Below are positions 1 to 64,000 of a stretch of 64,000 nucleotides of DNA, piece by piece. The notes under the pieces were generated by a model. That model was not told where the DNA came from. It did no database searches and saw only the letters and a list, made by a program, of their open reading frames with translations. The stretch comes from Halosimplex litoreum (GTDB lineage Archaea > Halobacteriota > Halobacteria > Halobacteriales > Haloarculaceae): contig NZ_CP065856.1 in NCBI RefSeq assembly GCF_016065055.1, positions 3,161,836 to 3,225,835 on the forward strand, written 5' to 3'. Every line of letters begins with the position of its first letter. Positions within the stretch are counted from its first letter, which is position 1. Made by a program: the position numbers and the translations under genes.

Positions 1-2
1 AC

Positions 3-668
3 GTCGACGCCGACGAGACGTCCGACCTTTCCTGTCCGGGCTGTGGCGAATCGGTCGGTGCCGAGGACAACTTCTGCGCCAACTGCGGCGAGGACGTCTC
101 GACGCTGGAGCCGGGACCGCTGACGACGTGTCCGGCCTGCGAGAGCGAGGTCGACGCGGAGGACAACTTCTGTGCCTCGTGTGGCGAGGACCTCGACGCG
201 TACCGGTCGGGCGGCGACGCGAGTGCCGCCGACGAGGCCGACGACGACGGCGCCGCGTCGGCTGGTGGCGCCGATACCGCGAGCGACGACCGTTCGGTGG
301 AGCGGCCACACGGTGCGGACGCGGACGCAGCGGCGGCGGCCGACGGGGATTCGGCGGCCGAAGGGCCGGAGTCGCTGGTGCTGGTCGTGCGTAACCGCGA
401 AGTTCAAGTGTGGGACGGGGATACGGTCGGTCGAACCGTCCGGAGTATCGTGATGAACACGGGCGGCGACGAGGACGACGCGGTGCGCATCCACCGCGAA
501 CACGTGCGGTTCGTCCGTGAGGACGGGCAGTTCTACCTCGTCGCGCTCGGGCAGAACCCGACGGTCGTCGACGGCGAGTCGCTCGACGAGGGCGAGCGGG
601 CCCCCGTCTCGCCGGGCGACCGGATCGAACTCTCCGGCGTCGCGACGCTGCGCGTCCAGGCCCCCTGA
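3..668 (+). CDS. Double zinc-ribbon protein with C-terminal FHA-like domain (5' truncated)
   Basis: The frame is open from the window edge to a TGA at 666-668, so the N-terminus lies outside. The visible 221 residues begin with two near-identical zinc ribbons (CPGC...CANC at visible residues 11-28 and CPAC...CASC at 43-60). An acidic Ala/Asp/Gly linker follows, then about 100 residues that read like a forkhead-associated fold, with the GRTVRS and HREHVRF strands typical of FHA. FHA domains bind phosphothreonine, but which partner is bound here cannot be told. The downstream membrane protein also ends in a zinc ribbon and may be co-transcribed, 27 nt away. Family assignment is from pattern only. 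Confidence 0.75.
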   Translation, partial: VDADETSDLSCPGCGESVGAEDNFCANCGEDVSTLEPGPLTTCPACESEVDAEDNFCASCGEDLDAYRSGGDASAADEADDDGAASAGGADTASDDRSVERPHGADADAAAAADGDSAAEGPESLVLVVRNREVQVWDGDTVGRTVRSIVMNTGGDEDDAVRIHREHVRFVREDGQFYLVALGQNPTVVDGESLDEGERAPVSPGDRIELSGVATLRVQAP

Positions 669-695
669 CCCCGCGGCTCGGCCCGACGAGCGAGC

Positions 696-1904
696 ATGGA
701 TACCAGAGACACGCGCCGTGAACTCGGCAGGTCCGTCCGCCTTCTCGCAGACGAGGAGCGGTGGCTGTTCCTCGGACTCCTCGCCGGGGCCGCGGGCTAC
801 CTCATCTGGCTGGCCGGGACCGGCGTCGCCGTCTCGCAGATCGCCGACCTCGCTGTCGGCGCCTACACCGTCGACCCCTGGTCGACCGAAGCCGCGGGGC
901 TCGCGGTGACGTTCGCCGTCCTCTGGGTGCTCGTCCCGTCGGCCGTCGCCGTCCGCTACGTCGTCGGCAAGCTCACGAACCTGCGGGGGAACGTCGAGCA
1001 GTGTTACCGCTTCGACCGGCCGCTGGTGGCGCTGGTCCCGCCGCTCGTTCTGCTGGGCGTCGCCGTCGCGGTCGGCGCGGCCCGCGGCGTCGCCACGTGG
1101 GACGTGCTCGCGCTGCTGGCGGTCGCGAACACGCTCCTGCTCGTCCGGACCGTCGCCTACGGCTACCGGGTGTACTCCTTCTCGGTGCCGCGCTTGCTTC
1201 AGGCGCTCGTGTTCGCCTCCGCCGTCGTCGCGACGACCGCGACCGTCTCGCGGGCCGCATCGCTGGGCGGCCAGACCGCGCTGGTCGAGGCGGCAACGGT
1301 GCGATACGGCGTGAGCGACGTAGTGTTCGGCGAGGTGAGCCGTGCCGGATTCACGGCGCCGCTGCTCCCGCTCGCCGCGGTCGCGGCGCCGGCCACGCTC
1401 GCGCTCGCGTACGTCTGGCTCCAGTTGTTCGCCAGCCTGCTCGTCCGGATCAGACGGCCGAACGTGCCCCGTTCGGCGATCCGCGCCGGCCAGCGCTACC
1501 CGCAGGTCGTCCAGCCCGGCACGAGCGACCGCCTCGCGATGGGCACGGCCTCCGGGGGTGGCTCCGGGAGCGAATCCGGCGGCGCGTCGTCCGGCGGGGG
1601 ATCGCGATCGACCGACGCCGCCGACGCGTCGTCCGGCGGCTCGTCCGCCGATACCGCGTCGACGGCCGACGATCCGACGAGCGACGCGTCCGGGTCGGCC
1701 GACTCGAGCGGGGACTCCGTCGAGCCCGCGGGGCAGACGCGCGTGTTCTCACCGCCGGAGGACGCCGAAGCCCCCGGTGCCGACGCCGGGAGCGGCGGAA
1801 CGGCGGTGAAAAACGAGTTCTGCCCCATCTGCGGGGAGACCTACGCCGCCGAACCCGACCGCACGAACTGCCCGAACTGCAACGCCGTCCTCGACCGGGA
1901 CTGA
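696..1904 (+). CDS. Polytopic membrane protein with C-terminal zinc ribbon
   Basis: A 402-residue protein. Several hydrophobic stretches fill residues 25-245 (roughly six membrane spans). A long Ser/Gly/Asp-rich disordered region covers about 265-370, and the tail carries a zinc ribbon with cysteines at 376, 379, 392 and 395 (CPIC...CPNC). The ATG follows the preceding zinc-ribbon/FHA gene by 27 nt, so the two probably form a transcription unit. Similar zinc-ribbon membrane proteins are common in haloarchaea, but no function is known to me. The acidic, serine-rich linker is normal haloarchaeal composition, not a sign of transfer. Confidence 0.8.
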   Translation: MDTRDTRRELGRSVRLLADEERWLFLGLLAGAAGYLIWLAGTGVAVSQIADLAVGAYTVDPWSTEAAGLAVTFAVLWVLVPSAVAVRYVVGKLTNLRGNVEQCYRFDRPLVALVPPLVLLGVAVAVGAARGVATWDVLALLAVANTLLLVRTVAYGYRVYSFSVPRLLQALVFASAVVATTATVSRAASLGGQTALVEAATVRYGVSDVVFGEVSRAGFTAPLLPLAAVAAPATLALAYVWLQLFASLLVRIRRPNVPRSAIRAGQRYPQVVQPGTSDRLAMGTASGGGSGSESGGASSGGGSRSTDAADASSGGSSADTASTADDPTSDASGSADSSGDSVEPAGQTRVFSPPEDAEAPGADAGSGGTAVKNEFCPICGETYAAEPDRTNCPNCNAVLDRD

Positions 1905-1950
1905 CCCAGTCGCGCGTCGGCTCCCGCGCCGTCGTCGTCCGGTCGACCGC

Positions 1951-2820
1951 TCACTCGTAGGTGAGGGTCGTGCCGCCGTCGAACAGCAGGTCGCCGCCGT
2001 TGAGGTGGCTTCCGTGAGCCGTGAAGCCGAAGACGAAGAGGTTCGCCACGTCGACGGGGTCCATGAGCTCAGAGACGCGGGACTGGCCGAGCATCACGTC
2101 GTCGATCACCTCGTCGACCGAGATGCCGCGCTGGTCGGCCGTGTCGGGGATCTGGTCGGTCACCAGCGGCGTCTTCACGTAGCCCGTCGAGACGGAGAAG
2201 GCGCGCAGGCCGTCGCCGCCCTCCGCCGCGATGGACTGGGTGAGTCCGCGAAGTCCGAACTTCGAGACGTTGTACCCCACCTTGTCGGCGGTGACGTAGC
2301 GGCCGTGGACCGAGGCCATGTTGCCGACGACGCCCGCCCCGTCGTCCGTCTCGCGAATCCGGCCGACGACGAGCTTCGAGAGGTAGAGCGGCGCCCGGAG
2401 CATCACGTCGTGCATCTCGTCGTAGCGGTCTATCGGGAACTCCTCGATGGCGTCGATGTGCTGTAGTCCCGCGATATTGGCGAGATAGCGGACCGCCCCG
2501 AGCTCGGCCGCTTCGTCGACGATCCGCTCGATATCGTCGTCGTCGGTCAGGTCGGCGACGATCGACTCGACGCGCCCGGCGACGCCGAGCCGGTCGGCCT
2601 CCTCGCCCGTCCCGGCGAGGCCGCCCTCGTCCACGTCGGTCGCGGCGACGGTGAGTCCGTTGGCGGCCAGCGCGAGCGCCGTCGCTCGGCCGATACCCGA
2701 CCCGGCGCCGGTCACGACGGCGACGTTCCCAGCTGCGAACCGGTCGTCGTCGACGAACAGCAGGTCGTCGTCGGTGATCGGGCCGACCGCGAGCCGGTCG
2801 TGCGTGTCGTTCGTTGCCAT
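1951..2820 (-). CDS. SDR-family NAD(P)-dependent dehydrogenase (3-hydroxybutyrate dehydrogenase-like)
   Basis: A 289-residue classical short-chain dehydrogenase. It has the cofactor motif TGAGSGIGRA after an N-terminal extension of about 30 residues, and the active-site YNVSK with a preceding Met-Ala-Ser-Val-His segment. Length and layout fit the 3-hydroxybutyrate dehydrogenase/3-oxoacyl reductase group. The ATG at 2820 was chosen because the family alignment begins just downstream and the upstream in-frame sequence is compositionally unlike a protein. It lies 79 nt behind the acyl-CoA synthetase on the same strand, which suggests linked metabolism of a short-chain acyl or hydroxyacyl compound. 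The exact substrate is not visible. Confidence 0.85.
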   Translation of the reverse strand: MATNDTHDRLAVGPITDDDLLFVDDDRFAAGNVAVVTGAGSGIGRATALALAANGLTVAATDVDEGGLAGTGEEADRLGVAGRVESIVADLTDDDDIERIVDEAAELGAVRYLANIAGLQHIDAIEEFPIDRYDEMHDVMLRAPLYLSKLVVGRIRETDDGAGVVGNMASVHGRYVTADKVGYNVSKFGLRGLTQSIAAEGGDGLRAFSVSTGYVKTPLVTDQIPDTADQRGISVDEVIDDVMLGQSRVSELMDPVDVANLFVFGFTAHGSHLNGGDLLFDGGTTLTYE

Positions 2821-2899
2821 GTGTCTCGAAACGTCCGGACCCGCGGAAAAGGGGTGGGTTGATATGTTCACCCAGACCGACCCACGACCGGTTCGACTC

Positions 2900-4963
2900 C
2901 TATCGTGCGTCGGCGACCTCGTCGAGTACCTCGGGGTTCTCGACGGAGGACAGGTCGCCGGGGTCGTCGCCGGTGTAGGTCCCTCGCACTGCGCGGCGGA
3001 CGATCTTCCCGCTCTGGGTCTTGGGGAACTCGTCGACGAACAGCACCTCGCGCGGACGGAACGGCTTTCCCAGCTTCGACCCGACGAGCTCACGGACCTC
3101 GGCGCGCAGTTCGTCGGACTCCGCGACGCCGTCCTCGACGACGACGTAGAGGACGACCGCCGTCCCGGTGGTGTCGTCGGGGACGCCGACGGCCGCGGCC
3201 CGGTTGACGGCCTCGTGTTCGATGGCGGCGCCCTCGACCTCCGCCGGGCCGACCTTCCGCCCGGCGACGTTCAGCGCGTCGTCGGCCCGGCCGTGGAGGA
3301 ACCAGAAGCCGTCTCCGTCCTTCTGAGCCCAGTCGCCGTGGTCCCACAGGTCCGGCCAGGTCGACCAGTACTCCTCGAGATAGCGCTCGTCACCCGACCA
3401 CAGCGACTTCGTCATCGACGGACAGGAGTCGCGGGCGACGAGATACCCGCGATCGCCCGTCTCGGCGATACTCTGGCCGTGCTCGTCGACGATGTCGACG
3501 TCCATCCCGAGACCTGGGCCACCGAGCGTGCAGGGTTTCAGGTCCTGGACGGGCATGGGCATGAGGAAACAGCCGCAGATCTCCGTGCCGCCGGAGATAT
3601 TGACGATCGGTGCCTCGCCGCCGCCGACGTGCTCGTAGAACCACAGCCAGGACTCGGGGTCCCACGGCTCGCCGGTCGAGCCGAGGACGCGCAGGCTGGA
3701 GAGGTCGTGGCCCTCCGGCCACTCGTCCCCGTGCTCGCGCAGCGCGCGGATCGCCGTCGGCGAGATGCCAAACTGGGTGATGTCGTGGCGGTCGATCATC
3801 GCCCAGTAGCGGTCGGGTTCGGGGTAGTCCGGCGCGCCCTCGTACACGAAGACGGTGTTGCCGAAGTGGTGGTTGCCGACCAGCGTCCACGGACCCATCA
3901 TCCAGCCGATGTCGGACACCCAGAAAAAGCGGTCGGCCGGTTTCAGGTCGAACCCGAAGTGCAGTTCCTTGGCGCACTGGACGTTCACGCCCGCGTGTGT
4001 GTGGACGATCCCCTTCGGCTCGCCGGTGGTCCCCGACGAGTACAGCAGCATCGACTCCCGGCTCGCGTCGAGCTCGCGCGTCTCGAACTCGTCGCTCCGG
4101 GTCCCGACCGCGTCGGTCCACCAGCGGTCGCGGCCCTCGGTCCAGGGGACGTCGTGGTGGCTCCCGGCCGCGGACTCGCGTTCGGCGCCGCCGCCGGCGC
4201 GGGTTCCCAGCCGGTCGTAGACGACGACGTCTTCGACGTGGCCGGCCGCCGCGACGGCCTCGTCGGCGGTGGGCTTCAGGCGCACCTCGCTGCCGCGGCG
4301 GTAGAAGCCGTCGCCGGTGAACAGCACCGACGGCTCGGCGTCGTCGATGCGGGTCGCCGTCGCGTCGACGCCGAACCCCGAGAAGATCGGGACGGCGATC
4401 GCCCCGACCTTGAAACAGCCGTAGAGGATCGAGACGACCTCGGGGACCATCGGCATGTACAGTCCGACGGTGTCGCCGACGCCGACACCGCGCGCGTCGA
4501 GGTAGTTCGCCACCCGGTTCGACTGACGGTGGAGCTCGTGGAAGGTGAGCTCCCGGATCTCGGTGGCCTCGCCGTCGGGCCCGACGGGCTCGCCTTCCCA
4601 GATGCAGGCTACCTCGTTCCGGGTCTCCACGTCCCGGGCCGCGTGCCGGTCGAGGGTGTTGTGAGCGATATTGGTCGTCCCACCGGGGTACCAGTCCGTG
4701 AACTGGGGGCCGTCGCTATCGTCGCGTACCCGGTCGTAGGGCTCGAAGAAGTCCACGTCGAGGTAGTCGGTCATCGTGTCCCAGAACCAGTCGACGCCCG
4801 AGGCGGGCTCGCCGGGGTCGGCCTCCGTCGTCCGGGCGATCAGCTCCTCGTAGTCGCCGATGTCGTAGGTCTGCATGAACTCCCAGACGTTGGTCGACTC
4901 GACGAACTCCCGGCTCGGCCGGTGGACCACCTCGTCGATATCTCCGAGTGAGTCGGACGCCAT
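2900..4963 (-). CDS. AMP-forming acyl-CoA synthetase (acetyl-CoA synthetase-like)
   Basis: A 687-residue ANL-superfamily enzyme that activates a carboxylic acid to acyl-adenylate and then the CoA thioester. The P-loop-like AMP motif YSSGTTGEPKG lies near mid-protein. A GGTEICG segment follows, then the hinge region, and the C-terminal QSGKIVRR carries the catalytic lysine. The N-terminus resembles acetyl/propionyl-CoA synthetases (FWDTMTDYLDVDFFEPYD). The start at 4963 was chosen over an upstream in-frame ATG because the extra 71 residues look like translated non-coding DNA and would run into the divergent acetyltransferase promoter. Acyl specificity cannot be read from the sequence. Confidence 0.88.
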   Translation of the reverse strand: MASDSLGDIDEVVHRPSREFVESTNVWEFMQTYDIGDYEELIARTTEADPGEPASGVDWFWDTMTDYLDVDFFEPYDRVRDDSDGPQFTDWYPGGTTNIAHNTLDRHAARDVETRNEVACIWEGEPVGPDGEATEIRELTFHELHRQSNRVANYLDARGVGVGDTVGLYMPMVPEVVSILYGCFKVGAIAVPIFSGFGVDATATRIDDAEPSVLFTGDGFYRRGSEVRLKPTADEAVAAAGHVEDVVVYDRLGTRAGGGAERESAAGSHHDVPWTEGRDRWWTDAVGTRSDEFETRELDASRESMLLYSSGTTGEPKGIVHTHAGVNVQCAKELHFGFDLKPADRFFWVSDIGWMMGPWTLVGNHHFGNTVFVYEGAPDYPEPDRYWAMIDRHDITQFGISPTAIRALREHGDEWPEGHDLSSLRVLGSTGEPWDPESWLWFYEHVGGGEAPIVNISGGTEICGCFLMPMPVQDLKPCTLGGPGLGMDVDIVDEHGQSIAETGDRGYLVARDSCPSMTKSLWSGDERYLEEYWSTWPDLWDHGDWAQKDGDGFWFLHGRADDALNVAGRKVGPAEVEGAAIEHEAVNRAAAVGVPDDTTGTAVVLYVVVEDGVAESDELRAEVRELVGSKLGKPFRPREVLFVDEFPKTQSGKIVRRAVRGTYTGDDPGDLSSVENPEVLDEVADAR

Positions 4964-5125
4964 ACCGGGAGTTCGCCCGGCGAACCCAAAGTAGTTGCCC
5001 GGTCGATCGTGAACGACCGTCGACGACCGGCCCCGTCGAGTCCCGTCGAGCACCGTCGGGTCACCGTGATACGACGTCCCCGATCGCCCGCAACTTCTTT
5101 TCGCGTGGCCGTCCGAGAGTACGGT

Positions 5126-5707
5126 ATGTACGTTCGGGACGCCAAGAACCGCGACGAGGCCTGGCTGCTGGACCACATCGAGGCGATGGGGTTAGACGAG
5201 ACAGCGTTCCGTTCGCGCGACTACGTGATCGCCGTCGACGAGGTGGACAACGTCAAGGCCGGCTTCGGCCGCTACCGCGTCCACAAGACCGACGACGGCG
5301 AGGTGTGCGAACTGACGAGTATCGGCGTCCTCGACGGCTGGCGCGGGCAGGGCGTCGGCGCGCACGTCGTCGAGCGACTCGTCCGTACGGCCGCCGACGA
5401 GGGGTTCGAAGTCGTCTACTCGCTGACCGACGAGCCCGACTACCTCGCGCAGTTCGGCTTCGACGCAATCGAAGAGTCCCGGCTCCCCGAGCGCCTCCGC
5501 GAGCGCCTCGGCGAGAAACGCGAGGGCGTCGCGCCCGAGGCGATCCCGATGCGGATCGACCCCGAACGATTCCACGTGCCCGACCGCCTCCGGGAGGCGT
5601 TCAAGGGCGCAGCGGCCGCTCCGGACGACGAGGAACCCGAGGAGGGGCCCGAGGACTTCGGTATCGACCCCGACGAGGCGACCTACAAGTACGACACCGG
5701 TCGGTGA
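5126..5707 (+). CDS. GNAT-family N-acetyltransferase
   Basis: A 193-residue protein. The acetyl-CoA binding signature is present as GWRGQGVGAHVVERL around residues 75-88, preceded by the beta-strand segment ELTSIGVLDG. This matches GCN5-related acetyltransferases; the acceptor is unknown. The tail after about residue 150 is acidic and probably specific to haloarchaea. The ATG at 5126 is preferred over an upstream start at 5009 because the upstream stretch is Arg/Pro-rich and overlaps the divergent promoter region. It is transcribed divergently from the acyl-CoA synthetase. Confidence 0.85.
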   Translation: MYVRDAKNRDEAWLLDHIEAMGLDETAFRSRDYVIAVDEVDNVKAGFGRYRVHKTDDGEVCELTSIGVLDGWRGQGVGAHVVERLVRTAADEGFEVVYSLTDEPDYLAQFGFDAIEESRLPERLRERLGEKREGVAPEAIPMRIDPERFHVPDRLREAFKGAAAAPDDEEPEEGPEDFGIDPDEATYKYDTGR

Positions 5708-5813
5708 CCGCGCCGCTACCGGAGAGCCTCGCGAGGCCGGGGCGGCGTTCCACCGGCTCCCGCGGCGGGAACGGAAGTTTAAAGATTGTCTCAGGGCCAG
5801 TTTCGAGACAAGA

Positions 5814-6101
5814 ATGCTCCCGATCCCGCTCCAGCTGGTCGACGGGTTCCTGCTGAAGGTGAACTTCGGCGACGCGCTCATCGTCGGGTTCGTCCTGGGA
5901 CTGTTCGCCGTGGCGACCCAGCGCTCGCGGAAACTGCTGACGCTGCACCTCATCGCGTTCGGCGCCCTGTTCCTCCTGAGCCCCGCGAGTATGTACACAC
6001 CACAGGAGTTGAGCCTCCTCAACAGCATCATCCAGTACAAGATAATCGGCCTCGTCCTGTTGGTCGTCTCTCCCGTCCTCTACACGACCGCACAGAAGTA
6101 G
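5814..6101 (+). CDS. Small membrane protein, three predicted spans
   Basis: A 95-residue hydrophobic protein with membrane segments at about 20-35, 42-60 and 73-91 and no soluble domain. A TATA-like TTTAAAG at 5778-5784 places a transcript start a few bases before the ATG, which supports this start. I recognise it only as the kind of short conserved membrane protein common in haloarchaea. No motif suggests a transported substrate. The next gene runs in the opposite direction, so it is a single-gene unit. Confidence 0.7.
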   Translation: MLPIPLQLVDGFLLKVNFGDALIVGFVLGLFAVATQRSRKLLTLHLIAFGALFLLSPASMYTPQELSLLNSIIQYKIIGLVLLVVSPVLYTTAQK

Positions 6102-6165
6102 CCGTCTCGCTCGTTCCCACCGATTCTCTACGCGCACCGTGCCACACCGTCGAGCCGCGACGCCG

Positions 6166-7020
6166 TCACTCGATCTTGCCGAGCGCGGCGAAGAAGTCCA
6201 GCGGCGGCCCGGCGATCCGCACCGGTCGCGCCGCGCGTTCCAGGGTCACCTGCGCGGGGACGCCCAGTTCCTGCCGTGCGCGGCCGTCGCTGACGACGAA
6301 CCCGCCGTCGGCGTCGTCGATCCGGACGGTAACCGTGCTGTCGGCGTCGACCGCCAGCGGCGGCATCGACTCCTCGCCGGACATCTCGGTGAGTACGAGC
6401 GTCGACACCCCCGGGTGGACCAGCGGACCGCCCTCGCTGAGGTTGTAGGCGGTCGAACCGGTCGGCGTCGCCACGAGCACGCCGTCGGCGTGCCCGCTCG
6501 TGTACAGCGACCCGTCGACGCGCACCTCGACGGCCGCGCCGCCGCCGTGGCCCCGCCGTGGACCCTGCACGACCACCTCGTTGAGCGCCGGCGGCAGCGA
6601 CCAGCCGTCGCCGCTAGCCTCGACCCGCGGCATATCGCGGGTCTCGATGGCGCCGTGAGTCTGGTACTGTTCGACTTCGTCGGCGACGGCGTCGACGGCC
6701 TCTTCGGGCGGGACGGCGTTGAGAAAGCCCACCTCGCCGAGGTTGACACCCATGATCGGCGTCGCCCCGGCGGCGCGGGCGGCGAACAGGAACGTGCCGT
6801 CGCCGCCGATGCTCACCACCAGGTCGCAGTCGGCCAGCTCGTCGACCGGGACGCCCAGCTCCGCCGGATCGGGGTGGCCGCTCGGCCAGGCGGCGGGCTC
6901 GTCGGCGGACTCCTCGTCGACGGCGACGGCCACGCCCATCCCGGCCAGCCGTTCGTAGAGGTCCGCGACGATCCCAGCGGCGCGGCGGTTACCGCGCTGG
7001 CCCACGATTCCGACTCGCAT
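6166..7020 (-). CDS. nadK: NAD kinase
   Basis: A 284-residue ATP-NAD kinase that phosphorylates NAD to NADP in the cytoplasm. The diagnostic GGDGT motif (SIGGDGTFL) is near residue 78. The second family motif, PTGSTAYNLSEGGPL, sits around residue 180, followed by the conserved beta-rich C-terminal half. Length is typical of archaeal NadK. The start MRVGIVGQRG begins directly with the first beta strand, which makes the upstream in-frame extension unlikely. It is a single leftward gene between two rightward units. Confidence 0.93.
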   Translation of the reverse strand: MRVGIVGQRGNRRAAGIVADLYERLAGMGVAVAVDEESADEPAAWPSGHPDPAELGVPVDELADCDLVVSIGGDGTFLFAARAAGATPIMGVNLGEVGFLNAVPPEEAVDAVADEVEQYQTHGAIETRDMPRVEASGDGWSLPPALNEVVVQGPRRGHGGGAAVEVRVDGSLYTSGHADGVLVATPTGSTAYNLSEGGPLVHPGVSTLVLTEMSGEESMPPLAVDADSTVTVRIDDADGGFVVSDGRARQELGVPAQVTLERAARPVRIAGPPLDFFAALGKIE

Positions 7021-7122
7021 TGGCCTCCGATTCGCGTTCCTCCGCAATAAACGACCCCTTCGGCGTCCGCCGGCCGCGGTGTGGTCGGCCGCTCGAATCA
7101 ACTCCGATAGCTGGCGGGCAAG

Positions 7123-7129
7123 TTTAATA
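7123..7129 (+). promoter_or_regulatory. TATA box for the KaiC-like gene
   Basis: TTTAATA is centred 27 nt before the ATG at 7153, the usual archaeal distance to the transcript start. The transcript would therefore begin at that ATG. The start codon of the long KaiC-like gene lies 32 nt further on. Confidence 0.55.
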
Positions 7130-7152
7130 CCGGACCAGACTCATCTCCGCCC

Positions 7153-7188
7153 ATGAGTACCCCGGAGTCCGGGGAGGCGAACGGATGA
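7153..7188 (+). CDS. Leaderless 11-residue micro-ORF coupled to the KaiC-like gene
   Basis: ATG at 7153 opens an 11-codon frame (MSTPESGEANG) ending in TGA at 7186-7188, which overlaps the ATG of the next gene as ATGA. A TATA box 27 nt upstream puts the transcript start at or next to this ATG. The micro-ORF contains GGAGG (7173-7177), a strong Shine-Dalgarno site 7 nt before the downstream ATG. Translation of the short frame could deliver ribosomes to the main gene. Whether the peptide is made or has a role of its own is unknown. Confidence 0.4.
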   Translation: MSTPESGEANG

Positions 7189-8336
7189 GCGACGACGCGG
7201 ACGACGACTGGTTCGAGGACGCCCTCGGTGACGAAGAGTCGGAAGCGTCGACCGCGGCCGACGACGGCTCCGAAGCGACGGCTGAGGACGCGTTCGACGA
7301 CGCCGAGACCGACGCGCAGTTCGACGAGTCCGACGACAGCGAGCCTTTCGGCGGCGAGAGCGGGGTCGCCGATTCCGGCGGCCCAGGCGCATTCGACGAT
7401 TCGAGTGGGGCCGACGCGTTCGGCGGCGCCGACGACGACGGGTTCGCCGATACCGGCGGGGACAGCCCGTTCGGCGACGTGGGGACCGACGAGGACAACG
7501 CGTTCGGCGACAGCGGTAGCGGCGACGCGTTCGGCGGTGACACCGACGACGGGCTCTTCGACGACGACTTCGCGGACGCCATGGGCGGTGTCGGCGGCGG
7601 CGACGCCGACTTCGAGGACGAGGACTTCGAGTCGAACATTCCCCGACTCGACCTCGGTATCGAGGGCCTCGACAACATGGTTCAGGGCGGCATCCCGCTC
7701 CGTCACCTCATCGTCATCGTCGGCGGCGCCGGTACCGGCAAGACGACCTTCGGCCTCCAGTTCCTCCAGCACGGCCTGGAGAAGGAGGACACCGACCGCG
7801 GCGTCTTCATCACTCTCGAACAGACCTACGAGGACATCATGGCCACCGCCGAGGAACGGGGCTGGGAGTTCGAGCGCCACGAGGCGGAGGGTAACCTCGC
7901 AGTCATCGATCTGGACCCCGTGGAGATGGCCAACAGCCTCGACAACATCCGCGGCGAGCTCCCCGAACTCATCGAGGACTTCGACGCCGACCGGTTCGTC
8001 CTAGACTCCGTCTCGCTGCTGGAGATGATGTACGACGACGTCTCTAGCCGCCGCACCGAGGTGTTCGACTTCACCCAGAGTCTCAAGGAGGCCGGCGTCA
8101 CCACCGTCCTCACCAGCGAGGCCAACGAGGACAACCCCTACGCCTCCCGCCACGGCATCATCGAGTACCTCACCGACGCCGTCCTCCTCCTGCGGTACGT
8201 CCGCTCGGAGACCCAGGAGACCAGGCTGGCCGTCGAAATACAGAAGATACGCAACGCCAACCACTCCCGGGAGACCAAACCCTACGAGATCACGATGGAC
8301 GGCATCTCGGTGTACGAGCAGGCCAATATTTTCTAA
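7185..8336 (+). CDS. KaiC/RadA-superfamily ATPase with long acidic N-terminal region
   Basis: A 383-residue protein. Residues 1 to about 140 are very acidic, Gly/Asp/Phe-rich and repetitive (recurring AFGG/AFGD blocks), and probably disordered. Residues 150-383 form a RecA-like ATPase of the KaiC/RAD55 type, with Walker A GGAGTGKTTFG near 180 and Walker B RFVLDSVS near 267. Only one ATPase domain is present, unlike bacterial KaiC, and there is no kaiA or kaiB nearby, so a clock role is not implied. Single-domain relatives occur in haloarchaeal signalling regions. A consensus ribosome site inside the micro-ORF supports the 7185 start. Confidence 0.8.
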   Translation: MSDDADDDWFEDALGDEESEASTAADDGSEATAEDAFDDAETDAQFDESDDSEPFGGESGVADSGGPGAFDDSSGADAFGGADDDGFADTGGDSPFGDVGTDEDNAFGDSGSGDAFGGDTDDGLFDDDFADAMGGVGGGDADFEDEDFESNIPRLDLGIEGLDNMVQGGIPLRHLIVIVGGAGTGKTTFGLQFLQHGLEKEDTDRGVFITLEQTYEDIMATAEERGWEFERHEAEGNLAVIDLDPVEMANSLDNIRGELPELIEDFDADRFVLDSVSLLEMMYDDVSSRRTEVFDFTQSLKEAGVTTVLTSEANEDNPYASRHGIIEYLTDAVLLLRYVRSETQETRLAVEIQKIRNANHSRETKPYEITMDGISVYEQANIF

Positions 8337-8466
8337 CCATCTTTTTCGCCGGGGGGTCGCCACAGGCGACCCCCCCGGCCAAAAACATGGGTGAAAAAGG
8401 CCGGTCGCTCACTACGTTCGCGACCGGTGAAACGCCTCGCTTCGCTCGGCGCATGCTCAGTACAGG
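8337..8466 (+). repeat. Multi-hairpin intergenic element, copy A
   Basis: It begins one base after the KaiC-like stop codon. In order it holds CCATCTTTTTC, a strong hairpin (CGGGGGGTCGCC / GGCGACCCCCCCG), AAACATGGGTGA, a second hairpin (CCGGTCGC / GCGACCGG), then GTGAAACGC and GCATGCTCAGT flanking a third stem. The same blocks in the same order occur at 52893-53087, also directly after a stop codon. It could act as a terminator or mRNA 3'-end structure, or be a mobile palindromic element. Confidence 0.6.
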
Positions 8467-8746
8467 TGATGGAGTGAGCGGTCGGCGGTTGCGGTGGCGC
8501 GTGCTGTCGGGCGTGTCCGCCTCTTGGCGGACCGCTCGAAACAGCCGCGCGAGGGATGAGCACCGCACGCCGCAGGCGCGCGGAGCGCAATCGGCTGGGG
8601 AGGTGTGTGGCTGTCTACGGTGCTGTGCGGAGCGGTTGGGGCCCCTGGCGGATTGAAAGGGCGAGGCGCGCTCGCGCCCTGAGTCGCCTGAGCGGGCACT
8701 ATCCGCGCGGGTGGTGCGGAGAGCGCGGATATCCCGCTCAGCGACC
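8467..8746. other. Intergenic stretch without a recognisable gene
   Basis: About 280 bases between the hairpin element and the 57-bp array. It is GC-rich, and the open frames crossing it on both strands have Arg/Ala-rich composition unlike haloarchaeal proteins. I see no RNA gene, TATA box or ribosome site here. Confidence 0.5.
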
Positions 8747-9083
8747 GCGAGCGCGTCGAGGGCTTTCGTCGCTTGCTGTCGTGTGAGGTCGATCCGTTTC
8801 AAGCCGAGCGCGTCGAGGGCTTTCGTCGCTTGCTGTCGTGTGAGGTCGATCCGTTTCAAGGCGAGCGCGTCGAGGGCTTTCGTCGCTTGCTGTCGCGTGA
8901 GGTCGATCCGTTTCAAGGCGAGCGCGTCGAGGGCTTTCGTCGCTTGCCGTCGCGTGAGGTCGATCCGTTTCAAGGCGAGCGCGGCGAGGGCTTTCGTCGC
9001 TTGCTGTCGAGCGCGGTCGCATCCGTTTCAAGGCGAGCGCGTCGAGGGCTTTCGTCGCTTGCTGTCGAGCGCGGTCGCATCCG
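8747..9083. repeat. 57-bp direct tandem repeat array, about six copies
   Basis: Units start at about 8747, 8804, 8861, 8918 and 8975, with a sixth, diverging unit at about 9033. Each carries GCGAGCGCGTCGAGGGCTTT, then CGTCGCTTGC and, in copies 1-4, GTGAGGTCGATCCGTTTCAA. Copies 1-4 differ by only a few substitutions. Copies 5 and 6 share a GAGCGCGGTCGC variant and one extra base. There are no unique spacers, so this is not a CRISPR array. It lies between the 3' ends of two convergent genes. Confidence 0.9.
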
Positions 9084-9172
9084 ATCGACTTCGTTTCACG
9101 ACTGGTCGAACAGAAACAACTGATACACTCGCAGACCGTAGTGAGCAACGGCGAGTCCAGTTCACCGCCGAC

Positions 9173-10876
9173 TCAACTGGCGTCGGGGAACCGGAGCGTC
9201 ACGGTGCTGCCCTCGTCGTCGACGTCGAAGGAGAGGTCGGCCTCGCAGCAGTCGGCGACCCAGGAGACGATCCAGAGGCCGATACCGCTGCCGTGGGCGA
9301 GCGGGGTCTCCTCCCTGCGTCGGAGGACCGCCCGTTCGTGCTCGGAGATGCCGGGGCCGTCGTCGCTGACGCGCACCGTCGAGCCGTCGGCGGCGCAGCC
9401 GACGGTGACCCGGACGGTCGGTTCGGCGGCGTCGTTGTGTTCGACGGCGTTCTCGACGAGGCACTCGACGGCCGATTCGACGCCCTCGCCGGTGGTGACG
9501 GTGCAGGTCTCGGGGCCGTCGACGGCGTAGGCGGCGTGGGGGTTCCGGTCGCGGACGCGGGCGACCACCCGCTCGGCGACGACGCGCAGGTCGTAGGTCG
9601 CGGTCTCGTCGGTCCGGTCGACGAGGCCCTCGATCGTCCGCGCCTTCTCGCTGAGGGCGATCAGCTCGTCGCTGGCGTCGACGATGCGGTCGACTCTGGC
9701 GGCGTCGTCGCCCGCGGCCTCCTCGGCGAGCAGGTCCGCGTTGCCGCGGATCGTCGTCAGCTTGTTGCGGATATTGTGCCGGAGCACCCGCGAGAGGATC
9801 TGCCTGAGCAGTTCCAGCTCGGCCTCGCGTTCCTCGAGTTCGCCCTCGCGCCGCTTGATCGGCGTGATGTCGCGGAGGACGACCACCCGGGCGACGGTCC
9901 GGCCACCTTCGACGACGGGCGAGACCGATACCGAGAACGAGTGCGACTCGCCGTCGACGGGACGGGTGACGACCTCCGGGCCGAACGGTCCACCGTCGGT
10001 CGCCGACCGTCCGCCGTCGGCCACCTCGGCGAGCGACGGGAAGTACGTCCCGACGGAGTCACCGGCGTACGAGCGCGGGATGTCGAACTGCGCGCGGGCG
10101 GCGCGGTTGCAGTCGACGACCCGGTCCTCGTCGTCCAGCGTCACGACGGCGTCCTGCATCTCCGCCATCGCCGCCTGGCGGGCGACGGGCACGACGTCGA
10201 GGAACTCGGCGCGGTACAGCGCCCACGACAGCAGGAGGCCGCTCCCGACGAGGCCGAACGGCGTCAGGTCGTGGACGGTCGGAACCCCTCCGAACAGGGT
10301 CACGACGTTCGCGGCCACCGGTGGAACCACCGCCACCGAGAGGACGGCGGTCTGGCGGCGCCTGAGGCCGCTCGACCGGGACCACTCGACGACGAGCAGT
10401 CCCGTACCGACGGCGATCAGCCCGTAGTTGACGGCGGTCTGGAGCCAGAACCACGGGCCGTACGCGACCACTGGGATCGTCCCGTCGACGGCCGTCGTCG
10501 GGCCGAAGACCAACCCGTGGGTACCGTTCGAGACCACCAGCAGGAGTTCGATCAGCACGTACGCGACGGACGTGGCGGCGACGGTCCGGGACAGAGACAG
10601 CCGACCGGTCACCGCCGCGGCGACGAGGAACCAGCCGACCGAGATGATCGACGCCGCCGAGAGCCGGAGCGTCCACAGCGCCATCGACGGCGCGAACCCC
10701 GCGATGAAGTAGTTGACTCCGAGGGTCAGCGGCCACAGCGAGATCCCGATGACGGCTAGTGTGAAACCTGTACTCGCCGGTTTGTCGGGTCTGCGGAGGG
10801 GCTCGTGCAACAGGCCGAGCAGCCCGGCCCCCGTCAGCAGGTACGCGATCCCCACGACCGCTGTCGCCGACGCCAT
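9173..10876 (-). CDS. Membrane-bound sensor histidine kinase with PAS domain
   Basis: A 567-residue protein. The N-terminal 210 residues hold about seven membrane spans (the 7TM histidine-kinase sensor type). A PAS region follows at about 225-340 (LDDEDRVVDCNRAA), then a short coiled linker. The phosphoacceptor box is SRVLRHNIRNKL near 365. The ATPase domain has N-box VECLVENAVEHND, G1 SDDGPGI and G2 GSGIGLWIV. All catalytic motifs are intact. The cognate regulator is not adjacent; the HalX regulator 5 kb away is a possible but unproven partner. The start at 10876 begins just before the first span. Confidence 0.9.
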   Translation of the reverse strand: MASATAVVGIAYLLTGAGLLGLLHEPLRRPDKPASTGFTLAVIGISLWPLTLGVNYFIAGFAPSMALWTLRLSAASIISVGWFLVAAAVTGRLSLSRTVAATSVAYVLIELLLVVSNGTHGLVFGPTTAVDGTIPVVAYGPWFWLQTAVNYGLIAVGTGLLVVEWSRSSGLRRRQTAVLSVAVVPPVAANVVTLFGGVPTVHDLTPFGLVGSGLLLSWALYRAEFLDVVPVARQAAMAEMQDAVVTLDDEDRVVDCNRAARAQFDIPRSYAGDSVGTYFPSLAEVADGGRSATDGGPFGPEVVTRPVDGESHSFSVSVSPVVEGGRTVARVVVLRDITPIKRREGELEEREAELELLRQILSRVLRHNIRNKLTTIRGNADLLAEEAAGDDAARVDRIVDASDELIALSEKARTIEGLVDRTDETATYDLRVVAERVVARVRDRNPHAAYAVDGPETCTVTTGEGVESAVECLVENAVEHNDAAEPTVRVTVGCAADGSTVRVSDDGPGISEHERAVLRRREETPLAHGSGIGLWIVSWVADCCEADLSFDVDDEGSTVTLRFPDAS

Positions 10877-11051
10877 TCTACGACGGTTGAACGGGGTGCT
10901 ACAAAATACGTCCGGTCGGTTCGGCGGCGACGGCGCCGCTGCGAGGCGAGACCGGGATCGAGCGAAGTCGCAGGACTGCGGCCCGTCGCGACCCGTCGAA
11001 CTACCGCCGACGGGACAAAGCTTACACCGCACCTCCCGAAATGTCGACGCG

Positions 11052-12131
11052 ATGGAACGAGTCTCCGCGACACGACGAAGAGTGCTCCGGGGTGGTGCCG
11101 CAGCGGTCGGTGCGGTCGCCACCGGGGCGTTCTCGGGGTGTTCGGCGAGCGGGTCCGGGAGGTCTCGGGATTCGTCCGCACCTCCCGCGTACGCGACGTG
11201 GTTGCCCGCGCCGGAACGGGTGTTGCGCGACCCCGAGGCGGCCGACGACCGAGCCACCCGGGGGCTCCGGCGTACGTACCCCTTCCGGACCGTCGCGTAC
11301 GACGACGTGGCTGCGTACCTGGACGAGACCGGTCGAACGGTGGCCGACTCCGTCGACACCGCGCCCGGGGACTACGAGACCCAGTACGCGGACGGCCACG
11401 TCCACCCGGTGCTCGACGTGGGTCCCGCCGATGCCAGGCTGGGCGTCCGGTCGATCCGAGGGATCTCCGTGCTGGAGACGGACCTGGACGACGCGACGGC
11501 GGTCGAGGCCTTCGAGGCGTACGAGGACAACGACTTCGAGCGGGTCGGCGAGTACGAGGGGTACACGCTGCTCGGGGCCGCCCGCGGACCGTGGGTCGCC
11601 GCCGTCGCCGACGGGACGGTCGTCGAGGCGTTCGAAAACTCGGGGGGACGTGGACCCGTCCTGCGCGAGCCGCGAGCGGCCGTCGAGGCGGTCGTCGAGG
11701 CGCGTGCGGGCGAGGACGGGAGTCGATACGTCGAGTCGACCGAGGCGGTGGCGGCCCTGGTCGATCGCCTCGGCGACGCCACGCTCGTCTCCGGCACGGT
11801 CACCCCGGAGGGTACCGCGGCCGACACCGATTCGCCGACCGGGACCGCTCGAACGCCAGAAACGTCCGGAACGGTGAGCGAGGGCGACCCGCTCGCGGAG
11901 GGGACCGCGCTGACGATCGACGGCGAGACCACGACGGCGCGCCACGTCGCCGTCTTCGGATCGGCCGACGCGGCGGACCCGGACGCGGTCGGCGGCGACG
12001 GGTCCCCGTTTGCCGACTGGTCCAATGCGTCGACGAGCGTCGACGGCCGCGCGGTCGTCGCGGAGGGTACCCGCGAGACGGCTGCCGTGCTCGACATCGA
12101 ATCGGGGCCCGTCGAAACGGCCGACGGGTAG
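11052..12131 (+). CDS. Tat-exported lipoprotein of unknown function
   Basis: A 359-residue protein. The N-terminus carries a twin-arginine signal (TRRRVLRGG) and an Ala/Gly-rich hydrophobic core ending in the lipobox FSGC, after which a lipid-anchored cysteine is expected. The mature part is acidic, with a Thr/Ser-rich stretch near 255-285, and has no catalytic motif that I recognise. The ATG at 11052 is the one directly before the Tat motif. It is divergent from the histidine kinase with 175 nt between them, so a shared regulatory region is possible. Confidence 0.75.
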   Translation: MERVSATRRRVLRGGAAAVGAVATGAFSGCSASGSGRSRDSSAPPAYATWLPAPERVLRDPEAADDRATRGLRRTYPFRTVAYDDVAAYLDETGRTVADSVDTAPGDYETQYADGHVHPVLDVGPADARLGVRSIRGISVLETDLDDATAVEAFEAYEDNDFERVGEYEGYTLLGAARGPWVAAVADGTVVEAFENSGGRGPVLREPRAAVEAVVEARAGEDGSRYVESTEAVAALVDRLGDATLVSGTVTPEGTAADTDSPTGTARTPETSGTVSEGDPLAEGTALTIDGETTTARHVAVFGSADAADPDAVGGDGSPFADWSNASTSVDGRAVVAEGTRETAAVLDIESGPVETADG

Positions 12132-12181
12132 ACCGGCGTCGGATTCGGCCGCGAAAAGGTTCGAACCGCACTCGATCGGCG

Positions 12182-12520
12182 TTACCAGTCGACCGAGAGG
12201 CTGCCGTCGCCGTTCGGGTCGGGCGCGATCTCCTCGTCGGTGCGGCGGTCGACGACGTGGATGACGCCGCGGTCTTTCTTCGCGGGACAGATCTCCGCCG
12301 CGCGGACGTTCTCGTCGAGGTCGTCCTCGTCGATGAAGTACGTCCGTGGTTTGGCGATCCCTGTCGAGAGATCCAGCTTCCAGTTGTCCGAGACCTCGGC
12401 GCACTTCCCGGCGCCGAAGCACTTGTTCGCCTCGAAGATGATCTTGTACGGTTTCTCCTCGACGGGGGGCGCGTCGCGCTCGCCGATGGTCGCCGGATCG
12501 ACGGGTCCGTCCTCGGCCAT
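12182..12520 (-). CDS. Small ferredoxin, probably with a [3Fe-4S] cluster
   Basis: A 112-residue acidic protein. The cluster motif near residue 33 reads CFGAGKC (C-x2-A-x2-C), and a later ICPA supplies the third cysteine. Replacing the central cysteine by alanine is the known signature of [3Fe-4S] ferredoxins. The fold FEANKCFGAGKC...CPAKKDRGVIHV resembles single-cluster ferredoxins that pass electrons to oxygenases. No redox partner is adjacent. It is a single leftward gene between the lipoprotein and the first universal stress gene, and its promoter region faces the latter. Confidence 0.75.
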   Translation of the reverse strand: MAEDGPVDPATIGERDAPPVEEKPYKIIFEANKCFGAGKCAEVSDNWKLDLSTGIAKPRTYFIDEDDLDENVRAAEICPAKKDRGVIHVVDRRTDEEIAPDPNGDGSLSVDW

Positions 12521-12622
12521 ACGGTCGTATCGGCGACGACGGACCTTTCGTCTGTCGATTCGTGCGAGCCTTCGCTCCGGCGGTCCACCGCGCTGGCCGC
12601 CGAGCCACCGGGCGGCCCGCCG

Positions 12623-12630
12623 TCTATAAG
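12623..12630 (+). promoter_or_regulatory. TATA box of the rightward universal stress gene
   Basis: TCTATAAG is centred about 27 nt before the ATG at 12655, which indicates a leaderless transcript. Confidence 0.55.
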
Positions 12631-12654
12631 ACGCGGGCGGCCCCACCGACAGAC

Positions 12655-13110
12655 ATGACGTATCTGGTGCCCTTCGACGGGTCGGCACTGGCCGAGGCCG
12701 CCCTGGAGCGGGCGACGGAGTTCGCCGAACTCACCGACGAGGAGGTCGTCGCGCTGATCGTGATCCCGCTGGACGAGCGCGAGTTCGCCGTCGAGCGTGG
12801 CTGGATCGACGCGGACGAGCGCTACGATCCCGACGAGATCGAGGCCGAGCTGGAGGTGGCGATCCGCGCCGTCGCGCCCGAGGCGACGATCCGCTGTGAG
12901 CGCCCCGAGGACGTGAGTTCGGTCGCGTCGGTCACGACCGACGTGGTTCGGACGATCCGCGCGGTCGCTCAGGATGTCGACGCCGAGATCGTGTTTATCG
13001 GCAGCGAGAACGCAGGGCGCGTCTCGACGCCGGTCTCCAGCGTCGGCGCACCGGTTTCGGAAGATCCTCGCTACGACGTGCACATCGTCCGCCACGTCGA
13101 CGAGGATTAA
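12655..13110 (+). CDS. Universal stress protein (UspA) family, diverged
   Basis: A 151-residue protein. It begins with the UspA first strand MTYLVPFDGS and ends with a strand-like VHIVRHVDED. The ATP-binding GSHGR loop of typical family members is replaced by GSENAGRVSTPVSSVGAP, so nucleotide binding is doubtful. The start is supported by a TATA box that gives a leaderless message. The last 4 nt overlap the last 4 nt of the convergent UspA gene. Confidence 0.8.
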   Translation: MTYLVPFDGSALAEAALERATEFAELTDEEVVALIVIPLDEREFAVERGWIDADERYDPDEIEAELEVAIRAVAPEATIRCERPEDVSSVASVTTDVVRTIRAVAQDVDAEIVFIGSENAGRVSTPVSSVGAPVSEDPRYDVHIVRHVDED

Positions 13111-13535
13111 CGCACGACGGTGACGGGGACGGGCGAGCGCCGGACGACCGCCTCGGCGACGCTCCCCAGGAGGATCCGGGTGACGCCCGAGCGACCGTGG
13201 CTCCCCATGACGATCTGGTCGATCCCGTTCTCGTCGGCGAACTCGACGATCGCGCGGGTCGGCTTGCCGACTTCGGTCTCGCGTTCGGTCGATAGCTCGG
13301 TGCCGTCGGCGAGGGCGGCGATCTCCGCGAACAGCTCCTCGGCCGCGGCCTGTTCGCTCTCGTACCACTCCTCGGAGAAGCTCGGAATCGAGGCCTGAGC
13401 GCTGTAGCCGGCTTCCGCAGGGTTGATGACGTGCAACAGGACCACCTCCGCGTCGTCGAACTCCTCGGTGACGAACTCGAACGCCCTGTGTGCCTGCTCG
13501 GACCCGTCGACCGGGACGAGGATGCGCTTGCCCAT
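13107..13535 (-). CDS. Universal stress protein (UspA) family, ATP-binding type
   Basis: A 142-residue protein with the complete family signature. It opens with KRILVPVDGSEQA and has the nucleotide-binding loop GSHGRSGVTRILLGSVAEAVVRRSPVPVTVV at the end. Such proteins are small cytoplasmic dimers linked to stress survival. Unlike its convergent neighbour it keeps the G-2x-G-9x-G(S/T) ATP motif. The two genes share a TTAA at their 3' ends, so both stop codons are TAA and overlap. The start at 13535 lies right at the first beta strand. Confidence 0.9.
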   Translation of the reverse strand: MGKRILVPVDGSEQAHRAFEFVTEEFDDAEVVLLHVINPAEAGYSAQASIPSFSEEWYESEQAAAEELFAEIAALADGTELSTERETEVGKPTRAIVEFADENGIDQIVMGSHGRSGVTRILLGSVAEAVVRRSPVPVTVVR

Positions 13536-13643
13536 GTCCCACGTACGACGCGGCCGGTGCTTCAATCTTCGGCGCGTCACCGGTTCGGTGCAGTGAGCCG
13601 CCGACCGACAACCCTTAGGCCCGCTCGTCGTCTACCCGGCGGT

Positions 13644-14063
13644 ATGCTCGACACGTTCGTCGCGGCGCCGCTCCAGTCGACCGGAGCGCTGGCCGCGGCG
13701 GCGGCGTTCCCCGCGCTGACGTGGGTCACGCTCGTCGCCTGGGTGTACCTCGACGCCGTGGCGCGCGACGGCGACCACCCCGTCCGCTCGGCGGTGACCG
13801 TCGCGGTCTTCCCACCCGCGCTGGTCGCGTACGTCGTCTCCCGTCCCGAACGGACGACCCCACAGGCCGACCGCGAGCGACTCGCGCTGACCGTCCTGCT
13901 CGCGCTCCTGGCGGCCATGATGGTCGGCACCGTCTTCTCGCCGCCGGACGTCTTCGCCCAGCCGCGCAACACCTTCGGCTCGCTGCTGGTGACGCTACCG
14001 CTGTTTTACCTGCTCGTCTACCGCGAGAACGCCGAGGCCGCCGACGCGGACACGGCGTCCTGA
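13644..14063 (+). CDS. Small membrane protein, four predicted spans
   Basis: A 139-residue protein with hydrophobic segments at about 14-36, 48-66, 80-99 and 112-125, separated by short charged loops. There are no conserved catalytic residues. The ATG at 13644 is the first in frame after the divergent UspA promoter region. It converges on mptA. I do not recognise a family with a known function. Confidence 0.7.
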   Translation: MLDTFVAAPLQSTGALAAAAAFPALTWVTLVAWVYLDAVARDGDHPVRSAVTVAVFPPALVAYVVSRPERTTPQADRERLALTVLLALLAAMMVGTVFSPPDVFAQPRNTFGSLLVTLPLFYLLVYRENAEAADADTAS

Positions 14064-14089
14064 GCGTCGACGGTAGGTCTCCGCCGTCG

Positions 14090-15025
14090 TCAGTCGTCGC
14101 CGTTGACTTCACCGCGCAGGGTCGCGACCTCGGCGACTCGTTCGGCGTGGGCGTTGTGCTGGTGGATGGACTCGTCGTTGGACTGCTCCATGCGGACGAC
14201 GGCGTCGTCGTCGAGGTGGGGGAACTCCTCGATGACGCCCTCGGCCATCGCGCGCACGCAATCCTCGACGAACTTCGCGTCGAGGTGGGACTGGTAGGTC
14301 ATGTGGTCCTCGTCGGGCCGCTTGGCGAGGTTGTAGATGCGTGCGCTCATCGAGTCGCGGGCCACCTCGATCAGCTCGACCAGGTCCACGTCGGGGCCGC
14401 CCTCGCTCTCGACGGTCAGCGTGGCGTGGCCGCGTTGGGAGTGGCCGGGCTGGGGCACCTCTTCGAGGAACTCCTCGATGGTGCGGTCGTCGACGCCCTG
14501 GTCGCGCAGCTTCTCGCGGGCGCGGGCGGCTGACATCCCCTGCGAGCAGGGACAGACGGTCATCCCCGTGACCTCGGCGCCGATCTCCTCGCGGATGTCG
14601 CCGTCCTCGGTGGCCGTCGCCGAGGCGATCACGTCGGCGGTCGACTGGGTGGGCAGATCGCTCTCGGGCGTCTGCTCGCGCGTGACGAACTCCGCCTCCA
14701 TGCGGACCTCCGCCTGCTCAGTGTAGTCGTGCTTGTCGAGCAGGCGCTCGGCGGCGGTGCCGCAGATGTCCTCGATGCGCAGGTCGCCCTGGCTGACGGC
14801 CTCCTCCAGGGTCTCGTCGATCACCTGCATGTTGCGGCTCATGTCGGCGCCCTTGCGCCAGGACGGCAGGTCGACGAACACCTCGAACTCGGCCATCAGG
14901 ACGTAGGGTCGTTTCTCCTCGCGGCTGATCTCGACGAGCTTCTCGACCCCGGTGACGCCGACGCGGTTGAGGCCGACGGTCACGTCCGGGCTCGACGCCT
15001 GGACGTCCGGCAGTTGTGGTGTCAT
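14090..15025 (-). CDS. mptA: GTP cyclohydrolase MptA (archaeal FolE2-type)
   Basis: A 311-residue metal-dependent GTP cyclohydrolase I type B, which makes the first intermediate of archaeal pterin biosynthesis (dihydroneopterin 2',3'-cyclic phosphate in MptA proteins). The sequence starts [23 protein letters not shown] as in the FolE2/MptA family. It carries the family metal-site cysteine segment MTVCPCSQ and the HSQRGHATL motif. Length is standard. In haloarchaea the product feeds folate-type or related pterin cofactors. It is monocistronic here. Confidence 0.92.
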
Positions 15026-15191
15026 TGCCGCCGGCTTAGGACCTTCCCCGAATAGTGTTTTCGAAAGGGCCAGTACCCGCCTCGCTCGGTGACGACACGT
15101 CGCTGTTCACGGGGGCGCGTCGGCCCGTGACGACCGACGACGACCGCGGCGAGCCGGTCGTCGTCGCTGGGCGCGGTCGCTGCCGGCCGGG

Positions 15192-15761
15192 TTACTGCTC
15201 CAGGTCGCGGAACAGCGCTTCGAAGTCGTCGTCGGCGAGGCTCTCGGCGGCGGTCGACAGCGAGGCGCGCAGCTCGGCTCGGCGGTCTTCCAGCCGGCGG
15301 AACTCGTCGCTATCGGCCAGCTCCGCTGTGCCCTTGGCCGCTCGAAGCGCGACGCAGGTGCGCGTCACTCGGTAGTACTCCCGGAGCGCTCGCTCGTAGT
15401 CGGCACAGCGCAGGAGCCGGTCGACGGTGTCGAGCAACTCCTCGCCGGTGACCGGTTTGACGACGTAGTCGTCGAACTCCATGTCGACGATGTCGAAGTC
15501 GGCGTCGACCGCCGTGACCATCGCCACCCGGCACTCGAGCCCGCGCTCGCGGACCGTCTCCAGCACCTCGTCACCGACCAGGTCCGGCATCCGCCGGTCC
15601 AGCAACACCACGTCGACCGCCTCGTCGAGCTTCGAGAGCGCCTGTTCTCCCCCGTAAGCTGTCCGCACGTCGTAGTTGTCGCGGACGTGTGCGGCGTAGG
15701 AGTCGGCGACTGCTGGCTCGTCGTCGACGATCAGCACCACCGCCCGCTCAGGACCCGTCAT
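15192..15761 (-). CDS. Response regulator: receiver plus HalX domain
   Basis: A 189-residue protein. The receiver covers residues 7-120, with the acidic pair in VDDEP, phosphoacceptor Asp55 (VLLDRRMPD) and Lys in VVKPVTGEEL. The remainder is the alpha-helical HalX domain (LLRCADYERALREYYRVT) found after receivers in haloarchaea. There is no DNA-binding domain, so the output is probably protein-protein. On the minus strand an AT-rich TATATTTA lies only about 11 nt before the ATG. Initiation could therefore be at the internal GTG near 15740 (just before VLIVDDEP). Confidence 0.88.
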   Translation of the reverse strand: MTGPERAVVLIVDDEPAVADSYAAHVRDNYDVRTAYGGEQALSKLDEAVDVVLLDRRMPDLVGDEVLETVRERGLECRVAMVTAVDADFDIVDMEFDDYVVKPVTGEELLDTVDRLLRCADYERALREYYRVTRTCVALRAAKGTAELADSDEFRRLEDRRAELRASLSTAAESLADDDFEALFRDLEQ

Positions 15762-15898
15762 ACGAACGTAAATATATGACGCTAGCGGGCGCAAAAAGCT
15801 TCCGTCGGGTCCCACTTCGTGACGTAGACACCGACGCGCTCGTGGTCGGTCTCTCCCACCGTCGAACGCGCTCGACGCCGTGTCTCCGGGTGCCGCTG

Positions 15899-16948
15899 TC
15901 ACTCCTCGTCGTACTCGTCGACCAGGTCCTCGTAGCGGGCACCGGTCTGTTTGAGCGTCTCCGTCGAGTAGAGCCGCTCGTGGTCGACCGGCAGGTACTC
16001 GGCGGCCAGCTCGTCGATCTTCGCGTCGACGGCGTCCTGCTCGCGTCCGTGGATCATCGTGAAGAGGTTGTACGGCCACTCCTGGTCGGGGCGGCGCGGC
16101 CGGTGGTAACACAGCGTCACGTACGGCAGTTTCCCGACCTCGACGCCGCGGTCGTCGAGTTCGTCGTCGGGCACGTCCCAGACGACCATGCAGTTGGCGT
16201 CGAACCCGGTCACGAGGTGGTTGACGACGCAGCCGATCCGCTTGATGCAGCCGTCGGCGAGCAGCCGCTCGACACTCGCCAGCACCCCGTCGACCGGCGC
16301 GCCGACCGCCTCGGCCACGTCGCGGTAGGGAGTCGCCGTCAGCGGGAAGCCGCCCTGAACTTCCAGCAGGACCCTGCGGTCCAGCGCCGACAGGTCCGCC
16401 GCGGCCCGTTCGCTGATAGTCGTCGCCGCCACGTCGGTCTCCGCGAGGCTCTCGCGGGCGAAGCGGTCGCCGTTGACGACCGGGAACTCGAGATCGATGT
16501 AGAAGTCGGTCAGCATCGGCAGGACGAGCACCTCGCAGCCGGTCCGCCGTTCGATTTCGGCGAGGATGGCGTCGCGCCGTTCCTTCGAGGCGGCCGTGAC
16601 CACGAACCACATGTTCCACTCGTGGTCGCGGGCGTAGTTGTGGTTGACCTGCTCGTAGCCGTTGATGACCTCGGCGACCTCGTCGAACTGGTCCGCGGGG
16701 GCCTGCACCGCCGCCAGCGTCGAACTACCGATCACCGGGGGGTTCAACACGGGGCCGAACCGCCGGAATATCCCCTCGTCGTAGAGCCGCTGGACCCGGT
16801 CGAGCGCTTCGCTCTCGTCGACGCCCACGTCCGCGGCGACCGCCTCGAAGGGCCGTTCCCGGACCGGAAACCCGCTCTGCCACCCGTCGACGAGGGCCGC
16901 GTCGACGGCGTCGACCTGTGCTCGCCAGTCCGCCGTCCCCTGACTCAT
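15899..16948 (-). CDS. ahbAB: Siroheme decarboxylase, AhbA and AhbB units fused (Lrp/AsnC-like)
   Basis: A 349-residue protein made of two related Lrp/AsnC-type units (winged helix plus RAM-like domain). The units span about residues 8-165 and 170-349. Each has the family hallmark: GFPVRERPFEAVA and FRRFGPVLNP in the first, GGFPLTATPYRDVAEAVG and IKRIGCVVNH in the second, then CYHRPRR. These motifs belong to NirD/L/G/H and AhbA/AhbB, which decarboxylate siroheme in the alternative heme pathway, so I read it as an enzyme rather than a repressor. In many organisms the two units are separate genes. Confidence 0.85.
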   Translation of the reverse strand: MSQGTADWRAQVDAVDAALVDGWQSGFPVRERPFEAVAADVGVDESEALDRVQRLYDEGIFRRFGPVLNPPVIGSSTLAAVQAPADQFDEVAEVINGYEQVNHNYARDHEWNMWFVVTAASKERRDAILAEIERRTGCEVLVLPMLTDFYIDLEFPVVNGDRFARESLAETDVAATTISERAAADLSALDRRVLLEVQGGFPLTATPYRDVAEAVGAPVDGVLASVERLLADGCIKRIGCVVNHLVTGFDANCMVVWDVPDDELDDRGVEVGKLPYVTLCYHRPRRPDQEWPYNLFTMIHGREQDAVDAKIDELAAEYLPVDHERLYSTETLKQTGARYEDLVDEYDEE

Positions 16949-17101
16949 TCGTCGACGGTTAGGGGTAGTCCCGTGTGACTCTTTCGACTCCCTGGCGGGC
17001 GGGACCGCTCCCTCAGGGCCGTAGCTACCGGAATCCGACGAACGTGCGGATCGCGGCGGCGAAACTGACCGCGGCGCCCATCGCTCGACGAAATCAGGGC
17101 G

Positions 17102-17109
17102 CTTTAACC
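17102..17109 (+). promoter_or_regulatory. TATA box of the TrpD-like gene
   Basis: CTTTAACC lies about 27 nt before the ATG at 17132, consistent with a leaderless transcript. Confidence 0.45.
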
Positions 17110-17131
17110 CGATCGGACCGAACCGATCGAT

Positions 17132-18259
17132 ATGGCACAAGCGACGCGCGAATTCGGGGACTGGCCGCTCAAGCGGCTGATGACCGAGGTCGTCGGCTCG
17201 GGCCACAAGTCCGCCGACGACATGACTCGCGAGCAGGCCCGCGAGGCCTTCCAGCGCATCCTCGCCGGGGAACCCGACCACACCTCCCTCGGTGCGTTCT
17301 GGCTCGCGAACCGCTGGAAGCGCAACGACGCCGAGGAACTCGCGGCGTACGTCGACGTGATGCGCGAGGAGTCGGTCGTCACGGCCGAACCCGACGCCGA
17401 CCCCGTCGACTGCGGTGCCAACTACGACGGCAAGGGCCGCTCGGCCGTCCTCGGAGTGGCCGCCGGCGCCGTCGCCGCCGCCGCGGGCACCCCTATCGTC
17501 GTCCACAGCGGCGACCGCGTCCCGACCCAGAAGCAGGACAGCTACAAGCACGTCCTCGACGAACTGGGCGTCCGGACGGAGATCGAACCGTCCGAGAGCG
17601 CCGACATGGTCGACGAGACCGGCTTCGGCTACTACTACCAGCCGGCGTTCAACCCCGGGATCGACGACCTGTTCGAGCGCCGGGACAACATGGGCGTCCG
17701 CACGTTCGTCAACACCGTCGAGACGCTCGCCAACCCCGCCGACGCCGACGTGCATCTGGGGTCGTTCTACCACCTGCCGTTCGCGGTGAAGATGACGGAC
17801 ACCCTCAAAGCGGCCGAGAGTCAGTCGGTCTCCCGCACGCTGTTCTTCCAGGGCATGGAGGGTTACGACGACGTGCGCCCCGGGACCACTGTCGTCGGAG
17901 AGTGGGGGTCGGTGCGAAGCACCGACGAATCGGCGAGCGGGGAGCGGAGCGACCCGCGAGACAACGAGGGCGACGAGGAACTCGACGACTTCGAGATCAA
18001 GACCGCCGAGTACGGCATGGACTTCGAGAGCGAGGACCTCGGTGTGGAGGACGTGGCCGCCGAGTCCGCCGAGATCACCGAGGCAGTCCTGGCCGGCGAG
18101 CGCGACGACCAGTTCACCGACGCCGTCGCGCTCAACGCGGCGCTGCGGATCTACGCCCGCGAGGACGCCGACTCGATCGACGAGGGGCTGGAGACGGCCC
18201 GCGACGTGCTGGCGAGCGGCGAGGCCGAAGCGGTGCTGGACGACCTGCGGGCGTTCTGA
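17132..18259 (+). CDS. Anthranilate phosphoribosyltransferase-like protein (TrpD2 type)
   Basis: A 375-residue glycosyltransferase family 3 protein. The helical N-terminal domain is followed by a PRPP-binding core ([26 protein letters not shown], then [10 protein letters not shown]). The canonical KxGNR/GDR loop is modified, so anthranilate may not be the acceptor. There is no trp gene cluster nearby, unlike the biosynthetic trpD. About 20 residues near 257-280 (DNA 17901-17967) form a Ser/Arg/Glu-rich insert encoded by a palindrome. The start is supported by a TATA box at leaderless distance. Family assignment is firm, substrate unknown. Confidence 0.8.
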
Positions 18260-18332
18260 CTCGCTCGGCCGGACCGCCGACGACGCGGGCGGTACCACCA
18301 GCGTTTTCTCCGCGGCGGGCCACCTCTCGGGT

Positions 18333-18881
18333 ATGAGTGACGAACTGACAGCGACGCTCCACACCTCCGAGGGCGACATCGAAGTGCGACTGTTCGAAGA
18401 CAAGGTGCCGAACACCGTCGAGGCGTTCGTCGACCACGCGACCGAGTCCGACTACGAGTCGGCCGAGGTCGGCCCCGGCGAGGGCGCCTGGGAGGACCCC
18501 GAGAGCGGGGAGAAGCGAGTCGACCCGCTGTACGACGACGTGGAGTTCCACCGGGTCATCGAGGACTTCATGCTGCAGGTGGGCGACCCGACCGGGACCG
18601 GCCGCGGCGGCCCGGGCTACACCTTCGACGACGAGTTCCACGAGGACCTCCGTCACGACGAGCCGGGCAAGCTGTCGATGGCCAACCGCGGCCCCGACAC
18701 CAACGGCTCGCAGTTCTTCGTCACGCTGGGCGCCCAGCCCCACCTCGACGACAAACACGCCGTCTTCGGCGAGGTCACCGACGGCATGGACGTGGTCGAA
18801 GCGATCGGCTCGGCCGACACCGACCCGAGTGATCGCCCGATCGACACCGTCGTGCTCGAATCTGTCGAAATTCACCGATAA
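18333..18881 (+). CDS. Cyclophilin-type peptidyl-prolyl isomerase
   Basis: A 182-residue single-domain cytoplasmic cyclophilin that speeds proline isomerisation. The active-site segments are intact: [22 protein letters not shown] near 71-92 and [18 protein letters not shown] near 113-130. There is an acidic insert at about 40-62, a common halophilic adaptation. The ATG at 18333 is 73 nt after the TrpD-like gene and probably has its own promoter. It is followed by an AT-rich intergenic region. Confidence 0.92.
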
Positions 18882-19101
18882 TACCGACCGTTCATCACGG
18901 CTTTCGCCCCCTACGCTTTTATTCCTTTAAGCCGTTAGTGCGTCTCGGGTATTCACCCGTGGTCCTGTAATTCTCCGTTATAATACCATGGGTTAGAATA
19001 TAATTTAAGATAATTTTTGACCGCCGTGGTGTTGCGATTTTGGAAACAACTTACGGCAAGTTCCACCGCAATTTAAGTATCGTGCTCGGTAATAGGGGCG
19101 T
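18882..19101 (+). promoter_or_regulatory. AT-rich upstream region of the peptide transporter operon
   Basis: These 220 nt are much richer in A and T than their surroundings (notably 18976-19016). TTTAAGTA at 19072-19079 is at leaderless distance from the ATG at 19102. The region further up has several alternative TATA-like motifs and could hold operator sites, but I cannot name a regulator. Confidence 0.5.
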
Positions 19102-21066
19102 ATGCCTCGCGATACTGACGACTCCGACACCAGCCGACGACGATTCCTGAAAGCGACCGGTGCGGCTGCCCTCACCTCCGCGGTAGCGGGCTGTGGAAGC
19201 GACGGTGGCGACACTGCCACGCCCGGCGACGGTGGCGACGGCGGTGACGGCGGTGACGACGGTGGCGACGGCGGCGACGGCGGGATGACCGACTCGGGGA
19301 CCGACAGCGACCCGATAACCGTAGACGGCTATCCCTACGGCGTCGGCGAGACGATGATCGGGGAGGCCCAGCGGGTGATGGAAGAGGCGGGTTACGGCCC
19401 GGACAACCGCTTCGAGCTCGACTGGCTCCAGTACGAGAGCCCGACCTGGGCGGAGATGGCGAGCACGATCGCCAGCCGACTCGAGTCCGCCTACATCGAC
19501 ATGAACCAGAGTTCGGCGGCGTTCTCGCCGCTGCTGGAGACCACCCGCAACGGCAACCACATGGCGTACACGCTCGGGTGGATCGCCGACTACCCCGGGC
19601 CGCAGAACTTCGTCCAGCTGATCGATCCGCCGAACACGACGTACGCCGACAACGCCGCGGCCAACGGTGCGCGACTGTTCTGGTCCGAGGACGCCGAGGC
19701 CGATCCGGAAGTCCGCCAGTACATGGTCGACCAGTTCGACCGCATCGAGGACAACCCACAGGACACCGAGGAGGCCGCCCAGATCCGCGGCGAGGCCGCG
19801 GTCGCGATGGAGGAGGGCATGTGGCAGGAGGCCGCGCTCATCCCCCTCTACCAGGGCGTGACCGAAGGAATGTGGTACGACCACGTCGACTACAACCCGC
19901 CGGGCCCGATGGGCCCGTCCCGCGCGAAGGCGAGCAACTCCGTCGCGGGACTGGAGGGGAAAGACCGCCTCAGCACCATCTCCTCGACGTTCAGCAGCCT
20001 CGACCCGATCGCCTCCGGCAACACGGCCTCCGGTGGCAAGATCATGGACATGTTCGACGCGCTGACGAACTACGCCAACGGGACGACGGAGGTCGAGAAC
20101 CTGTTGGCGACCGAGTACGAGCTCAGCGACGACTTCACCACCTACACGTTCACGCTCAAGGAGGGTGCCACGTTCCACAACGGTGACGAGGTCACCGCCC
20201 AGGACTTCGAGTACGCTATCAAGCGGTTGATGGTGTCGCCGAACTCCACGAACGCCCGGTTCCCGGTCAGCGTCATGGGGATCGAACACGAGACCGAGGA
20301 GGTCACCGTGACCGACGACGAGGGCAACACCGTCACGGACACTGCATCGGGCGAGGCGGAGACGACCACCCGGATCGTCCCCGACTCGATCGCCGTCAAC
20401 GCGGTCGACGACTACACGCTGGAGATCACGACGGAGAACCCGTTCGCGTTCTCGCTGTCCGTGCTGGCCTACTCCGCGTTCTCGGCGGTGCCCGAGGGCA
20501 TCGTCGGCGACGTCGAGGGCTACGAGGGCGAGATGTCCTGGAACGAGTTCTCCCAGAACCCGGTCGGCGCTGGTCCCTTCGAGTTCGTCAACTGGGAGTC
20601 GGGTAACGGCGGGGAGTTCGTCATGGACGCTTACGACGACTACCACGGCGACGGGGCGTCTTTCGACGGCATCGACGCGGCCATCCTCACCGAGACCCAG
20701 GCCCGCTACAACTACTTCCTCAACGAGAACGCCGATATCGGCACCGTTCCCACGGCGCAGTACCAGGCCGACAGCGTGAACATCGAGGAGACCGACGACG
20801 TCGGTCGCGACCTGGGGACCTACGACCTGGAGAACGGGACCTCGGTCAACTACGCCCGCACCCCGGACATCGGGACGTTCTACGTCGGCTTCAACATGGA
20901 GGCGGTGCCCAAGGCCGTCCGGCAGGCGATGGCGTACGTCGTCAACCAGCCGGAGTTCATGCAGAACGTGTTCAAGGGCCGCTTCGAGCCGGCCTATCAC
21001 CTGACGCCGCCGCAGATCTTCCCCGGCGGCATCGAGGCCTACGACGAACACGTCGGGTCGGAGTAA
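19102..21066 (+). CDS. dppA: Peptide-binding lipoprotein of ABC transporter, with circularly permuted domain order
   Basis: A 654-residue SBP family 5 protein. Residues 1-31 hold a Tat signal (SRRRFLK) and lipobox (AGC), followed by a Gly/Asp linker to about 72. Residues 77-270 (EEAGYGPDNRFELDW, then GWIADYPGPQNF, then ALIPLYQGVTEGMWY) match the normal C-terminal part of the family. Residues about 288-654 match the normal N-terminal and central part: LSTISSTFSSLDPIASG, TYTFTLKEGATFHNGDEVTA, NPVGAGPFEFVNW, then AVRQAMAYVVNQ and PAYHLTPPQ. The protein ends where the C-terminal part would normally begin. One uninterrupted frame spans it all. It heads the dppABCDF operon. Confidence 0.88.
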   Translation: MPRDTDDSDTSRRRFLKATGAAALTSAVAGCGSDGGDTATPGDGGDGGDGGDDGGDGGDGGMTDSGTDSDPITVDGYPYGVGETMIGEAQRVMEEAGYGPDNRFELDWLQYESPTWAEMASTIASRLESAYIDMNQSSAAFSPLLETTRNGNHMAYTLGWIADYPGPQNFVQLIDPPNTTYADNAAANGARLFWSEDAEADPEVRQYMVDQFDRIEDNPQDTEEAAQIRGEAAVAMEEGMWQEAALIPLYQGVTEGMWYDHVDYNPPGPMGPSRAKASNSVAGLEGKDRLSTISSTFSSLDPIASGNTASGGKIMDMFDALTNYANGTTEVENLLATEYELSDDFTTYTFTLKEGATFHNGDEVTAQDFEYAIKRLMVSPNSTNARFPVSVMGIEHETEEVTVTDDEGNTVTDTASGEAETTTRIVPDSIAVNAVDDYTLEITTENPFAFSLSVLAYSAFSAVPEGIVGDVEGYEGEMSWNEFSQNPVGAGPFEFVNWESGNGGEFVMDAYDDYHGDGASFDGIDAAILTETQARYNYFLNENADIGTVPTAQYQADSVNIEETDDVGRDLGTYDLENGTSVNYARTPDIGTFYVGFNMEAVPKAVRQAMAYVVNQPEFMQNVFKGRFEPAYHLTPPQIFPGGIEAYDEHVGSE

Positions 21067-21177
21067 TCGGACGGGCCGACCGGTGGTCCCCTCCGACGAC
21101 GCGTTCGCGCCGACGACGAATGTATTGCTCTGCGGTCCCCACACAGAGACAACTTCACGCATAACGGAGACGACGCC

Positions 21178-22248
21178 ATGAACAAACTCCTGTATATCGC
21201 GAAACGGCTCGTCCTCGGGGTACCGGTCGTGCTGTTCGGCCTCACGATGACGTTCGTCATCATCTACCTGTCGCCGTTCGACCCGACGACGGCGATCCTC
21301 GGCCGCGACGCCGATCCCCAGACCGCCCGCCAGCTGGCCGTGGCGCTCGGCCTTCGATACCCGAACGGCCAGCCCATACCCCTGTGGATCCAGTACTGGA
21401 ACTTCCTGACCGACACGATCACGTTCAACTTCGGCCAGTCGTGGGTCGTCACCCGCGGCCAGTCGGCCGCCCAGCTCGTCTGGGAGCGCATGCCCGCGAC
21501 GATCTGGCTGGGCCTCTGGTCGGTCGTCATCGCGCTGGCGCTGGGCATCCCGCTCGGGCTCTACGCCGGTCTCCGGGCCAACACCTGGGGCGACTACACC
21601 GCTTCGTTCGGCGGGATCGTCTGGCGCGCCATGCCGAACTTCTGGCTGGCCGTGATGCTCGCCGGCGTCCTCTCGGCCGGCGGCGTGCTGTCGTTCTACC
21701 GGGGCTTTCTGATACCGACGGACGTGATCGGGACCCCAGCGGCGCTCGGCAACCTGTTCGGCAGTTACTCGCTGGGTCCGATCGGGATACCGGTCCCCGA
21801 CCCGTACAACTGGGCGGTCGCGTTCAAGTGGATCCTGCCGGCCGCGCTCGTGCTCGGCTCCTCCTCGATGGGCAACGAGGTCCGCATCGGCCGGACCGCC
21901 GTCCTGGAGAGCATCAACGCCCCCTACATCGACACGGCCAAGGCGAAGGGACTCTCCGAGCGGGTGATCATCGGGAAACACGTCGCCCGCAACGCGATGA
22001 TCCCGCTGCTCCCAGTCATCATGGGCGAGTTTTACCTGCTGATCGGGGGCTCGGTCCTCGTGGAACTCATCTTCGGGATCCGCGGGCTGGGGAACCTGTT
22101 CCTCTCGGCCGTCCTCGCGTCGGACGTCCCGATCATCGGCGCGCTCACATACGTGTTCATCCTGATACTCGTGTTCTTCAATATCGCACAAGACGTGGCG
22201 TACACCCTGATCGACCCGCGGATCGGACTGGAGGGTCAGGAGGACTGA
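21178..22248 (+). CDS. dppB: Peptide ABC transporter permease, DppB type
   Basis: A 356-residue inner permease subunit. The first span (LVLGVPVVLFGLTMTFVIIYL) is followed by the periplasmic loop typical of DppB/OppB. Five more spans follow, and the cytoplasmic EAA-type loop GRTAVLESINAPYIDTAKAKGLSE contacts the ATPases. The sequence RNAMIPLLPVIMGEFYLLIGGSVLVE is characteristic of the family. It starts 111 nt after the binding protein and ends 3 nt before dppC, so the genes are one transcription unit. Confidence 0.93.
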   Translation: MNKLLYIAKRLVLGVPVVLFGLTMTFVIIYLSPFDPTTAILGRDADPQTARQLAVALGLRYPNGQPIPLWIQYWNFLTDTITFNFGQSWVVTRGQSAAQLVWERMPATIWLGLWSVVIALALGIPLGLYAGLRANTWGDYTASFGGIVWRAMPNFWLAVMLAGVLSAGGVLSFYRGFLIPTDVIGTPAALGNLFGSYSLGPIGIPVPDPYNWAVAFKWILPAALVLGSSSMGNEVRIGRTAVLESINAPYIDTAKAKGLSERVIIGKHVARNAMIPLLPVIMGEFYLLIGGSVLVELIFGIRGLGNLFLSAVLASDVPIIGALTYVFILILVFFNIAQDVAYTLIDPRIGLEGQED

Positions 22249-22251
22249 AAG

Positions 22252-23799
22252 ATGTGTGCAACTGTCACGGACACGGGTCGCGACCGGGACCGCCGTGAAG
22301 AGTCGACGCTGCGCGAACGGCTGTTGGCGAACCCCGAACCCGCGTTGCGGTGGGGCACGGTCGCGTTCGTGCTCGTCGCGGTCGAGTTCGGCGCGCTCGC
22401 AGGCGGGCTCTTGCTGTTGCTCGACGCGACGGTCATCGGGGTCACCGCGCTGATCGAGGTGATCCTCGGTGCCGTCTCACAGAGCGCCGGCGAAGCGGTG
22501 TACGCCGCCCAGCAGTCGGCCAGCGGCTTCCTCGACGGGCTCCGGGCGGCCGCCGGGAACGTTCCGACGCTCCTCTCGCGGGAGACGATCCCCAACCAGG
22601 GGTACCAGACGGGGCCGTCGGGCCCCTGGGAGGGCACGTTCCTCGGGCTGCAGCCGGCGGTGGCGTGGGCGATCCGACTCGTCCTCGTCTACCTGTACGC
22701 GGCGATCGTGTGCTACTGGGCCTACCGCGGCTGGCTCGTCTTCCGCGACCACTACCGTCAGGTCGACTGGACGCCTCGTGACGACGTCGTCGACCGCCTG
22801 CGCGACCACCGCTGGGGGCAGTTCGGCATCGTCGTCGTGCTCGTGTTCGTGACGATGGCGGTGTTCTCCCCGGCGCTCGGGCCGACCACGGTTGAGCAGA
22901 ACATCCAGTCGCCCTACAGCTACGAACTACAGTACTTCGACGCCGAGAGCGGGAGCGTCGAGACGGTCTACGCGGGCGACGCGAACTTCAACTCCAAGTC
23001 GAAGGGGCAGGGTGACCAGAACGTCGGGCCGATGACCTACGACGACTACGGCCGGTTCCACCCGTTCGGGACGTTGACGAACGGCCGCGACCTGTTCACC
23101 TTCGCGGTGGCCGGCGCCCGGGTCTCGATGATGGTCGGGGCGCTGTCGATCGTGCTCGCGTCGCTACTCGCGATCGCCGCGTCGATGATGTCGGCGTACT
23201 ACAAGGGACTGGTCGACCTGGTGACCATCCTCGTCGCCGACGGGATCACCTCCATACCGGGGCTGCTCCTGTTGTTGATGGTCGGGATGGCCTTCCAGGG
23301 ACACTGGCTGGTGAACGTGCTCAACGGCGGGTTCCTCTACGCGTTGACCTTCGGGATCATCCTCTTCCCGAGCCTGTGGCGGTCGGTGCGGGGCCCCGCG
23401 CTCCAGGTCTCCGAGGAGGAGTGGATCGACGCCGCCAAGAGCTTCGGTCAGCGGCCGCGGACGACCATGCGCAAGCACATGCTCCCGTACGTAGTGCCGT
23501 ACCTGCTCGTCTACGGGTCGATGACCGTCGGCGGCGTCATCATCTCGATGGCGGCGCTGTCGTTCATCGGCAGCGGGCTCGGGATCAACCCACCGACGCC
23601 CGCCTGGGGGCGCGCCATCGACATGGGACGGAACTACGTCTCGACGCAGTCGTGGCACATCGCCTTCATCCCGGGGATGTTCATCGTCGTGCTCGTCACC
23701 GGGCTCAACGCCTTCGGTGACGGTATTCGCGACGCCATCGACCCCGAGAGCGAGGGCGGCGGTGAAGAGGAAGCGGCCGCAGGGGGTGCCGCCGGATGA
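22252..23799 (+). CDS. dppC: Peptide ABC transporter permease, DppC type, with long N-terminal half
   Basis: A 515-residue protein, clearly longer than the roughly 300 residues usual for DppC. The C-terminal half (about 280-500) is the standard permease, with EAA loop EEEWIDAAKSFGQRPRTTM and LSFIGSGLGINPPTPAWGRAI. The N-terminal 190 residues add about three extra membrane spans (residues 35-65, 140-160, 195-215) and a roughly 75-residue external loop. Extended DppC proteins are common in haloarchaea. Its stop overlaps the dppD start as ATGA. Confidence 0.9.
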   Translation: MCATVTDTGRDRDRREESTLRERLLANPEPALRWGTVAFVLVAVEFGALAGGLLLLLDATVIGVTALIEVILGAVSQSAGEAVYAAQQSASGFLDGLRAAAGNVPTLLSRETIPNQGYQTGPSGPWEGTFLGLQPAVAWAIRLVLVYLYAAIVCYWAYRGWLVFRDHYRQVDWTPRDDVVDRLRDHRWGQFGIVVVLVFVTMAVFSPALGPTTVEQNIQSPYSYELQYFDAESGSVETVYAGDANFNSKSKGQGDQNVGPMTYDDYGRFHPFGTLTNGRDLFTFAVAGARVSMMVGALSIVLASLLAIAASMMSAYYKGLVDLVTILVADGITSIPGLLLLLMVGMAFQGHWLVNVLNGGFLYALTFGIILFPSLWRSVRGPALQVSEEEWIDAAKSFGQRPRTTMRKHMLPYVVPYLLVYGSMTVGGVIISMAALSFIGSGLGINPPTPAWGRAIDMGRNYVSTQSWHIAFIPGMFIVVLVTGLNAFGDGIRDAIDPESEGGGEEEAAAGGAAG

Positions 23800-24971
23800 G
23801 CGCCCCACCTTCGGGCGACGGCGCCGAGGACGTGCCGACGGGTCGACGGACCGACGAGGAGCCCGTCCTCTCGGTGCGGAACCTCCAGACGGTGTTCCGG
23901 ACCGACCGCGAGACTATCCGCGCGGTCGACGGTATCGACCTCGAACTCTACGAGGGCGAAACCGTCGGCCTCGTCGGCGAGTCCGGGTCGGGCAAGTCAG
24001 TCACCGCCCGGTCGATCATGGGGCTCGTCGAAGAGCCCGGCGAGGTCCTCCCCGGGTCGTCGATCCGGTTCGATGGCGAGGAGATCACCGGCTACGACAC
24101 GGCGCAGTACCAGGAACTCCGGGGCAGCGGCATCGGGATGATCTTCCAGGACCCGCTGTCGTCGCTGAACCCTGTGTTCACCGTCGGCAACCAGATCCGC
24201 GAGGCGCTGAAGGTCAACCAGGGGATCACCGGCGAGGCGGCCCGCGAGGAGGCGATCGACCTGCTCGAAGCGGTCCAGATCCCCGACGCGGCTCGGCGGC
24301 TGGGGGAGTACCCCCACGAGTTCTCCGGCGGGATGCGCCAGCGGGCGGTCATCGCGATGATGCTCGCCTGCGACCCCGAGGTGTTGATCTGCGACGAGCC
24401 GACGACCGCGCTGGACGTGACCATCCAGGCGCAGATCCTCGAACTGCTCTCGGACCTGCAGGACGAGCGGGGCCTGTCGATCCTCTTTATTACCCACGAC
24501 ATGGGTGTCATCGCCGACATCACCGACCGCGTGAACGTGATGTACGCCGGCGAGATCGTCGAGAAGGCGCCGACCGAGGAGCTGTTCGCCGACCCCCGCC
24601 ACCCCTATACGGAGGGGCTGCTCGAAGCGATCCCCGGCCAGCACGCCGGCGAGGAGCGCCTGCGGACCATCGAGGGCGAAGTGCCGACGCCGAACGAGGC
24701 GGCGACGTACTGTCGGTTCGCCCCGCGGTGTCCGAAGGCCTTCGAGGAGTGCGAGGCGGTCCACCCCGAACTCGTCGACGTCGACGACGGCCCGGCCGAC
24801 CACACCGCGGCCTGTCTGCTCTACCCGGAGGAGATGACGACCGGCGAGGCCGTCGCCCACCACGAGCGTCTGGGCGAGGCGCGCGACGGCGACGGGACGA
24901 CGGGCTCGGCCGGAGGGGACGCGCCCGATTCTGGCGGAGACGTGGCGGCCGACGGGGGTGACGCCCGGTGA
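23796..24971 (+). CDS. dppD: Peptide ABC transporter ATPase, DppD type, with four-Cys motif
   Basis: A 391-residue ATPase. Walker A is GESGSGKS, signature FSGGMRQRAVIAMML, Walker B VLICDEPTTALD, and H-loop ITHDMG. The C-terminal oligopeptide-transport extension carries cysteines 306, 312, 319 and 340 (YCRFAPRCPK...EEC...HTAAC). This spacing is known from OppD-type ATPases and has been shown to hold an iron-sulphur cluster in at least one relative. The last 45 residues are a disordered acidic tail. It overlaps dppC by ATGA and dppF by GTGA. Confidence 0.92.
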   Translation: MSAPPSGDGAEDVPTGRRTDEEPVLSVRNLQTVFRTDRETIRAVDGIDLELYEGETVGLVGESGSGKSVTARSIMGLVEEPGEVLPGSSIRFDGEEITGYDTAQYQELRGSGIGMIFQDPLSSLNPVFTVGNQIREALKVNQGITGEAAREEAIDLLEAVQIPDAARRLGEYPHEFSGGMRQRAVIAMMLACDPEVLICDEPTTALDVTIQAQILELLSDLQDERGLSILFITHDMGVIADITDRVNVMYAGEIVEKAPTEELFADPRHPYTEGLLEAIPGQHAGEERLRTIEGEVPTPNEAATYCRFAPRCPKAFEECEAVHPELVDVDDGPADHTAACLLYPEEMTTGEAVAHHERLGEARDGDGTTGSAGGDAPDSGGDVAADGGDAR

Positions 24972-26308
24972 GCGAGATGACCCAGCCCCGCGGTCGAACA
25001 GACGCCGCCGCGGTCGGCGAGACGCTCGTCGAGGTCGACGGGCTGAAGAAGTACTACGGCGGCGGCGGCCTCCTCGCGGACCCACCGGTCAAGGCCGTCG
25101 ACGGCGTGAGCTTCCAGATCCAGCGCGGCGAGACGCTCGGGCTGGTCGGCGAGTCCGGCTGCGGGAAGACGACGCTCGGCCGCACGCTCGTCCAACTGGA
25201 GACGGCCACCGAGGGCACCGTCGAGTTCGACGGCACCGACGTGACCGAGCTCTCGGGCCAGCGACTCAAACAGTGGCGCCGCAACGCCCAGATCGTCTTC
25301 CAGGACCCCGAATCGAGCCTCAACGACCGGATGACGATCGGCGAGATCGTCCGCGAACCGCTGGACGTTCACGAGGAGGGGACGCCCCGCGAGCGCCAGG
25401 AGAAAGTGAAGGACCTGCTGGCGCAGGTCGGGCTCCAGCCCGAGCACTACTACCGCTACCCCCACCAGTTCTCCGGCGGCCAGCGCCAGCGGATCGGGAT
25501 CGCCCGCGCGCTGGCGCTCGAACCGGAGTTCGTCGTCCTCGACGAGCCCGTCTCCGCGCTGGACACCTCCGTCCAGGCGAAGATCCTCAACCTGCTGGAG
25601 GACCTGCAGGACGAGTTCGACCTGACCTACCTCTTTATCGCCCACGACCTCTCGGCGGTGCGGCACATCTGCGACCGCGTCGCGGTGATGTACCTCGGGA
25701 AGATCATGGAGATGGGCGACACCGAGGAGCTGTACACCGACCCGGCCAACCCCTACACCCACTCGCTGTTGTCGGCGATCCCCGAACCCGACCCGACGGT
25801 CGAGAAAGACCGGATCACGCTGCCGGGGACGCCGCCGAGCCCGCGGGACCCGCCGACGGGGTGTCAGTTTACCACCCGCTGTCCGGCGAAGATCCACCCG
25901 CCGGAGTACGACCACCTCGACGCGGAGACGTGGAACGCCATCGAGCGGTTCCGCGAGGTGATCCGCGAGCGCACCCGGATCGACCTGTCGATCCGCGACC
26001 GGGTCCGCCGGAGCGTCGGCGCCTTCCACCGGTTCGACGACATCGACGAGACCGTCACCGACATGTTCGACGACGGCACGCCCGACGACGTCCGGAGCCA
26101 CGTCGAACGGGCCGCCGAGTACGTCAAGGCGGGCCAGCCGGACCGGGCCCGCGAGTACATGGGCGAGCAGTTCGACGGCGTCTGCGACACCGAACGGCCG
26201 GAGCTGTACCCGGTCGGCGAGACCGACCGACTGAGTTACTGTCACCGCCACGCCGAGGAGTACGAGAGCGTCGAGTCGGTGCTCGGCCGCGGGTCGGATG
26301 GCGAGTAA
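24968..26308 (+). CDS. dppF: Peptide ABC transporter ATPase, DppF type, with insertion in the Cys motif
   Basis: A 446-residue ATPase, about 100 longer than typical DppF. It begins with GTG overlapping the dppD stop. Walker A is GESGCGKTTLG, signature FSGGQRQRIGIARAL, Walker B FVVLDEPVSALD, H-loop IAHDLS. The C-terminal motif starts normally with Cys299 and Cys305 (GCQFTTRCP). The expected third and fourth cysteines appear only at 406 and 425 (VCDTERPELYPVG...LSYCH). In between lies a largely helical charged insert (about residues 310-400). It pairs with DppD to drive peptide uptake. Confidence 0.92.
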   Translation: MSEMTQPRGRTDAAAVGETLVEVDGLKKYYGGGGLLADPPVKAVDGVSFQIQRGETLGLVGESGCGKTTLGRTLVQLETATEGTVEFDGTDVTELSGQRLKQWRRNAQIVFQDPESSLNDRMTIGEIVREPLDVHEEGTPRERQEKVKDLLAQVGLQPEHYYRYPHQFSGGQRQRIGIARALALEPEFVVLDEPVSALDTSVQAKILNLLEDLQDEFDLTYLFIAHDLSAVRHICDRVAVMYLGKIMEMGDTEELYTDPANPYTHSLLSAIPEPDPTVEKDRITLPGTPPSPRDPPTGCQFTTRCPAKIHPPEYDHLDAETWNAIERFREVIRERTRIDLSIRDRVRRSVGAFHRFDDIDETVTDMFDDGTPDDVRSHVERAAEYVKAGQPDRAREYMGEQFDGVCDTERPELYPVGETDRLSYCHRHAEEYESVESVLGRGSDGE

Positions 26309-26690
26309 GCGACTCCTGCTCGCGGAGTTCGTCGTCTGGGTGGTCGCCGTCGGCGGAGCCGTCTCCGCGGGTGCGCTCGTCGTCGGCTACGTCGTCGGGG
26401 GGACGCTCGTCGCGGCGAAGTACGCCGTCTTCCTCGTCGGCGTGGCCCTGTTCGGCGTCGGGAGCCTCGGCATTCAGCCGGCCCCCTCCTACAAGGAGCA
26501 AAAGCGAGTGACGCTGGAGTCGGATCGCCAGACCCGCTTCGAGGCACGCCTGCAACGGGTCCCGCCCCTGCGGAACGAACGGATCCCCTTCGACCAGCGG
26601 ATCGACCGCAACGCGAAGATCTTCGCCGCCAGCCTGGTCGTCCTCGGCGTCTCGCTCGTCATGGAGTTCGGTCTCGGCATCCGGCCGTGA
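26298..26690 (+). CDS. Small membrane protein overlapping dppF
   Basis: A 130-residue protein with two N-terminal spans (about 8-32 and 36-58), a basic cytoplasmic middle (KEQKRVTLESDRQTRFEARL) and a third span at 108-125. It overlaps the end of dppF by 11 nt, so it is likely co-translated with the transporter operon. Any role in peptide uptake is inference from position only. No motif of known function is seen. Confidence 0.65.
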   Translation: MASKRLLLAEFVVWVVAVGGAVSAGALVVGYVVGGTLVAAKYAVFLVGVALFGVGSLGIQPAPSYKEQKRVTLESDRQTRFEARLQRVPPLRNERIPFDQRIDRNAKIFAASLVVLGVSLVMEFGLGIRP

Positions 26691-26792
26691 CCGGCTCGAC
26701 GGCTCCGACTCACTCCCGTCCGCCGGAGCTTCGTCCGACCGGCGGCCGTCCGGTGCACCACCCTTTACTGTCCGAATCGCGTTGACGCGTGT

Positions 26793-27374
26793 ATGCCCCA
26801 CCACGCCGATAGCCCGGACGACGTCGACCGGAAGGAGATCGTCGCCGACCACAGCGAGGAACTGACGAGCAACTGGGAGCGCGCGCTCGAAGACATGCAG
26901 GCGATGGCCGAGGACCGCGAGAAGCAGGGCTACGAGACGCTGGCGATCCCCGCGGGCGACACGACGACGCTGTCGCCCTCGATGGGCGACGACGACGCCT
27001 GGGGGCTCTCGTACGTCGTCCCGAACAACTTCGCCGAGGAGTTCGAGACGCTGTTCGAGACGTTCACCCTCGACGAGACGGGCGTCTACCAGATGGAGGC
27101 CGGCGGGTTCGTCTTCGTCGTGACCGAGTGCATCGACCACGACGCGGAGGTCGTGATCTTCGTCGCCGGGTCGTACGACATGCGCTTCTCGGCCGGTCTC
27201 GTCCGCACCGCCGTCGAACGCGGGGCGATGCACACCCACGTCAAGACCCTCGACGGCACGCTCCTGGGCACGTTCGACCACGACGACCCCGCCGACTTCT
27301 TCCCCGAACCCGAGCAGTTCTACGCCTACGACATCACCGAGAGCGACGACCCCGAGCGCCGCTCGGACCGATAG
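26793..27374 (+). CDS. Conserved hypothetical acidic cytoplasmic protein
   Basis: A 193-residue soluble acidic protein. The N-terminal 60 residues look helical (ELTSNWERALEDMQAMAEDREKQGY). The rest appears to be an alpha/beta domain with strands VFVVTECID and VVIFVAGSYD and a histidine-containing AMHTHVKTLDG. It has no signal peptide or membrane span. I recognise it only as a haloarchaeal conserved protein without an assigned function. The ATG at 26793 is the first in frame and the composition is typical from there on. Confidence 0.7.
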   Translation: MPHHADSPDDVDRKEIVADHSEELTSNWERALEDMQAMAEDREKQGYETLAIPAGDTTTLSPSMGDDDAWGLSYVVPNNFAEEFETLFETFTLDETGVYQMEAGGFVFVVTECIDHDAEVVIFVAGSYDMRFSAGLVRTAVERGAMHTHVKTLDGTLLGTFDHDDPADFFPEPEQFYAYDITESDDPERRSDR

Positions 27375-27554
27375 TCGCGGCTCGTCCTTCCGGCGACGAT
27401 ACGTCGCTCTCTCCCGCCGACCACCGTCCGCCCGCACTCGACACACGCCCGAAAGCGTGTCACCATTTCTCGTGAAACTCAGTTCAGTAACTTCGCCTAC
27501 AGAAATGTATTTCAGATTACCTTTACGGTGGTCCCCGGTGTAGGATCGGCTGTG

Positions 27555-27827
27555 ATGAGACAGAATCGTCCGCCGGTCGCTTCGGCCGGCCTGCCGACGC
27601 AGTACAGTCTGGCGCGCACCTTGCTGGTCTCGCTCGCGATGTCGCTGGCGGTCGCGGTCGGCGCCCTGGTGGTCATGTACCCCGGCGCGGCGGCGCTGGC
27701 GGTCGCGCTCGCGGCGGTCTCGTGGGCGCTGACGGCCGTGATCGTCCGTGTCCGACTGCGCCGCCGCCCGGTGACCCGCGTTCTGATGGTCCGGGTCCCG
27801 TTCACCGACATCCACGTCGAGGTCTGA
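27555..27827 (+). CDS. Small membrane protein, two spans
   Basis: A 90-residue protein with two hydrophobic segments (about 22-42 and 46-66), a basic loop (RVRLRRRPVTR) and a short beta-like tail. The ATG at 27555 was chosen because the upstream in-frame codons are atypical. No function can be inferred. Between it and the previous gene is an AT-richer gap of about 180 nt. Confidence 0.55.
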   Translation: MRQNRPPVASAGLPTQYSLARTLLVSLAMSLAVAVGALVVMYPGAAALAVALAAVSWALTAVIVRVRLRRRPVTRVLMVRVPFTDIHVEV

Positions 27828-27948
27828 ACCCCGCCCGCGCGCTCCGAACGGACTCTCCACGCTTCTCTCCTCCCTTCGTTTCGACGACCCGCGAGCCCCG
27901 CGGCCGGACCGTAACCGCTATTCCGCCGGAGGGGCGACGGACGAACGC

Positions 27949-28033
27949 GCGAGGGTGGCTGAGCTAGGCCAAAGGCGGCGGGCTTAAGACCCGCTCCCGT
28001 AGGGGTCCGTGGGTTCGAATCCCACCCCTCGCA
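27949..28033 (+). tRNA. tRNA-Leu (anticodon UAA)
   Basis: An 85-nt class II tRNA with a long variable arm. The acceptor stem GCGAGGG pairs with CCCTCGC at 28026-28032, with discriminator A. The anticodon stem GCGGG/CCCGC encloses the loop CTTAAGA, which gives anticodon UAA and reads UUA. The T-loop GGTTCGAATCC is canonical. CCA is not encoded. Decayed copies of its 3' 22 bases follow downstream. Confidence 0.93.
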
Positions 28034-28284
28034 CTCTGTCGCTCACACATCGTGAGCGACGAGTGCGTTCTGGGATTCGAGCCCTGCGAGTCGCAGCCCG
28101 CGCAGCGAAGCGAGCAGGACCGTCTCGCTCCGGTTCGAATCCCACCCCTCGCATGAGTGGTCGGCGCGTCCGCGCGCCGACCCGAATCGTCCGGGTGGCG
28201 ATTCGAAGCCTATCAGTCGCGCGCAGCGAACGGCGTGAGCGAGCACGTCTGATTTCGGTTCGAATCCCATCCCCCGCACTCTGT
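28034..28284 (+). repeat. Two tandem modules ending in tRNA-Leu 3' fragments
   Basis: GGTTCGAATCCCACCCCTCGC, the tRNA 3' end, recurs at 28133-28153 and in altered form at 28258-28279. Each copy is preceded by a similar 100-nt stretch with GATTCGA, AGTCGC, CGCGCAGCGAA and GCGAGCA. CACTCTGTCG follows both the true tRNA and the second copy. This looks like repeated integration or duplication at the tRNA 3' end. Open frames translated across it are not genes. Confidence 0.75.
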
Positions 28285-28387
28285 CGTACCCGACCAGTGA
28301 GCGACGAGTGAACGGGAACGATACGACCGGGCCGCTCGGCCCGGTACGACCCGAAAACGCTTGTACGGGTCGCTCGATCGCGCTGTC

Positions 28388-28864
28388 GTGGACCGACCCG
28401 TCGCGGCGAAAGCCGTGGTCGCGCTCGTCACCCTCGGTGGCGTCCTCGGAGCGCTGTCGGTGGTGAGCGGCGCCGTCGGACCGTGCAGCGACGACTTGGC
28501 GTTCCAGGGGCCGACGACCGAAGTCGAAGTCACGGTCGACACGGACGAGCGCGCCGTCGAAGTCACACACGTGGACGGTGACGTCCTGGCCGAGGAGTGG
28601 ACGCTGTCGGTCACCGCCGTCGTCTCCAGCGAAACGGGAACGACGAGCGAGTACGTCGCCGTGAACGCGAGCGATGGGCTCCCGTTCGAACCGAGGGGAT
28701 CGGCGAGGATCGAGAACGTGACGGTCGACGGGCGGCCGCTGTCGGACGGTGACGAGGTACGGGTCGTCTGGCGGGGACACGAGCGGCCGCTCCCCGACTA
28801 CTGTCTCGGGAGTCGCGGGAACGCGACCGCGCGGGTGACGCTGGCCCGCTCGACGGTCGGCTGA
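28388..28864 (+). CDS. Hypothetical secreted or membrane-anchored protein
   Basis: About 158 residues from a GTG at 28388. The N-terminal hydrophobic stretch (AKAVVALVTLGGVLGALSVVSG) can serve as a Sec signal or anchor. The rest is beta-rich, acidic and contains two cysteines (GPCSDD and DYCLGS) that could form a disulphide outside the cell. There are several N-glycosylation sequons such as NAS, NVT and NAT. A TTG at 28361 would add nine residues, so the start is uncertain. There is no family match that I recognise. Confidence 0.6.
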   Translation: MDRPVAAKAVVALVTLGGVLGALSVVSGAVGPCSDDLAFQGPTTEVEVTVDTDERAVEVTHVDGDVLAEEWTLSVTAVVSSETGTTSEYVAVNASDGLPFEPRGSARIENVTVDGRPLSDGDEVRVVWRGHERPLPDYCLGSRGNATARVTLARSTVG

Positions 28865-28940
28865 ACGCCGCGCACGGGGGTGACCGCCGCCGAGCCGCGA
28901 CACAACGGCCTTTTGCCGACCAGCGCCGTATCGAGGGGTA

Positions 28941-29456
28941 ATGACAGACGACACCCCGACCGAAGCGCGTGACGCCTTCGAGGCCCACGACGCCTTCGCC
29001 GCCGCCGAGGAGGGCTACCGGCTGACGACGACCGTCTTCGACACCCAGGTGACGGCGAGCGAGCGCGACGACTACGCGACGGACTTCCGGGTTCGCGTCG
29101 AGGTGCCGACGCTCCGGAGCGCGGCCGAGGACGGCGAGGTCGGCGAGGCAGTCCAGTCGGGGTGGCTCGACACGCTCGAGCGCCGGCTGGAGGACGCGCC
29201 GATGGCGACGCGGGCCTCGGTCGACCTCGAGGGGTTCGACGTGACGGTCGTCGACGGCACCGTCACGGTCACCTACGAGTTCGTCTTCGGCGACGCCGCT
29301 CGCGGGGTCGCGGTCGCGAAGACGTTCGTGGAGTACGTCGAGGGGACCTACGTCGAGGGCGTCGTCCCCGGCTACGACTACGGCGAACCGGTGACCGACC
29401 TGCTGAGCGCCGCGTCGACGGACGAGGACGGCGAGCGGGGCGGCACGCCGCTGTGA
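28941..29456 (+). CDS. Conserved hypothetical protein next to the chemotaxis island
   Basis: A 171-residue acidic protein with a helical N-terminus and an alternating strand-helix pattern (VTVVDGTVTVTYEFVFGD; TYVEGVVPGYDYG). It has no signal, spans or catalytic motif. It resembles a family of unknown function widespread in Halobacteria (DUF5813-like, from memory, low certainty). It converges with cheF with 15 nt between stop codons, so it is probably not part of the chemotaxis operon. Confidence 0.7.
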   Translation: MTDDTPTEARDAFEAHDAFAAAEEGYRLTTTVFDTQVTASERDDYATDFRVRVEVPTLRSAAEDGEVGEAVQSGWLDTLERRLEDAPMATRASVDLEGFDVTVVDGTVTVTYEFVFGDAARGVAVAKTFVEYVEGTYVEGVVPGYDYGEPVTDLLSAASTDEDGERGGTPL

Positions 29457-29471
29457 GAAGGGGGTGTTCCG

Positions 29472-30335
29472 CTACTGGTCGCTGATCACGTCGCTGGCGA
29501 TGTTGCGCCCTCGGGCTTTCAGGCGCACGTCGCGGCGGACGCGCTTCTCGCGGAGGATGCCCTCCTCGACGAGGCGGTCGAAGACTGTCTCGACGTCGTC
29601 GACCTCCAGCCCGACGAACTCGGGGATTTCGAACGGCGAGACGCCCGAATACAGCGCCATCAGGACCTCCATCTCCGTCTGGTCGAGGTCGGCGTCGGTG
29701 GCGTTCTGGAGCTCGCCCTGGCGGACGAGCGATTCGAGGATGGAGACGTGGCGGCTCGTCCCCGAGACGTACGTCTGGACGCTGGTACCCTCGTCGTCGG
29801 TGTGTTCGACTTCGAGGACGCGGCGCTCGTCGCCCCGGACCGTCCCCTCTCTGGCGTCGACGGCGCCCACGTCGTCGAGTTCGATCTCGACGAACTGGCC
29901 GCTCGCGACGCCCAGCCCGACCACGTCGGACTCGACGTTGATCCGTCCTTTCTCCCAGGCGGTGTCCCGGACGACCCCACCCTCGACGGCGGGGTGTTTG
30001 ACGAGGACGACCTCGCCGTCGAGCAGCGCGGTGTAGAGGTGTTCTTCGAACGCGTCGGCGTCGGTGGGCGCGATCAGGAACACGTCGGACCCGGTCTGGA
30101 CCGAGAAGTAGCCCGAGACGGCCGTCATCGCCTGGTTGGCGTTCTTGCGGTTCTTGACGGTGCTGACCTTCGCCAGGGCGATCTGTCGCTTGCCCTCGTT
30201 GCTGGCGAGGACGAGCCGCCTGTTCGACAGGAGGATGCGTCCGCTCAGCCACTCCAGGTCGTTGACCTTCCGGCCGCTCTTGACGACCTGGACGAACCGG
30301 CCCTGGGTGTCCGCCAGCGCGCGCTCGTCGCTCAC
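29472..30335 (-). CDS. cheF: CheF, adaptor between Che proteins and the archaellum
   Basis: A 287-residue archaeal chemotaxis protein of the DUF439/CheF family. It binds phosphorylated CheY and links it to the archaellum switch. The sequence shows the family's long beta-rich N-terminal domain and a C-terminal winged-helix-like segment (VGLEVDDVETVFDRLVEEGILREKRVRRD). It starts with GTG, which overlaps the stop of a 22-codon micro-ORF as GTGA. A GGAGGTGA ribosome site lies inside that micro-ORF. It is the last gene of the leftward che operon. Confidence 0.92.
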   Translation of the reverse strand: MSDERALADTQGRFVQVVKSGRKVNDLEWLSGRILLSNRRLVLASNEGKRQIALAKVSTVKNRKNANQAMTAVSGYFSVQTGSDVFLIAPTDADAFEEHLYTALLDGEVVLVKHPAVEGGVVRDTAWEKGRINVESDVVGLGVASGQFVEIELDDVGAVDAREGTVRGDERRVLEVEHTDDEGTSVQTYVSGTSRHVSILESLVRQGELQNATDADLDQTEMEVLMALYSGVSPFEIPEFVGLEVDDVETVFDRLVEEGILREKRVRRDVRLKARGRNIASDVISDQ

Positions 30336-30400
30336 GGGTAGTCACCTCCCGCGTCTCGGGCGAGACCGGGCGGCGTCGCCAGTGCGCCAGCGTCGGTCAT
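30332..30400 (-). CDS. 22-residue bridging micro-ORF between the HEAT gene and cheF
   Basis: ATG at 30400-30398 overlaps the HEAT-gene stop as ATGA. The 22-codon frame (MTDAGALATPPGLARDAGGD, Tyr, Pro) ends in TGA at 30334-30332, which overlaps the cheF GTG as GTGA. It fills the only gap between the two genes exactly and contains the cheF ribosome site GGAGGTGA. It may serve translational coupling, and the peptide itself may be irrelevant. Confidence 0.4.
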   Translation of the reverse strand: MTDAGALATPPGLARDAGGDYP

Positions 30401-31623
30401 CCCCGACCACCGAGTTTCGAGATGGCCGAGAAGGCTCGCTTTCGGATCTCTTCCGATTCGGTCTCGTCGAGCAGCGCGTCGATGCGCTGGCGGGCGCGCT
30501 CGCCGCCGACCTTGCCGAGGGTGAAGACGGCCTGGGCGCGAGCCGAAGTCGGAGCGTCCGCGTCGTCGACGAGGGCGAGCAGGCGGTCCTCGACGGCGTC
30601 GCCGCCGAGTTCGGCGAGACTCGTCGCCGCGAACTGGCCCGTCATCTGGTCGTCGGCCGACAGCGCGTCGACGAGCGCGTCGACGACGCGGTCTCGCTCT
30701 TCGGCCTCGGTGACGCGACCCAGCAGCCACGCGGTGTTGCGCTGTTGGGCGGCCTGTCGGCTCTCCTCCAGTATCTCCACGAGCGGGACGACGACGTTGC
30801 GGTCGTCGGTCTCGCTGAGCTGCTCGACGACGGTCTCGCGGATCTCGTGGCTCTGCTGGGTGGGCACGTTCGCGAGCAACTCGACCAGCGAGTAGACGGC
30901 GGTCCGGCGGACGGTCGGGGAGTCGTCGGTCAGCGAGGCGACGAGGTACTCGACGGGCTGGGCGTTCGGGAAGTTGCCGAACGCGCCGACGGCCACCCGT
31001 CGCACTCGTTCGTCGCCGTCCTCGTAGAGCGGGAGCAGGGCCGACAGCGCCTGCCGGTTGCCGATCGACCCCAGCGCTTCGGCGGCCTCCCGACGGACCT
31101 TCGGGTTCGCGTCCGTCAGCAGCCCCTCCAGGCCGTCCGTCGCCCGCGAGTCGGCGACCTGGCCGCAGGCGCGAGCGGCGCGGGCTCGCACGCGCGGGTC
31201 GGAGTCGTCGAACCGTTCGACGAGTTTCGGGACTGCCTCGGTCTCTTCGAGGGCGCCCAGGCCGTTGGCGGCGGCCATCCGGAGTTCCGGCACGCCGGCG
31301 TCCAGTGCCTTCGCGAACGCCTGGGCTTTCATCCAGTCGGCGCCGTCGCCCATGTCGACGCCGGCCATCTCCGCGATCAGCTGTTCGATGGCGTCGCCCC
31401 CGAGCTGGTCGAGCGAGTCGACCGCGGCGGCGGTCACCGCGGCGCTGTCGTCGTCGCTCGCGACGCTCACGAGGGCGTTGACCACGTCCGCGCGGTCGTC
31501 GTGCTCGTCGAAGTTGCCGAGCAGTTCGGCGGCGCGGGCGCGCAGCTCCGGCTTGTCGCTGCGGCGCATGACGCCGATGAGCTGCTGTACGTCGCCGTCG
31601 CGTTCGAGCTGGTAGAGTGACAT
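30397..31623 (-). CDS. HEAT-repeat chemotaxis accessory protein
   Basis: A 408-residue protein built almost wholly of PBS-lyase-type HEAT repeats (recurring VRARAARACGQVAD and VRREAAEALGSIG units about 30 residues apart). In Halobacterium salinarum a HEAT-repeat protein encoded next to CheF binds CheF and takes part in taxis signalling; this gene sits in the same place. It overlaps cheR by 1 nt upstream and the micro-ORF by ATGA downstream. The solenoid has no catalytic residues, so a scaffold role is likely. Confidence 0.88.
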   Translation of the reverse strand: MSLYQLERDGDVQQLIGVMRRSDKPELRARAAELLGNFDEHDDRADVVNALVSVASDDDSAAVTAAAVDSLDQLGGDAIEQLIAEMAGVDMGDGADWMKAQAFAKALDAGVPELRMAAANGLGALEETEAVPKLVERFDDSDPRVRARAARACGQVADSRATDGLEGLLTDANPKVRREAAEALGSIGNRQALSALLPLYEDGDERVRRVAVGAFGNFPNAQPVEYLVASLTDDSPTVRRTAVYSLVELLANVPTQQSHEIRETVVEQLSETDDRNVVVPLVEILEESRQAAQQRNTAWLLGRVTEAEERDRVVDALVDALSADDQMTGQFAATSLAELGGDAVEDRLLALVDDADAPTSARAQAVFTLGKVGGERARQRIDALLDETESEEIRKRAFSAISKLGGRG

Positions 31624-32432
31624 CAGGCGCGTCTGTAGATGCGGTGTTTCTTCTCGACCGGGTCGTAGCGGTCGCGGAACTCCGCGGGCAGGGTCTCGGT
31701 CATGCCGATCATCAGGTAGCCCGCCTCGGTCAGCGACCCGGTGATCGTCTCGAAGATGGGGACTTTGTAGTCGGCGTCGATGTAGATGAGCAGGTTCCGA
31801 CAGCACACCAGGTCGAAGTCCCGTTTCTCGGGCCCGCGGATGAGGTCGTGGCGCTCGAAGTCGACGAGGTCCGACACGCGGTCGGTGACGGTGAACACGT
31901 CGCCCTCGCGGTCGACGTACGGCTCGGTGGCCGAGAGGGGTTCGAGCTCCGCCGCGATATCGGTCGTCTGGGACGTCTCGTAGCGGCCGGCGCGGGCCGT
32001 CCGGAGGATGTCGCGGTTGATGTCGGTGCCGAGGATCTCGACCCGTCGGGCGTCGATCTCCTCGTCGTCGAGCGCGAGCATCGCGATCGAGTACGGCTCG
32101 CGCCCGTCCGCGCAGGGGGCGCTCCAGACGGAGACTCGCCGCTGTTCGGCGGTCAGATCGCGGAGGACGCCTCGCAGCGACTCCCAGGCCTCGGGGTTGC
32201 GAAAGAAGCCGGTGACGTTGATCGACAGCGAGTCGAGCAGTTGCTCGCGCTCGCCCTCGTCGTCCTCCAGCAGTCGCTGGTACGGTCGGTAGCTGTCGGT
32301 GTCGGTGCGGCGCATCCGGGCGTTGATCCGCCGGTCGAGGTAGGCGTCGTTGTAGAACCCCGACTCGAAGTCCAGTTCGCGTTCGATGTAGCTCAACAGC
32401 TCGTCGAACTCGGGGCCGCGCTCCTGTCTCAT
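31623..32432 (-). CDS. cheR: CheR, transducer methyltransferase
   Basis: A 269-residue protein that methylates glutamates on transducers using SAM. The N-terminal helical domain (FYNDAYLDRRINARMRR) is followed by the SAM-binding domain with VSVWSAPCADGREPYSIAM, LGTDINRDIL and DLVCCRNLLIYI. All are standard CheR motifs. Its ATG overlaps the stop of a 15-codon micro-ORF as ATGA, and its stop overlaps the HEAT-gene start by 1 nt. It antagonises CheB in adaptation. Confidence 0.95.
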   Translation of the reverse strand: MRQERGPEFDELLSYIERELDFESGFYNDAYLDRRINARMRRTDTDSYRPYQRLLEDDEGEREQLLDSLSINVTGFFRNPEAWESLRGVLRDLTAEQRRVSVWSAPCADGREPYSIAMLALDDEEIDARRVEILGTDINRDILRTARAGRYETSQTTDIAAELEPLSATEPYVDREGDVFTVTDRVSDLVDFERHDLIRGPEKRDFDLVCCRNLLIYIDADYKVPIFETITGSLTEAGYLMIGMTETLPAEFRDRYDPVEKKHRIYRRA

Positions 32433-32476
32433 CGTACTCTCCGGTCTCCGTCGACCAGTTCTCGCCCCAGCGTCAT
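32429..32476 (-). CDS. 15-residue bridging micro-ORF between cheA and cheR
   Basis: ATG at 32476-32474 overlaps the cheA stop as TGATG. The 15-codon frame (MTLGRELVDGDRRVR) ends in TGA at 32431-32429 and overlaps the cheR ATG as ATGA. It fills the gap between the two genes exactly. The same arrangement occurs between the HEAT gene and cheF and between arlH and arlI, which suggests a coupling relay rather than chance. Confidence 0.4.
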   Translation of the reverse strand: MTLGRELVDGDRRVR

Positions 32477-34704
32477 CAAAGCGTCACCACGTCGAGGATG
32501 TGGACGATGTTTCCGTCGCCCAGCACGGCCGTCCCGCTGAGGCCGGGCGTCCCGCTGAGGATCCCCTCCAGCGGCTTGACGACGACCTCCTCCTGGCTGT
32601 TCACTTGGTCGCAACGCAGCGCTACCTGCCGTTCGGATTCGCGGATCCGGACGAGCATGCCCTCGTCGCCACCTGCACCGCCCGCCCCCGTGCCGGCACC
32701 GGCGACCGCCGGGCCAGCGTCGTCTGCCTCGGTCGGTCCGCCCGCGATCTCGGCGCGCTCACCGGTCGCCTCCGTCGGCTCGCCACCGTCGGTTGCGGCC
32801 GTTTCGGCTCCTTCGGCGTCGGCGGTGGCGTGCGTGCCGGGCACGTCGAAGCGCTCGGCGAGGTCGACGACGGGGTAGATGTCGTCGTTGTGCTTGATCA
32901 CGTCGTTGCCGTTGATCTGCTTGACGGCGGAGGTGCGGGTGATCTCGTCGACGTTTTTCAGTGGGACGCCGTACTCCTCGTCGCCGACCTCGACGAAGAG
33001 GACTTTGACGATCGCCATCGTCACCGGGAGGCGCAGCGAGACCGTCGTCCCCTCGCCGGGGTCGGAGTCGACGCTGACCGAGCCGTCGAGCTGCGTGACG
33101 GTGTCGTGGACTACGTCCATGCCGACGCCGCGGCCGCTGGTGTCGGTCACCTCGTCGGCCGTCGAGAAGCCTGGGTGGAAGACCAGGTCGTAGATCGCCG
33201 AGTCGTTCATGGCCTCGATCTCGTCCGAAGAGCGGACGCCCTTCTCGATGGCCTTGCGCTTGATGCCGTCCACGTCGAGACCGGCTCCGTCGTCCTCGAC
33301 CTCGATGATGACGTGGTCCCGCTCGCGCGAGGCGCGCAGTTCGACCTGTCCGGTCGGGTCCTTCCCGGCCGCCTCGCGCTCGGCGGGCGGTTCGATCCCG
33401 TGGTCGAGCGCGTTGCGGATGATGTGCATCAGCGGGTCGGAGATCTCGGTGAGGATCGTCCTGTCGAGCTCGATGTCCTCGCCCTCGATAGTGAACTCGA
33501 CGTCCTTGTCGAGCTCCCGGGAGAGGTCCCGGACCATCCGCGGGAACTTGCCGACGACCTTCTTCAGCGGGATGAGCCGCATGTCCATCACCGTGTTCTG
33601 GAGGTTCGCCGTGATCTTGTCGAGTTCGTTGAGATTCTCCGAGGCGCCCGCCAGGTCGTCGGTCTCGACGGCCCGGCGCAGTTTGATACGGCTGGTGACC
33701 AGCTGCTCGACCAGCCCGTGCAGGTCGTCGAGCTGGTCGACGTCGACGCGAACGGACTTGATCTCGTCGACGTGTGCGCCGTCGTCGCCTCCCGACGCGG
33801 TCGGCTGAGCGCCGCCGGTGGCGTCGGGGCCTCCGGGCGCACCCGTGTCGGCGTCGACACCGGTGTCGTCCGCGCCGTTTTCGTCCCCGGCGTCCAGCGC
33901 GTCGGTCACGTCGACCACGTCCGCGTCCTCGACGGCGCCGATGGCGTCGAGTTCCGCCGCCGCGGCGTCGGCGTCGGGCGCGTCGAGCGCGAGCGCGAAG
34001 GTGTCCTCGAACTCGCCGTCTTCGATCCCCTCGCGGTCGGGGTCGGCGTCGAGCAGGTCGAAGGTGTCGGTGATGCGGTCGAGCGCGAGCATCGCGTCGA
34101 CGCCGAGCATGTCGCCCTCGCCGACCGACACGTCCGCTTGGACGACCCGGCCCTCGGCGTCGCCGGCCGACACGTCGAAGCTCTCGACCGCCGCGGCGGC
34201 GGCGGCGCCGTCCGCGGCACCTGCGTGGGCGGTTTCGCCGTCGCTGGCACCGCTCGTACCCTCGCTCCCTGCGTCGACACCGCCGGCGGCCGGGTCGGGC
34301 GCCTCGCCGGACTCGGCGTCGAAGTCGCTCTCCTCCATGACGGCGCGCAACTGCGCGACCATCTCGTCGGTGTCGGTGGTCGACTCGCCCTCGCTCTCGA
34401 TCTCGCGGACGATGACCTCGATCATGTCCACGCCCGCGAAGATGAGATCCATCCGCTCGGGGGTGACCGCCATCTCGTCCTGGCGCATCGCGTCGAGCAG
34501 GTCCTCGATGGCGTGGGCCAGGTTGCTGGCGTCCTCGAACCCCATCGCGCCGAAGTTGCCCTTCAGCGTGTGGGCCGTCCGGAAGATCTGGTCCATCGCG
34601 GCCTGGTCGTCCGGGTCGCTCTCCAGGTCGAGCAGCGAGTTGTTCAGGTCGGTGATCGCTTCCTCACTCTCTCGGATAAACGCGTCAAGATACTGGTCGT
34701 CCAT
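32476..34704 (-). CDS. cheA: CheA, chemotaxis histidine kinase
   Basis: A 742-residue protein. The HPt domain carries phospho-accepting His45 (TAHTLKGN). A long acidic linker follows (about 110-310). The dimerisation helices start at KSVRVDVDQLDDLHGLVEQL. The ATPase domain has HIIRNALDHGIEPPAER, EVEDDGAGLD and GRGVGMDVV. The C-terminal CheW-like domain is split by an Ala/Gly/Glu-rich insert of about 70 residues before GMLVRIRESERQVALRC. It abuts cheB and phosphorylates CheY and CheB. Confidence 0.95.
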   Translation of the reverse strand: MDDQYLDAFIRESEEAITDLNNSLLDLESDPDDQAAMDQIFRTAHTLKGNFGAMGFEDASNLAHAIEDLLDAMRQDEMAVTPERMDLIFAGVDMIEVIVREIESEGESTTDTDEMVAQLRAVMEESDFDAESGEAPDPAAGGVDAGSEGTSGASDGETAHAGAADGAAAAAAVESFDVSAGDAEGRVVQADVSVGEGDMLGVDAMLALDRITDTFDLLDADPDREGIEDGEFEDTFALALDAPDADAAAAELDAIGAVEDADVVDVTDALDAGDENGADDTGVDADTGAPGGPDATGGAQPTASGGDDGAHVDEIKSVRVDVDQLDDLHGLVEQLVTSRIKLRRAVETDDLAGASENLNELDKITANLQNTVMDMRLIPLKKVVGKFPRMVRDLSRELDKDVEFTIEGEDIELDRTILTEISDPLMHIIRNALDHGIEPPAEREAAGKDPTGQVELRASRERDHVIIEVEDDGAGLDVDGIKRKAIEKGVRSSDEIEAMNDSAIYDLVFHPGFSTADEVTDTSGRGVGMDVVHDTVTQLDGSVSVDSDPGEGTTVSLRLPVTMAIVKVLFVEVGDEEYGVPLKNVDEITRTSAVKQINGNDVIKHNDDIYPVVDLAERFDVPGTHATADAEGAETAATDGGEPTEATGERAEIAGGPTEADDAGPAVAGAGTGAGGAGGDEGMLVRIRESERQVALRCDQVNSQEEVVVKPLEGILSGTPGLSGTAVLGDGNIVHILDVVTL

Positions 34705-35826
34705 TTAGGTCACCTCGAATGCGTCGAGTATCGCCGCCGCCACGTCGTTGACCGGTGCCACGCCGTCGACACAGCCGGTCTCGATGGCCCGTTTGGGCAT
34801 CCCGAAGACCGCCGACGTGGCTTCGTCCTGTGCGACCGTGTAGCCGCCGGCCTCGTGGATCGCGCGAACGCCGCGTGCGCCGTCTTCGCCCATCCCGGTC
34901 AGGATGACGCCGGCGAGTGGGCTCGTGATCCGTTCGGCAGCCGTCTGCATCGTCACGTCGACCGCGGGCCTGACGTTGTTGACCGGCGGGTCCTGGGTCA
35001 GTCCGACCCGGAGGCGCCCGCGGCGATAGCCCGTCACTTCCATGTGGTAGTCGCCCGCGGCGATGAGCGCCTCGCCGCCACCGATCCGATCGCCGTCTTC
35101 GGCCTCACGCACGCTGTACTCGCTGCGGGCGTCCAGGCGTTCGGCGAAGCGACCGGTGAACCCGCTGGGCATGTGCTGGACGACCAGCACGCGCAGGTCC
35201 GCCGCCAGCGGCAGGTCCGAGAGGACTTGCTCGACGACGGTCGGGCCGCCCGTCGAGGAGCCGACGACGACCGTCGGGTCGTCGACGTACTCCGTCGTCG
35301 CGGCCCCGGCGTCGGAACCTACCGTTTCGGCGCCGCCCGCGTCGTCAGTGCCGACACCGCCGGTGTCGACCCCCGACCCGGCGGTCCGGGCGGAGGCCAC
35401 GTCCGAGGAGTCGGTCGGGTCGACGGCCGCGACGGACTCGACGACGTCGACGAGCTGGTCCTGCATGCGGGACATCTCCATCGACACCTCGCCGCCGGGC
35501 TTGCGGAAGAAGTCGACGGCGCCTTTCTCCAGGGCCTGGAACGTCACGTCGGCGTTCTCGTCGGTGTGGGCGGACAGCATCAGGATCGGGGTCGGCCGGG
35601 TCGACATGATCCGGTCGGTCGCCTCGATGCCGTTCATCTCCGGCATCTCCACGTCCATCGTCACCACGTCGGGGTCGGTCTCGACGACCGCGTCGACGGC
35701 TTCGCGACCGTTCTTGGCCACGGCGACCACGTCGATGCCGCTCTCCTCCAGGATGTCGGAGATGACGCTCCGCATGAAGTGCGAGTCGTCGGCGACGACC
35801 GCTCGCGGCGTCGAGCGTACCGTCAT
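34705..35826 (-). CDS. cheB: CheB, protein-glutamate methylesterase
   Basis: A 373-residue two-domain protein. The receiver (1-125) carries phosphoacceptor Asp58 (VVTMDVEMPEMNG). A 55-residue Gly/Thr-rich linker follows. The catalytic domain has the nucleophile Ser in VVVGSSTGGP, His in VVQHMPSGFT and Asp in LTGMGEDGARG. It removes methyl groups from transducers when phosphorylated by CheA. It is the first gene of the leftward operon, and its stop codon directly touches the cheA start. It is divergent from cheW. Confidence 0.95.
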   Translation of the reverse strand: MTVRSTPRAVVADDSHFMRSVISDILEESGIDVVAVAKNGREAVDAVVETDPDVVTMDVEMPEMNGIEATDRIMSTRPTPILMLSAHTDENADVTFQALEKGAVDFFRKPGGEVSMEMSRMQDQLVDVVESVAAVDPTDSSDVASARTAGSGVDTGGVGTDDAGGAETVGSDAGAATTEYVDDPTVVVGSSTGGPTVVEQVLSDLPLAADLRVLVVQHMPSGFTGRFAERLDARSEYSVREAEDGDRIGGGEALIAAGDYHMEVTGYRRGRLRVGLTQDPPVNNVRPAVDVTMQTAAERITSPLAGVILTGMGEDGARGVRAIHEAGGYTVAQDEATSAVFGMPKRAIETGCVDGVAPVNDVAAAILDAFEVT

Positions 35827-36014
35827 ATCGGACCCCCGGTGACGGCTCGGGCGAAGCCCGAGCGGTGTCGCCGGAACCCAGCCGGAGCCGGCACCATACC
35901 TACTCATGTGTGACGGTAGCGTCGGGATAAAGACTCCGCCCGCGGAATCAGCGTTGATAACCCGGGAGACACGCTTAAGACGCCGTCGCGGGCTCTTTGA
36001 GTCAACGGCCACCC

Positions 36015-36464
36015 ATGGCATCAGGTACTCAGAACGCGGCGCCGACGGCGACGGACGGACAGGTCCTGGAGTTCTCGCTGGGCGAGGAGACCTACTGCGT
36101 GAGCATCGACTACGTCACCGAGATCGTCGACGCCGGCGAGGTGACGACGGTCCCCAACTCGCCGCCCCACGTCCGCGGGGTGATGGACCTGCGCGGGCGC
36201 ACGACGTCGATCGTCGACCCGAAGGTCGTCTTCGGGATCGGCGGCGACGGCGCCGAGCGTCGGATCATCGTCTTCGACCCGGCGATCGTCGACGACCAGG
36301 GCGCCGCCGGTTGGCTGGTCGACGAGGTGTACCAGGTCGTGAAAGTCGACGGGTCGGACGTCGACGACTCCCCCTCCCAAGACGAGCAAGCCATCCACGG
36401 CGTCGTCAAGCGCGACGACGGGTTCGTCATCTGGGTCGACCCGAAGGCCGTCCACTCCGGGTGA
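36015..36464 (+). CDS. cheW: CheW, receptor-kinase coupling protein
   Basis: A 149-residue single-domain protein linking transducers to CheA. It has the CheW fold signature LEFSLGEETYCVSIDYVTEIVD, the PNSPPHVRGVMDLRGR motif and GWLVDEVYQVVKV. A TATA-like GCTTAAGA at 35973-35980 implies a short leader before this ATG. An in-frame TTG 18 nt upstream is less likely. It is divergent from cheB with about 190 nt between them, which must hold both promoters. Confidence 0.95.
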   Translation: MASGTQNAAPTATDGQVLEFSLGEETYCVSIDYVTEIVDAGEVTTVPNSPPHVRGVMDLRGRTTSIVDPKVVFGIGGDGAERRIIVFDPAIVDDQGAAGWLVDEVYQVVKVDGSDVDDSPSQDEQAIHGVVKRDDGFVIWVDPKAVHSG

Positions 36465-36504
36465 CCGTCCTATCGCACCGGCCCCGACTCCGACCACGAC
36501 CGGC
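36465..36504. other. Short spacer after cheW
   Basis: Forty bases separate the cheW stop from the IS605-type remnant. No terminator hairpin or gene is visible here. Confidence 0.4.
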
Positions 36505-36780
36505 TGACATCCTCCCACGAGTGAAGTCGTGGGGTTCCACGGTCACAGACCGTGCCCACGAGGGAGAGGTTCCCCACTCGGGTCGTTCGGTGGGGTTGTG
36601 GGCCGTGCCAGTGCGGCCCCCGACTCGGATAGCGGGCTTCATTTACCACCCCGCTGGCGTGCATATCCTTACCCGAGGCTCGGTAGCACAGCCTACGATA
36701 TGAATCGTGGTAGTTATTTCGGCTGTTGTCGGATTCATCCCACGGCTGAATCCGTGGGCTTTCTCCTTGAACCGCTGTAA
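36505..36780 (-). mobile_element. Remnant of an IS605/IS1341-type (TnpB) element without transposase
   Basis: The left part is TGACATCC followed by the hairpin CCCACGA-GTGAAG-TCGTGGG (36514-36533). The right part holds the hairpin CCCACGG-CTGAAT-CCGTGGG (36739-36758) followed by CTTTCTCC. Such subterminal hairpins near TGACATCC or GGATGTCA are typical of IS200/IS605-group ends in haloarchaea. The 200 bases between contain no tnpA or tnpB frame. This resembles the palindrome-associated, MITE-like derivatives known in halophiles. Orientation is inferred from the end motif. Confidence 0.6.
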
Positions 36781-36914
36781 TCGGTAGGCGGACCGTACCG
36801 ACGCCGCCGACCCTTTCGCGTGCTATCGATCGCGAAGTGATCGCATGAACAAGACTTTTTACCACAGACACCCGATGCTCCACCAGCCGAACTCCACGAG
36901 GATCCACGGAAGAC

Positions 36915-37640
36915 ATGATCGAACTAACGAAAACCGGCATCGACGGGTTGGACGAGATCCTGAACGGTGGTATTGTCACAAATTCGACTACCCTGGTGAG
37001 CGGGAATCCCGGGGCGGGCAAGAGTATCCTCTGTCTGCAGTTCATCTACAACGGCGTCGAGCAGTTCGACGAGAAAGGCATCTACCTCACCTTCGAGGAA
37101 GACGAGGAAGACCTGCGTGAGGCCGCCGAATCGATCGGCTTCGACAAGTGGGGCGAGTACGTCGACAACGGCGACATCAAGGTCTACGACAAGAAGGTCC
37201 TGCTGCGGGAGAACGATTTCTCGTCGTCGCTCGAACTCCTGCTCGACGACTTCGAGGACAACGACTACGACCGGGTCGTCCTCGACTCGCTGGCGATGTT
37301 CGAGCTCTTTTTCGAGAACGAACAGGAGAAGCGGACCTACCTGCTGAAGTTCACGGACATCCTCAGCCAGAACGACCTGACGACGCTGATGACCAACGAG
37401 CAGGGTGCCGTGTTCCCGGAGACGGAGATCGGGTTGGAGAACTACCTCACCGACGGGAACATCTACCTGATCCAGACGCCCACCGAGTCGGGCGTCAACC
37501 GGTACGTCTGGGTGGCCAAGATGCGCAAGCAGGACATCGAGACCGACATCTTCCCGATGGAGATCTCACAGGGCGGCATCCGCGTCCACCAGAACGCCAG
37601 CGCGTTCTCGATGATGAGCGAAGACGACAATCCGCTGTAG
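36915..37640 (+). CDS. KaiC-like (RAD55-type) single-domain ATPase
   Basis: A 241-residue protein. It has the KaiC-family start (TKTGIDGLDEILNGGI), Walker A SGNPGAGKSILC, the glutamate pair in YLTFEEDEEDLRE and Walker B DRVVLDSLAMF. It is similar in architecture to ArlH but is not the archaellum ArlH, which is present at 48664. A GAGGA sequence precedes the ATG. It lies between chemotaxis and archaellin genes, so a role in motility regulation is plausible but not shown. Confidence 0.85.
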   Translation: MIELTKTGIDGLDEILNGGIVTNSTTLVSGNPGAGKSILCLQFIYNGVEQFDEKGIYLTFEEDEEDLREAAESIGFDKWGEYVDNGDIKVYDKKVLLRENDFSSSLELLLDDFEDNDYDRVVLDSLAMFELFFENEQEKRTYLLKFTDILSQNDLTTLMTNEQGAVFPETEIGLENYLTDGNIYLIQTPTESGVNRYVWVAKMRKQDIETDIFPMEISQGGIRVHQNASAFSMMSEDDNPL

Positions 37641-37777
37641 TCGTCGGCGCCCGTTTTCACGATCGGAACCGGTTATTAGTTCGAAAAACGGCTGTTGTGA
37701 ACTTTCTCCGTGGTGATTAGTTCGGATCCACGACGCCCTCGCGGCCTCGGTAACCCGCCCATACCGGCAGCGATAGA

Positions 37778-37783
37778 TTTATA
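37778..37783 (+). promoter_or_regulatory. TATA box of the HTH regulator gene
   Basis: TTTATA is centred about 31 nt before the ATG at 37812, giving a transcript start a few bases ahead of the codon. Confidence 0.5.
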
Positions 37784-37811
37784 CTGCGGTGAATATACGT
37801 TTTGATAACGG

Positions 37812-38147
37812 ATGGCTTCAGCCGAGATCCTTCAGACACTGGGGAACAAATACAGCGCAGAGATCCTGGACGCAACCGACGAGCCCCAGTCGGCCCAGGA
37901 ACTGAGTGACGAGCTCGGGATCCCGATCGCCACCTGTTATCGCCGGATCGACGAGCTGACAGAGCACGACCTGCTCGAGCTCCACGACAACATCCTCTCG
38001 GACGACCGCCGGCGCATCAAGGTGTACCGGCGAAACGTCGACCAGGTCCACATCGACTTCGAGGAGTCGCTGACCGTCGAAGTCGAGGAGCGCACCGAGG
38101 TCACGAACAAGCTCGACGAGGCCTGGCGGACACTCTCCGAAAGCTGA
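37812..38147 (+). CDS. Winged-helix transcription regulator in the motility island
   Basis: A 111-residue ArsR-like winged helix. Helix-turn-helix residues are at SAQELSDELGIPIATCYRRIDEL (split here as about 28-50), followed by the wing (LLELHDNILSDDRRRIKVYRR). There are no metal-binding cysteines in the ArsR positions. Its location just upstream of the archaellin gene suggests control of motility genes, in the way winged-helix proteins do in other archaea. A small membrane protein gene follows, a pairing that is common in haloarchaea as far as I recall. Confidence 0.8.
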   Translation: MASAEILQTLGNKYSAEILDATDEPQSAQELSDELGIPIATCYRRIDELTEHDLLELHDNILSDDRRRIKVYRRNVDQVHIDFEESLTVEVEERTEVTNKLDEAWRTLSES

Positions 38148-38316
38148 CTCGCGTGCGCGCACGGACGTCCACCCCATCTCTCCCATCCCCCAGTTCCGTT
38201 TTCGCTCGACCGTCGAACACCGACGCGGAGCGATAGCGACGCAGAAATTCGGCTCCTGGGGCCGCGACGGGACGGTTTTGCGAGTGATTATCACGGGAGA
38301 TATTTTCGAGAGTGGA

Positions 38317-38323
38317 TTTAATA
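38317..38323 (+). promoter_or_regulatory. TATA box of the small membrane protein gene
   Basis: TTTAATA is centred about 30 nt before the GTG at 38350. This supports that GTG as the start and a near-leaderless message. Confidence 0.5.
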
Positions 38324-38349
38324 CGGGGTATCGAGAAGGCCGATACAAC

Positions 38350-38634
38350 GTGGTTTCAGTGATAGAGATCCTCTACGCCGTCTCGACGGTCGTGTTCGTC
38401 GTCGCCGGCCTGACGATGGTCGGGATGGCCATGCGCGCGTACGTGAAGACATCACGACAGGCGATGTTGCACCTCTCGCTGGGCTTTTCGCTCGCGGTGG
38501 CCGGCGCCGCGTCGACGATGATCAGCGCCTTCCTCACGAACTTCACCGGCACCCGGTCGCTACTGTTGGTCAACAGCGGCCTGACGACGTTCGGATTCCT
38601 GTTCGTGATGTACAGTCTCGTCATCTACGAGTGA
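38350..38634 (+). CDS. Small three-span membrane protein paired with the HTH regulator
   Basis: 94 residues from a GTG start, with hydrophobic stretches at about 4-26, 36-58 and 70-91. GTG codons at 38350 and 38359 are both possible; the TATA position favours 38350. It follows the HTH gene on the same strand with a gap of about 200 nt and its own promoter. It may act as a membrane partner of the regulator, but this is inference from position. Confidence 0.65.
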   Translation: MVSVIEILYAVSTVVFVVAGLTMVGMAMRAYVKTSRQAMLHLSLGFSLAVAGAASTMISAFLTNFTGTRSLLLVNSGLTTFGFLFVMYSLVIYE

Positions 38635-38872
38635 CCGACCGGCCCGGCGGCGGCCGACCGTTCTCAGTTATCGTTACGAGGTCTCGTATTTGCAGCCGTT
38701 CTTGAAGCGCCGCGTTAAAGTTTATACTCGCCATTTTCGACAGTGAAATCGCGATTTCGGCTGGAGATTACCGTTTTCAAGAACGATATTCGGTAGGATA
38801 CCCTTAATACGGGCGAACCGAACGTTCGGAGTAAGTCCGAGTCGCGCGGTACGCTCGGGCGGATACAAACCC
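38635..38872 (+). promoter_or_regulatory. Archaellin promoter region
   Basis: 238 nt, AT-rich. It has two good TATA candidates: TTTATA at 38721-38726 and TTAATA at 38804-38809. They would give leaders of about 120 or 40 nt before the archaellin ATG. I see no clear operator palindrome. Confidence 0.5.
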
Positions 38873-40243
38873 ATGTTCGACAATACAACGACGGAACGGC
38901 CGACCGACCGCGGGCAGGTCGGGATCGGGACCCTCATCGTGTTCATCGCGATGGTCCTGGTCGCCGCCATCGCGGCCGGTGTCCTGATCAACACCGCCGG
39001 CTTCCTGCAGTCCAGCGCGGAGCAGACCGGCGAGGAGAGTAGCCAGCAAGTCACCAATCAGCTGCAGGTCATCGGGACGACTGGGCAGATAACTGCTGGA
39101 GCGTCGTCGGCAGAGGACACTGGCCTGCTTGTGACATTCCAGGGATCCAGCGGCGGGAACACTGAAGACTTCCTTGGGGAGACGGAAATAACCGCTTCAA
39201 CGTCTACCTCCGACAAGCAATTGGGTGACGGAAGTAGTAACCAGATTACGATAACCTCTGGAAGTGACGTTGATCTGGTGTTCGTCCCGATCAACGAGTC
39301 TGCGTACCGCGTTGAGGAAGCCAACGGTGACGCCTCGTTCACTGTCAACCTCGGTGCTGGCGAAGAGTTGACCTCGAGTGGTACTCTTTCGCTGGCTGTT
39401 CCGGAAGACGCTGATGACTCCGGATCGACGACTTCCGTCAGCGTCGACACGACCCTCGACACTGAGACGGTCGAACTGAAGGTCTCGCAGCTGACCTACG
39501 ACGACGGCACCAGTTCGATCGACATTCTGGATGAGGGCGAGTTCACCCTGTCCGCGCAGACGTCGACCGTCGACATCGAAGCCCGGGACGGTTCTGGTAA
39601 TTTGGAGGACTCCATGACTGTCGATGTTGATAGCGGCGAAGTCGACATCGGTGTCGAGGTTCTTGCAGACGACAGCGACCTCACCGACAACACCTACCGA
39701 CTGACTGGCCCCAACGGCCAGACCGTTGAAATCAACAGAGACAGTTCTGTTACCGACGGTCCTGAAAACATTGAGTTCTCGCAAGACGTTGTACTTAGTA
39801 ACGACGGTACTGACGTTCAGCTGGGCTCCGGAAATGAATTCGCTTCCGAACCGTTGGCACTCGTCGATGCTAACGACGCGGGTATCGAACCCAAGGTCGG
39901 CAACATTGAGGTCATCGTCACCCAGTCGCCGGGTGCCGACGACATCGACATGAGTCAGACGACGATCAGCTTCATCGCACCTGACGGCAGCCACGACCTG
40001 ACTTACTCCGACAGCGAGTCCCCGGAAGAGGACACCGAATTCATCCTCGAAGCCGTTCAGGACGAAGACGACACGCTGCCGGTGCTGTCCTCCGGTGACC
40101 GCTTCACTATCAACGTCAACCCCGGCACGCTGAGCGCGGGCGCAACCGCTGAACTGTCGATCACCACGCCGTCGGGCGCCACGAAGACCGTGCTGCTCCG
40201 CGTACCCGACTCGCTGGCGAACAAGGAAGCCGTCTCGATATAA
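38873..40243 (+). CDS. arlA: Archaellin, single large filament subunit
   Basis: A 456-residue archaellin. The class III signal is typical: a charged N-terminus (DRGQVG) followed by the hydrophobic filament-core helix [22 protein letters not shown]. Cleavage by the prepilin peptidase is expected just before QVGIGT. The outer domain, about residue 80 to the end, is long and beta-rich (haloarchaeal archaellins are often near 200 residues). It has few basic residues, and I find only one N-glycosylation sequon (NES). The coding DNA is more AT-rich than its neighbours. No second archaellin gene lies in the window. Confidence 0.9.
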
Positions 40244-40280
40244 CGTAGCGGCTCCCCCTCTTCGTCTTCTCTGACGCAGC

Positions 40281-40296
40281 TTTCTTTCCGTTTTTT
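40281..40296 (+). terminator. T-rich terminator behind the archaellin gene
   Basis: TTTCTTTCCGTTTTTT on the coding strand lies about 40-50 nt after the stop. Pyrimidine and U-rich tracts like this end transcripts in archaea. Confidence 0.5.
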
Positions 40297-40432
40297 CGAC
40301 GACGCCGAATCGACGAGTGGCGACACGCAGTTGCTGTTCAGACTAGAGAGATGATTCCCAGAACACGCACAGGTGACTTCCGAGCGGTGTCGACCCGCTG
40401 TGGGGCTTCCGCTTCGAGCGTTCGCCACGCCC

Positions 40433-40822
40433 CTACTCGGCTAGGTTCGTCACTGCCAGCAACTCCTCGACGTGTTCGGTTTCGAAATCGGAATCGGAAA
40501 CGACCAGTTCCGCGCCCGTCGACCGCGCCGTGGCGGCTATCAGCAGATCCCGCACGGCCATCTCGTCGCCGTCACTCCGTAGTTCGTTCTGTATTCTCGA
40601 TGCCTCCATCGCGACCGTCTCGGTCAGGCCGACCGACCGGACGCCACCGATAGACTGTCGAGCGACGTGCGCCGAAACGCCGTCTCTCCACATCGCACCG
40701 TTGACGAACTCGTAGACGCAGATACTCGATGTGAACCACGGTTCGTTACCTTCCAGATACGAGACTGCGGACGCCTCCGCACGCTTGTAGGAGAGGATCG
40801 CGGACGTGTCCAGAAACAGCAT
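40433..40822 (-). CDS. vapC: VapC-type PIN-domain toxin
   Basis: A 129-residue PIN-domain ribonuclease. The acidic active-site residues are visible in MLFLDTSAIL (Asp5), in SICVYEFVNG (Glu), in MAVRDLLIAATA (Asp) and in VVSDSDFE (Asp). It lies directly behind the antitoxin gene with no gap. It is the second gene of a two-gene module read against the archaellum operon. The length is typical. Confidence 0.88.
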   Translation of the reverse strand: MLFLDTSAILSYKRAEASAVSYLEGNEPWFTSSICVYEFVNGAMWRDGVSAHVARQSIGGVRSVGLTETVAMEASRIQNELRSDGDEMAVRDLLIAATARSTGAELVVSDSDFETEHVEELLAVTNLAE

Positions 40823-41017
40823 TCAGAAACTCCGCCGACTCCGCTCGATGTTCTTCTCGATCTCGTCGAGCGCCTCCTCGGACAGGTCGTCTTTCCGGAT
40901 CGGTTCGTCTTGGGACGTGACCCGGCGCAGGAATTCGTCCCACGTCTCGCCGTCCTGTTTCAACTCGTCGAGTCGGTCTTTCGTCGATTCGTTCACAGGG
41001 ATCGATGTTCTACTCAT
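40823..41017 (-). CDS. vapB: VapB-type antitoxin
   Basis: A 64-residue protein. The N-terminus (RTSIPVNESTKDRLDELK) is a ribbon-helix-helix DNA-binding segment. The acidic C-terminal helix (EEALDEIEKNIERSRRSF) is the expected toxin-wrapping part. Its stop codon is next to the vapC start. RHH antitoxins usually repress their own operon. The AT-rich sequence at 41018-41060 upstream holds its promoter. Confidence 0.85.
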   Translation of the reverse strand: MSRTSIPVNESTKDRLDELKQDGETWDEFLRRVTSQDEPIRKDDLSEEALDEIEKNIERSRRSF

Positions 41018-41074
41018 ACGAATTTATTTTGAATTCAGCCGGCGAAAAGGTTTCGCCGCCACAACTTTCAAACT

Positions 41075-41761
41075 CTACCGTATCGAAGTTGTACGAAGTT
41101 TGGCAGACCGCGCTGCCAGCCGCCAAACGCGGTAACTGGTGATCGACCGTATCGGTCGACCGTCCGCAAACTCATCCTCGTGATCCGAACACTGCACGTC
41201 CACATCGGATCCGGTCCGGACCGAGACGACCTCGGAGACGCGCTCGACCGCCGAGTGGCGACGCTCACTCACCAGTTTTCCGAACTCCGTCGGTTCCGGA
41301 CCGTGAGAGCAGACGATCGCTCGCGAGTAGTCGGCCTGCGCTACCCGCTGGAACCACTGTGCGACTTCCCGCTGGAATCGGTCGAACCAGTGCAGGTCCT
41401 CCTGGAGAACACCGTAGACGACATCGTGGTCGATATCGCCGTACCGGTGAGCTAGAACGTTTCGAAACCCGACGGCCTCCGCGATCTTGGCCTCGGTCTC
41501 TTCAGAGATGATATCCGCGTTCGCGACCGCTTCGATCTCCTCTTTCGACGTCCCACTCGGCGAGAGCTCCTCGCTCGCGCGGATGTGCTGGGCGAGGTCG
41601 ACACACGACTGTATCACGTTCATGAGGGTGCGTTCCACTGCCCGCTGCGTGACCGTGTCGTCGACGTACTCCGCTTTCGGAACGTCACGCATCTCTCGCA
41701 GGTCCTCGGTGTATTCGTGGATCTGTCGCAGTTTGTCGACGACGACGGCCTCGTCGACCAT
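41075..41761 (-). CDS. hepT: HepT-like toxin with unusual C-terminal extension
   Basis: 228 residues. The first 145 match HepT (DUF86), a HEPN ribonuclease, with the catalytic R-x4-H-x-Y motif in RNVLAHRY. Normal family members end near residue 140-150. The following 80 residues (starting around CSHGPEPTEFGK) are of different composition and resemble no domain known to me. The natural stop may have been lost by mutation or insertion. It abuts the nucleotidyltransferase gene. Confidence 0.85.
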   Translation of the reverse strand: MVDEAVVVDKLRQIHEYTEDLREMRDVPKAEYVDDTVTQRAVERTLMNVIQSCVDLAQHIRASEELSPSGTSKEEIEAVANADIISEETEAKIAEAVGFRNVLAHRYGDIDHDVVYGVLQEDLHWFDRFQREVAQWFQRVAQADYSRAIVCSHGPEPTEFGKLVSERRHSAVERVSEVVSVRTGSDVDVQCSDHEDEFADGRPIRSITSYRVWRLAARSAKLRTTSIR

Positions 41762-42196
41762 CTACGTCTCTCCGCGGGCCAGTCGGTCGATGAACTCGCG
41801 GCGCTCGCGCTCCCGGTCGGGCTCGGTCCGCTCGTACTCCGCTCGGAGTCGTCGTCGGCACTCCTCGACGGTCCGCTCGTCACCGACCAGGACTCGGCCG
41901 TCCCGGAGCGCCGCGTACGCGACGTGCGTCGGGAGCGAGTCGATGTCGCTCACGTCGGCGAATCCGTCCACGTGTGCCTGTAGCTCCGCGTCGATCCGAT
42001 TCCGACACCGGAACCGCTCCCGGTCGCTCATCCCGTCTGGAAACGAGAGCGCGATATCGACGTCCGACTCGGCGTCCGCCGTCCCGCGAGCGTGCGACCC
42101 GAACAGCAGCGCGAACCGGACCGGCGTCTCCCCGAGGTGTTTCCGTAATCCGTCCACGTCCACCCTATCGGGTAGTCGGTCGTCGGACTGTCCCAT
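41762..42196 (-). CDS. mntA: MntA-type nucleotidyltransferase antitoxin
   Basis: A 144-residue minimal nucleotidyltransferase. It has the GS-x10-D-x-D motif (GSHARGTADAESDVDIAL), which in MntA proteins transfers AMP onto the HepT toxin and so inactivates it. The C-terminal part is helical and charged. The stop touches the hepT start. The gene pair is transcribed opposite to the motility genes on both sides. Confidence 0.88.
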   Translation of the reverse strand: MGQSDDRLPDRVDVDGLRKHLGETPVRFALLFGSHARGTADAESDVDIALSFPDGMSDRERFRCRNRIDAELQAHVDGFADVSDIDSLPTHVAYAALRDGRVLVGDERTVEECRRRLRAEYERTEPDRERERREFIDRLARGET

Positions 42197-42377
42197 ACCG
42201 TTGGATCGAGTCCACGGTTCTTATATTCTGTCGACGCCGCCCACCGGAACGGGACAATCCATCTCGCCCACGATCCCGGTCCGTCTCGGGACGGTCTCGC
42301 TTTCGCTGGTCCCTCGCGCTCTCTCGATTGATACTCCGGGAGGAACCCTTTAGTCGCCGTCCGGATTTCTCCGAGAC

Positions 42378-42941
42378 ATGCCGAGTCGAAACGGACCAGA
42401 GACGGCGCTCGTCGTCGCGGTGGCGGTGCTCGCGCTGCTGGCGGTCGCCCCGGTCGGTCCGGCGGCGGCCCAAGAGGAGTGTCGCGCGGTCGAGGGCCGA
42501 CAGGTCTGCGTGCAGGACGTGTCGCTGTCGAGTTCCGTGCTCGTCGACGGCGAGCAGGGTGAGATCACGGCGACGATCGAGAACGTCGGCAACGAGACGG
42601 CGTCACCGTCTGTCATGCTGTCGGTCGCCCAGTCCGCCAACGAGACCGGGATCTACCAGATCGGACAGCCGGCGCTGGAACCCGGGGAGTCCACGACGCT
42701 CTCCCAGCCGCTGAACGCGACCACCAACGGCACCCACGCCTTCCAGATCCAGCTGCTCGACCCCGGGACGCGCGTGCGGTTCGACACCTCCGAACCGGTG
42801 ACGCTCGACGTCGTCGACGAGGCGCCGCCGGGCCTGGGTGGGCCGATCGACCGCGTCGAACTCGCGATCGGCGGGCTCGCGGTCGCGCTGGTCGGGTTCG
42901 CGGCGGTGGGCTACAGGGTCGTCGGCGAGTATCGCGAGTGA
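42378..42941 (+). CDS. Secreted CARDB-like protein with C-terminal membrane anchor
   Basis: A 187-residue protein. It has a Sec signal peptide (ALVVAVAVLALLAVAPVGPAAA), a beta-sandwich resembling CARDB or archaeal adhesion modules (VLVDGEQGEITATIENVGN) with sequons such as NET and NGT, and a C-terminal span at about 160-180 followed by a charged tail. It has two cysteines near the mature N-terminus. It is probably anchored in the membrane facing outward. It lies between the MntA module and the motility genes. Function unknown. Confidence 0.7.
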   Translation: MPSRNGPETALVVAVAVLALLAVAPVGPAAAQEECRAVEGRQVCVQDVSLSSSVLVDGEQGEITATIENVGNETASPSVMLSVAQSANETGIYQIGQPALEPGESTTLSQPLNATTNGTHAFQIQLLDPGTRVRFDTSEPVTLDVVDEAPPGLGGPIDRVELAIGGLAVALVGFAAVGYRVVGEYRE

Positions 42942-43059
42942 CCGGCCGGCTGGCCGCCGACCGGGGCCCGCCCGGACCGGAGTCCCAGGGGCAGATCCGC
43001 CGTCTCGCGGGCGTCTGACGCGGCGACGGAATTATGAGTCCCGACGGTCAAGGGAGTGT

Positions 43060-43653
43060 ATGGCACGCCGTTCGGACGACCGCGGTGACACCGACGAGGG
43101 GGGGATCCTCTCGCCCGACGAGCTCGACATCAGCCAGGACGAGCACGTCGCGGAGATCGACGACGGCCGCTACGTCGTCTCGCCGGGCGACCCGATCGAC
43201 GACGTGCCGGCGGTCGACTCCAGAGGCAGTGGTGCGGACGCGAACGCGGAGTTGCCGCCCGAGCCCGCTCGGGAGCCCGAACCCGAACCCAAGGCGCCGG
43301 AGCTGACCGAAGAGGCGGTCCACGAGTTCCTCGCGACCCAGTTCGACGACTCGGGGTCGCGCTACGGCTTCGACATCACGGCGACGTTCGACGGCGCGAC
43401 CCGGCAGCGACAGATGGTCTCGAACGACGTGGTGACGATCTTCGAGAGCCTGGTGCTGTGGTACGCCCAGCAGATCGACGGGAAGACGCCCGTCGAAGAG
43501 GTGCTGGGCATCATGCTGATGGAGGCGAACGTCCCGGTCCGGTACCCGCCCGCGAGCCTCCAGCGACTGCTCGAATCGACCGACCTCTCGCCCGACGACT
43601 CGATCGCCGACCTCATCGCCGCCGTCGGCGACGAGGACGGGTTCCGCCTCTGA
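43060..43653 (+). CDS. Conserved motility-island protein of unknown function
   Basis: A 197-residue acidic protein. The first 90 residues are disordered, including a Pro/Glu run (EPEPEPKAPE). The second half looks folded and helical (YGFDITATFDGATRQRQMVSNDVVTIFESLVLWYAQQIDGKT is one piece, about 105-145). AATTATGA at 43030-43037 sits at leaderless TATA distance from this ATG. It lies just upstream of cheY and may belong to the same regulon, but I cannot name a function. Confidence 0.7.
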   Translation: MARRSDDRGDTDEGGILSPDELDISQDEHVAEIDDGRYVVSPGDPIDDVPAVDSRGSGADANAELPPEPAREPEPEPKAPELTEEAVHEFLATQFDDSGSRYGFDITATFDGATRQRQMVSNDVVTIFESLVLWYAQQIDGKTPVEEVLGIMLMEANVPVRYPPASLQRLLESTDLSPDDSIADLIAAVGDEDGFRL

Positions 43654-43738
43654 ACGGCCCCGCGTCCGGTGTCGAACCGCCCGCCTGCGGACCGGTCGGG
43701 CGTCGCAGGTGCTATCAATCCCGATAATTTACGGGAAG

Positions 43739-43746
43739 GCTTTATC
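43739..43746 (+). promoter_or_regulatory. Candidate TATA box upstream of cheY
   Basis: GCTTTATC lies about 40 nt before the cheY ATG, and another AT-rich site (ATAATTTA) is 15 nt further up. A consensus ribosome site GAGGTGA (43767-43773) stands 7 nt before the ATG. A short leader is therefore expected, which favours the upstream site. Confidence 0.45.
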
Positions 43747-43780
43747 TGGGTTTTCACAGTACGACAGAGGTGATAGGCCC

Positions 43781-44140
43781 ATGTCAGACGTATTGATAGC
43801 CGACGACTCGGAGTTCATGCGAAACCTGCTACGCGAGATCCTCGAGGAGGATCACAACATCGTGGGCGAGGTGGAGAACGGCGTCGAGGCGGTCGAGACG
43901 TACAAGGAAGCGAACCCGGACCTGGTGATGATGGACATCGTGATGCCCATCCGCGACGGTATCGAGGCGACCGACGAGATCAAGACCTCTAACCCGGAGG
44001 CGAACGTCATCATGTGTACCAGCGTCGGTCAGGAGGAGAAGATGAAAGAGGCGGTCAAGGCCGGTGCGGACGGGTACATCACGAAGCCGTTCCAGAAGCC
44101 GAGCGTCATGGAAGCCATCGAGGACGTCGTCCCGTCATGA
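43781..44140 (+). CDS. cheY: CheY response regulator
   Basis: A 119-residue stand-alone receiver. The acidic pocket is LIADDSEF, the phosphoacceptor is Asp52 (VMMDIVMPIRDG), the switch Thr/Ser is in MCTSVG, and Lys is in YITKPFQKPS. It carries the signal from CheA to the archaellum through CheF. A strong ribosome site GAGGTGA precedes the ATG. Its last codon and stop overlap the cheC start as ATGA, so the two are translationally coupled. Confidence 0.95.
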   Translation: MSDVLIADDSEFMRNLLREILEEDHNIVGEVENGVEAVETYKEANPDLVMMDIVMPIRDGIEATDEIKTSNPEANVIMCTSVGQEEKMKEAVKAGADGYITKPFQKPSVMEAIEDVVPS

Positions 44141-45351
44141 AAGTCGACGTCCAGTCGCTCGGGACGTTCAACCGCCTGGCTCACGAGGGGGCCGAACAGG
44201 CCACGGCGTCGCTGTGTCAGATGACCGGGCTGGACGCCGTCGTCGACGTGACGAAGATCACGCTGGTCGACCGCGCGGACGTGGGCGACCAGTTGGGCGA
44301 CGGCGACTACGTCGGCGTCCGGTTCGCCTTCGACGGCGAGCTCGCGGGCGAAACGGTGCTCGTGTTCGACCGGGCCGGCAGCGAGACGATCGTCGAGTCG
44401 CTGGTGCCGGGCGGGTCCGACGACGAGGCGATGGCCCGCTCCAGCGTCGAGGAGATCGGCAACATCATGATGAGCGGGTTCATCGACGGCTGGGCGGACT
44501 TCCTGGAGACGACTATCGAACACTCCCCCCCCGAGTACGTGGCGGGCGACAGGTCGGCGATGCTCCCCGAGCCTCCGGAGGACGCCGAGCGCGACCAGGT
44601 GTTCGTCTTCAAGAGCGAGATCGAGTGGGTCGGCGAGTCGGTGAGCTTCTACATCTACATGTTCCCCGAGTACGACCCGCTCGCGGACGTGATGGCCAAG
44701 ACCGGCGACACCGAGGACGACGCCATCCCGATCGACAAGCTCGAGGTCTTCAACGAGATGACCAAGGACGGCACCCAGCAGGCCGCCGCCAACGTCGAGA
44801 TGATGACCGGGATCGAGACCGAGGCGGAGGTCACCCGCCTGAGCTTCGCGCCGATCGAGGACGTGCCCAAGCAGGTCGGGACCGACACGTACGTCGGAAC
44901 AGTCGTCGAGTTCACGGGGATCCCCAGTGGTTTTCTCCTCGTGCTGTTCGACGAGGCCTCTGCCGTGCATATCGCCGAGGCGATGATGCCGGTCGAGATG
45001 GATGCCGAGGAGCTGACCGACCAGCACAAGGCCGCCATCGAGGAACTGGGCAACATCATGACCTCGGGGTTCGTCGATGGCTGGGCGAACGTGCTCCAGA
45101 CCTCCGTCGAGCACACGCCGCCGCGGCTGGTCCACGACATGGGCCGGGCGGTCGTCGACCCGCTGGCCGCGCAGGTCGGCCAGCACCAGGAACACGCCTT
45201 CATCATCGACTCGGAGATGCGGACCGACGACATCGCCTTCGGAGCCGAGATCCACGCGCTCCCGAACGAAACCGAATTACGTCAGGCGCTCGACGAGTTA
45301 CTCGTCGAACGGGCCGACCAGACCGAAGCCGACGTGGAAACGATCTTCTGA
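44137..45351 (+). CDS. cheC: Tandem CheC-family protein
   Basis: A 404-residue protein made of two CheC/CheX-type phosphatase units, about 8-190 and 205-395. Each has the family pattern (EEIGNIMMSGFIDGWADFLETTIEHSPP is the first, about 103-130; EELGNIMTSGFVDGWANVLQ the second) with the catalytic E-x3-N set. CheC dephosphorylates CheY and interacts with CheD. The fusion of two units in one gene is unlike the single-unit CheC of Bacillus. It overlaps cheY by ATGA and ends 3 nt before cheD. Confidence 0.9.
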   Translation: MKVDVQSLGTFNRLAHEGAEQATASLCQMTGLDAVVDVTKITLVDRADVGDQLGDGDYVGVRFAFDGELAGETVLVFDRAGSETIVESLVPGGSDDEAMARSSVEEIGNIMMSGFIDGWADFLETTIEHSPPEYVAGDRSAMLPEPPEDAERDQVFVFKSEIEWVGESVSFYIYMFPEYDPLADVMAKTGDTEDDAIPIDKLEVFNEMTKDGTQQAAANVEMMTGIETEAEVTRLSFAPIEDVPKQVGTDTYVGTVVEFTGIPSGFLLVLFDEASAVHIAEAMMPVEMDAEELTDQHKAAIEELGNIMTSGFVDGWANVLQTSVEHTPPRLVHDMGRAVVDPLAAQVGQHQEHAFIIDSEMRTDDIAFGAEIHALPNETELRQALDELLVERADQTEADVETIF

Positions 45352-45354
45352 CAC

Positions 45355-45876
45355 ATGAAGGTATACGACGGGACGACGGCCGAGAGCGAGCCCGCGACCC
45401 AGCCCGAGCGGGTGAAAGTCGGCATCGCCGAGTCGGAGGTCACGGACGGGAACGCCCTGCTCACGACGAGCGGGCTCGGGTCGTGTCTGGGCGTTGCCGT
45501 GTACGATCGGTCGGCGGCGGTCGCCGGCCTCGTCCACGTCATGCTCCCCTCGATCGACGAGATGGAGAGCGACAACGACGCGAAGTTCGCCGACTCGGGG
45601 ATCCGCTCGCTCGTCGCCGACATGGAGCGACGGGGCGCCGACCGCGAGCGCATGGAGGCGAAGATCGCCGGGGGCAGCGACATGCTCGACTTCTCCGAGA
45701 ACGGTTCGGGGATCGGCGTGCGAAACGTCGAGATGGGCCGACGGACCCTCGCCGAGTTCGACATCCCCATCGTCGGCGAAGACGTGGGCGGCGACCACGG
45801 ACGGTCGCTGCGGCTCGAAGCGACCAGCGGCGACCTCGTCGTCAAAAGTGCGAATCGCGATCCGATCACGCTGTAG
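45355..45876 (+). CDS. cheD: CheD, transducer glutamine deamidase
   Basis: A 173-residue protein. The catalytic cysteine is in GLGSCLGV, the histidine in LVHVMLPS, and the threonine nearby in LLTTSG. It deamidates glutamines of transducers and is regulated by CheC, which is encoded immediately upstream. The gene ends about 230 nt before the archaellum operon, so a separate promoter for arlCDE is likely. Confidence 0.93.
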   Translation: MKVYDGTTAESEPATQPERVKVGIAESEVTDGNALLTTSGLGSCLGVAVYDRSAAVAGLVHVMLPSIDEMESDNDAKFADSGIRSLVADMERRGADRERMEAKIAGGSDMLDFSENGSGIGVRNVEMGRRTLAEFDIPIVGEDVGGDHGRSLRLEATSGDLVVKSANRDPITL

Positions 45877-46103
45877 CCGTCAGCTACGCGGAGACCCGTC
45901 GGACGCACGTCCGACGGGGGCGCGGTCGGCGGACCGGTCGATCCGCTTCTTTCACCGTCCACGCCGTGAAATTTACGTCCGACGTTTCTTTCCGAACGCC
46001 GAGCGTTAGTTCAAGGTCGGTAGCCTCGAATTAACGCGTCTGTTATCAGCAATGATACTATTAACGATACATTGAAGGGTGTTAGAACGGACTTACCGAC
46101 GTA
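45877..46103 (+). promoter_or_regulatory. Promoter region of the arlCDE-J operon
   Basis: 227 nt with an AT-rich stretch near 46030-46075 (TTAACG, ATACTATTAACGATACAT). A TATA box around 46053 would start the transcript roughly 25 nt before the arlCDE ATG. No clear operator is seen. Confidence 0.45.
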
Positions 46104-47693
46104 ATGAGTCCCGTCGCTCAGTCGCTCGGCCCGGTCGCGCCGGGCGTGCCGGACGCGCTCCCCGCGCTGTTGGTCCTGTTGACCAGCGGCGTTCTCGGGA
46201 TGAGCATCCGGCAGATGATCGACATCTTCGGCGACGACGACGGGAGCGACGAGGACGACGAGAGCATGGCCGACGGCGGACTGATGGCCGAGGACGGCGA
46301 CGACGAGGAACTCGGCGGCTTCGGTGGGCTCGACGACGACGGCGACGACTTCGGCGAATTCGGCGACGACGAGTTCGGTGACATGGACGACGGCGGCGGT
46401 AGCGACACCGACGAACTCGAACACCGGCTCGACGAGCTGGAGACCGAAGTCGGGAGCCTCTCTTCGACGGTCAACACCGTCCGCAACGAGAACGAGCAGA
46501 TCGCCGAGACCGTCGACGACGTCGAAGAGAACGTCCGGAAGCTGCTGGACATCTACGAGATGGTCACCCGCGGGGTCAACCCCTTCGCCGACGACATGGA
46601 GCCCGGCGGGATGGGCGGCGCGGGCGGCGGCGGGAACTTCGGCCTGTTCGACGACGGGGACGACGGCGGCGACGAGGAGGACCTGGACGACGAGATCGCC
46701 GACGCCGACGCCGAGGGCTTCTTCGACGAGGATCTGGTCGAGGACGACGCCTCACCCGAGGGCAGCGTCGACGACATGATGGGCGGTGACGACCTCGGCG
46801 GTTTCGAGGACGGCGATGGGACGTTCGACGACGACGCGCTGGACGACGACGAGTTCGGCGGGATGGGCGACCTGGACGACGGGATGGACGACGAGTTCGA
46901 CGAGGCGGACGACACCGAGGGTGAAGACGACATGAGCGAGACATCCGACGGAGAGGGCGGCAAGTCCTTCGCGGAACTGAAAGACGAGTACGAGTCCGGC
47001 GACGCCGAGTGGGCCGACGAGCTAGAGGGCGAACCCGAGGACGACGACGCCGACGAGGACTCGCTCGAGGCGGACCTGGGGGACGCCGACGACCTCCTCG
47101 ACGACACCGGCGAGTCCGACGACGAGATGGCCGACGACGACCTCTTCGACGAGGTCATCGAGGACGACGGGATGGGCGGGCTCGACGACGAAGCCGAGGC
47201 GGACGCCGAACCCGAACCGGATCCGGACGTGGCCGTGGAACCGGAGCCGGAACCGGAGTCCGACACCGAGGCGACGAGGGAGCCGGAACCGGAGCCCGAA
47301 CCGGAACCGGAACCGGCGGCCGACGCTGGAGCGACCGACGGGGCCGACTCCGACGGCAAGCCGTATCTCGCGACGATGCCCGAGGGGCTCGCCAGCGAAC
47401 TCGTGGTCGTCGAGTGGCTGGAGTACCTCGTCGAGCGAGTCGGCGTCCGCGAGACGGCGCGAGCGATCGACTACTACGAGCGGATCGACTGGGTGGCCGA
47501 GCCGGTCGCCGAGGACCTGCAGGCGTACCTGCGCGGGTTCGACGGCTCGGGTGGCGAGGGCGGACTGACGATCGACCACCACACCCAGAGCCTGCGATAC
47601 ATCAGCCAGCTCGACGGCGACGCCGCCGAGGCCGTCGCGCTCTCGAAGCTCGCGGGATCTCGGGGAGGTGGTGCCGATGGGCTTCAGCGTTAG
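46104..47693 (+). CDS. arlCDE: Archaellum motor subunit, ArlC/ArlD/ArlE fusion
   Basis: A 529-residue fused switch component. It has a short hydrophobic N-terminus (LPALLVLLTSGVLGMSI) and the ArlC-like coiled coil (ELEHRLDELETEVGSLSSTVN) near 108-155. A very long Asp/Glu-rich disordered middle includes a run of Glu-Pro repeats. The C-terminal ArlD/E domain (PYLATMPEGLASELVVVEWLEYLVE) ends in YISQLDG. Haloarchaea carry fused versions of these genes, and the protein is thought to receive the CheF/CheY signal. Its 3' end overlaps arlF by 17 nt. Confidence 0.9.
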   Translation: MSPVAQSLGPVAPGVPDALPALLVLLTSGVLGMSIRQMIDIFGDDDGSDEDDESMADGGLMAEDGDDEELGGFGGLDDDGDDFGEFGDDEFGDMDDGGGSDTDELEHRLDELETEVGSLSSTVNTVRNENEQIAETVDDVEENVRKLLDIYEMVTRGVNPFADDMEPGGMGGAGGGGNFGLFDDGDDGGDEEDLDDEIADADAEGFFDEDLVEDDASPEGSVDDMMGGDDLGGFEDGDGTFDDDALDDDEFGGMGDLDDGMDDEFDEADDTEGEDDMSETSDGEGGKSFAELKDEYESGDAEWADELEGEPEDDDADEDSLEADLGDADDLLDDTGESDDEMADDDLFDEVIEDDGMGGLDDEAEADAEPEPDPDVAVEPEPEPESDTEATREPEPEPEPEPEPAADAGATDGADSDGKPYLATMPEGLASELVVVEWLEYLVERVGVRETARAIDYYERIDWVAEPVAEDLQAYLRGFDGSGGEGGLTIDHHTQSLRYISQLDGDAAEAVALSKLAGSRGGGADGLQR

Positions 47694-48213
47694 CGGTTCG
47701 TTCGCGATCGTCTTCGTCGGAGCGCTGCTCGCCTTCGGGGTGTGGCACACCGCCGCATCGAACGGGTTCGAACGGGTCACCGAAGCGCAGAGCGACCGCG
47801 CCGACGCGACGCTCGACCAGCGAAACACCGACGTCGCGGTCGAGTCGGTGACCTACGACGCGGTCAACGAGACCCTCCGCGTCAACGCGACCAACACCGG
47901 GTCCACGTCGCTGTCGCTCGACGACACGGACCTGCTGGTCGACAACGAGTACCGGGTGGGCTGGCAGGACCGAGCGACCATCGACGGGGCGACGCTGGAG
48001 ACCGACCTCTGGCTCCCCGGCGAGGAGCTCTCGACCAACGTGACCGTCTCGGACCCCAAGCAGGTCAAACTCGTCACCGGACCGGGCGTCGCAGCTTCGA
48101 GTCCAGTCACCGAGACCGTCACCGCGACGCCCGCCTCGCTCGGGATCCCCCGCCTGTTCCCGTCCGGTGTCGACGGGATCGGCGGCCCGCTGGAGGTGGG
48201 ACTGCGTGGCTAG
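47677..48213 (+). CDS. arlF: Archaellum stator-type protein ArlF
   Basis: A 178-residue protein. One N-terminal span (SFAIVFVGALLAFGVW) is followed by a beta-sandwich ectodomain of ArlF type (RNTDVAVESVTYDAVNETLRVNATNTGS, from about 48). This is the motor part thought to contact the S-layer. The ATG at 47677 is chosen over a GTG at 47668 because GGGGAGGTG (47662-47670) ends 6 nt before it. It overlaps arlCDE by 17 nt and arlG by 8 nt. Confidence 0.88.
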   Translation: MGFSVSGSFAIVFVGALLAFGVWHTAASNGFERVTEAQSDRADATLDQRNTDVAVESVTYDAVNETLRVNATNTGSTSLSLDDTDLLVDNEYRVGWQDRATIDGATLETDLWLPGEELSTNVTVSDPKQVKLVTGPGVAASSPVTETVTATPASLGIPRLFPSGVDGIGGPLEVGLRG

Positions 48214-48667
48214 CGTCTCCGCGTCGCACCTGATACTGTTCATCGCGTCGATGCTCGTCGCCGCCAGCGTGGCCGGTATCCTGACCGAGAGCGTCGACCG
48301 ACTCGGCGGCGCCCTGCAGGACCAGGGACTCCGGCTCAGCGAAGACATCGGGACCGACGTGGAGATCATCAGCGACAGCGGCGCGGGCACGGTGTACGAC
48401 GACACCTCGGAGGTGGTCACGGTCCACGTGAAGAACACGGGCTCGGAGACCTTACCGGCCCAGAGCGACGCCGTCGACGTGTTCGTCGACGGGCGATACG
48501 AGACGGACGTCTCGGTAACGCTGGTTGGGGACGCGTCGAGCTGGCGACCGGCGGAGGTCGTCCGGCTCCAAGTCGACCGCTCGGACGCGCCGCTGGCGGC
48601 CGACGAGGACCACCGCCTGAAGGTCGTCGTCAACGGCGACGAGGAGGTGTTCGAGTTCCGCACATGA
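48206..48667 (+). CDS. arlG: Archaellum stator-type protein ArlG
   Basis: 153 residues from a GTG start. An N-terminal span ([18 protein letters not shown]) precedes a beta-rich ectodomain ([16 protein letters not shown]). GGAGGTGGG at 48193-48201 supports this GTG. ArlG pairs with ArlF on the outside of the membrane. The stop overlaps the arlH start as ATGA, so the motor genes form one tightly coupled chain. Confidence 0.88.
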
Positions 48668-49425
48668 GCATCGCGACAACCGATCTGCTCTCGCTCGGCT
48701 GCAAGGAGCGCGACCGGATCAACAAGGAACTTGGCGGGGGCATCCCCCCCGGGAGCATCGTCCTCGTCGAGGGCGACTACGGCGCCGGCAAGTCCGCGAT
48801 CAGCCAGCGGATCTCCTACGGCCTCTGCGAGGAGGGCCACTCGGTGACGATGCTCTCGACCGAACTCACCGTCGGGAGCTTCCTCGACCAGATGCACTCG
48901 CTGGACTACGGCATGGTCGAGCACCTCCTCGACGAGAACATGCTGTTCCTCCACGCCGACATCGGCGACGGGAACACCTTCTCCAGCAGTGAGGAGGAGG
49001 GCGACCGGAAGGAACTGCTCAAACGGCTGATGGAGGCCGAGGTGATGTGGGAGTCGGAGGTCATCATCATCGACACCTTCGACGCGATCCTCCGCAACGA
49101 CCCCAAGTTCGAGGCGCTGGTCCGCCAGAACGACGAGCGCCAGGCCGCCCTGGAGATCATCTCCTTTTTTAGGGACATCATCTCCCAGGGGAAGGTCATA
49201 ATGCTGACCGTCGACCCCTCGACGCTGGACGAGGAGGCGATCGGGCCCTTCCGGGCGATCGCCGACGTGTTCCTCGAACTGGAGATGATCGAGGTCGGCA
49301 ACGACGTGCGCCGTCAGATCAGCGTCCTCCGCTTCGCCGGCATGGGCGAGCAGGTCGGCGACACCATCGGGTACTCGGTCCGCTCGGGCACCGGCATCGT
49401 GATCGAATCGCGCAGCGTCGCGTGA
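48664..49425 (+). CDS. arlH: Archaellum regulatory ATPase ArlH
   Basis: A 253-residue KaiC-like ATPase that sits on the motor ATPase ArlI. Walker A is [14 protein letters not shown], and Walker B lies in [11 protein letters not shown]. The sequence IDRD-type start ([21 protein letters not shown]) matches the ArlH family. It starts within the arlG stop codon (ATGA). Its own TGA overlaps a GTG that opens a nine-codon frame leading into arlI. Confidence 0.93.
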
Positions 49426-49451
49426 CCGACAGGAGACTCGCACAGCCATGA
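49422..49451 (+). CDS. Nine-residue bridging micro-ORF between arlH and arlI
   Basis: GTG at 49422-49424 overlaps the arlH stop as GTGA. The frame (MTDRRLAQP) ends in TGA at 49449-49451, which overlaps the arlI ATG as ATGA. It contains AGGAGA, the likely arlI ribosome site. It matches the two bridging frames of the che operon in design. Peptide production is not shown. Confidence 0.35.
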
Positions 49452-51124
49452 CAGACCACGGACGACCCAAACCCTCGGACGAACTCAGACAGGTGGCATC
49501 GCGCCGGCCACACCTGATGGACCACCTGAAGAAGTTCAAGCAGATCACCGGGGAGTTCCCCACGTTCATCGAGGAGGCCGACGACGACTACGAGTCCAAG
49601 CGGCCGAACGTCCTCTACCCGGTCGGCGGGCCTATCTTCTGTCACATCTACGGCGACATCGGTCAGGACATGAAGTACTACGCCATCGAGCCGGAACTCG
49701 ACGACGAGGAGTCGGTCGTCTTCGAGCAGGTCCGCAACAAGCTCCTCCAGAAGTCCGTCAACAAGCCCGCCCCCACCAGCGACACGGAGTACGACGACCG
49801 CATCGAGGAACTGCTCCAGGAGTCGACGGCCGTCAAGAGCGGCGCCAGCGACGAGAGCGGCGTCCTCTCGCGGTTCAACAAGTTCTCGAACCTCGGCAAG
49901 GTCGAGGTCACCGAGTCGACCTACGAGAACATCCTCTATCGGCTGAACCGCGACATCGTCGGACTCGGCCCGCTGGAACCGGTGATGCGCGACCCCGCCA
50001 ACGAGGACATCCACGTCATCGGCCCCCACGAGTGCCACGTCGACCACTCGGTCTACGGCATGCTCTCGACCACCGTGGACTTCGGAACGCCCGAGGAGTA
50101 CGACCAGTGGCTCAAGAACATGGGCGAGCGCATCGGCGACCCCGTCTCCGACAGCGACCCCATCGTCGACTCAACGCTCCCGGACGGCTCGCGTCTCAAC
50201 CTCATCTACTCCGACGACGTGTCGGTCAAGGGCCCCTCACTCACTATCCGTCAGGGCGACGACGTCCCGCTCTCCATTTTCCAGATCACCAAGTGGGGAA
50301 CGCTCTCGCCGCAGCTCGCGGCGTATCTCTGGCTCTGCCTTGAGAACGAGCAGACCGTCTTCGTCGTCGGGGAGACGGCGTCGGGGAAGACGACGACGCT
50401 CAACTCCATCATGGCGTTCATCCCCCGCGACGCGAAGATCTACACCGCGGAGGACACCGCCGAGGTCCTCCCACCCCACGACACCTGGCAGAAGCTCCTG
50501 ACGCGAGAGGGGGAGGACGAGGGCTCCAGCGTCGACATGTTCGACCTGGTCGCGGCCGCGCTGCGTTCGCGTCCCGACTACATCATCGTCGGTGAGGTCC
50601 GTGGCGAGGAGGGTCGGATGGCGTTCCAGGCCGCCCAGACCGGCCACCCGGTGATGCTGACGTTCCACGCGTCCGACATCGTCTCGATGATCCAGCGCTT
50701 TACCGGCGAGCCGATCAACGTCCCGGAGACGTTCATGGACGTGGCCGACGTGGCGCTGTTCCAGAACCGGGTCAAACAGGGCGACCAGGTCCTGCGCCGC
50801 GTCACCTCGGTTCAGGAGATCGAGGGCTACTCGAAGGAGATGGACGGGGTCGTCACCCGCCAGTCGTTCTACTGGGACCCCGTCGAAGACGAGATCATCT
50901 TCCAGGGAATGAACAACTCCTTCGTGCTCGAAGAGCAGATCGCGACGTTGCTGGGGTACGAGGACACTCGCGACATCTACGACGACCTCAACTTCCGGGC
51001 GAGCGTCATCGAGCGAGCCATTCAGGAGGGTATCCTGGGGTATCACGAGGTCAACGAGCTGATCGAGGACTTCCAGCGCGACGGCGTGGAAGGTCTCCCC
51101 TTCGACATCCACAGGACCGACTGA
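49448..51124 (+). CDS. arlI: Archaellum motor ATPase ArlI
   Basis: A 558-residue hexameric type II/IV secretion-type ATPase that powers assembly and rotation. The N-terminal domain is followed by a catalytic domain with Walker A GETASGKTTTLNS near 308-320, the Asp box (YTAEDTAEVLPP), Walker B PDYIIVGEVRGEE and the His box MLTFHASD. Length is usual for haloarchaea. Its stop overlaps the arlJ ATG by 1 nt (TGATG). Confidence 0.95.
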   Translation: MTDHGRPKPSDELRQVASRRPHLMDHLKKFKQITGEFPTFIEEADDDYESKRPNVLYPVGGPIFCHIYGDIGQDMKYYAIEPELDDEESVVFEQVRNKLLQKSVNKPAPTSDTEYDDRIEELLQESTAVKSGASDESGVLSRFNKFSNLGKVEVTESTYENILYRLNRDIVGLGPLEPVMRDPANEDIHVIGPHECHVDHSVYGMLSTTVDFGTPEEYDQWLKNMGERIGDPVSDSDPIVDSTLPDGSRLNLIYSDDVSVKGPSLTIRQGDDVPLSIFQITKWGTLSPQLAAYLWLCLENEQTVFVVGETASGKTTTLNSIMAFIPRDAKIYTAEDTAEVLPPHDTWQKLLTREGEDEGSSVDMFDLVAAALRSRPDYIIVGEVRGEEGRMAFQAAQTGHPVMLTFHASDIVSMIQRFTGEPINVPETFMDVADVALFQNRVKQGDQVLRRVTSVQEIEGYSKEMDGVVTRQSFYWDPVEDEIIFQGMNNSFVLEEQIATLLGYEDTRDIYDDLNFRASVIERAIQEGILGYHEVNELIEDFQRDGVEGLPFDIHRTD

Positions 51125-52878
51125 TGGCGTCGGCAGACGAATCCGCTGGTACCGTCGAGATTACGCTCACGGCCGCACTGGCCGGGCTCGTCGACGCCTA
51201 CGAGCAGATGCCGATGCCGATGAACCGGTATCTCGGCGTCATCCTCGTCCCCTCGGTCGTCTTCTTCCTCGGGACCGTCGCCGCCGCCGTCTTCCTCGAC
51301 GTCGCGCTGATGATCCGTGGGCCGATCCCGCTGCTCGGCTTCCTGATGCTCGCGTCGGCCGTCTTCTACCCGCAGATCCTGCTCTCCCAGCGCAAGAGCG
51401 AGCTCAACAACCAGTTCCACCTCGTCGTTACCCACATGACGGTCCTCGCGACGACGAACATCGACCGGATGGAGGTGTTTCGACAGCTCTCCAAGCAGGA
51501 CCAGTACGGCGAGATGGCCGCCGAGATCGGCCGCGTCGTCGAACTCGTCGACACCTGGAACCTGAGCCTCGACGACGCCTGCCGCCGCCGCGCCAAGCAG
51601 GTCCCCAGCGACGCGGTCTCCGATTTCTTCGACCGGCTGGGCTACACGCTCGGCGCCGGGCAGGCGCTCGACGACTACCTCGTCTCCGAACAGGACCAGA
51701 TCATCGCCAACTACAAGACCGTCTACCAGGGGACGCTGGACAACCTGGAGGTCATGAAGGATCTGTACCTCTCGATGATCCTCTCGATGACGTTCGCGCT
51801 GGTGTTCGCGGTCGTCCTCCCGGTGCTGACCGGCACGAACCCGACGGTGACCGTCAGCGCCGTCATCGTCCTCTACGTGTTCGTCCAGTCGGGCTTCTAC
51901 CTCGCCATTCGCTCGATGGCACCCCACGACCCGCTGTGGTACCACCCAGAGGACAAGCCCTCCCCGGTCGAGTCGAAGATACGCAACGCCACGGTCGCCG
52001 GCACCGCCCTCTCGGGCGGGCTGCTTGCCTTCTCGCTGCTCGGCATGCTCGGTCTCTCGCCGGTCACGCTGGACGACGTGGTCTTCTTCCTCGATCCGCT
52101 GCCGCTGCCGTTCTACGCCGCCATCCCGACGCTCCCCCTGCTCGTCCCCGGACTCGTCGTCAACGCCGAGGAGAAGAAGATCAAGGCCAGAGACGAAGAG
52201 TTCCCGAGCTTTATCCGCGCGCTCGGGGCGACCGAGGGCGCCAAACAGTCGACCACCTCGACGGTGCTGAAGTCGCTGCGCAAGAAGGACTTCGGGCCGT
52301 TGACCGACGACGTGGACAACCTCTACAAGCGGCTGAACATGCGCATCGAGACGACCCAGGCGTGGCGCCACTTCACCGCCGAGTGTCGCTCCTCGCTCAT
52401 CCAGAAGTTCTCCGAGATGTACCTCGTCGGCCGCGAGATGGGCGGCGACCCCAAACTGCTCGGCGAGCTCATCTCCGAGAACATGATGGAGGTCCAGCAG
52501 CTCCGACAACGGCGTAGCCAGGCCACCACAACCCTGATCGGCCTGCTCTACGGTATCACGGCCGCCTCAACGTTCGCCTTCTTCATCGGCCTCCAGGTCG
52601 TCAACATCCTCTCGAACATGAGTCTCGACCTCTCCACCAGCGCCAGCAACTTCGACGTCGGACAGCTGATCCACGCGGGAGTCTACGACATCCCGCTCAT
52701 CGAGTTCCTGCTGATCGTCATCATCATGTTCGGCGCCATGCTGTCGGCGCTGATGGTCCGTACCGTCGACGGCGGCCACAAGATCAACACCTACGTCCAC
52801 TTCGTCGCGCTGACCTGGGTCGGATCTATCACCGGCGTCATGACGAAGTGGCTGGTGACGCAGTTCCTGGCCATATAG
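51124..52878 (+). CDS. arlJ: Archaellum membrane platform ArlJ
   Basis: A 584-residue polytopic protein. Spans occur at about 40-62, 66-84, 215-260, 290-315, 320-345 and near the C-terminus (475-500, 520-545, 565-580). Two cytoplasmic four-helix T2SSF-type domains lie between (around 85-210 and 360-465). It anchors ArlI and the filament. It is the last gene of the operon and is followed 14 nt later by a second copy of the multi-hairpin element. Confidence 0.94.
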   Translation: MASADESAGTVEITLTAALAGLVDAYEQMPMPMNRYLGVILVPSVVFFLGTVAAAVFLDVALMIRGPIPLLGFLMLASAVFYPQILLSQRKSELNNQFHLVVTHMTVLATTNIDRMEVFRQLSKQDQYGEMAAEIGRVVELVDTWNLSLDDACRRRAKQVPSDAVSDFFDRLGYTLGAGQALDDYLVSEQDQIIANYKTVYQGTLDNLEVMKDLYLSMILSMTFALVFAVVLPVLTGTNPTVTVSAVIVLYVFVQSGFYLAIRSMAPHDPLWYHPEDKPSPVESKIRNATVAGTALSGGLLAFSLLGMLGLSPVTLDDVVFFLDPLPLPFYAAIPTLPLLVPGLVVNAEEKKIKARDEEFPSFIRALGATEGAKQSTTSTVLKSLRKKDFGPLTDDVDNLYKRLNMRIETTQAWRHFTAECRSSLIQKFSEMYLVGREMGGDPKLLGELISENMMEVQQLRQRRSQATTTLIGLLYGITAASTFAFFIGLQVVNILSNMSLDLSTSASNFDVGQLIHAGVYDIPLIEFLLIVIIMFGAMLSALMVRTVDGGHKINTYVHFVALTWVGSITGVMTKWLVTQFLAI

Positions 52879-52892
52879 GAACCATCTCGTTT

Positions 52893-53087
52893 CCATCTTT
52901 TTCCTCCGGGGGTGTCCTCAGCGCGCTCCGCGCGCCTGCGGGCACCCCCGAAGCAGAAACATGGGTGAGAACACCGGGAGAGCAAGCTCTCCCGAGCCCT
53001 CGTTCGCTTCGCTCACGAGGAAGGCCGCATCTCGGCCTCCGGCCTCGACGCGGTGAACCGCGCCTCCGGCGCGGATGCTCGGTGCAG
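52893..53087 (+). repeat. Multi-hairpin intergenic element, copy B
   Basis: It starts 14 nt behind the arlJ stop with CCATCTTTTTC. A compound hairpin follows (CCGGGGGTG ... GCGCGC ... CACCCCCG), then AAACATGGGTGA. Two more stems come next (GGGAGAGC/GCTCTCCC; CTCGTTCGC/GCTCACGAG), then GGTGAACCGCG and ATGCTCGGTGCAG. Order and conserved blocks match copy A at 8337-8466, but the loops and stems differ in sequence and length. Confidence 0.6.
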
Positions 53088-53130
53088 CCCTGCCCTTCCC
53101 CGAGTCGGCCGATGAAACGGCCTCCCGGCC

Positions 53131-53196
53131 ACCGCCCCGCACCGCCCCGCACCGCCCCGCACCGCCCCGCACCGCCCCGCACCGCCACCGCCCCGC
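53131..53196. repeat. 10-bp tandem repeat (accgccccgc)
   Basis: Five perfect copies of accgccccgc at 53131-53180, then a short interruption and one more copy. It lies in the non-coding gap behind arlJ and is a simple-sequence expansion. No gene is visible in 53088-53269. Confidence 0.9.
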
Positions 53197-53269
53197 ACCC
53201 TACCGTCACCGAAACGCAACTACCTGAACGGCCCCCTACAACTATCCGGCAGCCAATTCACGAGCAGTC

Positions 53270-53578
53270 ATGGCAGAACCGGAAGACACCCTCGCCCGTT
53301 CGCCCGTCGACTTCGACTCCGCGGTGGCCTACGCGCTCCACCCGGAGATGCGCCGGCTCATCATCCTCTATCTCGTCGGGACGCTGCTGCTCCCGATCGG
53401 GCTCTCGATGTTCGTGAACCCGCCCTTCATCGGCGGGCTCGCGGAGATAATCCGCCAGATCATCGGCCTCGGAATCGTTCTCGTCGGCGCGACCTTCTTC
53501 TTCGGCGGCGTCGTCGGCGCCGCGTTCAAAGTCGTCGCCGACGCGAACATCCTCGCCGCCGCGCTGTTCGAGGACTGA
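53270..53578 (+). CDS. Small two-span membrane protein
   Basis: A 102-residue protein. An acidic N-terminus (about 1-30) is followed by spans at about 31-50 and 62-90 (IIGLGIVLVGATFFFGGVVGA). There is no motif of known function. The ATG at 53270 is the first in frame. It stands alone between the archaellum operon and the SRAP gene. Confidence 0.65.
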   Translation: MAEPEDTLARSPVDFDSAVAYALHPEMRRLIILYLVGTLLLPIGLSMFVNPPFIGGLAEIIRQIIGLGIVLVGATFFFGGVVGAAFKVVADANILAAALFED

Positions 53579-53626
53579 CGGTCGCCGGACTGTGCCGTTA
53601 TTGTGCTGGCGCTCGTACCTGAAATC

Positions 53627-54343
53627 ATGTGTGGCCGCTACAGCCTCTTCGCCCCGCCGGCCGACGTCGAGGAGCGCTTCGATGCGACCTTCGACGACGA
53701 GTTCGAACCTCGCTACAACGCCGCGCCGAGCCAGTCGCTGCCCGTCGTCACCGGCGACGAGCCCGAGACGATCCAGCGAATGGAGTGGGGACTGGTCCCC
53801 TCGTGGGCCGACGACCGCTCGGACTTCGAGTTCATCAACGCACGCGCGGAGACGGTGCGCGAGAAGCGCAGCTTCGCCGACGCCTACGAGTCGCGTCGAT
53901 GCCTGGTCCCCGCCGACGGATTCTACGAGTGGACCGATCTGGGCGGGAGCAGCGGCAAACAGCCCTACCGCGTCACCGTCGGGGACGACGAGCTGTTCGC
54001 GATGGCGGGGCTCTGGGAGCGGTGGACGCCGCCCCAGACCCAGACGGGTCTCGGCGACTTCGGCGGCGGGTCCGAGCCCGATAGCGACCCCGACCCCGTC
54101 GAGACGTTCACCGTGATCACCACCGAACCGAACGAGACGGTCGCCGAGCTACACCACCGGATGGCCGTGATCCTCGACCCCGCCGAGGAGGAGCAGTGGC
54201 TCACCGGCGAGCCCGACGCGGTCGAATCGCTGCTGGACCCCTATTCCGCCGACGCGATGCGGACCTATCCGGTGTCGACGGCGGTCAACAACCCCGCCAA
54301 CGACACGCCCGAGGTCCTCGAAGAGGCGGAAGTCGGCGGGTAG
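53627..54343 (+). CDS. SRAP (HMCES/YedK-type) DNA-protein crosslink protein
   Basis: A 238-residue SOS-response-associated peptidase-family protein. The catalytic Cys2 follows the initiator Met (MCGRYSLF), which decides the start at 53627. The other conserved residues are present: Asn in NAAPSQ, WGLVPSWADD, INARAE, Glu in DGFYEW and His in LHHRMAVIL. These proteins bind abasic sites in single-stranded DNA and form a covalent shield. A loop near 148-165 is rich in Asp/Pro and Gly. Single gene. Confidence 0.93.
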   Translation: MCGRYSLFAPPADVEERFDATFDDEFEPRYNAAPSQSLPVVTGDEPETIQRMEWGLVPSWADDRSDFEFINARAETVREKRSFADAYESRRCLVPADGFYEWTDLGGSSGKQPYRVTVGDDELFAMAGLWERWTPPQTQTGLGDFGGGSEPDSDPDPVETFTVITTEPNETVAELHHRMAVILDPAEEEQWLTGEPDAVESLLDPYSADAMRTYPVSTAVNNPANDTPEVLEEAEVGG

Positions 54344-54398
54344 CTCCCGACACGAAGCCGAACTCGCCGTTGGTTCCGGGACGCCATCGATTCGAATC

Positions 54399-54406
54399 CT
54401 TTTAGG
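54399..54406 (+). promoter_or_regulatory. TATA box of the S17e gene
   Basis: CTTTTAGG is centred about 28 nt before the ATG at 54430 and fits a leaderless transcript. Confidence 0.45.
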
Positions 54407-54429
54407 GCGCGACCGGACAACGGCTCCGT

Positions 54430-54621
54430 ATGGCTATCAAGCCCGCCTACGTCAAGAAGACAGGGACGCTGCTGATGGAGCGGTATCCGAACGCCTTCGG
54501 TCAGGACTTCGAGCACAACAAGGAAGTCGTCGCCGAGCTCACCAACGTCGAGTCGAAGGGCGTCCGGAACCGCATCGCCGGCTACGTCACCCGCAAACAG
54601 GGCCAGCCCGTCGAAGCGTAA
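54430..54621 (+). CDS. rps17e: Ribosomal protein S17e
   Basis: A 63-residue small-subunit protein present in archaea and eukaryotes. The sequence [30 protein letters not shown] and [12 protein letters not shown] is diagnostic (residues 2-31 and 45-56). Full length for archaea. It lies 143 nt before asd on the same strand. Confidence 0.97.
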
Positions 54622-54764
54622 GCGGTTCTCCGATCTCTCTTTCGCGCTGTCTCTTCCCGTCCCGAGCGGCGGAACCGTCGCGTCCGACGATCATCGATGA
54701 TAGACCCTGGCCGTGGTAGACGTATCCAAACAGTTTTGAAGGCCGGTCGCACTATCCCGGAACA

Positions 54765-55802
54765 ATGACTGTCAGCGTAGGCATCCTCGGTGCGACCGGT
54801 GCGGTGGGGCAGCGACTCATCCAGCTGATCGATCCGAACCCCGACTTCGAGATCGAAGCGCTCACCGCGAGCGAATCCAGCGTCGGCAAGAGCTACCGCG
54901 AAGCGAGCAAGTGGCGCATCGACATGCCGATCCCCGACGACGTAGCGGAGACGGAAGTCGTCGCCACCGAGCCCGACGCGGTCCCGGACGACGTGGACCT
55001 CATCTTCTCGTCGCTGCCCTCCAGCGTCGGCGAGGCCGTCGAGCCCGAGTTCTGCGAGGCGGGCTACGTCGTCTCTTCGAACTCCTCGAACGCGCGGGCC
55101 GACGACGACGTCCCGCTCGTGATCCCGGAGGTCAACGCCGACCACATGGACCTCATCGAGGTCCAGCGCGACGAACGGGGCTGGGACGGCGCGCTCATCA
55201 AGAACCCCAACTGCTCGACGATCACGATGGTGCCGCCGCTGGCGGCGCTGGACGAGGCCGCCGGCCTCGAACGCATCGAGGTCGCCACCCTCCAAGCCGT
55301 CTCGGGCGCGGGCTACTCGGGCGTCTCGTCGATGGAGATCATCGACAACGCCATCCCCCACATCGGCAAGGAGGAGAAGAAGATGGAGACCGAGTCCCGC
55401 AAGCTGCTTGGGGAGTTCGACGGCGCCGAAGTCCACTGGCACGACGCCGACGTGGCCGCCTCCTGCAACCGCATCCCGACCATCGACGGCCACCTGGAGA
55501 ACGTCTGGGCCGACACCGCCGAGGATCTGTCGCCCTCGGCAGCCGAAGAGGCGCTGGAGGCGTACCCCTCGCTCGATCTCCCGAGCTCGCCCGACCAGCT
55601 CATCGAGGTGTTCGACGAGCCCGACCGCCCCCAGCCCCGCATGGACCGCAACCTCGGCGACGGCATGACCGTCTCCGTCGGCGGCGTCCAGGAGACCACC
55701 CACGGCCTGCAGTTCAACTGCCTCGCCCACAACACGCTGCGCGGCGCCGCCGGCGCCAGCGTGCTGAACGGCGAACTGCTGGTCGAGAGCGGCTACCTGT
55801 AG
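54765..55802 (+). CDS. asd: Aspartate-semialdehyde dehydrogenase
   Basis: A 345-residue enzyme that reduces aspartyl phosphate in the pathway to lysine, threonine and methionine. The Rossmann motif GATGAVGQRLIQL is at the N-terminus. The catalytic cysteine is in IKNPNCSTITM near 145, and SGAGYSGVSSMEI and CNRIP follow. This is the archaeal/fungal subtype by length and the NPNCST motif. It has its own upstream AT-rich region and is probably transcribed alone or with S17e. Confidence 0.96.
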   Translation: MTVSVGILGATGAVGQRLIQLIDPNPDFEIEALTASESSVGKSYREASKWRIDMPIPDDVAETEVVATEPDAVPDDVDLIFSSLPSSVGEAVEPEFCEAGYVVSSNSSNARADDDVPLVIPEVNADHMDLIEVQRDERGWDGALIKNPNCSTITMVPPLAALDEAAGLERIEVATLQAVSGAGYSGVSSMEIIDNAIPHIGKEEKKMETESRKLLGEFDGAEVHWHDADVAASCNRIPTIDGHLENVWADTAEDLSPSAAEEALEAYPSLDLPSSPDQLIEVFDEPDRPQPRMDRNLGDGMTVSVGGVQETTHGLQFNCLAHNTLRGAAGASVLNGELLVESGYL

Positions 55803-55874
55803 ACCGCCGGCCCCGACCGGCGACGTTCCGTCAGAGATAGACGACGTTTTCCCGTCCGTCACCCTATCACGACT

Positions 55875-56468
55875 ATGGACGAGGGGACCTACCGCGTGTT
55901 GCCCGGCGGTGACGAGGAGACCTGGCGCTTTCTCGACCGCGAGACCTACGAGACGGTCGCCGTCCCCCGCGAGGGTCACGACGCGCCTGTCGACGACCTG
56001 CAACCCGGCTACCTCGTCGACGCCGGGCTCGACTGGGGTTCCGAAGAGCCGGCGGTCCTGACGCTGTCGGTGCAGCGACCCACGCTCTACACCTACGTCG
56101 CCGACGCCGACCCGGTCTTCGAGGTCGCACAGAGCCTCTGGGAAGAGACCCGCGCGGCCGGCGACGGCATGAACGCCACCCAGACCTACAACACCGACAA
56201 CGCGGTCAACGGCGTCTGCTACGTCTTCGCCGACTCGGGCCAGCCCGCCATCTTCGACGAGTTCCGGACGGGCGCCCGCCCGGTCGAACCCCTGGTCGAC
56301 CGGGTCAACGACGGCCCCGACGAACCCGAGCCGCGGGCGGTGTTCGTCCTCGACCCCGTCGACGGCGCGTTCACCGTCGTCGTGATCACCCTCTCGAAGG
56401 GCGGTCGCTTCGCCGAGACGATGCGGGAGACCTACGAACGGGACCACCCCGACGAGCCGCTGGTCTGA
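55875..56468 (+). CDS. Conserved haloarchaeal protein of unknown function
   Basis: A 197-residue acidic soluble protein. The first 55 residues look like a small beta domain (YRVLPGGDEETWRFLDRETYET, about 6-27). The rest is alpha/beta with NAVNGVCYVFADSG and AVFVLDPVDGAFTVVVITLSKGGRFAE (about 152-178). There are no membrane spans or motifs of known activity. It has neighbours on both sides in the same direction but gaps of 70-85 nt, so it is probably independent. Confidence 0.7.
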   Translation: MDEGTYRVLPGGDEETWRFLDRETYETVAVPREGHDAPVDDLQPGYLVDAGLDWGSEEPAVLTLSVQRPTLYTYVADADPVFEVAQSLWEETRAAGDGMNATQTYNTDNAVNGVCYVFADSGQPAIFDEFRTGARPVEPLVDRVNDGPDEPEPRAVFVLDPVDGAFTVVVITLSKGGRFAETMRETYERDHPDEPLV

Positions 56469-56553
56469 GCGTCCGCCGTGGACGGGGTGGCCAGACCGGA
56501 GACGCGGCGCGTCGGTGCGACAGCTTATCAGTCTGTAACGCCCTAGCACGCGT

Positions 56554-57708
56554 ATGGTTATTCCCTCCGTCGGAGTCGCGGCCGCGCTCTCCGGCACACC
56601 GCCGCTCCAGTCGCTGCCCGGCGTCTCGCCGCTGACGATAGTCGGGGGACTGTTGCTCCTGATAGCCGTCGCCGCGGTCTACTCCGCGGTTCAGGTCGTC
56701 GAGGCCTACGAGAAGGAAGCGTTGACGGTCCTGGGCGAGTACCGGAAGCTCCTCGAGCCGGGGATCCACATCGTCCCGCCGTTCGTCAGTCGAACGTACC
56801 CCTTCGACATGCGGACCCAGACCATTGACGTGCCCCAGCAGGAGGCGATCACCCGCGACAACTCGCCCGTCACCGCCGACGCCGTCGTCTACATCAAGGT
56901 CATGGACGCCAAGAAGGCGTTCCTGCAGGTCGAAGAGTACAAGCGCGCCGTCTCGAACCTCGCCCAGACGACGCTGCGGGCGGTGCTGGGCGACATGGAA
57001 CTCGACGACACGCTCTCCCGGCGGGAGCAGATCAACGCGCGCATCCGCGAGGAGCTGGACGAACCCACCGACGAGTGGGGCATCCGCGTCGAGAGCGTCG
57101 AGGTCCGCGAGGTCAACCCCGCCGCCGGCGTCAAACAGGCGATGGAGCAACAGACCTCCGCCGAGCGCAAACGCCGCGCGATGATCCTCGAAGCCCAGGG
57201 CGAACGGCGCTCGGCCATCGAGCAGGCACAGGGGGCGAAACAGTCCGACATCGTCCGCGCCCAGGGTGCGAAACAGTCGCAGATCCTCGAGGCGCAGGGC
57301 GACGCGATCTCGACGGTCCTCCGTGCGAAATCCGCCGAGTCGATGGGCGAACGAGCCATCGTCGACAAGGGGATGGAGACACTGGAGAACATCGGCCAGG
57401 GCGAGTCGACGACGTTCGTCATGCCCCAGGAACTCACCTCGCTGGTGGGACGGTACGGCAAGCACCTCTCGGGCGGCGACGTGAGCGACATGGCGAGCGC
57501 CGACGGCGACGGCGAGCTCGACTCGCTCGATTTCGACGCCGAGACGCGCGAGCTCATCGGGCTGGACGATATCGCCGAGATCATCGGAGAGATCGACGAG
57601 GAGGCACAGGTCGACGTCGACGCGATGGAGCAGGAGGCCCAGGCCGTCAAAGAGGGCGAAGGGCTGGACACCGACGGCGGCGAACGGATCGGCGAACCGG
57701 AGTCGTAG
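56554..57708 (+). CDS. SPFH-domain (stomatin/prohibitin) membrane protein
   Basis: A 384-residue protein. A membrane span at about 28-46 is followed by an SPFH domain (VVEAYEKEALTVLGEYRKLLEPG to about 215). A coiled-coil tail follows with repeated QGAKQS and EAQG units (about 205-260), then an acidic C-terminus. Such proteins form oligomeric cages or microdomains in the membrane, often with an NfeD partner, which I do not find here. The ATG at 56554 precedes the span directly. Confidence 0.92.
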   Translation: MVIPSVGVAAALSGTPPLQSLPGVSPLTIVGGLLLLIAVAAVYSAVQVVEAYEKEALTVLGEYRKLLEPGIHIVPPFVSRTYPFDMRTQTIDVPQQEAITRDNSPVTADAVVYIKVMDAKKAFLQVEEYKRAVSNLAQTTLRAVLGDMELDDTLSRREQINARIREELDEPTDEWGIRVESVEVREVNPAAGVKQAMEQQTSAERKRRAMILEAQGERRSAIEQAQGAKQSDIVRAQGAKQSQILEAQGDAISTVLRAKSAESMGERAIVDKGMETLENIGQGESTTFVMPQELTSLVGRYGKHLSGGDVSDMASADGDGELDSLDFDAETRELIGLDDIAEIIGEIDEEAQVDVDAMEQEAQAVKEGEGLDTDGGERIGEPES

Positions 57709-57775
57709 CGACGGGGTTCCTCGAAGCCACCGCCCCGCCTCAAAGCTTATTCCGGGCGCATGCGACCACTCGTGT

Positions 57776-58162
57776 ATGGTCTCCAGAGATACGTCCGTCC
57801 ATCTGGTCGTCGTCGCCCTCGCGATGGCCGGTCTGACGGCGGCGCTGTGGCTCCCCTCCGACCCTGCGGTGATGGCCGTCGCCTTCGCCGGTTACAACGC
57901 TACGGTCCTGGCAGGTGCGCACCTGTATCTCGCCTGGCGCGGCGAGGACGGCCTCGTCCCCGTCGCCTCGCGCTGGCGGTTCGTCGCCGCCGTCGCGGCC
58001 GTCCTGTCGCTGGTCGCCCTGGCCGCTTTCACCGACCCCGTCTCGATCGGCCCGGTCTCCTCCGACGCGGTGCTGCGTGGGAGCGCCGCCGTCGTCGCGC
58101 TCACCTATCTGGTCGTCGAAGCGCGCGACGGCTACCGCGAGTCGCTCGAAACTCCTCTCTGA
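57776..58162 (+). CDS. Small four-span membrane protein
   Basis: A 128-residue hydrophobic protein with spans at about 9-26, 31-51, 66-86 and 97-115 and short loops. There is no motif of known function. It follows the SPFH gene by 67 nt on the same strand and may be co-transcribed. If so, it could be a membrane partner, but this is inference from position. Confidence 0.65.
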   Translation: MVSRDTSVHLVVVALAMAGLTAALWLPSDPAVMAVAFAGYNATVLAGAHLYLAWRGEDGLVPVASRWRFVAAVAAVLSLVALAAFTDPVSIGPVSSDAVLRGSAAVVALTYLVVEARDGYRESLETPL

Positions 58163-58180
58163 TCCCTGTGTGGCGGTGGA

Positions 58181-59155
58181 TCAGACGACCTGATTCGGCA
58201 GTTCGGTCCACTCGCCGCGTTCTTCGGCGGTGTGGACGGCCTCCGCGACGATGTCGCCCAGGCGCTGGAAGTACTTCGGCGTGTGGCCGGCGTTGTGCGG
58301 GGTTATCAGGACGTTCTCGAAGGTCCACAGCTCGTGGTCCTCCGGGAGCGGCTCGGGGTCGGTCACGTCTAGGGCGGCGCCGCGGATCGAGTTCGACCGG
58401 AGCGCGTCGACTAGGTCACCCGTGTGGACGACGCCGCCGCGGGCGGCGTTGACGAGGACGGCGTCGGTGGGCATCGTCTGGAACACCTCTTCGTCGATCA
58501 GGTGTTCGGTCGCGTCGGTCAGCGGGCAGGCCAGCACGACGTAGGCCGCGTCGGCGACGGCCTCTGCGATGTCGCCGTAGCCGTACACCTCGTCGGTCGG
58601 TCCGCCCTTCTCGGGGGTGTAGCGCACGCCGACGGTGTCGACGTCGAACCCGTCGAGGCGCTGGACGACGGACTCGCCGATGGGCCCCATGCCGACGACC
58701 GCGACGGTGCTCCCGGCGAGTTCGTGTGTCGGATGCGAACGCCACTCCCGGCGGCGCTGGCGGCGGCGCGACTCGAGGAACTCGCGGGTGAAGGTGAGGA
58801 TCGAGCCGAGGGCGTACTCGCCGATGTTCGGGCCGTGGACGCCCGAGGCGTTCGTGACGGCGACGCCGCGCTCGCGGAACGCGTCCAGCGGCAGGTGGTC
58901 GACGCCGGCGAACGAACAGGCGAACAACTCGAGGTTCTCGGCGCGTTCGAGGTCCGCCTCGTCGATCGAGAAGCCGGCGACGACGCGGGCGTGCGGGAGC
59001 AGTTCGCGCTCTTCGTCGGGCGTGGCGGCGTAGCCGACCGTCCGGTCGGGCAGGCGTTCGCGTAACGCGTCGACGTACTCGCTCGGCGAGATACCGTGGA
59101 TGTTCTGTCGTAGCACCAGCACTTCAGGCGCGTCGGCGGTCGATCCGGCTGTCAT
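58181..59155 (-). CDS. D-2-hydroxyacid dehydrogenase
   Basis: A 324-residue NAD-dependent enzyme of the D-isomer-specific family. The nucleotide-binding motif is VGMGPIGESVVQRL near 150. The catalytic Arg is in VNAARGGVV, the Glu in DVTDPEPLPEDHELW, and the His in ITPHNAGHTP. The substrate (glyoxylate, phosphoglycerate or another 2-oxoacid) is not clear, and there is no ACT domain as in SerA. ATG codons at 59155 and 59170 are both possible; a T-rich TATA candidate about 27 nt away favours 59155. Confidence 0.88.
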   Translation of the reverse strand: MTAGSTADAPEVLVLRQNIHGISPSEYVDALRERLPDRTVGYAATPDEERELLPHARVVAGFSIDEADLERAENLELFACSFAGVDHLPLDAFRERGVAVTNASGVHGPNIGEYALGSILTFTREFLESRRRQRRREWRSHPTHELAGSTVAVVGMGPIGESVVQRLDGFDVDTVGVRYTPEKGGPTDEVYGYGDIAEAVADAAYVVLACPLTDATEHLIDEEVFQTMPTDAVLVNAARGGVVHTGDLVDALRSNSIRGAALDVTDPEPLPEDHELWTFENVLITPHNAGHTPKYFQRLGDIVAEAVHTAEERGEWTELPNQVV

Positions 59156-59196
59156 GCTCCCCGTCTTCATCCGGTGCCGGCAAAAAACCGACCGTA

Positions 59197-59697
59197 TCAG
59201 AACCCGACGAGTTCGAGGACGTCGTAGCGGAGGACGTAGCGGGCGAGGCCCGCCCCGTAGGCGAGCATCCAGAAGACGACGTAGCCGAAGACGCCGATAC
59301 GGAGACGGCTGCGCCAGTGGCTCATCCGGTCGCCGCCGATCTCGTCGAGTAGCACGTCCTCGTCGTAGTCGTTGTACAGGTCGTGGCGCCGTTTGGCGCT
59401 GAATATCCTGACGATCCCGGTGAACCCGAACGCCAGCAGCGCGTACGCCTGAGCGCCGAGGAACGCGTGAACCATCGCGAAACTGCCGAACTGGTCGAGC
59501 AGCCGCGGCGCCATCCAGCCGAGCATCGGCACGGTCGTCAACACCAGCCCCGTCACCACGAACTTCAGGTGGTGCATCAGCACCGACCAGGTGACCGGCT
59601 CGGTCTCGATGATATACCAGGCGCCGTAGAGGAAACAGGGGAAACTCGCCGTCACGGCCACCAGTACGACCGTCGCGACCACCCTGTCCGTGACCAT
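59197..59697 (-). CDS. Membrane protein with four predicted spans
   Basis: A 166-residue protein. Spans lie at about 7-27, 42-62, 76-97 and 138-158. Two histidines in span 2 (MHHLKF) and one in span 3 (VHAFLG) are conserved-looking and reminiscent of heme-ligand patterns, but this is not proof. A charged cytoplasmic loop follows (SAKRRHDLYNDYDED). It lies on the same strand and upstream of the dehydrogenase with a 41-nt gap. Function unknown. Confidence 0.7.
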   Translation of the reverse strand: MVTDRVVATVVLVAVTASFPCFLYGAWYIIETEPVTWSVLMHHLKFVVTGLVLTTVPMLGWMAPRLLDQFGSFAMVHAFLGAQAYALLAFGFTGIVRIFSAKRRHDLYNDYDEDVLLDEIGGDRMSHWRSRLRIGVFGYVVFWMLAYGAGLARYVLRYDVLELVGF

Positions 59698-59743
59698 AGC
59701 CGACACTATCGGCCAGTCGCGCTAAAACGTGCCGAAAGCCGCT

Positions 59744-60190
59744 TCACTCGCTCGCGTCGACCTCGTCGAACAGCGCCCGGACCCGCTCTTCGATCTCGTC
59801 GCGGATCTCGCGCACGCGCTCGGGGTCCTGACCGTCGGGGTCGTCGAGCGCCCAGTCGCGCACGTCGACGTCGGTCTCGGCGTCGCCGAGGTCGAGCGTG
59901 GAACAGCCCATGGTGGCGACGTAGTCACAGGAGCGCAGTTCCTCGGTCGTGATCGCCCGCGGCGTCCGGTCGGAGAGGTCGAAGCCGACCTCGGCCATCA
60001 CGTCGACGACTTCGTCGTGGACGCGCTCGGCGGGGTGGGTGCCGCCGGTCAGGATCTCGACGCGGTCGTCGAGGCCGCGGCGCTCGCGCTCGCGTTCGGC
60101 GAACGCGGTGGACATCTGCGAGCGGCCGGCGTTCTGGACACACATGAATGCGATACGGGTCGGGTCGGTGGCGTCTGGTTCGGTGGACAT
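59744..60190 (-). CDS. arsC: Arsenate reductase, low-molecular-weight phosphatase type
   Basis: A 148-residue protein. The phosphatase-like loop is CVQNAGRSQMS near residue 17, with C-x5-R. A second cysteine pair region (SCDYVATMGCS) near 90-99 provides the redox cysteines expected for thioredoxin-linked ArsC. The DWALDDPDGQD segment is the family's acid loop. It reduces arsenate to arsenite for export by the upstream permease, 3 nt away. It is the last gene of the ars operon. Confidence 0.92.
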   Translation of the reverse strand: MSTEPDATDPTRIAFMCVQNAGRSQMSTAFAERERERRGLDDRVEILTGGTHPAERVHDEVVDVMAEVGFDLSDRTPRAITTEELRSCDYVATMGCSTLDLGDAETDVDVRDWALDDPDGQDPERVREIRDEIEERVRALFDEVDASE

Positions 60191-60193
60191 CTG

Positions 60194-61357
60194 TCAGTCG
60201 TTGGCCGCAGGTCGGTTGTCGGTCGGTTCGGGGCTCCCCGCCGCGGACGATCCCCAGTCGAGTCTGCGCTGGAAGTACAGCGCGACGTTGACCAGTGCGA
60301 GCAGGACGGGCACTTCGATGAGCGGGCCGACGACGGTCGTGAAGGCCACGCCGGAGCCGACGCCGAAGACGGCGACCGCGACCGCGATGGCCAGCTCGAA
60401 GTTGTTGCTCGCGGCGGTGAAGCCGATCGCCGTCGTCGTCGAGTAGTCGGCGCCGACGCCCTTGCCCATCGCGAAGCTGACGAGGAACATCACGACGAAG
60501 TAGATCGTAAGCGGGACGGCGATGATAAGCACGTCGGCGGGCGCAGCGACGATGTTCTCACCCTGGGTCGCGAACATCACCACGACGGTGAACAGCAGCG
60601 CGACCAGCGTCAGCGGGTCGATCAGCGGGACGAGCCGGTCTTCGTACCACGCCTCGCTCTTCGCTCGGGTGCCGACGTACCGGGTGAGGAAGCCGGCGGC
60701 GAAGGGGATCCCGAGGAAGACGACGATCGCCTCGAACACCTGCATCGTGGTCACGTCGAACGCCGAGATGCCGGCGACGAGCGTCTCCATGCCGAGCAGC
60801 GGTGGCAGGAACAGAGCGAAAAACCAGACGTACACGCCGTAGGTGACGATCTGGAAGAGGCTGTTGAACGCGACCAGCCCGGTGACGTACTCGGTCGAGC
60901 CCTCGGCGAGTTCGTTCCAGACGAGCACCATCGCGATGCAGCGAGCCATCCCGATGAAGACCAGTCCGAGGAAGAACTCCGGGCGCGCGGGCAGGCCCGG
61001 GACGACTCCGCCGAAGAAGACGACCGCGAGCCCGAACATCAGCGTCGGACCGATCAGCCAGTTCTGGACGAGGCTCAGGCTCAGTACCCGCCAGTTGCGG
61101 AAGACGGTCGGGAGCCGCGAGTAGTCGGCCTTCGCCAGCGGCGGGTACATCATCGCCACGAGTCCGATCTCGACCAGATGCAGGTCCTGGATCGGTCGGG
61201 TCACCGAGGGCGCGACGTAGCCCAGCCCCACGCCGACGGCCATCGCGCCGAAGATCCAGACGGTGAGGTACTTGTCGAGGAAGTCCATCGACCGCGGGTC
61301 CCCACAGGACTCGCAGTCGCAGTCCGGGCCGTGGTCGTGAGCGCCGGCGTTACTCAT
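60194..61357 (-). CDS. acr3: Arsenite efflux permease, ACR3 family
   Basis: A 387-residue ten-span transporter. The conserved cysteine is in MARCIAMVLVWNELAEG, followed by GDVNYxAxxxA-like helices (SLFQIVTYGVYVWFF). These are ACR3 hallmarks. The N-terminal 20 residues before the first span are rich in possible metal ligands (His7, His9, Cys13, Cys15, Cys18). It exports arsenite. It overlaps arsR by 8 nt and is followed by arsC. Confidence 0.94.
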   Translation of the reverse strand: MSNAGAHDHGPDCDCESCGDPRSMDFLDKYLTVWIFGAMAVGVGLGYVAPSVTRPIQDLHLVEIGLVAMMYPPLAKADYSRLPTVFRNWRVLSLSLVQNWLIGPTLMFGLAVVFFGGVVPGLPARPEFFLGLVFIGMARCIAMVLVWNELAEGSTEYVTGLVAFNSLFQIVTYGVYVWFFALFLPPLLGMETLVAGISAFDVTTMQVFEAIVVFLGIPFAAGFLTRYVGTRAKSEAWYEDRLVPLIDPLTLVALLFTVVVMFATQGENIVAAPADVLIIAVPLTIYFVVMFLVSFAMGKGVGADYSTTTAIGFTAASNNFELAIAVAVAVFGVGSGVAFTTVVGPLIEVPVLLALVNVALYFQRRLDWGSSAAGSPEPTDNRPAAND

Positions 61358-61748
61358 CGCCGACGCTCCCTTCGAGGACGGTGACCAGCGCGACCGCGCG
61401 GTTGGTCGCGCGGTACTTCTTCCAGCGACCGTCCTTCCGGCCGTCGACGAGCCCCGCGTCGACCAGCGCCGACAGGGCGTGACTGAGCCCGCTCTCGCTC
61501 ACGTCGACGACCGCGTTCAGTTCGCAGACGCACAGTTCCTCGCCCGCGGCGACGAGCACGCGGACGAGCGTGTAGCGCGTCTCGTTCGCGAGCGCGGAGA
61601 GCACGTCGAGTTCCGCCTCGACTCGCTCGCCCTCGAGCGCAGCTTCGAGCGTGCCCAGCTCGTTCAGGCGTCGCTCGACGTCTTCGCTCCGACACTCGCC
61701 GAGCTCGTCGTCGAGGAACCGGCGGAGCCGTTCGGTCGCTTGTGCCAT
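61350..61748 (-). CDS. arsR: ArsR-type arsenic-responsive repressor
   Basis: A 132-residue winged-helix protein. The metalloid-binding motif ELCVCEL is in the first DNA-binding helix region, followed by the recognition helix SESGLSHALSALVDAGLV. The N-terminal 35 residues are an extra helical segment. Arsenite binding to the cysteines is expected to release it from the operator. It is the first gene of arsR-acr3-arsC. The operator candidate lies directly upstream. Confidence 0.92.
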   Translation of the reverse strand: MAQATERLRRFLDDELGECRSEDVERRLNELGTLEAALEGERVEAELDVLSALANETRYTLVRVLVAAGEELCVCELNAVVDVSESGLSHALSALVDAGLVDGRKDGRWKKYRATNRAVALVTVLEGSVGDE

Positions 61749-61755
61749 CGCCCAA

Positions 61756-61780
61756 TACTTGAATGAATCCTCAATTAATC
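61756..61780 (-). promoter_or_regulatory. arsR promoter with possible operator
   Basis: On the minus strand GATTAATTGA (61780-61771) serves as a TATA box about 27 nt before the arsR ATG. An inverted pair TTGA (61759-61762) and TCAA (61771-61774) overlaps the start region and is a candidate ArsR operator. Confidence 0.4.
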
Positions 61781-61908
61781 TTTTCGCTACGCGACCGACA
61801 CGCGGAGGCGGAGTTCGGCTACTCGACTCGCGCCACCGCTCCGGGTCGCGTCCGAATTCCGGGTTTCGCGGGTACGATATCGGTCGTCGTTCGATGCCGA
61901 GTCGGGTT

Positions 61909-62178
61909 TCAGTCGTCCGTCGACGGCCGAGGGGGACCCGTGAGATCCTCGCGAGCGCGCGTGTCCGTCACGCGTGGGAGGACACTGCCAGGCATTTGCT
62001 CGACGTTTTCCGCCTCGTAAGCGGCGTAGGTGCTCGCTCCGGACTGGGTGCTCCGGGTCGAGAAGTGCTCCGCTTCGCAGTGCGCGTCGGCGTATATTTC
62101 ACACCGTGCGGTCTCGTCCGACGTGTGGGCGTACAGCACGTCCGACACCCTCTCCATGTAGTCGGTGAGTCCAGTCAT
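61909..62178 (-). CDS. Small acidic cytoplasmic protein of unknown function
   Basis: An 89-residue protein with two cysteines near the middle (ARCEIYADAHCEAEHF). On the minus strand GGTGGAG lies 5 nt before the ATG, and an AT-rich CATATTTGAATAC lies about 35-45 nt before it. Both support a real gene. The C-terminal 30 residues look disordered. A longer frame starting upstream is less credible because it crosses the promoter. No family is recognised. Confidence 0.5.
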   Translation of the reverse strand: MTGLTDYMERVSDVLYAHTSDETARCEIYADAHCEAEHFSTRSTQSGASTYAAYEAENVEQMPGSVLPRVTDTRAREDLTGPPRPSTDD

Positions 62179-62343
62179 TACGCTCCACCAAACGGTTGAA
62201 GAAGTATTCAAATATGCTCTTCGGAGGCCGGCCCGTACCTGGAAGTACGTCGGGAGACTCGTCTCCGCCCACGCGGGGTCGTCTACGAGACTGTGGACGG
62301 TGTTCGGGCGGTCGGAGTCGACGTTCACCGTCGGGTCGGGGCG

Positions 62344-62351
62344 CTTTTACC
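62344..62351 (+). promoter_or_regulatory. TATA box of the two-span protein gene
   Basis: CTTTTACC is centred about 27 nt before the ATG at 62374, consistent with leaderless transcription. Confidence 0.45.
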
Positions 62352-62373
62352 CCTCGGGGACCGAGTTCCGGTA

Positions 62374-63279
62374 ATGAGCGACGCCGCCGACGAACGGGTC
62401 GACGAGGCCGGAGAGGCCGAGGAGGCGTCGGAGGCCGACGGCGACGACGCCGAATCCATCGAGGCGCTGCGCGAGCAGGTCGAGGCCGAGTACGACTTCG
62501 ACGACTTCGGCCCGGCGGAGATGGCCTCGATGTCTTCCGAGGAGTGGGAGGCCGTCTTCGACCCCGGATCGTGGATCACCGGCCAGGAGCTGCTCGACCG
62601 CGTCGAGGCCGACCTCAAACGGCGGGTCGCGGAGCGCGAGGTGTTCGCCCGGATCGAACGCCGGGACGACCGTCTGGTGGCCTACTCCGACGAGGGGTAC
62701 GCGACCGTCCGCGCCGACGGCTCCGTCGAGGGCCACGGGACCGTGCTCCGGGACGTGAAGCCGACGGTCGCGCTCGCGTCGATGGAGTCGTACGACGTAC
62801 CCGAAGCGCCGCCCGAGGACCTGCTCCCCGAGCCCCAGGACGTGCCCGAGGGCAGCGGCGAACTCGGCAACACGATGTTGCAGGTCGTCGCGGGGATCCA
62901 GGTGCTCGCGGGCCTCCTGCTGATCGGTGGCTGGCTCGTGATCACCCTGGGGCTGGTCTCCCCGCCCGGCGGCGGAACGGTGCGGTCGCTGAACGTCGTC
63001 GCCATGCTACTCGGTGGGTTCGTCTTCCTCGCGATCGGGCTGTTGCTGTTCGGCGTCGTCGCCAACGCCCGACTGTCGGACAAGTTCCGCGCCGAGGAGT
63101 ACCGCAACCGCCTCCGCGCGGTCGAGCTCGAACCCGGGGAGCGACCGGACTTTCTCCCCGACGAGGAGTCCGCGGCGGACGCGACGGGCATTCCCGGCGA
63201 GGACTCGGAGGGGTTACCGCCGGAGGACCCCGACGAACGCTCACCAGAAATCGACGACGACGAGTGCGACGACGCCTGA
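62374..63279 (+). CDS. Acidic protein with two membrane spans, haloarchaeal
   Basis: A 301-residue protein. Residues 1-150 are cytoplasmic and acidic, with a helical region (ELLDRVEADLKRRVAEREVFARIE) and a beta-like part (RLVAYSDEGYATVRADGSVEGHG). Two spans follow at about 172-195 and 210-235, then an acidic tail. It is reminiscent of conserved haloarchaeal proteins encoded near respiratory or copper-protein genes, and a halocyanin-like gene lies downstream. The TATA box gives a leaderless start. Function unknown. Confidence 0.7.
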   Translation: MSDAADERVDEAGEAEEASEADGDDAESIEALREQVEAEYDFDDFGPAEMASMSSEEWEAVFDPGSWITGQELLDRVEADLKRRVAEREVFARIERRDDRLVAYSDEGYATVRADGSVEGHGTVLRDVKPTVALASMESYDVPEAPPEDLLPEPQDVPEGSGELGNTMLQVVAGIQVLAGLLLIGGWLVITLGLVSPPGGGTVRSLNVVAMLLGGFVFLAIGLLLFGVVANARLSDKFRAEEYRNRLRAVELEPGERPDFLPDEESAADATGIPGEDSEGLPPEDPDERSPEIDDDECDDA

Positions 63280-63439
63280 GGGGGGCGGCGCTCGACCGCA
63301 CCGAAGGTCTCGGCGGCTGCGTGCCGACGGAACCGGCTCCTCGGGACGGGCCGGGTCGAGCCGACCGCGGGCCGAATTGCCGCGGTCGTGGCGCGGGCGA
63401 CAGGGTGCTAATCGTGCGCTTGCGTGCGTATTCGGTGGG

Positions 63440-63447
63440 TTTATACA
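63440..63447 (+). promoter_or_regulatory. TATA box of the halocyanin-like gene
   Basis: TTTATACA is centred about 28 nt before the ATG at 63472 and fits a leaderless transcript. Confidence 0.6.
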
Positions 63448-63471
63448 AATTCGGTCCCGACCATCGTTTGT

Positions 63472-64000
63472 ATGAACAGACGGGACTTTCTGCGGACCGC
63501 CGGTGGCGCCGCGGGCGGTGCGTCCGCCGTCGCCGCGGGGGCCGGAACGGCCGCTGCCGCACAGGAAGGCGGGGGCGGTGGCGGAGGCGTCCAGCCCGTG
63601 TGGCCGTCGTACGTCAGCGACGCGAACGGCCCCGGCTACGAGGATCTGCGTGGCAACTCGGAGGTGACGATCGAGGTCGGCGTCGGTTCGGGCGGCTTCG
63701 GGTACGGTCCGACGACCACCTGGATCGACCCCGGCACGACGGTCATCTTCGAGTTCGTCGAACCGAGCCACAACGTCAAGCCCAACAGCCAGCCCGACGG
63801 GGGCGGCCTCGCCGGCACGGAAGGCGGCGAGTTCGCGACGATTCCCGCCGGCGAGACCTACGAGGTCACGCTGGAGACCAACGGGATGTACACGTACTAC
63901 TGCGGGCCCCACGAGGGACAGGGCATGAAAGGCGCAATCGCCGTCGGCGGCGACGTCGAGACCGAAGAGGTCGGCGGCGGGGGACAGACGCCGCTCAACC
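63472..64000 (+). CDS. Halocyanin-like blue copper protein (3' end outside the window)
   Basis: About 176 residues are visible, and the frame runs off the window end. A Tat signal (NRRDFLRTAGGAAGG) leads to an Ala-rich cleavage region (TAAAAQEGG) with no lipobox cysteine. The cupredoxin domain (about 60-165) has the type 1 copper ligands: His in SHNVKP, then Cys, His and Met in YYCGPHEGQGMKG. It is probably an external electron carrier. The remaining downstream part may hold a second domain or an anchor. Confidence 0.9.
   Translation, partial: MNRRDFLRTAGGAAGGASAVAAGAGTAAAAQEGGGGGGGVQPVWPSYVSDANGPGYEDLRGNSEVTIEVGVGSGGFGYGPTTTWIDPGTTVIFEFVEPSHNVKPNSQPDGGGLAGTEGGEFATIPAGETYEVTLETNGMYTYYCGPHEGQGMKGAIAVGGDVETEEVGGGGQTPLN

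Follow-up and report, generated by a model that had tools for sequence, protein, structure and literature searches.

A putatively peptide-binding haloarchaeal lipoprotein with a circularly permuted chain, one of several independent permutations in its family

The substrate-binding proteins (SBPs) of family 5, such as DppA, OppA and MppA (PF00496; 1dpp, 1ola and 3o9p), are built from the same sequence segments as the protein described here, and the SBP gene stands first in operons of the dppBCDF type. In Halobacterium salinarum, transcription of one such operon (dppA-B1-C2-oppD2-ykfD) has been studied; dppA is taken there for an ordinary DppA, and no mention of the segment order of the protein was found (PMC4299497). 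A naturally permuted SBP has been described in another structural cluster: TpMglB-2 of Treponema pallidum (Tp0684, 'Type Ic/Cluster Bc') is likewise lipid-anchored and encoded beside ABC transporter genes, and it binds its ligand and changes conformation (PMC4990184).

Here we examine a family-5 gene of Halosimplex litoreum within a stretch of 64,000 nucleotides of its genome (hereafter, the window). The gene is a single unbroken frame (19102-21066, +) encoding a protein (P0001) of 654 residues, in which profile matches and comparison with homologues place the segments in the order signal, tether, C1, C2, junction and N, an order that defines topology CP-A. A Tat signal (RRRFLK) and a lipobox ending at Cys31 (19102-19194, +), recognized in the sequence with the help of a weak match to Pfam TAT_signal, lead into a Gly/Asp-rich tether of some 40 residues (residues 32-75; 19195-19326, +). 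The old C-terminal third (C1 plus C2, with the segments EEAGYGPDNRF, GWIADYPGPQNF and ALIPLYQG) follows at residues 76-270 (19327-19911, +) and is connected to the old N-terminal two thirds by a junction that runs from the old C-terminus to the old N-terminus (residues 271-290; 19912-19971, +; sequence PMGPSRAKASNSVAGLEGKDRLSTISS). The N part occupies residues 291-654 (19972-21063, +) and ends at the new C-terminus, PGGIEAYDEHVGSE. Within the relocated third, a GWxxDY motif contains Asp163 (19588-19590, +), a residue invariant in alignments of CP-A proteins, which we take to be the counterpart of the OppA Asp that binds the peptide amino group.

The rotated order is evident from profiles of two kinds. 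Positions 1-259 of PF00496 (SBP_bac_5) correspond to window residues 330-648, with 169 bits for that part alone, and positions 262-360 to a piece around residues 81-174 (35.2 bits, against a cut-off of 32.4); both parts lie above the cut-off of the profile and jointly cover positions 1-259 and 262-360 of its 368. Hidden Markov models (HMMs) of C1, C2 and N, trained solely on 53 canonically ordered haloarchaeal homologues, matched residues 77-180 (137.7 bits), 212-274 (68.4 bits) and 294-648 (450.5 bits), respectively, and none of 1000 shuffles of the window protein reached E<1 with these models. The canonical SBP_bac_5 order is N...C1-C2 and that of the window protein is C1-C2-N; each segment is present once, the order is rotated, the old termini are joined and the new termini lie inside the old chain. 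A Pfam scan of the protein returned nothing besides PF00496 and the Tat signal, and did not assign it to Cluster B. Its segments thus read as those of a circular permutant of SBP_bac_5 and Cluster C, rather than those of an ordinary member. The first-pass annotation had anticipated much of this arrangement, describing an uninterrupted frame, a C-terminal third right behind signal and linker, first-part segments starting near residue 290, a linker of about 15 residues between the old termini and a stop at residue 654 after PGGIEAYDEHVGSE. Its coordinates prove good to a few residues (the linker measures about 14) and, when the two parts are aligned separately to SBP_bac_5 profiles, as it had proposed, each matches, in swapped order.

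Downstream lie the genes of a DppB-type permease (21178-22248, +; Pfam BPD_transp_1 and BPD_transp_1_N, with NCBIfam agreeing), a DppC-type permease of 515 residues with an N-terminal extension (22252-23799, +; Pfam BPD_transp_1 and OppC_N), a DppD-type ATPase (23796-24971, +) and a DppF-type ATPase (24968-26308, +), the last two each matching Pfam ABC_tran and oligo_HPY. The SBP gene is therefore adjoined by the two BPD permeases and two oligo_HPY ATPases that characterize a Dpp/Opp importer, and the complete dpp operon that had been read from the letters is indeed present (21178-26308). Two canonical paralogues are also encoded in this genome; their identity across the N part is about 44%, and each is accompanied by a DppBCDF set of its own. 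The extension of the DppC-type permease consists of about 170 additional residues ahead of OppC_N (22252-22770, +), apparently including extra membrane-spanning stretches, and a gene for a DUF7529 protein (26793-27374, +; Pfam E=2e-61) lies just downstream of the dpp genes. A sigma-70 promoter scan of the window gave no result; the sigma-70 model is inapplicable to archaea.

The genome that contains the window is assembled as one contig and is 99.7% complete. Each of the genus's seven other genomes shows the CP-A order (80-93% identity), and so do 40 distinct haloarchaeal genes from many genera, with records from Halosimplex species, Halobacterium salinarum DSM 3754, Haloquadratum walsbyi and Halorubrum distributum, and further ones from Halorhabdus, Halolamina, Halosegnis, Halapricum and Halonotius. 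Close homologues in the ancestral order would have spoken against the original proposal; the nearest homologues share the permuted order. Comparison with congeners gave dN/dS values of 0.13-0.22 for the C part and 0.11-0.29 for the N part. The junction shows zero non-synonymous differences from the two nearest congeners and dN/dS values of 0.09-0.21 against the others, and the tether, at 0.26-0.57, is the least constrained part of the protein.

The window gene belongs to a wider set. Family-5 open reading frames of 207 loci were sorted by segment order into 154 distinct genes, among which 53 were canonical, 40 were CP-A (C1-C2-N), 38 were CP-B (C2-N-C1) and two were CP-C (N2-C1-C2-N1); when 392 genomes of the order were scanned with the junction peptide, at least some 70 of them gave colinear junction matches. 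Motifs of export are widespread among the permuted genes, the RR motif and the lipobox being present, as pattern matches only, in 40/40 CP-A, 36/38 CP-B and 2/2 CP-C genes. Permease genes lie downstream at 33 of the 34 CP-A loci that are long enough to judge, at 34 of 36 CP-B loci and at both CP-C loci. Junction linkers measure 11-18 residues in all haloarchaeal events; of the 40 CP-A genes, 38 have a linker of 14.

Trees of SBPs were built after permuted sequences had been rotated back to canonical order. CP-A formed one clade (support 98-99) placed among canonical rows (support 90-93), and this placement implies descent from a canonically ordered ancestor, of which CP-D (see below) provides the clearest case. 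CP-B was split into a large clade and a lone gene from a complete genome (L026, genome G021) that nests, with support of 98-99 and at 68% identity, among canonical Halomarina relatives. The two CP-C genes sit in separate canonical neighbourhoods; numbered on the canonical homologue L096, both breaks fall at residue 173-175. In total, the trees show five topology changes in haloarchaea; note that support for some branches is moderate (86-94) and that the deep placement of the large haloarchaeal CP-B clade is uncertain. Approximately unbiased (AU) tests rejected a single clade for CP-B (p=0.004), for CP-C (p=0.004) and for CP-A together with CP-B (p=0.0008). There are five haloarchaeal events, and the break regions match between the two origins of CP-B (B1/B2) and between the two of CP-C (C1/C2). 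What the first-pass annotation saw therefore holds and is part of a larger phenomenon, the window gene being one of several independent permutations of this family at different breakpoints.

The search with junction profiles was carried beyond haloarchaea, in scans that covered Halobacteriota, and revealed a fourth topology in the same phylum, CP-D, which is broken inside C1. One non-haloarchaeal genus carries CP-D in three genomes (L235, L236 and L237) and the canonical orthologue in four (L269-L272), the two forms being 86-89% identical across the old N-terminal part; at the DNA level, identity is about 80%. No canonical copy was seen alongside CP-D in its three genomes, and in the tree the three CP-D sequences adjoin the four canonical orthologues, with a canonical outgroup. 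The CP-D gene is divergent beside its DppBCDF genes, whereas the canonical outgroup (L277, genome G443) has its SBP gene immediately upstream of that operon and colinear with it. The canonical orthologue starts with CAQQ..KEEVKALTIGV, continues internally with ..AGYSEDNKLKLELWW (..NKLKLELWW) and ends with ..RYYLVYETT. The CP-D protein starts with CAQQ..QKEEAKKLKIELWW (CAQQ..QKEEAK/KLKIELWW, the slash marking the seam), ends with ..AGYSE and carries the junction ..RYYLVYSEEQKDTITIGV, with its seam at RYYLVY/SEEQKDTITIGV. In these strings, the signal peptide and tether of CP-D are fused to the inner break, and its junction resembles the C-terminal tail of the old chain joined to a remnant of the old N-terminal tail minus its cysteine.

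Two further groups of permuted genes were recovered. The gene at L234 shows the CP-D order in a different paralogue (a 588-aa open reading frame). Its product has no lipobox and a PGF-CTERM-like C-terminal end (TPGFGVIAVIAGVMAATYLLRRRR), and may be anchored via the opposite end of the chain. Genes L273-L276 have the CP-B order and encode proteins of about 710 residues; they belong to a distant group of family 5 that is longer by about 100 residues, and a DppB-like permease gene lies downstream. Kinship of this group (B3) with haloarchaeal CP-B was rejected by an AU test that involves long branches (p=0.014). L234 and L273-L276 probably represent two further events. At least six, and probably eight, independent permutations have consequently occurred in the family within this one phylum, and the events fall at four break regions.

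These permutations probably arose by duplication, fusion and trimming. A tandem duplication of the coding region would have been followed by in-frame fusion of the two copies and by trimming, in which the first copy lost its front (downstream of the signal) and the second copy its back. Such a history would leave the Tat signal, lipobox and tether in front, place the old C-terminal third directly behind them, join the old C- and N-termini through a short peptide derived from the two old tails, and set the new termini in a surface loop. The CP-D seams are made of old tails and so fit this route with the signal peptide kept in place, and the sequences of the haloarchaeal junctions, in which an MGPSRQK-like old tail is followed by an EGxxL-like start, admit the same reading. 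Fused tandem intermediates (N-C-N-C) were absent among the loci examined, and the duplication-fusion route is consequently one that we infer. The open frame of L199, 975 residues from stop to stop, contains one permuted copy and a long open stretch upstream. No remnants of lost segments were found beyond the stop codon in L162, L166 or L026, and a search for internal DNA repeats as marks of duplication returned only a match of TVEQ and GTCGAACAG at the ends of the CP-C gene L162, which is too short to serve as one.

Our main reading, to which we assign a probability of roughly 0.87, is that the window protein is a working SBP of a Dpp/Opp-type peptide importer whose chain is circularly permuted. 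It would work as any DppA does, being exported by the Tat route, anchored by lipid, closing on peptide between its two lobes and docking on DppB-DppC. AlphaFold2, given 22 CP-A rows, modelled the permuted protein poorly (pLDDT 47.5, pTM 0.41, with partial Foldseek matches only, and hence uninformative on topology), and for a canonical relative with 23 rows it reached a pLDDT of 85.2 with full-length matches to the OppA/MppA/DppA fold (Z ~33). It is thus from conservation that we infer an intact Cluster C fold; peptide as the ligand and docking on the permeases are likewise presumed. The difference in model quality at similar alignment depth suggests a possible benchmark case for structure prediction.

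The rotation has a consequence for anchoring. The domains of OppA comprise residues 1-44, 189-269 and 487-517 (I), 45-188 (II) and 270-486 (III) (PMC6305025). Breaks were mapped onto these limits by profile alignment to solved family members and, by sequence alignment rather than coordinates, the old termini lie in domain I, the CP-A, CP-B and CP-D breaks in domain III, and the CP-C break in domain II. The lipid anchor would consequently move to another domain, with segments and operon unchanged, and the attachment point in the window protein would be domain III, on the other lobe, rather than domain I. DppA of E. coli, when in complex, grips the scoop of DppB in its cleft (PMC12136057). An anchor on the other lobe could alter the seating of the protein on the translocator, but with tethers of about 40 residues the shift may be irrelevant.

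Whether the shift of the anchor was itself selected is the question on which explanations of the permutations divide. At slightly better than even odds, the permutations are neutral: with native termini near each other and loops tolerant of a cut, duplication and deletion behind a retained signal would have been fixed by drift and would have left function unchanged. The linkers, short as they are, are enough, both parts of the protein are under ordinary purifying selection, the permease context is identical across forms, and the breaks fall at loops or a helix edge in the canonical model. Drift accounts less readily for whole clades that retain one permuted order, with no reversion to the canonical order seen among the 40 CP-A genes, or for repeated identical break sites, which exceed the minimum needed.

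A more doubtful proposal is that selection favoured shifting the anchor off domain I, which would alter the reach of the protein or its seating on DppBC, and that the recurring breaks are favoured anchor sites. All haloarchaeal permuted forms keep signal and tether in front, every break lies outside domain I by alignment, break regions recur independently (B1/B2, and C1/C2 at an identical residue), and a like idea has been proposed for the tethered TpMglB-2 (PMC4990184). Against it stand the length of the tethers (some 40 residues for the window protein) and the fact that canonical and permuted relatives have a common operon type and coexist in one genome; recurring breaks may merely mark loops that tolerate a cut. 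In a tentative extension of this proposal, the Cluster C SBPs of Halobacteriota would be a permutation hotspot in which selection on tether position has repeatedly moved the anchor to one of a small number of permitted loops, through duplication, fusion and trimming downstream of the kept signal peptide, with one genus nearly fresh from the event.

A single ancient haloarchaeal permutation, later scattered into CP-B and CP-C by gene conversion, transfer or tree error, is very improbable. Joined old termini are common to all permuted forms and the deep branches of the trees are weak, but the AU tests reject this scenario, with p=3e-10 for one clade of all permuted haloarchaeal rows. A DppB-DppC-DppD tree, which contains no permuted segments, agrees with multiple origins and again reveals two for CP-B and two for CP-C, on starred branches. 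Moreover, three different breakpoints require separate events regardless, and CP-D is derived within one genus. Assembly error, chimera or gene decay, suggested by nothing apart from the odd order, can be set aside because 40 distinct genes and eight assemblies of the genus, of which several are complete, keep that order, and because purifying selection acts on the gene, with dN/dS of 0.11-0.29 across both halves; the misassembly that the first-pass annotation wished to exclude is thereby ruled out, and its proposal of a circular permutation with the signal peptide kept in front is supported by sequence, homologues, trees and operon context.

Natural circular permutations are mostly inferred from a single ancient protein pair. 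Here, one family offers several events that arose independently and whose break regions match between separate lineages, and the CP-D event is young, normal and permuted orthologues being found within one genus at about 80% DNA identity. Repeated permutations with recurring cut points constitute rare natural before-and-after experiments on protein topology. They also indicate that well-studied haloarchaea carry a family-5 topology missed by domain annotation and default structure prediction.

Compared with DppA, OppA and MppA, the window protein has its segment order rotated and its anchor placed at domain III, not domain I. The CP-A gene at locus L085 of Halobacterium salinarum precedes the same set of four transporter genes as in the window and, to judge by the operon, would be the dppA of the transcription study (PMC4299497). 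Our search of the literature, in which coverage of subscription journals was limited, found no report of permuted family-5 proteins, and TpMglB-2 was the only natural permuted SBP that it returned. That protein is a glucose-binding member of Cluster B with re-ordered N-lobe strands and a fourth hinge crossing, whereas the window type is a Tat-exported, archaeal family-5 protein of Cluster C; and the TpMglB-2 study describes one permuted family (PMC4990184), whereas here there are several separate origins and several breakpoints. A permuted SBP as such therefore has precedent in another cluster, and what surprises is that permutation arose repeatedly, that breakpoints recur and that one genus preserves both the before and the after.

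Follow-up and report, generated by a model that had tools for sequence, protein, structure and literature searches.

Both gaps in a chemotaxis operon of Halosimplex litoreum are spanned exactly by micro-ORFs that overlap the flanking genes at each end. The operon lies in the window, which is the whole 64,000-nt stretch of DNA that was analyzed. Here, we propose that both micro-ORFs are relay ORFs, which preserve termination–reinitiation (TeRe) coupling where a gap would otherwise interrupt it. This reading has a probability of about three in four. We infer that the micro-ORFs are translated and that the ribosomes are handed on along them. Their peptides would have no selected function, and selection would act on the unbroken path of the ribosome.

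The genes of the operon are all on the minus strand. CheB (34705..35826; Pfam Response_reg and CheB_methylest) is a response regulator and methylesterase, and the stop codon of its gene directly adjoins the start of cheA (32476..34704; Pfam Hpt, P2, H-kinase_dim, HATPase_c, and CheW), TAA being followed at once by ATG in the junction sequence. The stop of cheR (31623..32432; Pfam CheR and CheR_N) shares bases with the start of the next gene as TGATG. This gene (30397..31623; Pfam HEAT_2 and HEAT_PBS) encodes a HEAT-repeat chemotaxis protein, which its position and domain suggest to be similar to OE2401F, described in PMC2666748. The last gene, cheF (29472..30335; Pfam CheF-arch), has a GTG start. 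The HEAT and CheF homologues of H. salinarum interact, and their joint action was proposed (PMC2666748); coupling is proposed for pairs of this sort.

The cheA–cheR gap is filled by micro-ORF 1 (32429..32476, minus strand), as read in the sequence. The 3′ end of cheA is CTTTGATGACG, and the ATG of micro-ORF 1 uses the A of the cheA TGA (TGATG). The frame, MTLGRELVDGDRRVR, has 15 codons, and its TGA falls within the cheR start, CGATGAGA (ATGA overlap). GGAG (32439..32442, minus strand), a Shine–Dalgarno (SD)-like motif for cheR, is located within the micro-ORF. In the HEAT–cheF gap, micro-ORF 2 (30332..30400, minus strand), read in the same way, begins with an ATG overlapping the HEAT stop (ATGA) at the 3′ end GGATGACC. 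Its frame, MTDAGALATPPGLARDAGGDYP, has 22 codons and terminates with a TGA within the cheF start, CCGTGAGC (GTGA overlap). The SD-like motif for cheF, GGAGGTGA (30342..30349, minus strand), is within this micro-ORF, at a position that puts the TGA of the motif out of frame. In the window, both ends of both micro-ORFs have a stop–start overlap, as in coupled pairs, where the overlap is 4 or 1 nt or the distance a few nucleotides. The anatomy given in the initial annotation was correct to the base.

Among 103 distinct haloarchaeal cheA–cheR junctions, the spacing is −4 in 53, −1 in nine, and 0 to 5 nt in 10, and 31 are gapped. Thus, 72 of the 103 overlap or are ≤5 nt apart. When gaps of 10 nt or more were counted, 22 of the 31 gapped junctions were exactly bridged, against 3.9–4.3 expected from shuffled and real-intergenic nulls. 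With 72 direct and 22 bridged junctions, the arrangement typical of coupled pairs is kept across the relatives. The seven Halosimplex genomes examined are all bridged at both cheA–cheR and HEAT–cheF. Their cheA–cheR gaps are 28, 43, 63, 100, 100, 100, and 124 nt long, and the 63-nt gap (locus L008) is crossed by a chain of two micro-ORFs. On the CheR tree, the bridged state requires at least six changes. When nine lineages served as the units, each with its highest chance value, P(≥6 of 9) was 0.005, and 14 of 19 gaps were bridged (2.5 expected) after similar gap sequences were collapsed. An SD motif is present at 17 of the 22 bridged junctions, and 17 of the 19 gaps with an SD motif and without an A/T box are bridged, in classes that were defined post hoc at both che junctions, with the data already seen. 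The nine gapped junctions without an exact bridge consist of seven in a single genus (g6; L088 and L090–L095) and two Halorientalis-type loci (L038 and L067), where the frame overruns the exact overlap by 7 and 10 nt. Families f2 and f3 contain CheR and yielded zero extra cheA–cheR junctions. At cheR–HEAT, just four of 88 distinct junctions are gapped and one of these is bridged, which are small numbers.

The HEAT–cheF gaps of Halosimplex are 22, 49, 49, 49, 61, 85, and 85 nt long and all bridged. In the relatives, 24 of 62 gaps are exactly bridged, against 11.4–15.0 expected. In the same post hoc classes, the gaps with an SD motif are bridged in 18 of 21 cases (about 5 expected) and those with an SD motif and without an A/T box in 14 of 15, whereas gaps without an SD motif are bridged in six of 41 (6.9 expected). 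Outside Halosimplex, most HEAT–cheF gaps have an A/T-rich promoter-like box and no SD motif, and exact bridges are at the chance level. In 38 of the 41 no-SD gaps (12.4 expected), many of them from close Haloarcula relatives, the frame stops no more than 15 nt from cheF. A search for CheF on plasmids gave no match.

Translation of the gap may instead be selected because it holds ribosomes on the nascent transcript and protects against shortening of the operon by FttA or nucleases (polarity), and not because it delivers them to the next start. Under polarity, too, the frame must stay open across the gap, and a review names FttA as the likely cause of polarity in archaea (PMC12548453). Moreover, many HEAT–cheF frames stop near the start of cheF and not on it (within 15 nt in 57 of 62, against 19 expected). 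However, polarity does not need an exact 4-nt stop/start overlap, yet 35 of 40 SD-bearing gapped che junctions are exactly bridged (17/19 and 18/21). We regard this explanation as unlikely, although it is the strongest of the alternatives.

A less probable explanation is that gap translation opens an RNA structure hiding the SD motif of the next gene, in the manner of mgtQ or classical unfolding coupling. For the window, structure prediction shows the cheF SD motif as paired, and unfolding is the mechanism of the bacterial mgtQ (PMC8092293). Nevertheless, the predicted SD accessibility at bridged loci with an SD motif was about equal to that of flank-shuffled controls (0.52 versus 0.48, 0.54 versus 0.51, and 0.33 versus 0.29), and an SD-hiding hairpin was unsupported. 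Because SD motifs do not drive initiation in the 5′ UTRs of H. volcanii (PMC3986360), an uncovered SD motif alone may not suffice.

GC contents by codon position of the bridging micro-ORFs are flat (0.71/0.66/0.73 for cheA–cheR and 0.65/0.69/0.62 for HEAT–cheF), compared with about 0.7/0.4/0.92 in the che genes. The micro-ORFs vary from 5 to 42 codons in length, and their peptides are unrelated between genera. Neither the conserved codons of an mgtQ-type uORF nor the coding-type codon usage of a small-protein gene was found in the bridging micro-ORFs. A path without codon signal and with unrelated peptides suggests that the path, not the product, is kept. The initial annotation had asked whether relatives keep the frame and overlaps while the peptide varies; the complete bridging of Halosimplex at differing lengths, the repeated changes on the CheR tree, and the missing codon periodicity bear this out. 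True small-protein genes, with peptides acting in taxis, are therefore disfavored by the flat codon positions and are very improbable. The micro-ORFs would be translated under any model, and loci L005, L042, and L006 have recognizably related micro-ORF 1 peptides, but the range of lengths, the lack of relationship between genera, and the species that crosses its gap by two chained frames all stand against such genes.

A single genome proves little, because bridges in its remaining gaps are about as frequent as chance predicts, and the relatives decide. The initial annotation had argued that coincidence at both gaps was improbable, which was too strong. In shuffles with random length, the probability of a bridge given the gap is ~0.04 for cheA–cheR and 0.28 for HEAT–cheF in this genome, where 17 of 306 gaps elsewhere are bridged (13.2 expected). 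Bridging as a genome-wide rule was thus rejected, and significance from one genome alone was not decisive. In a second genome (G161), two of 71 gaps are bridged, against 3.1 expected. The no-SD gaps of this genome are bridged in 11 of 261 cases (10.95 expected), indicating that the shuffle null is calibrated, and the excess is confined to gaps with an SD motif and no A/T box (5 of 28 versus 1.6 expected). Chance, by which such frames would be common in GC-rich DNA with few stops and ATGA starts everywhere, agrees with these background levels but is scarcely credible as the whole explanation, given the excess over both shuffled and real intergenic DNA, the number of tree changes, and the Halosimplex genomes bridged at both gaps.

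If the micro-ORFs are relay ORFs, a ribosome finishing cheA or HEAT would restart at the ATG overlapping the stop and read 15 (cheA–cheR) or 22 (HEAT–cheF) throw-away codons. It would then terminate at the TGA overlapping the next start, with the SD motif just upstream, and restart on cheR or cheF. In H. volcanii, coupling is 40–60% at 13–14 nt and near zero at 22–23 nt (PMC10666635), so a relay would be needed. Over evolutionary time, a pair with a direct overlap (−4 nt) may have gained extra DNA between its genes. Only variants in which the gap stayed open, in frame, and ending on the next start would have been retained, except where the downstream gene has its own promoter. The micro-ORF start may be a relic of the ancestral start after tandem duplication. 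Its first bases match the downstream gene start at 5.2 of 16 positions, against 4.4 in controls (cheA–cheR), and the clearest case is a DtxR-type repressor pair (7.3 versus 5.1); this likeness is just slightly above controls.

Other gene pairs that are bridged with an SD motif in this genome were followed in the relatives, with this genome included in the counts. Bridges were found at 19 of 27 gapped nuoH–nuoI junctions (3.8 expected), all eight of an AAA–RNA_binding pair (2.7 expected), and all six of the DtxR-type pair (1.6 expected). A similarity at one nuo junction was traced to a plain direct overlap. Two pairs without an SD motif served as controls: bridging was kept poorly in one (3 of 7 junctions) and well in the other (5 of 7), the latter indicating that conserved bridging is not strictly tied to the SD motif. 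Copies of the che, nuo, and other gap micro-ORFs at unrelated pairs were sought, and only short weak matches were present elsewhere in the DNA searched. A 62-nt element with ATGA ends occurs at three other pairs, rpl4–rpl23, rpl2–rps19, and etfB–etfA. It is both an ORF with overlaps at its two ends and a sequence with copies at unrelated pairs, as are the mycobacterial MIRUs. It is quite possible, though we advance it tentatively, that haloarchaeal operons are generally repaired in this way: coupled pairs that are pushed apart would keep a meaningless relay ORF through selection on its frame and end points, so that one ribosome traverses the whole message, and the 62-nt element, with its ready-made ATGA ends, would be a portable, spreading relay, equivalent in archaea to the MIRUs of mycobacteria.

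With frame and both ends held while sequence and product drift, these junctions may offer a clean natural test of the post-termination scanning distance of archaeal ribosomes, and the pattern agrees with experiments in which these hardly scan after termination. Relay ORFs would also explain the wide promoterless operon gaps in these genomes. Gap length in a bridging frame with ATGA ends could serve as a comparative signature for mapping pairs that need tight coupling, and some unannotated "small proteins" from ribosome profiling may be road, not cargo.

Several known systems resemble the che junctions in part. Adjacent che genes of E. coli chemotaxis operons are coupled, which was proposed to cut noise in protein ratios (PMC2716512). 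That system is bacterial and concerns adjacent genes, and the part of the paper on this coupling mentions no micro-ORFs. Enterobacteriaceae intergenic smORFs that start or end ≤10 nt from their neighbors were counted in PMC11188072, and in the axe-txe minigene, the distance to the next start outweighs minigene length (PMC8708949); unlike the che micro-ORFs, a bridge that fits exactly on both sides, with its frame conserved while its length drifts, is not described in the relevant parts of these papers. The mgtQ of Salmonella mgtCBRU (PMC8092293) is also a very short frame in the gap between genes of an operon, and its translation promotes the downstream gene. However, it has an SD motif of its own, starts 51 nt past the stop of the upstream gene, leaves the 219-nt region unbridged, and acts via stem-loops and Asp/Glu codons. 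Beyond these systems, the TeRe pairs, and the MIRUs, the literature searched for bridging ORFs gave no precedent, nor did a search for the 62-nt element in phages.

TeRe coupling is known at −4/−1 overlapping pairs of Haloferax volcanii and E. coli (Huber 2019, PMC6728339; Huber 2023, PMC10666635). The che micro-ORFs resemble these pairs in the ATGA, GTGA, or TGATG overlap at each end and in the SD motif near the downstream start, a frequent but not obligatory feature of TeRe, here GGAG for cheR and GGAGGTGA for cheF. Moreover, most relatives have cheA and cheR directly overlapping at −4. In the known cases, both partners are annotated genes, whereas here a nonconserved frame between genes would couple across 22–124 nt; the main texts of both papers do not mention small, short, bridging, or unannotated ORFs. 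The nearest precedent is the MIRUs, which are described in a review (PMC12548453) as short frames at the start codon, coupling at −4 spacing with expression nearly intact. Like them, the che micro-ORFs have start/stop overlaps at both ends. MIRUs are apparently mobile repeats, whereas the che micro-ORFs have no clear copies elsewhere and originated, or were altered, in several lineages. The 62-nt element is much closer to a MIRU than the che micro-ORFs are.

The che genes of the window (cheB, cheA, cheR, a HEAT-repeat gene and cheF; Pfam) lie on the minus strand, where cheB and cheA abut and cheR and the HEAT-repeat gene overlap by TGATG. In the cheA–cheR gap, a 15-codon frame (32429..32476) begins in the stop of cheA (TGATG) and ends in the start of cheR (ATGA). 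In the HEAT–cheF gap, a 22-codon frame (30332..30400) links the HEAT stop, through ATGA, with the start of cheF, through GTGA, and contains GGAGGTGA. The initial annotation, that micro-ORFs exactly bridge both gaps, was confirmed with its overlaps. It had also called the coincidence unlikely by chance, which is only modestly true from one genome. When each gap was shuffled with a random 0–2 nt length change and unchanged flanks, the probability of an exact bridge was ~0.04 for cheA–cheR and ~0.28 for HEAT–cheF. A simple gene caller was run on the window and on 60 stretches of 20 kb from the Halosimplex litoreum genome (G000). Apart from the two che gaps it gave 306 same-strand gaps of 10–150 nt, of which 17 were bridged versus 13.2 expected. 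The null is calibrated, because gaps lacking a Shine–Dalgarno-like (SD) motif matched expectation (11/261 versus 10.95).

Elsewhere in the window (27953–28290), inspection by eye showed a tRNA-like gene whose 3′ end recurs twice behind it, as GGTTCGAATCCCACCCCTCGCA and as a variant; from their sequence, these copies look like integration scars at a tRNA gene. Two more CheF-like genes lie near each other away from the operon (G000:C1:143654-146352; loci L002 and L003), and six other genomes of the genus have two additional CheF-like matches apiece.

Named contigs supplied 36 CheR loci; in a further genome set, 313 of 391 genomes had a CheR match, and 30 loci plus 60 more stretches were taken. 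Of the 126 loci whose CheR match was long, 120 had cheA upstream. Removal of identical junctions left 103 distinct ones, spaced by −4 nt (53), −1 nt (9), 0–5 nt (10), or at least 10 nt (31). Exact bridging was found in 22 of the 31 gapped junctions, including one Halosimplex locus (L008) with two chained frames, versus 4.0 expected from shuffled gaps and 4.2–4.3 with gaps swapped for real G000 intergenic DNA. The peptides, of 5 to 42 codons, are unrelated between genera; frame and overlaps are kept while the peptide varies, as had been proposed for relatives. Relative to the cheA stop, the micro-ORF start codon is overlapping, directly adjacent, or 1 nt further on; each of the three possible frames is thus represented, and no one relic of a longer cheA accounts for them. 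The bridged state requires at least six changes on the CheR tree, and with nine lineages as units, each given its largest chance value, P = 0.005. When similar gap sequences were collapsed and represented by the first member, 14 of 19 clusters were bridged versus 2.5, one bridged representative (L010) being clustered with three unbridged loci. Of the nine junctions without a bridge, two are Halorientalis-type loci, where the frame overruns the exact overlap, and seven are loci of the genus g6 (L088, L090–L095), the sole clade with consistently unbridged gaps, in which cheR may have a separate promoter.

Both junctions are bridged in all seven Halosimplex genomes examined (L005, L006, L007, L008, the window, L042, and L276). 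The last (genome G416), retrieved once the pattern was already defined, has gaps of 100 nt (cheA–cheR) and 22 nt (HEAT–cheF). A search for a CheF match in an eighth, 71% complete genome (G419) gave none. Among 79 distinct HEAT–cheF junctions, 62 had gaps of at least 10 nt, and 24 of these were bridged versus 11.4 expected (13.8–15.0 with real intergenic DNA). This overall count is explained by differences between SD and A/T-rich box classes, which were drawn post hoc with the data already viewed: bridging was frequent with an SD motif (18/21 versus ~5 expected) and near expectation without one (6/41 versus 6.9). Many SD-lacking gaps, as in Haloarcula and Halorientalis, contain A/T-rich boxes such as GGATTAAGAC or GGTTAATAC that look like promoters by sequence. 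The boxes point to a separate promoter for cheF at loci outside Halosimplex (L011–L040 and others), and to none in Halosimplex. Of the 62 frames starting on the HEAT stop, 57 ended no more than 15 nt from the start of cheF, versus 19 expected, many of these loci being near-identical Haloarcula.

Within G000, excess bridging was confined to gaps with an SD motif and no A/T box (5/28 versus 1.6), and all five pairs were traced in relatives (counts include G000). For nuoH–nuoI, 19 of 27 gapped loci in the family were bridged versus 3.8 expected, across gaps of 28–55 nt (L138, 2156–2189; L307–L336). The AAA-domain/RNA_binding pair was bridged in 8/8 (2.7 expected), and the DtxR-type repressor pair in 6/6 (1.6 expected), with a direct overlap in a seventh species. 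Both gapped loci were bridged for the sulphur-transport pair, the remaining loci being direct, and for the ribosomal L4–L23 (rpl4–rpl23) pair, the other 28 of 30 haloarchaea having a direct −4 overlap. Two bridged G000 pairs without an SD motif served as controls; bridging at 3/7 junctions (own included; another locus was too widely spaced to count) and 5/7 (another locus lacked an upstream match) makes the SD association a tendency, not a law, and shared descent accounts for part of the conservation.

The feature under selection is probably the ribosome path, and not the micro-ORF product. GC content by codon position is flat in the bridging micro-ORFs (0.71/0.66/0.73 and 0.65/0.69/0.62) versus about 0.7/0.4/0.92 in the che genes. 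Predicted SD accessibility at bridged loci did not differ markedly from flank-shuffled controls. In Haloferax volcanii, overlapping genes are reported to be coupled through termination–reinitiation (PMC6728339), with coupling given as 40–60% at 13–14 nt and ~zero at 22–23 nt (PMC10666635), so that cheR or cheF would lose its coupling across 43 or 61 nt. Coupling would be restored, through a putative ribosome hand-over, by a relay frame that overlaps the gene at each end by 4 or 1 nt. SD motifs are described as aiding reinitiation at some H. volcanii pairs (PMC6728339) and, for the 5′ UTRs reported, as giving no help to initiation (PMC3986360); this fits the SD placement in bridged gaps. The Halobacterium HEAT and CheF homologues are reported to interact, and joint action was proposed (PMC2666748). 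Coupled expression of neighboring che genes is reported to improve chemotaxis in Escherichia coli (PMC2716512). The open-access literature searched held no precedent for archaeal two-sided exact bridging with the frame held while length and sequence drift; we interpret the che bridging as a variant of translational coupling.

A 58-nt insert (62 nt with one ATGA) carries ATGA at either end; its bridging frame has 21 codons, and its copies share 71–83% identity. It occurs at rpl4–rpl23 in G000 (L172, 9513–9570, minus strand) and in a genome of another family (G010), at rpl2–rps19 (names assigned from protein sequences) in genome G002, and at etfB–etfA on Natrarchaeobaculum plasmids. The copies outside G000 lie at L289 (about 1439–1500), L297 (about 2483–2544), and L381 (901–966); a search for more among the collected loci gave none. 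The SD motif lies within a strong predicted hairpin (z −3.15), and differences between copies are spread roughly evenly across codon positions. Bridging three different gene pairs, the insert looks like an archaeal counterpart of MIRU, the mycobacterial repeat whose short frame couples at the start codon.
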